A stretch of DNA of 5,828 bases from Promethearchaeota archaeon (GTDB lineage Archaea; Asgardarchaeota; Lokiarchaeia; Sigynarchaeales; SOKP01): positions 1 through 5,828 of the forward strand of contig WJKD01000467.1 in the NCBI GenBank assembly GCA_014729315.1, written 5' to 3'. The notes beneath the pieces are model-generated. The model saw only the letters and a list, made by a program, of their open reading frames with translations. It was not told the DNA's origin and ran no database searches. Below, in pieces: positions 1 through 5,828 of this stretch; the stretch's first letter is position 1, and each line of letters begins with the position of its first letter. Position numbers and translations under genes: made by a program.

Positions 1-1
1 G

Positions 2-169
2 ATTTATACCATATGGGGTGCGACCGCATATATGATATGTTCCTTTATTGAGCTGGTGTATGATTTTCAAATGTCTAAGTTAGGACTGCGGCGATTTACG
101 CTCGAAGAAATAAGAGAATTAAAGAATTACTTGCACTATAAGGATAAAATTACGCAGAATTTGAATTAA
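2..169 (+). CDS. Nudix hydrolase, CoA pyrophosphatase type, C-terminal fragment (5' end outside window)
   Basis: An open frame runs in from the left edge and stops at TAA 167-169, leaving 55 residues. The fragment opens with YTIWGATAYMI, the hydrophobic I-W-G-A-T block typical of the C-terminal end of CoA pyrophosphatase-type Nudix hydrolases (NUDT7/NUDT8/YeaB group). The complete gene at 300-971 has the matching block YVIFGATSHII, and the two tails can be aligned without gaps with about 14 identities in 36 positions (counted by eye). The Nudix box itself lies outside the window, so catalytic competence cannot be judged. The family hydrolyses a nucleoside diphosphate linked to another moiety, CoA in the named subgroup. 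The gene is on the same strand as its paralogue, separated by 130 bp. The assignment rests on the tail motif and the paralogy; the exact substrate is unknown. Confidence 0.75.
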   Translation: MYTIWGATAYMICSFIELVYDFQMSKLGLRRFTLEEIRELKNYLHYKDKITQNLN

Positions 170-243
170 ATCTATTCATTTTCTTCCAATTATCCCAAAC
201 TTAAGATTTAATACGTTATTTTAATTAACGATCTCAACTAAAA

Positions 244-249
244 TTTATA
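244..249 (+). promoter_or_regulatory. Putative TATA box of the complete Nudix gene
   Basis: TTTATA lies about 51 bp upstream of the ATG at 300, in AT-rich intergenic DNA. Archaeal TATA boxes centre about 26 bp before the transcription start, which would give a leader of roughly 25-30 nt. No convincing Shine-Dalgarno sequence precedes the ATG. Many AT-rich hexamers occur here, so the call is weak. Confidence 0.3.
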
Positions 250-299
250 CAACATAAAAATAATCAATATAAGAGATTTTTTGGTCTAGATATCATACA

Positions 300-971
300 A
301 TGCGAGCGTCGGACTATATTTTTGACGAAGTTTTAATAAAAGATAAGTTACTTTCTTATGATTCCCCAGAGAGATGTGAATTAAGCGACGAAAGGTTCGA
401 TAAAACTGCGGTTGTCGTTTTAATTTTACCACATAAGGGAAAACCGTACAATTTAATTATGATTAAAAGAACCACTCGTAAGGGGGATCGTTATTCGGGT
501 GAGATGGCTTTTCCAGGAGGAAGATACGAACGAAAAGATAAATCATTAAAAGAAACGGCGTTAAGGGAAACGGAGGAGGAATTAGGTATTCCTCGGGAAA
601 ATATCAAAATCTTAGGTTGTCTTGACGATCACATTACTCCGAAATTTTCGGTGATAACTCCGCTCGTAGCGTATATCGATCAAGATCAAGCGATGACGCC
701 CCAGCCCGAGGAGGTTCAAGAAATTGTAAAGATTCCTATTAATTTCTTTGCGCAGCGAAAAAGATACCGAGAACGAACCTATATGTTAAAAAACAATCTG
801 ATCGCTGTGGGAAAATATAAGTACAGAGCTCCTAATAACAAGACATATGTGATTTTTGGAGCGACGAGTCACATTATTGTCAGCTACTTAGAAGCAATCT
901 ACGCTTTGCGTTTTATGAAGAAAGGAGCGAGGCGACTTACTTGTAGCGATTTTCGCCAAACGAAACGATAA
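300..971 (+). CDS. Nudix hydrolase, CoA pyrophosphatase (NUDT7/NUDT8/YeaB) type
   Basis: The 223-residue protein probably cleaves a pyrophosphate bond in CoA or a related nucleotide in the cytoplasm. The Nudix box spans about residues 74-97, with G74, R89-E90, E93-E94 and G96-I97 in place; the two glutamates after RE are the usual divalent-metal ligands. Fourteen residues separate the box glycine from RE, one more than in the canonical GX5EX7RE box. The same spacing occurs in CoA-type members such as human NUDT7, and the preceding FPGG at 71-74 also fits that subgroup. The tail has YVIFGATSHII at 183-193, the subgroup's C-terminal block. There is no signal peptide or membrane segment. ATG 300 is the only sensible start, because the next Met is residue 53, inside the domain. 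It is the second of two tandem Nudix genes and the longer-diverged-looking tail is rich in Lys/Arg. The substrate is inferred from subfamily motifs; another nucleoside diphosphate derivative is possible. Confidence 0.88.
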   Translation: MRASDYIFDEVLIKDKLLSYDSPERCELSDERFDKTAVVVLILPHKGKPYNLIMIKRTTRKGDRYSGEMAFPGGRYERKDKSLKETALRETEEELGIPRENIKILGCLDDHITPKFSVITPLVAYIDQDQAMTPQPEEVQEIVKIPINFFAQRKRYRERTYMLKNNLIAVGKYKYRAPNNKTYVIFGATSHIIVSYLEAIYALRFMKKGARRLTCSDFRQTKR

Positions 972-974
972 GGG

Positions 975-999
975 AATTTATTTAAAATAACAATAAATT
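975..999 (+). terminator. Possible weak hairpin/T-rich terminator after the Nudix gene
   Basis: An 8-bp inverted repeat made only of A and T (975-982 with 992-999, 9-nt loop) lies just after the stop codon and is followed by a T-rich stretch (998-1005). Archaeal termination depends mainly on T-runs, so the T-rich part may matter more than the hairpin. AT-only repeats arise easily by chance in this background. Confidence 0.25.
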
Positions 1000-1001
1000 T
1001 C

Positions 1002-1009
1002 TTTTAAAA
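1002..1009 (+). promoter_or_regulatory. TATA box of the tRNA-Sec gene
   Basis: TTTTAAAA is centred about 27 bp upstream of the first tRNA nucleotide (G1033). This is the archaeal TATA-to-start distance and implies that the primary transcript starts at or very near the mature 5' end. Confidence 0.6.
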
Positions 1010-1049
1010 TCGTAACTTATTCTAACTAAAATGGTCCTCGGCGGTCGGA

Positions 1050-1078
1050 ATTAGCGATCTTATTGATCCTAACGATAT
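1050..1078 (+). other. tRNA-Sec intron 1, D arm, 29 nt, BHB type
   Basis: The fold is a bulge-helix-bulge. The central 4-bp helix is G1044-U1076, U1045-A1075, C1046-G1074, G1047-C1073. The 3-nt bulges are 1048-1050 and 1077-1079. The inner hairpin pairs 1051-1054 with 1069-1072 and 1056-1059 with 1065-1068, with C1055 bulged and a 5-nt loop. Cutting after the second nucleotide of each bulge, as archaeal tRNA endonuclease does in canonical sites, removes exactly 1050-1078. G1079 then joins A1049 and pairs with C1084, completing a 7-bp D stem. The outer helix is short (C1042-G1081, G1043-U1080). The boundaries are inferred from folding by eye. Confidence 0.82.
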
Positions 1079-1136
1079 GTGGTCTCTGACGCCGGACTTC
1101 AAATCCGGTTATCCTGCGGAGGGATAGGGGTTCGAT

Positions 1137-1166
1137 TTATGTTAGGTAAGTCCTAACATTCGAGAT
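1137..1166 (+). other. tRNA-Sec intron 2, T arm, 30 nt, BHB type
   Basis: The 4-bp T stem forms the outer helix. The central helix is U1131-G1164, U1132-A1163, C1133-G1162, G1134-C1161. The 3-nt bulges are 1135-1137 and 1165-1167. The inner hairpin pairs 1139-1146 with 1152-1159 around loop TAAGT, after one U-U mismatch (1138/1160). Cutting after the second nucleotide of each bulge removes 1137-1166 and leaves the 7-nt T loop TTCGATT. Flanking T residues make the exact joint ambiguous by one base either way (1136-1165 or 1138-1167 give the same product). The U-U mismatch and the G-U pair make this BHB slightly imperfect. Confidence 0.82.
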
Positions 1167-1262
1167 TCCCCCTGAGGACCGCCATACAATCTCTCTTATT
1201 TGGTTTAATGCTTAGTTTTATATTTGTTATAGATCAATTTAGATTAAAACCCATTTTCTTGC

Positions 1263-1271
1263 TTTTTTTTT
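1263..1271 (+). terminator. T9 run downstream of tRNA-Sec
   Basis: A run of nine T residues lies in the tRNA-to-dehydratase gap, about 80 nt beyond the tRNA 3' end. Oligo-T is the usual archaeal termination signal. Several shorter T-rich stretches lie closer to the tRNA and could act first. The rest of the gap (1185-1262) shows no gene or recognisable RNA. Confidence 0.35.
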
Positions 1272-1282
1272 CTACAAGAATC

Positions 1283-1290
1283 TTTATAAA
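1283..1290 (+). promoter_or_regulatory. TATA box of the dehydratase gene, implying a leaderless mRNA
   Basis: TTTATAAA is centred about 26 bp before the ATG at 1313, so the predicted transcription start falls at or within a base or two of the start codon. The upstream purines (ACAAGAA) could serve as a BRE. A weak AAGGT at 1297-1301 might resemble a Shine-Dalgarno site, but it would lie in untranscribed DNA if the start site is as predicted. Confidence 0.55.
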
Positions 1291-1312
1291 CTTGTTAAGG
1301 TAACTTTGTATC

Positions 1313-3025
1313 ATGGTAAAACTAACGCGAGAACAAATGTCTAGAGCAGTAAAGCTGTTAAACCAGGTGGAAGCTTATAGATTTTATTGGAAAGCCTCTG
1401 GATTCATTGAAGAAGATCTAGAGCGTCCTATTGTTGCTATTGCAAATTCCATGCAAGATGCGGGTGTAGGACACATGCATCTTAGTAATCTTGCGAGACA
1501 CGTAAAAGAAGGGGTTTATGCTGCGAACGGAACTCCAATTGAATTTAATGTAATTGGTCCCTGCGCAGGCTACGCGAAAACACCAGCAACAGACGATATT
1601 ACAATGTTATACGATTTACCTCAAAGGGAAGCAATCGCAGATTCTGTTGAGATCCAGCTTATGAATTATCAACCCGATGGGTTAGTATGTATTTGCACTT
1701 GCGATAAAATCGTTCCGGGGATGTGGTTGGGCGCTGCAAGATTAAATTTACCAACTTTATTCCTTCTAGGTGGACCTGCGATGCCAGGGAAATGGATGGA
1801 TCGGAAAATCGTGTTTCCAACGAACGTGATAGTAAAAGGATTGAATATGGTTCTATCTGGTGAAATGAACGAATATGAATATTTTAAAGAAATATCAAAA
1901 ATGGAATCGTGCTGGATAACGGGTTGTGGCGCCTGTCCCGAGCTCACGACCGCAAATACAACGATGATCGCAACAGAAGCTATGGGACTTTGTTTACCCG
2001 GAGTTTCAACGACTCCTGGAAATGAAATGGAAAAGATTCGGCAAGCAAGAAAAACGGGTCACGCTATTATGGACTTAATTAAATCAAAATTACGGTTTAA
2101 AAAAGTAGTCACCAAAAATTCGATGACGAATGCGTTTCGAGCGGTTATGGCTACCTCAGGTTCCACAAATGGGATTCTACATCTATTAACTCTAGCGGTA
2201 AGTCTCGATTTCGACATTGATGTGGATTTCATTCAGAAGATAAGCGAAACAACGCCATATATATCGCCGTTAAGACCAAGTGGACCGTATACGCTCGTAG
2301 ACTTCCATAATGCCGGTGGTGTTATGAGTCTGCTCAACAGACTTAAAAATATTATCAACTTAGATTGTAAAACGGTAGCAAATAAACCAATAAAAGAACT
2401 GATTGCAGATGCAATACCGAAAAGTTCGGATGTAATTCGGTCAGTAGATAATCCAATTAATTCTACTGGAGGAATTATCGTTTTGAAAGGTAACCTCGCT
2501 CCTGAAGGAAGCCTGATGAGGCATACTATTTTAAAATCAGATATGACAGAATTTACGGGTCCCGCTAAATGCTTTGACACTCAATTAAACGCATTAATGG
2601 GAATTTTAGGAGGTAAAGTTGAAGCAGGTGATGTTATGGTTATTCGTTTTCAAGGACCGAGAGGTGCGCCAGGGTTTTCAGAAAATTTTAAGATTGTATT
2701 ACTTTTAGACGCCTTAGGATTGAATGATGTTGCAGTCATCACGGATAGTCGTTTTTCGGGAGCAACGGAAGGGGCGCTTTACGTTGGATATATTTCTCCA
2801 GAAGCTTACGTAGGAGGACCATTAGCCGCCCTACAAGAAGGCGACAGTATTACTATTAGTTTAAAAAATAAGAAGGTTGAAGTAGATTTAACCGATGAGG
2901 AAATAGAAAACCGGCTGTACGCTTTTGAACCCCCAAAATCAAGGATCAAAAAAGGTGTGTTGGTTGAATGGAATCGAAGTGCCACGCAATTTCACGAAGG
3001 AGCGATGCTACCGAGGAAGCTTTAA
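1313..3025 (+). CDS. Divergent IlvD/Edd-family dehydratase (dihydroxy-acid or sugar-acid dehydratase-like)
   Basis: The 570-residue length is normal for this family of Fe-S dehydratases, which remove water from 2,3-dihydroxy acids (branched-chain amino acid synthesis) or sugar acids. Visible family blocks are CDK at 130-132 (cluster Cys, metal Asp, modifiable Lys), C208 before TANT 213-216, GSTN at 283-286, GNLAPEG at 393-399, GPRGAPG at 448-454 with E457, and DSRFSG at 478-483 where S482 is the expected catalytic Ser. Departures are notable. The first cluster Cys of dihydroxy-acid dehydratases (in PCNxHL) is G53. The usual SDG near residue 85 reads CAG. About four extra residues follow before RE 105-106. 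The usual DGRFSG reads DSRFSG, and the GH before SPEA is GY 492-493. Extra cysteines cluster at C126/C128/C130 and C205/C208. There is no signal or membrane segment. ATG 1313 agrees with the TATA box position. The family is secure; the substrate is not, and IlvD proper is doubtful. It lies between two selenocysteine genes without an obvious link. Confidence 0.9.
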   Translation: MVKLTREQMSRAVKLLNQVEAYRFYWKASGFIEEDLERPIVAIANSMQDAGVGHMHLSNLARHVKEGVYAANGTPIEFNVIGPCAGYAKTPATDDITMLYDLPQREAIADSVEIQLMNYQPDGLVCICTCDKIVPGMWLGAARLNLPTLFLLGGPAMPGKWMDRKIVFPTNVIVKGLNMVLSGEMNEYEYFKEISKMESCWITGCGACPELTTANTTMIATEAMGLCLPGVSTTPGNEMEKIRQARKTGHAIMDLIKSKLRFKKVVTKNSMTNAFRAVMATSGSTNGILHLLTLAVSLDFDIDVDFIQKISETTPYISPLRPSGPYTLVDFHNAGGVMSLLNRLKNIINLDCKTVANKPIKELIADAIPKSSDVIRSVDNPINSTGGIIVLKGNLAPEGSLMRHTILKSDMTEFTGPAKCFDTQLNALMGILGGKVEAGDVMVIRFQGPRGAPGFSENFKIVLLLDALGLNDVAVITDSRFSGATEGALYVGYISPEAYVGGPLAALQEGDSITISLKNKKVEVDLTDEEIENRLYAFEPPKSRIKKGVLVEWNRSATQFHEGAMLPRKL

Positions 3026-3030
3026 AATTA

Positions 3031-3038
3031 TTTTTTTT
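3031..3038 (+). terminator. Oligo-T terminator after the dehydratase gene
   Basis: A T8 run begins 6 nt after the TAA of the dehydratase gene, followed by further T-rich sequence including a T7 run at 3060-3066. No stable hairpin precedes it, which fits archaeal oligo-T termination. Confidence 0.5.
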
Positions 3039-3124
3039 CTATATTTCGATATCTATTAATTTTTTTAAATAGACAAAAAGTTTTCTTTATTAATCAAATA
3101 CTATTTTTCGTAGTACTAAAAAAA

Positions 3125-3134
3125 CTTAAATAAA
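3125..3134 (+). promoter_or_regulatory. Putative TATA box of the SepSecS gene
   Basis: CTTAAATAAA is centred about 26 bp before roughly 3155, which would give a short leader carrying the Shine-Dalgarno sequence at 3159-3163. The surrounding 147-bp gap is very AT-rich, so other boxes are possible. Confidence 0.4.
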
Positions 3135-3158
3135 AAAGCAACAAATAACATAAATCGT

Positions 3159-3163
3159 GAGGT
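3159..3163 (+). promoter_or_regulatory. Shine-Dalgarno site that decides the TTG start of SepSecS
   Basis: GAGGT lies 9 nt before the TTG at 3173. No ATG or GTG occurs in frame between the stop codon TGA at 3158-3160 and this TTG, so the site supports TTG as the start. It is the clearest ribosome binding site in the window. Confidence 0.6.
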
Positions 3164-3172
3164 TACTGGTCT

Positions 3173-4534
3173 TTGGTAGACTTTAATAAAATTAATGATT
3201 ATTTCCGTCATACAAAAATTCCCGAAAATATGCTCGAACGGGGGCAATTGGTTTTAAACAACTTTCTCAATCCTATTAAGATACTTTTTGAGCAAAAGAG
3301 CGTTCCAGAAGAGCCGTGGAGCGACGAGCAAATAGATCTCCTCCTTCAAGTTCTTTCAAATATGGATACTGATAAGGACGATAAGGCGGCGAGAGTAGGA
3401 GAGAGAGAAGCGAGGATCGCTTCAAAATTGCATCTCAAGACGAGTAGTGGTTTTTGTCATGGAGTAGGAAGAAGCGGTTTTCTTACCGCTCCACAGCCGA
3501 AAGCGCCTGGTGCGTCGATGATGTACGTTCTTTCAAATTACTTGGCGACTAGTTTTCTTAAAAAGTTTGGATTACCGAACATTAAAAAGGCGATCGTAGT
3601 TCCAATCTGCACGGGAATGTCGCTTGCTTTGTGTTTAAGCGCTCTAAGACCGGATTGGAGCCTAAAGGAATTATCAAAAAAAAGAACAATTATTGTTCCC
3701 AGAATCGACCACAAATCACTTTTGAAAGCGTTTGACTTAGTAGGATGCGAGAAGAAGATAATTGAAGGAAAAATCTTTGGAGATGCGGTTAGAGTTCCTT
3801 TTTCTGATATTGAGAAAAGTTTTGATAAAAACTGCTTTGGAATTGTTTCAGTTACAAGTTTTTTCCCTCCACGAGAACATGACGAACTTAAAGAAATAAG
3901 TAAGTTTGCAAAAGAACATCAACTTGTCCACATAATCGTTAATGCTTACGGCGTCCAGAGTCCAGAATGGATGAAGATGATACGATCTGCTATCGATGCT
4001 GGAAGAGTCGACGCTATCGTGCAGTCAACTGACAAAAATTTCCTCACGCCAATCGGAGGTGCGGTTATCGCCTCCCCAAATAAAAATATTATCGAAAAAA
4101 TAAGTCAAACTTATCCAGGCAGAGCTTCTGCTAGTCCAGTGGTTGATTTTCTTATCTCTATATTATCTCTGGGTATCGAAGGATACGAAAAACTCTTAAA
4201 AAAACAACAAGAAAATCGATTATTACTGCGAAATAAAATGGAAGAATTTTCAAAAGAAATAGGAGAACGAATATTAGACGTATTTAACCCCGTTGCTGTA
4301 GCAATGTCTCTCAAAAATTTAGAAACAGAGAAATTAACTGCGCTTGGAGGGGCTCTTTATAATTTACGAGTGACAGGACCGAGGGTTTATAATTCGTATG
4401 AAAATCCTTTCGGTATCAGTTGCGAAAATTATCCAACGCCCTACATCGTCATGAATGCCGCAATTGGAGCATCATCTGAAGATGTCGTGAATGCCATCGA
4501 AAAACTTAAAAAGGCTTTTTTCCAAATTAGTTAA
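3173..4534 (+). CDS. spcS: O-phosphoseryl-tRNA(Sec):selenocysteinyl-tRNA synthase (SepSecS), eukaryote-like
   Basis: This PLP enzyme converts O-phosphoseryl-tRNA-Sec to selenocysteinyl-tRNA-Sec with selenophosphate, the last step of archaeal/eukaryal Sec synthesis. The 453 residues match the family's fold-type-I layout. GEREARIAS at 76-84 holds the phosphate-loop Glu/Arg. GRSG at 99-102 and QPK at 108-110 form the substrate pocket. TGMSLALC at 147-154, NAYGVQS at 257-263 and QSTDKNF at 284-290 follow, with K288 as the PLP Schiff-base lysine (human K284). PIGGAVIA is at 293-300 and YPGRASASP at 314-322, with R317 equivalent to human R313. From memory, these blocks agree with the human protein almost residue for residue, more than with methanogen enzymes. 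The start is TTG with a GAGGT site 9 nt upstream; TGA immediately upstream in frame rules out an earlier start. The N-terminal 45 residues before the E-E-P-W segment are less conserved, as in the family. It shares strand and neighbourhood with its substrate tRNA-Sec. The enzyme appears intact. Confidence 0.97.
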   Translation: MVDFNKINDYFRHTKIPENMLERGQLVLNNFLNPIKILFEQKSVPEEPWSDEQIDLLLQVLSNMDTDKDDKAARVGEREARIASKLHLKTSSGFCHGVGRSGFLTAPQPKAPGASMMYVLSNYLATSFLKKFGLPNIKKAIVVPICTGMSLALCLSALRPDWSLKELSKKRTIIVPRIDHKSLLKAFDLVGCEKKIIEGKIFGDAVRVPFSDIEKSFDKNCFGIVSVTSFFPPREHDELKEISKFAKEHQLVHIIVNAYGVQSPEWMKMIRSAIDAGRVDAIVQSTDKNFLTPIGGAVIASPNKNIIEKISQTYPGRASASPVVDFLISILSLGIEGYEKLLKKQQENRLLLRNKMEEFSKEIGERILDVFNPVAVAMSLKNLETEKLTALGGALYNLRVTGPRVYNSYENPFGISCENYPTPYIVMNAAIGASSEDVVNAIEKLKKAFFQIS

Positions 4535-4541
4535 AGGACAC

Positions 4542-4547
4542 TTTTTT
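4542..4547 (+). terminator. T6 run after SepSecS
   Basis: TTTTTT follows the TAA of SepSecS by 7 nt, in a context without a hairpin, as expected for simple archaeal termination. A small inverted repeat GATCT/AGATC (4569-4573 with 4578-4582) further on is too short to call. Confidence 0.35.
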
Positions 4548-4645
4548 CAAAATAAAAATAAATATAAAGATCTAATCAGATCATTATTATAACAAGATTA
4601 TTTTAACTAATTAATTACGTAATAACACGATAAAAGTAAAACCCT

Positions 4646-5326
4646 ATGCAAAATCGATTATTAGAACAATACAATACCGTAATTAGTTCGCAATGGATGT
4701 CTCAGATCTTCACGGAACCTTACGAACCGCTCAATCATCGCCAGTTATTCGAATTAGCTTACCATACGTGTAATAATGTGAGTACCAGAAATATTTTTAT
4801 TAAAATCTCTCAGGACGATGATAAAGGCGGTTCAAAAGCAATTTTATATTGCAATAATAAAACTTTTACCACAATAGAAGCATTAGACGATGAGTTAAAA
4901 GTCACGATGTATTTTAACGACGAATCAAACCAAGACAAACTCGCAAGCAATATTCATCCCCTTCTTATAAAAAGAAAAAACAATTTTAACGAAATTAACG
5001 AATTAATTCAAAATCAAATTTTAAAGACGATTTTAGTCGAAAGAAAGCTTGATGAATGCGCCAATCTTGTTATGATAAAAGATATTAATCGTAAGATATA
5101 TTTTGCGATCGGAGATGCAAGAGAATCCGCTGCGGTCGTTCCGCTCTTTATGGAAACCGAAGGTTCAAATCTCGTTCAATTGGCGCTTAATAAATGGATG
5201 GCAACCGCACAAAGGCTCCAACCCGAAGAAACATTTCCAGAAACTCATGTGCAAGGGCTTTTAAAGAATCTGATGCAAATAAAAAAATGGGTACTGGCTA
5301 TCCTCGATAAGTACTTAGATAAATAG
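4646..5326 (+). CDS. Hypothetical soluble protein, 226 residues
   Basis: I do not recognise this protein. It has coding-like composition: a mixed alpha/beta sequence with no long hydrophobic segment and no signal peptide. It looks like two parts. Residues 1-130 are polar and mostly helical with a beta stretch around 46-90 (FIKISQ, AILYCN, VTMYF). Residues 131-226 start with a possible beta-rich core (LVMIKD, IYFAIGDARESAAVVPLF at 151-168) and end in amphipathic helices rich in Lys and Leu. Three cysteines (42, 69, 138) are scattered, with no metal-binding pattern. ATG 4646 is the likely start; no Shine-Dalgarno site precedes it, and TTAATTA at 4611-4617 could be a TATA box giving a very short leader. 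Three in-frame stops in a row (TAG TAA TAG, 5324-5332) end it. It lies 111 bp after SepSecS on the same strand, so a role near Sec metabolism is possible but unsupported. Confidence 0.75.
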   Translation: MQNRLLEQYNTVISSQWMSQIFTEPYEPLNHRQLFELAYHTCNNVSTRNIFIKISQDDDKGGSKAILYCNNKTFTTIEALDDELKVTMYFNDESNQDKLASNIHPLLIKRKNNFNEINELIQNQILKTILVERKLDECANLVMIKDINRKIYFAIGDARESAAVVPLFMETEGSNLVQLALNKWMATAQRLQPEETFPETHVQGLLKNLMQIKKWVLAILDKYLDK

Positions 5327-5354
5327 TAATAGGAGATCTGTCTCTTCACGAGTT

Positions 5355-5386
5355 GAAAAAAAGAAAAAGAAAGGAAAGGAGGGAGG
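5355..5386 (-). terminator. Pyrimidine/oligo-T tract ending the minus-strand gene; 32-nt purine run on the + strand
   Basis: Thirty-two consecutive purines on the + strand read on the - strand as C/T-rich sequence ending in repeated T-runs (T5, then T7). The tract starts one base after the stop codon of the - strand gene at 5388. It lies between two convergent genes and is a plausible archaeal oligo-T terminator for the - strand. It could also adopt unusual DNA structure. Confidence 0.5.
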
Positions 5387-5387
5387 C

Positions 5388-5717
5388 TTAAGGGGGTGCA
5401 TAAACCATCCAAAAATACACATCTTGAGTGAGCTCGTATTCGTTGGCGATGAGGTTTTTGATCCATTTTTCCTTTGCCCTTTTGCGGACCCGGGCGAGGT
5501 GGATAATTCTCGCTCTGGTGTGGGGCGAAAGGTCCTCGAGCTCAACCTCTGATTCGCATTCCTTTGCGCGGGTGTCGAGTTTTACGAACAGCTTGATCCC
5601 TTTCAGCGTGCCTACGTAGAATTTGTAATCGAACTCGCCCTTTGTGGTTTTTCTGGAAGCTTTTTCGCCTGATCCCGAACGGTTTTGAGTCGCGGTATGC
5701 TCTTTTCCCTCAATCAT
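5388..5717 (-). CDS. Hypothetical small basic protein, 109 residues, high G+C
   Basis: I do not recognise this protein. Residues 1-28 are polar and look disordered (many Lys, Ser, Thr, Gly). Residues 29-48 look like a beta hairpin (FDYKFYVGTL then IKLFVKLD). Residues 64-92 look like a basic helix (TRARIIHLARVRKRAKEKW), and the tail is aromatic (VYFWMVYAPP). The basic helix could bind nucleic acid, but that is a guess. Several overlapping frames are open here. This one is preferred because it is the longest, has balanced composition, is preceded by a TATA box at leaderless spacing and is followed at once by an oligo-T terminator. The G+C of its DNA is about 55% in the lines I counted (5461-5580), against about 33% in one counted line of the neighbouring 4646-5326 gene. 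This suggests foreign origin or unusual constraint. It converges with the upstream hypothetical gene. Confidence 0.6.
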   Translation of the reverse strand: MIEGKEHTATQNRSGSGEKASRKTTKGEFDYKFYVGTLKGIKLFVKLDTRAKECESEVELEDLSPHTRARIIHLARVRKRAKEKWIKNLIANEYELTQDVYFWMVYAPP

Positions 5718-5740
5718 AAATGATACTACGACGATCGACT

Positions 5741-5748
5741 ATTTAAAA
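5741..5748 (-). promoter_or_regulatory. TATA box of the minus-strand gene, leaderless spacing
   Basis: On the - strand TTTTAAAT is centred about 27 bp before the ATG at 5717, with GTCGGC just upstream as a possible BRE. The predicted start site is at or next to the ATG, implying a leaderless mRNA, as for the dehydratase gene. Confidence 0.5.
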
Positions 5749-5783
5749 GCCGACGGAAAGGTAATTTATTAAAAAGCGAACTG

Positions 5784-5828
5784 TTATTGCAAGTTGTGAA
5801 CTCGTTCCTCCGAGCGCGAACGCTTCAA
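5784..5828 (-). CDS. Possible C-terminal tail of a minus-strand gene cut by the window edge
   Basis: On the - strand, the frame entering from the right edge reads LKRSRSEERVHNLQ and stops at TAA (5786-5784). The composition is charged and its G+C is higher than the intergenic DNA beside it, which fits coding sequence. Fourteen codons are too few to identify a family or to exclude chance. On the + strand, a GTG at 5796 also stays open to the edge, about 26 bp after a TATA-like TTTATTAAAA (5764-5773), so a divergent gene start is an equal alternative. Confidence 0.25.
   Translation of the reverse strand: MKRSRSEERVHNLQ

What the first reader, a model, noticed from the sequence alone, without database searches (positions are those of the whole stretch)
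1033..1184. tRNA-Sec gene with two introns, in the D and T arms
The sequence shows a full 9-bp acceptor stem, UCA anticodon arm, long variable arm and CCA, but D and T arms that are 29 and 30 nt too long. Both excesses fold as BHB motifs with 4-bp central helices and 3-nt bulges. Cutting by the canonical rule gives exactly the D stem (7 bp, loop TGGT) and T loop (7 nt) expected of a 9/4 tRNA-Sec. Archaeal tRNA introns are mostly at 37/38. Two non-canonical introns in tRNA-Sec, with none in the anticodon loop, is unusual. I cannot tell whether it has been reported for Lokiarchaeia. Standard tRNA finders would probably miss it.
Basis: partly seen in the sequence, partly recalled or inferred. Interest (0 to 1): 0.88.

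Follow-up and report, generated by a model that had tools for sequence, protein, structure and literature searches.

The report
Selenocysteine tRNA gene with two introns
A Lokiarchaeia-like archaeon's gene for the tRNA that inserts selenocysteine is interrupted by two small introns at unusual places; relatives with and without them indicate that they are real introns, which common tRNA searches miss.

Summary
The finding holds. Window 1033-1184 is a tRNA-Sec gene with two BHB-type introns: D arm 1050-1078 (29 nt) and T loop 1137-1166 (30 nt). In-silico excision gives a 93-nt cloverleaf with 31 of 31 expected pairs; ARAGORN calls that tRNA-SeC(tca) but finds nothing unspliced or with one intron removed. 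Relatives with intronless, D-only, T-only and D+T forms lie beside SepSecS. One near-identical pair (L004/L041) differs by the whole T intron plus one T-stem pair. Central helices sit at one register and intron helices covary. Of 123 Asgard genomes with a tRNA-Sec match, 67 are intronless, 21 D+T, 9 anticodon+T, and 6 have three introns. Rfam's tRNA-Sec model reached its cut-off in 13 of 40 genomes, exactly the intronless ones.

[quoted passage not shown] I found no description of the D-arm intron, the multi-intron forms or their turnover in the papers searched. Splicing is inferred. The window's genome is not held, so a second tRNA-Sec there cannot be excluded.

The parts
1033..1184 (+). tRNA-Sec gene, two introns, CCA encoded
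   Evidence: parse; spliced form recognised by ARAGORN and a profile
1033..1049 (+). exon 1: acceptor 5' strand and the first 6 nt of the D stem's 5' strand
1050..1078 (+). D-arm intron, 29 nt, between the 6th and 7th nt of the D stem's 5' strand (mature nt 17/18)
   Evidence: BHB and junction; absent in intronless relatives
1044..1047 (+). central helix of the D BHB, exon side (GTCG), pairs with 1073-1076
1073..1076 (+). central helix of the D BHB, intron side (CGAT); bulges 1048-1050 and 1077-1079
1079..1136 (+). [quoted passage not shown]
1099..1101 (+). anticodon UCA
   Evidence: sequence; ARAGORN on the spliced form
1137..1166 (+). T-loop intron, 30 nt, between T59 and T60
   Evidence: exact absence in L041 versus L004
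1131..1134 (+). central helix of the T BHB, exon side (TTCG), pairs with 1161-1164
1161..1164 (+). central helix of the T BHB, intron side (CGAG); bulges 1135-1137 and 1165-1167
1167..1184 (+). exon 3: T60, T stem 3' strand, acceptor 3' strand, G73, CCA
3173..4534 (+). SepSecS, O-phosphoseryl-tRNA(Sec) selenium transferase (context)
   Evidence: NCBIfam TIGR03531, 503 bits against a cut-off of 225
4646..5326 (+). putative Asgard selenocysteine-system protein (context)
   Evidence: NCBIfam NF045535, 231 bits against a cut-off of 132

Best explanation
This is a functional tRNA-Sec gene of a Lokiarchaeia-like archaeon whose transcript carries two BHB introns. The splicing endonuclease EndA would cut after 1049 and 1078 (D arm) and after 1136 and 1166 (T loop), and the exons would be ligated, giving a 93-nt tRNA-Sec with a 9/4 fold, a 7-bp D stem, D loop UGGU and T loop UUCGAUU. 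Shown here: anatomy, fixed register, covariation, intronless and single-intron homologues at the same kind of locus, EndA genes in relatives. Inferred: transcription, cleavage, ligation (RtcB recalled, not searched) and charging.
For: The spliced form has 31 of 31 pairs and is called tRNA-SeC(tca) by ARAGORN; the unspliced form and either single excision give 0 genes; a profile of 24 distinct 93-nt intronless genes scores 83.5 bits spliced against 59.0 for the best piece unspliced. Central helix 4/4 in 22 of 24 distinct D junctions (2.5% in shuffles) and 26 of 43 T junctions (2.9%); moving the cut by 1-3 nt gives 0 of 29 (D) and at most 1 of 45 (T). Intron-helix covariation: T, 60 double-change cells against 23.7 shuffled; D, 16 against 4.9; 0 of 500 shuffles as high in both. 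L004 and L041 share the D intron and near-identical flanks, but L041 lacks exactly the T intron. The 21 D+T genomes each have one core match. PF01974 endonuclease in 34 of 35 genomes, two or more copies in 28, as in (alpha beta)2 EndA, which also cleaves relaxed BHB motifs (passages of PMC6379350).
Against: No RNA data. The canonical BHB is not the minimum-energy fold of the precursor (4.1 kcal/mol above for both motifs), and the T arm has a competing 5-bp register. In 17 of 43 T junctions the fourth central pair is missing (relaxed motif). In one search two of five covariation measures did not exceed shuffles (136/500, 311/500). The window's genome is not held, so neither its EndA nor a second tRNA-Sec can be checked.
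Confidence: 0.95

Rival explanations
1. The inserts are retained: the mature tRNA-Sec has enlarged D and T arms.
For: Sun 2021 speaks of unusual insertions and deletions in some Lokiarchaeia tRNA-Sec (passage of PMC9723677). The inserts fold as hairpins in the minimum-energy precursor.
Against: Insert sequences vary while exons are nearly constant, and removing them restores the intronless relatives' tRNA. The inserts sit at the BHB register. The T insert would break the 7-nt T loop.
Confidence: 0.03
2. This copy is a decayed or unexpressed gene; a normal tRNA-Sec lies elsewhere in the genome.
For: The window's genome is not held, so this cannot be excluded directly.
Against: All 31 pairs, G73 and CCA are intact. 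It lies in a contig with SepSecS and another Sec-system gene. 21 of 21 D+T relatives have only one core match, with the limit that the assemblies may be incomplete and E was capped at 1e-6.
Confidence: 0.02
3. Introns are real but the 5' cut of the T intron lies one base downstream (5-bp central helix), giving an 8-nt T loop.
For: The unconstrained fold prefers that register by 2.7 kcal/mol.
Against: Intronless genes and the spliced relatives checked have a 7-nt loop UUCGAUU; 43 of 43 T introns have at least 3 of 4 central pairs at the T59/T60 cut, although shuffles reach 3 in 22%.
Confidence: 0.05

Closest known systems
Lokiarchaeota tRNA-Sec with one T-arm intron (Mariotti 2016; not held, known from passages of PMC9499178 and PMC5330540)
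   Same: tRNA-Sec of the same lineage, 7-bp D stem, T-arm intron of about the same length (31 nt there, 30 here)
   Different: A second, D-arm intron is present here; whether the published gene also has one could not be checked
Multiple non-canonical BHB introns in tRNA genes of Thermoproteales, Thaumarchaeota and of Atabey- and Freyarchaeia (passages of PMC8450103 and PMC11291895)
   Same: BHB introns at non-canonical positions, up to three per gene
   Different: The passages do not describe them in tRNA-Sec; the tables of introns in supplements were not seen
Daphnia pulex tRNA-Sec introns (passage of PMC5330540)
   Same: intron-bearing tRNA-Sec
   Different: eukaryotic, one intron each, anticodon loop

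Membership tests
archaeal tRNA-Sec | 9/4 fold, UCA anticodon, G73 | tested here: met
archaeal tRNA-Sec | 7-bp D stem with 4-nt loop | tested here: met
   7 bp, loop TGGT after excision
archaeal tRNA-Sec | Rfam RF01852 at or above the gathering score (47 bits) | tested here: not met
   26.3 bits, wrong register, on the unspliced gene; the spliced form could not be given to that tool. Intron-bearing relatives also fail, intronless ones pass
archaeal tRNA-Sec | charging by SerRS/PSTK/SepSecS | not testable with these tools
   only the SepSecS gene is present in the window
BHB tRNA intron | 4-bp central helix between two 3-nt bulges at both junctions | tested here: met
   both introns; T arm with a competing 5-bp register
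BHB tRNA intron | exact excision gives a regular tRNA and homologues without the insert exist | tested here: met
BHB tRNA intron | cleavage by EndA | not testable with these tools
   EndA genes found in 34 of 35 relatives tested; none checked in the window's own genome

The most novel reading that the evidence does not exclude
Asgard tRNA-Sec is an intron hot spot: BHB introns at four places (D arm, anticodon loop, variable arm, T loop), up to three per gene, come and go repeatedly between close relatives, and they move as blocks by recombination between tRNA-Sec alleles that carry a flanking T-stem base pair along (co-conversion). This would make the locus a natural record of tRNA-intron gain and loss.
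Probability: 0.45. Interest if true: 0.7.

Novelty: new variant of a known kind. Interest (0 to 1): 0.56.

Why it matters
An essential recoding tRNA is routinely split into three pieces in these relatives of eukaryotes, and standard models miss it: Rfam's tRNA-Sec model reached its cut-off in 13 of 40 SepSecS-bearing genomes, exactly the intronless ones. Surveys that need a tRNA-Sec hit may undercount Sec users. The many near-identical genes with and without an intron give a direct view of how tRNA introns are gained and lost.

Tried and rejected
Retained inserts, a pseudogene and a shifted T-intron cut were weighed as rivals. A shared origin of the two window introns (both hold CCTAAC) was dropped: relatives do not show it by eye, no test was made. 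My first reading of the BHB topology (bulges 5' of the central helix) gave no consistent motif and was replaced by bulges 3' of it. The automatic cut choice picked other cuts for the T intron in 3 of 45 genes (window, L007, L185); one search used the fixed T59/T60 cut for all 45. In one search, 8 of 37 distinct D-intron genes were left out of the D count because their cut or lineage differs (L052, L139, L178, L184, L185, L186, L188, L189). Covariation used 24 of 45 distinct T-intron genes (those of exactly 30 nt, plus strand, in SepSecS loci; 22 distinct arms) and 9 of 37 D-intron genes (29-30 nt). Own against swapped inner arms: T 6.05 v 3.77, D 5.21 v 4.27, anticodon 3.93 v 3.56 pairs of 8, so the anticodon introns show little. 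In one search, ten loci were classed by eye, two genomes stayed unparsed (G117, G119) and three are cut by contig ends. The SepSecS tree is a quick one; 25 of 77 inner branches are open and the window's place is weak (SH-aLRT 85-89, unstarred). Structure prediction and fold search were not used.

Full report
What is there. Window 1033-1184 is a tRNA-Sec gene interrupted twice. Exons are 1033-1049, 1079-1136 and 1167-1184; introns 1050-1078 (29 nt, D arm) and 1137-1166 (30 nt, T loop). The spliced 93-nt RNA has 9 acceptor, 7 D, 6 anticodon, 5 variable-arm and 4 T pairs, D loop TGGT, anticodon loop CTTCAAA and T loop TTCGATT, and its minimum-energy fold is the cloverleaf. ARAGORN reports tRNA-SeC(tca) on it and 0 genes on the unspliced gene or on either single excision; on the window it reports none. 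Rfam's tRNA-Sec model gives 26.3 bits in a wrong register, below its cut-off of 47.

Context. The contig also encodes SepSecS (TIGR03531) and a putative Asgard Sec-system protein (NF045535). The nearest other SepSecS protein listed is 75% identical. In the SepSecS tree the window falls inside the Lokiarchaeota-labelled rows, with weak support for its exact place. In 52 of 57 loci checked, window included, tRNA-Sec ends within 500 nt upstream of SepSecS; in the window an IlvD-like gene lies between and the gap is 1988 nt.

Relatives. A scan of 84,980 species genomes with a SepSecS alignment gave 80 loci. A 58-position model of the tRNA-Sec core matched 123 of 227 genomes of the phylum at E <= 1e-6. 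Parsing 232 loci plus the window gave 112 distinct genes. By genome: 67 without intron, 21 D+T, 9 anticodon+T, 7 D, 4 T, 4 anticodon, 4 D+anticodon+T, 2 D+variable arm+T, 3 cut by contig ends with at least one intron, 2 unparsed. The 21 D+T genomes have one core match each; G143, G145 and G024 have two. Three Bathyarchaeota-labelled contigs have a 20-21-nt intron at the same T-loop site.

Are they introns? (a) Register: at the fixed cut the central helix is 4/4 in 22 of 24 distinct D junctions and in 14 of 14 anticodon junctions; T has 4/4 in 26 of 43 and at least 3/4 in 43 of 43. Shuffled introns reach 4/4 in 2.5%, 1.5% and 2.9%; 3/4 is easier (20%, 14%, 22%). Cuts moved by 1-3 nt give 0 of 29, 0 of 14 and at most 1 of 45. 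(b) Covariation: on 22 distinct T arms the given structure pairs in 90.3% of cells against 77.7% in shuffles, with 60 double-change cells against 23.7; two other measures do not exceed shuffles. Nine D arms pair in 95.2% against 83.2%, with 16 against 4.9. Sliding the partners lowers the paired cells to 42-66% (T) and 32-49% (D). Relatedness is not controlled by the shuffles. L048 replaces the exon/intron pair C-G of the D central helix by T-A. (c) Natural deletions: L004 (D+T) and L041 (D only) share an identical D intron and almost identical flanks, but the whole T intron is missing in L041 and one T-stem pair differs (GGAG/CTCC against GGGG/CCCC). L001 and L002 differ by both introns.

Turnover. 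On the SepSecS tree, with unparsed rows not counted, the D intron needs at least 11 changes, the T intron 15 and the anticodon intron 2; many branches are weak. Among distinct genes with acceptor GGCCCTTGA, 15 of 15 with a T intron have T stem GGAG/CTCC and 0 of 15 without it do. On independent pairs over well-supported branches the two traits change together in 7.3 of 10 on average and never oppositely (median p 0.016). In other acceptor types the T intron goes with GGGG/CCCC or GCGG/CCGC, the window among them. Since the pair change is not needed for splicing, I read it as block transfer between alleles; linked selection is possible.

Enzyme. PF01974 was found in 34 of 35 genomes tested, two or more copies in 28. 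In the three genomes whose pairs I read (G003, G026, G040) both are about 200 aa; one keeps the Tyr and His of the catalytic region and the other lacks the His at that place (catalytic motif recalled). That suits an (alpha beta)2 EndA, a type described as able to cleave relaxed BHB motifs (passages of PMC6379350).

What is in print. Passages say: one T-arm intron of 31 nt in Lokiarchaeota tRNA-Sec, the only archaeal case known then (PMC9499178; PMC5330540); unusual insertions and deletions in some Lokiarchaeia tRNA-Sec (PMC9723677; figure S19 not seen); 92-95% of tRNA genes with introns, over half of tRNA genes with several, in three Atabey- and Freyarchaeia genomes, which also have a Sec tRNA (PMC11291895; its tables not seen). 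PMC11227280 and PMC13188914 hold no word 'intron'. Ten searches showed no paper describing a D-arm or a second intron in tRNA-Sec; the library lacks most subscription papers, including Mariotti 2016. The three-intron forms may be in the tables of PMC11291895 if those genomes are the same lineages; I could not tell.

Practical point. RF01852 reached its cut-off in 13 of 40 SepSecS-bearing genomes. These are exactly the 13 intronless genomes of that set; the other 27 bear at least one intron. In its 14 control genomes the search rings everywhere at the loose E <= 1 and clears the cut-off in 5.

Verdict. Observation confirmed, interpretation supported, new variant of a known kind.

Noticed in passing
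L178; L184-L186; L188, L189: tRNA-Sec genes with three predicted introns (D, anticodon, T; or D, variable arm, T) in other Asgard genomes.
   Followed up: partly
L064, L065, L068: Bathyarchaeota-labelled contigs have a 20-21-nt T-loop intron in tRNA-Sec at the same site as in Lokiarchaeia.
   Followed up: partly
L032: A contig titled Chlamydiae bacterium SM23_39 carries a Loki-like SepSecS and a D+T tRNA-Sec; probably a binning error.
   Followed up: no
L002:6686-6837: A tRNA on the minus strand that spans 152 nt, so other tRNAs of this lineage may have introns too.
   Followed up: no
G143, G145: Two full tRNA-Sec genes in one genome, each with a D intron (identical in G143).
   Followed up: no
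window 2419-2514: Sub-threshold RAGATH-23 match (27.4 bits, cut-off 92.6) inside the IlvD-like reading frame; probably chance.
   Followed up: no
window 1067-1072 and 1154-1159: Both introns hold CCTAAC; probably chance.
   Followed up: no
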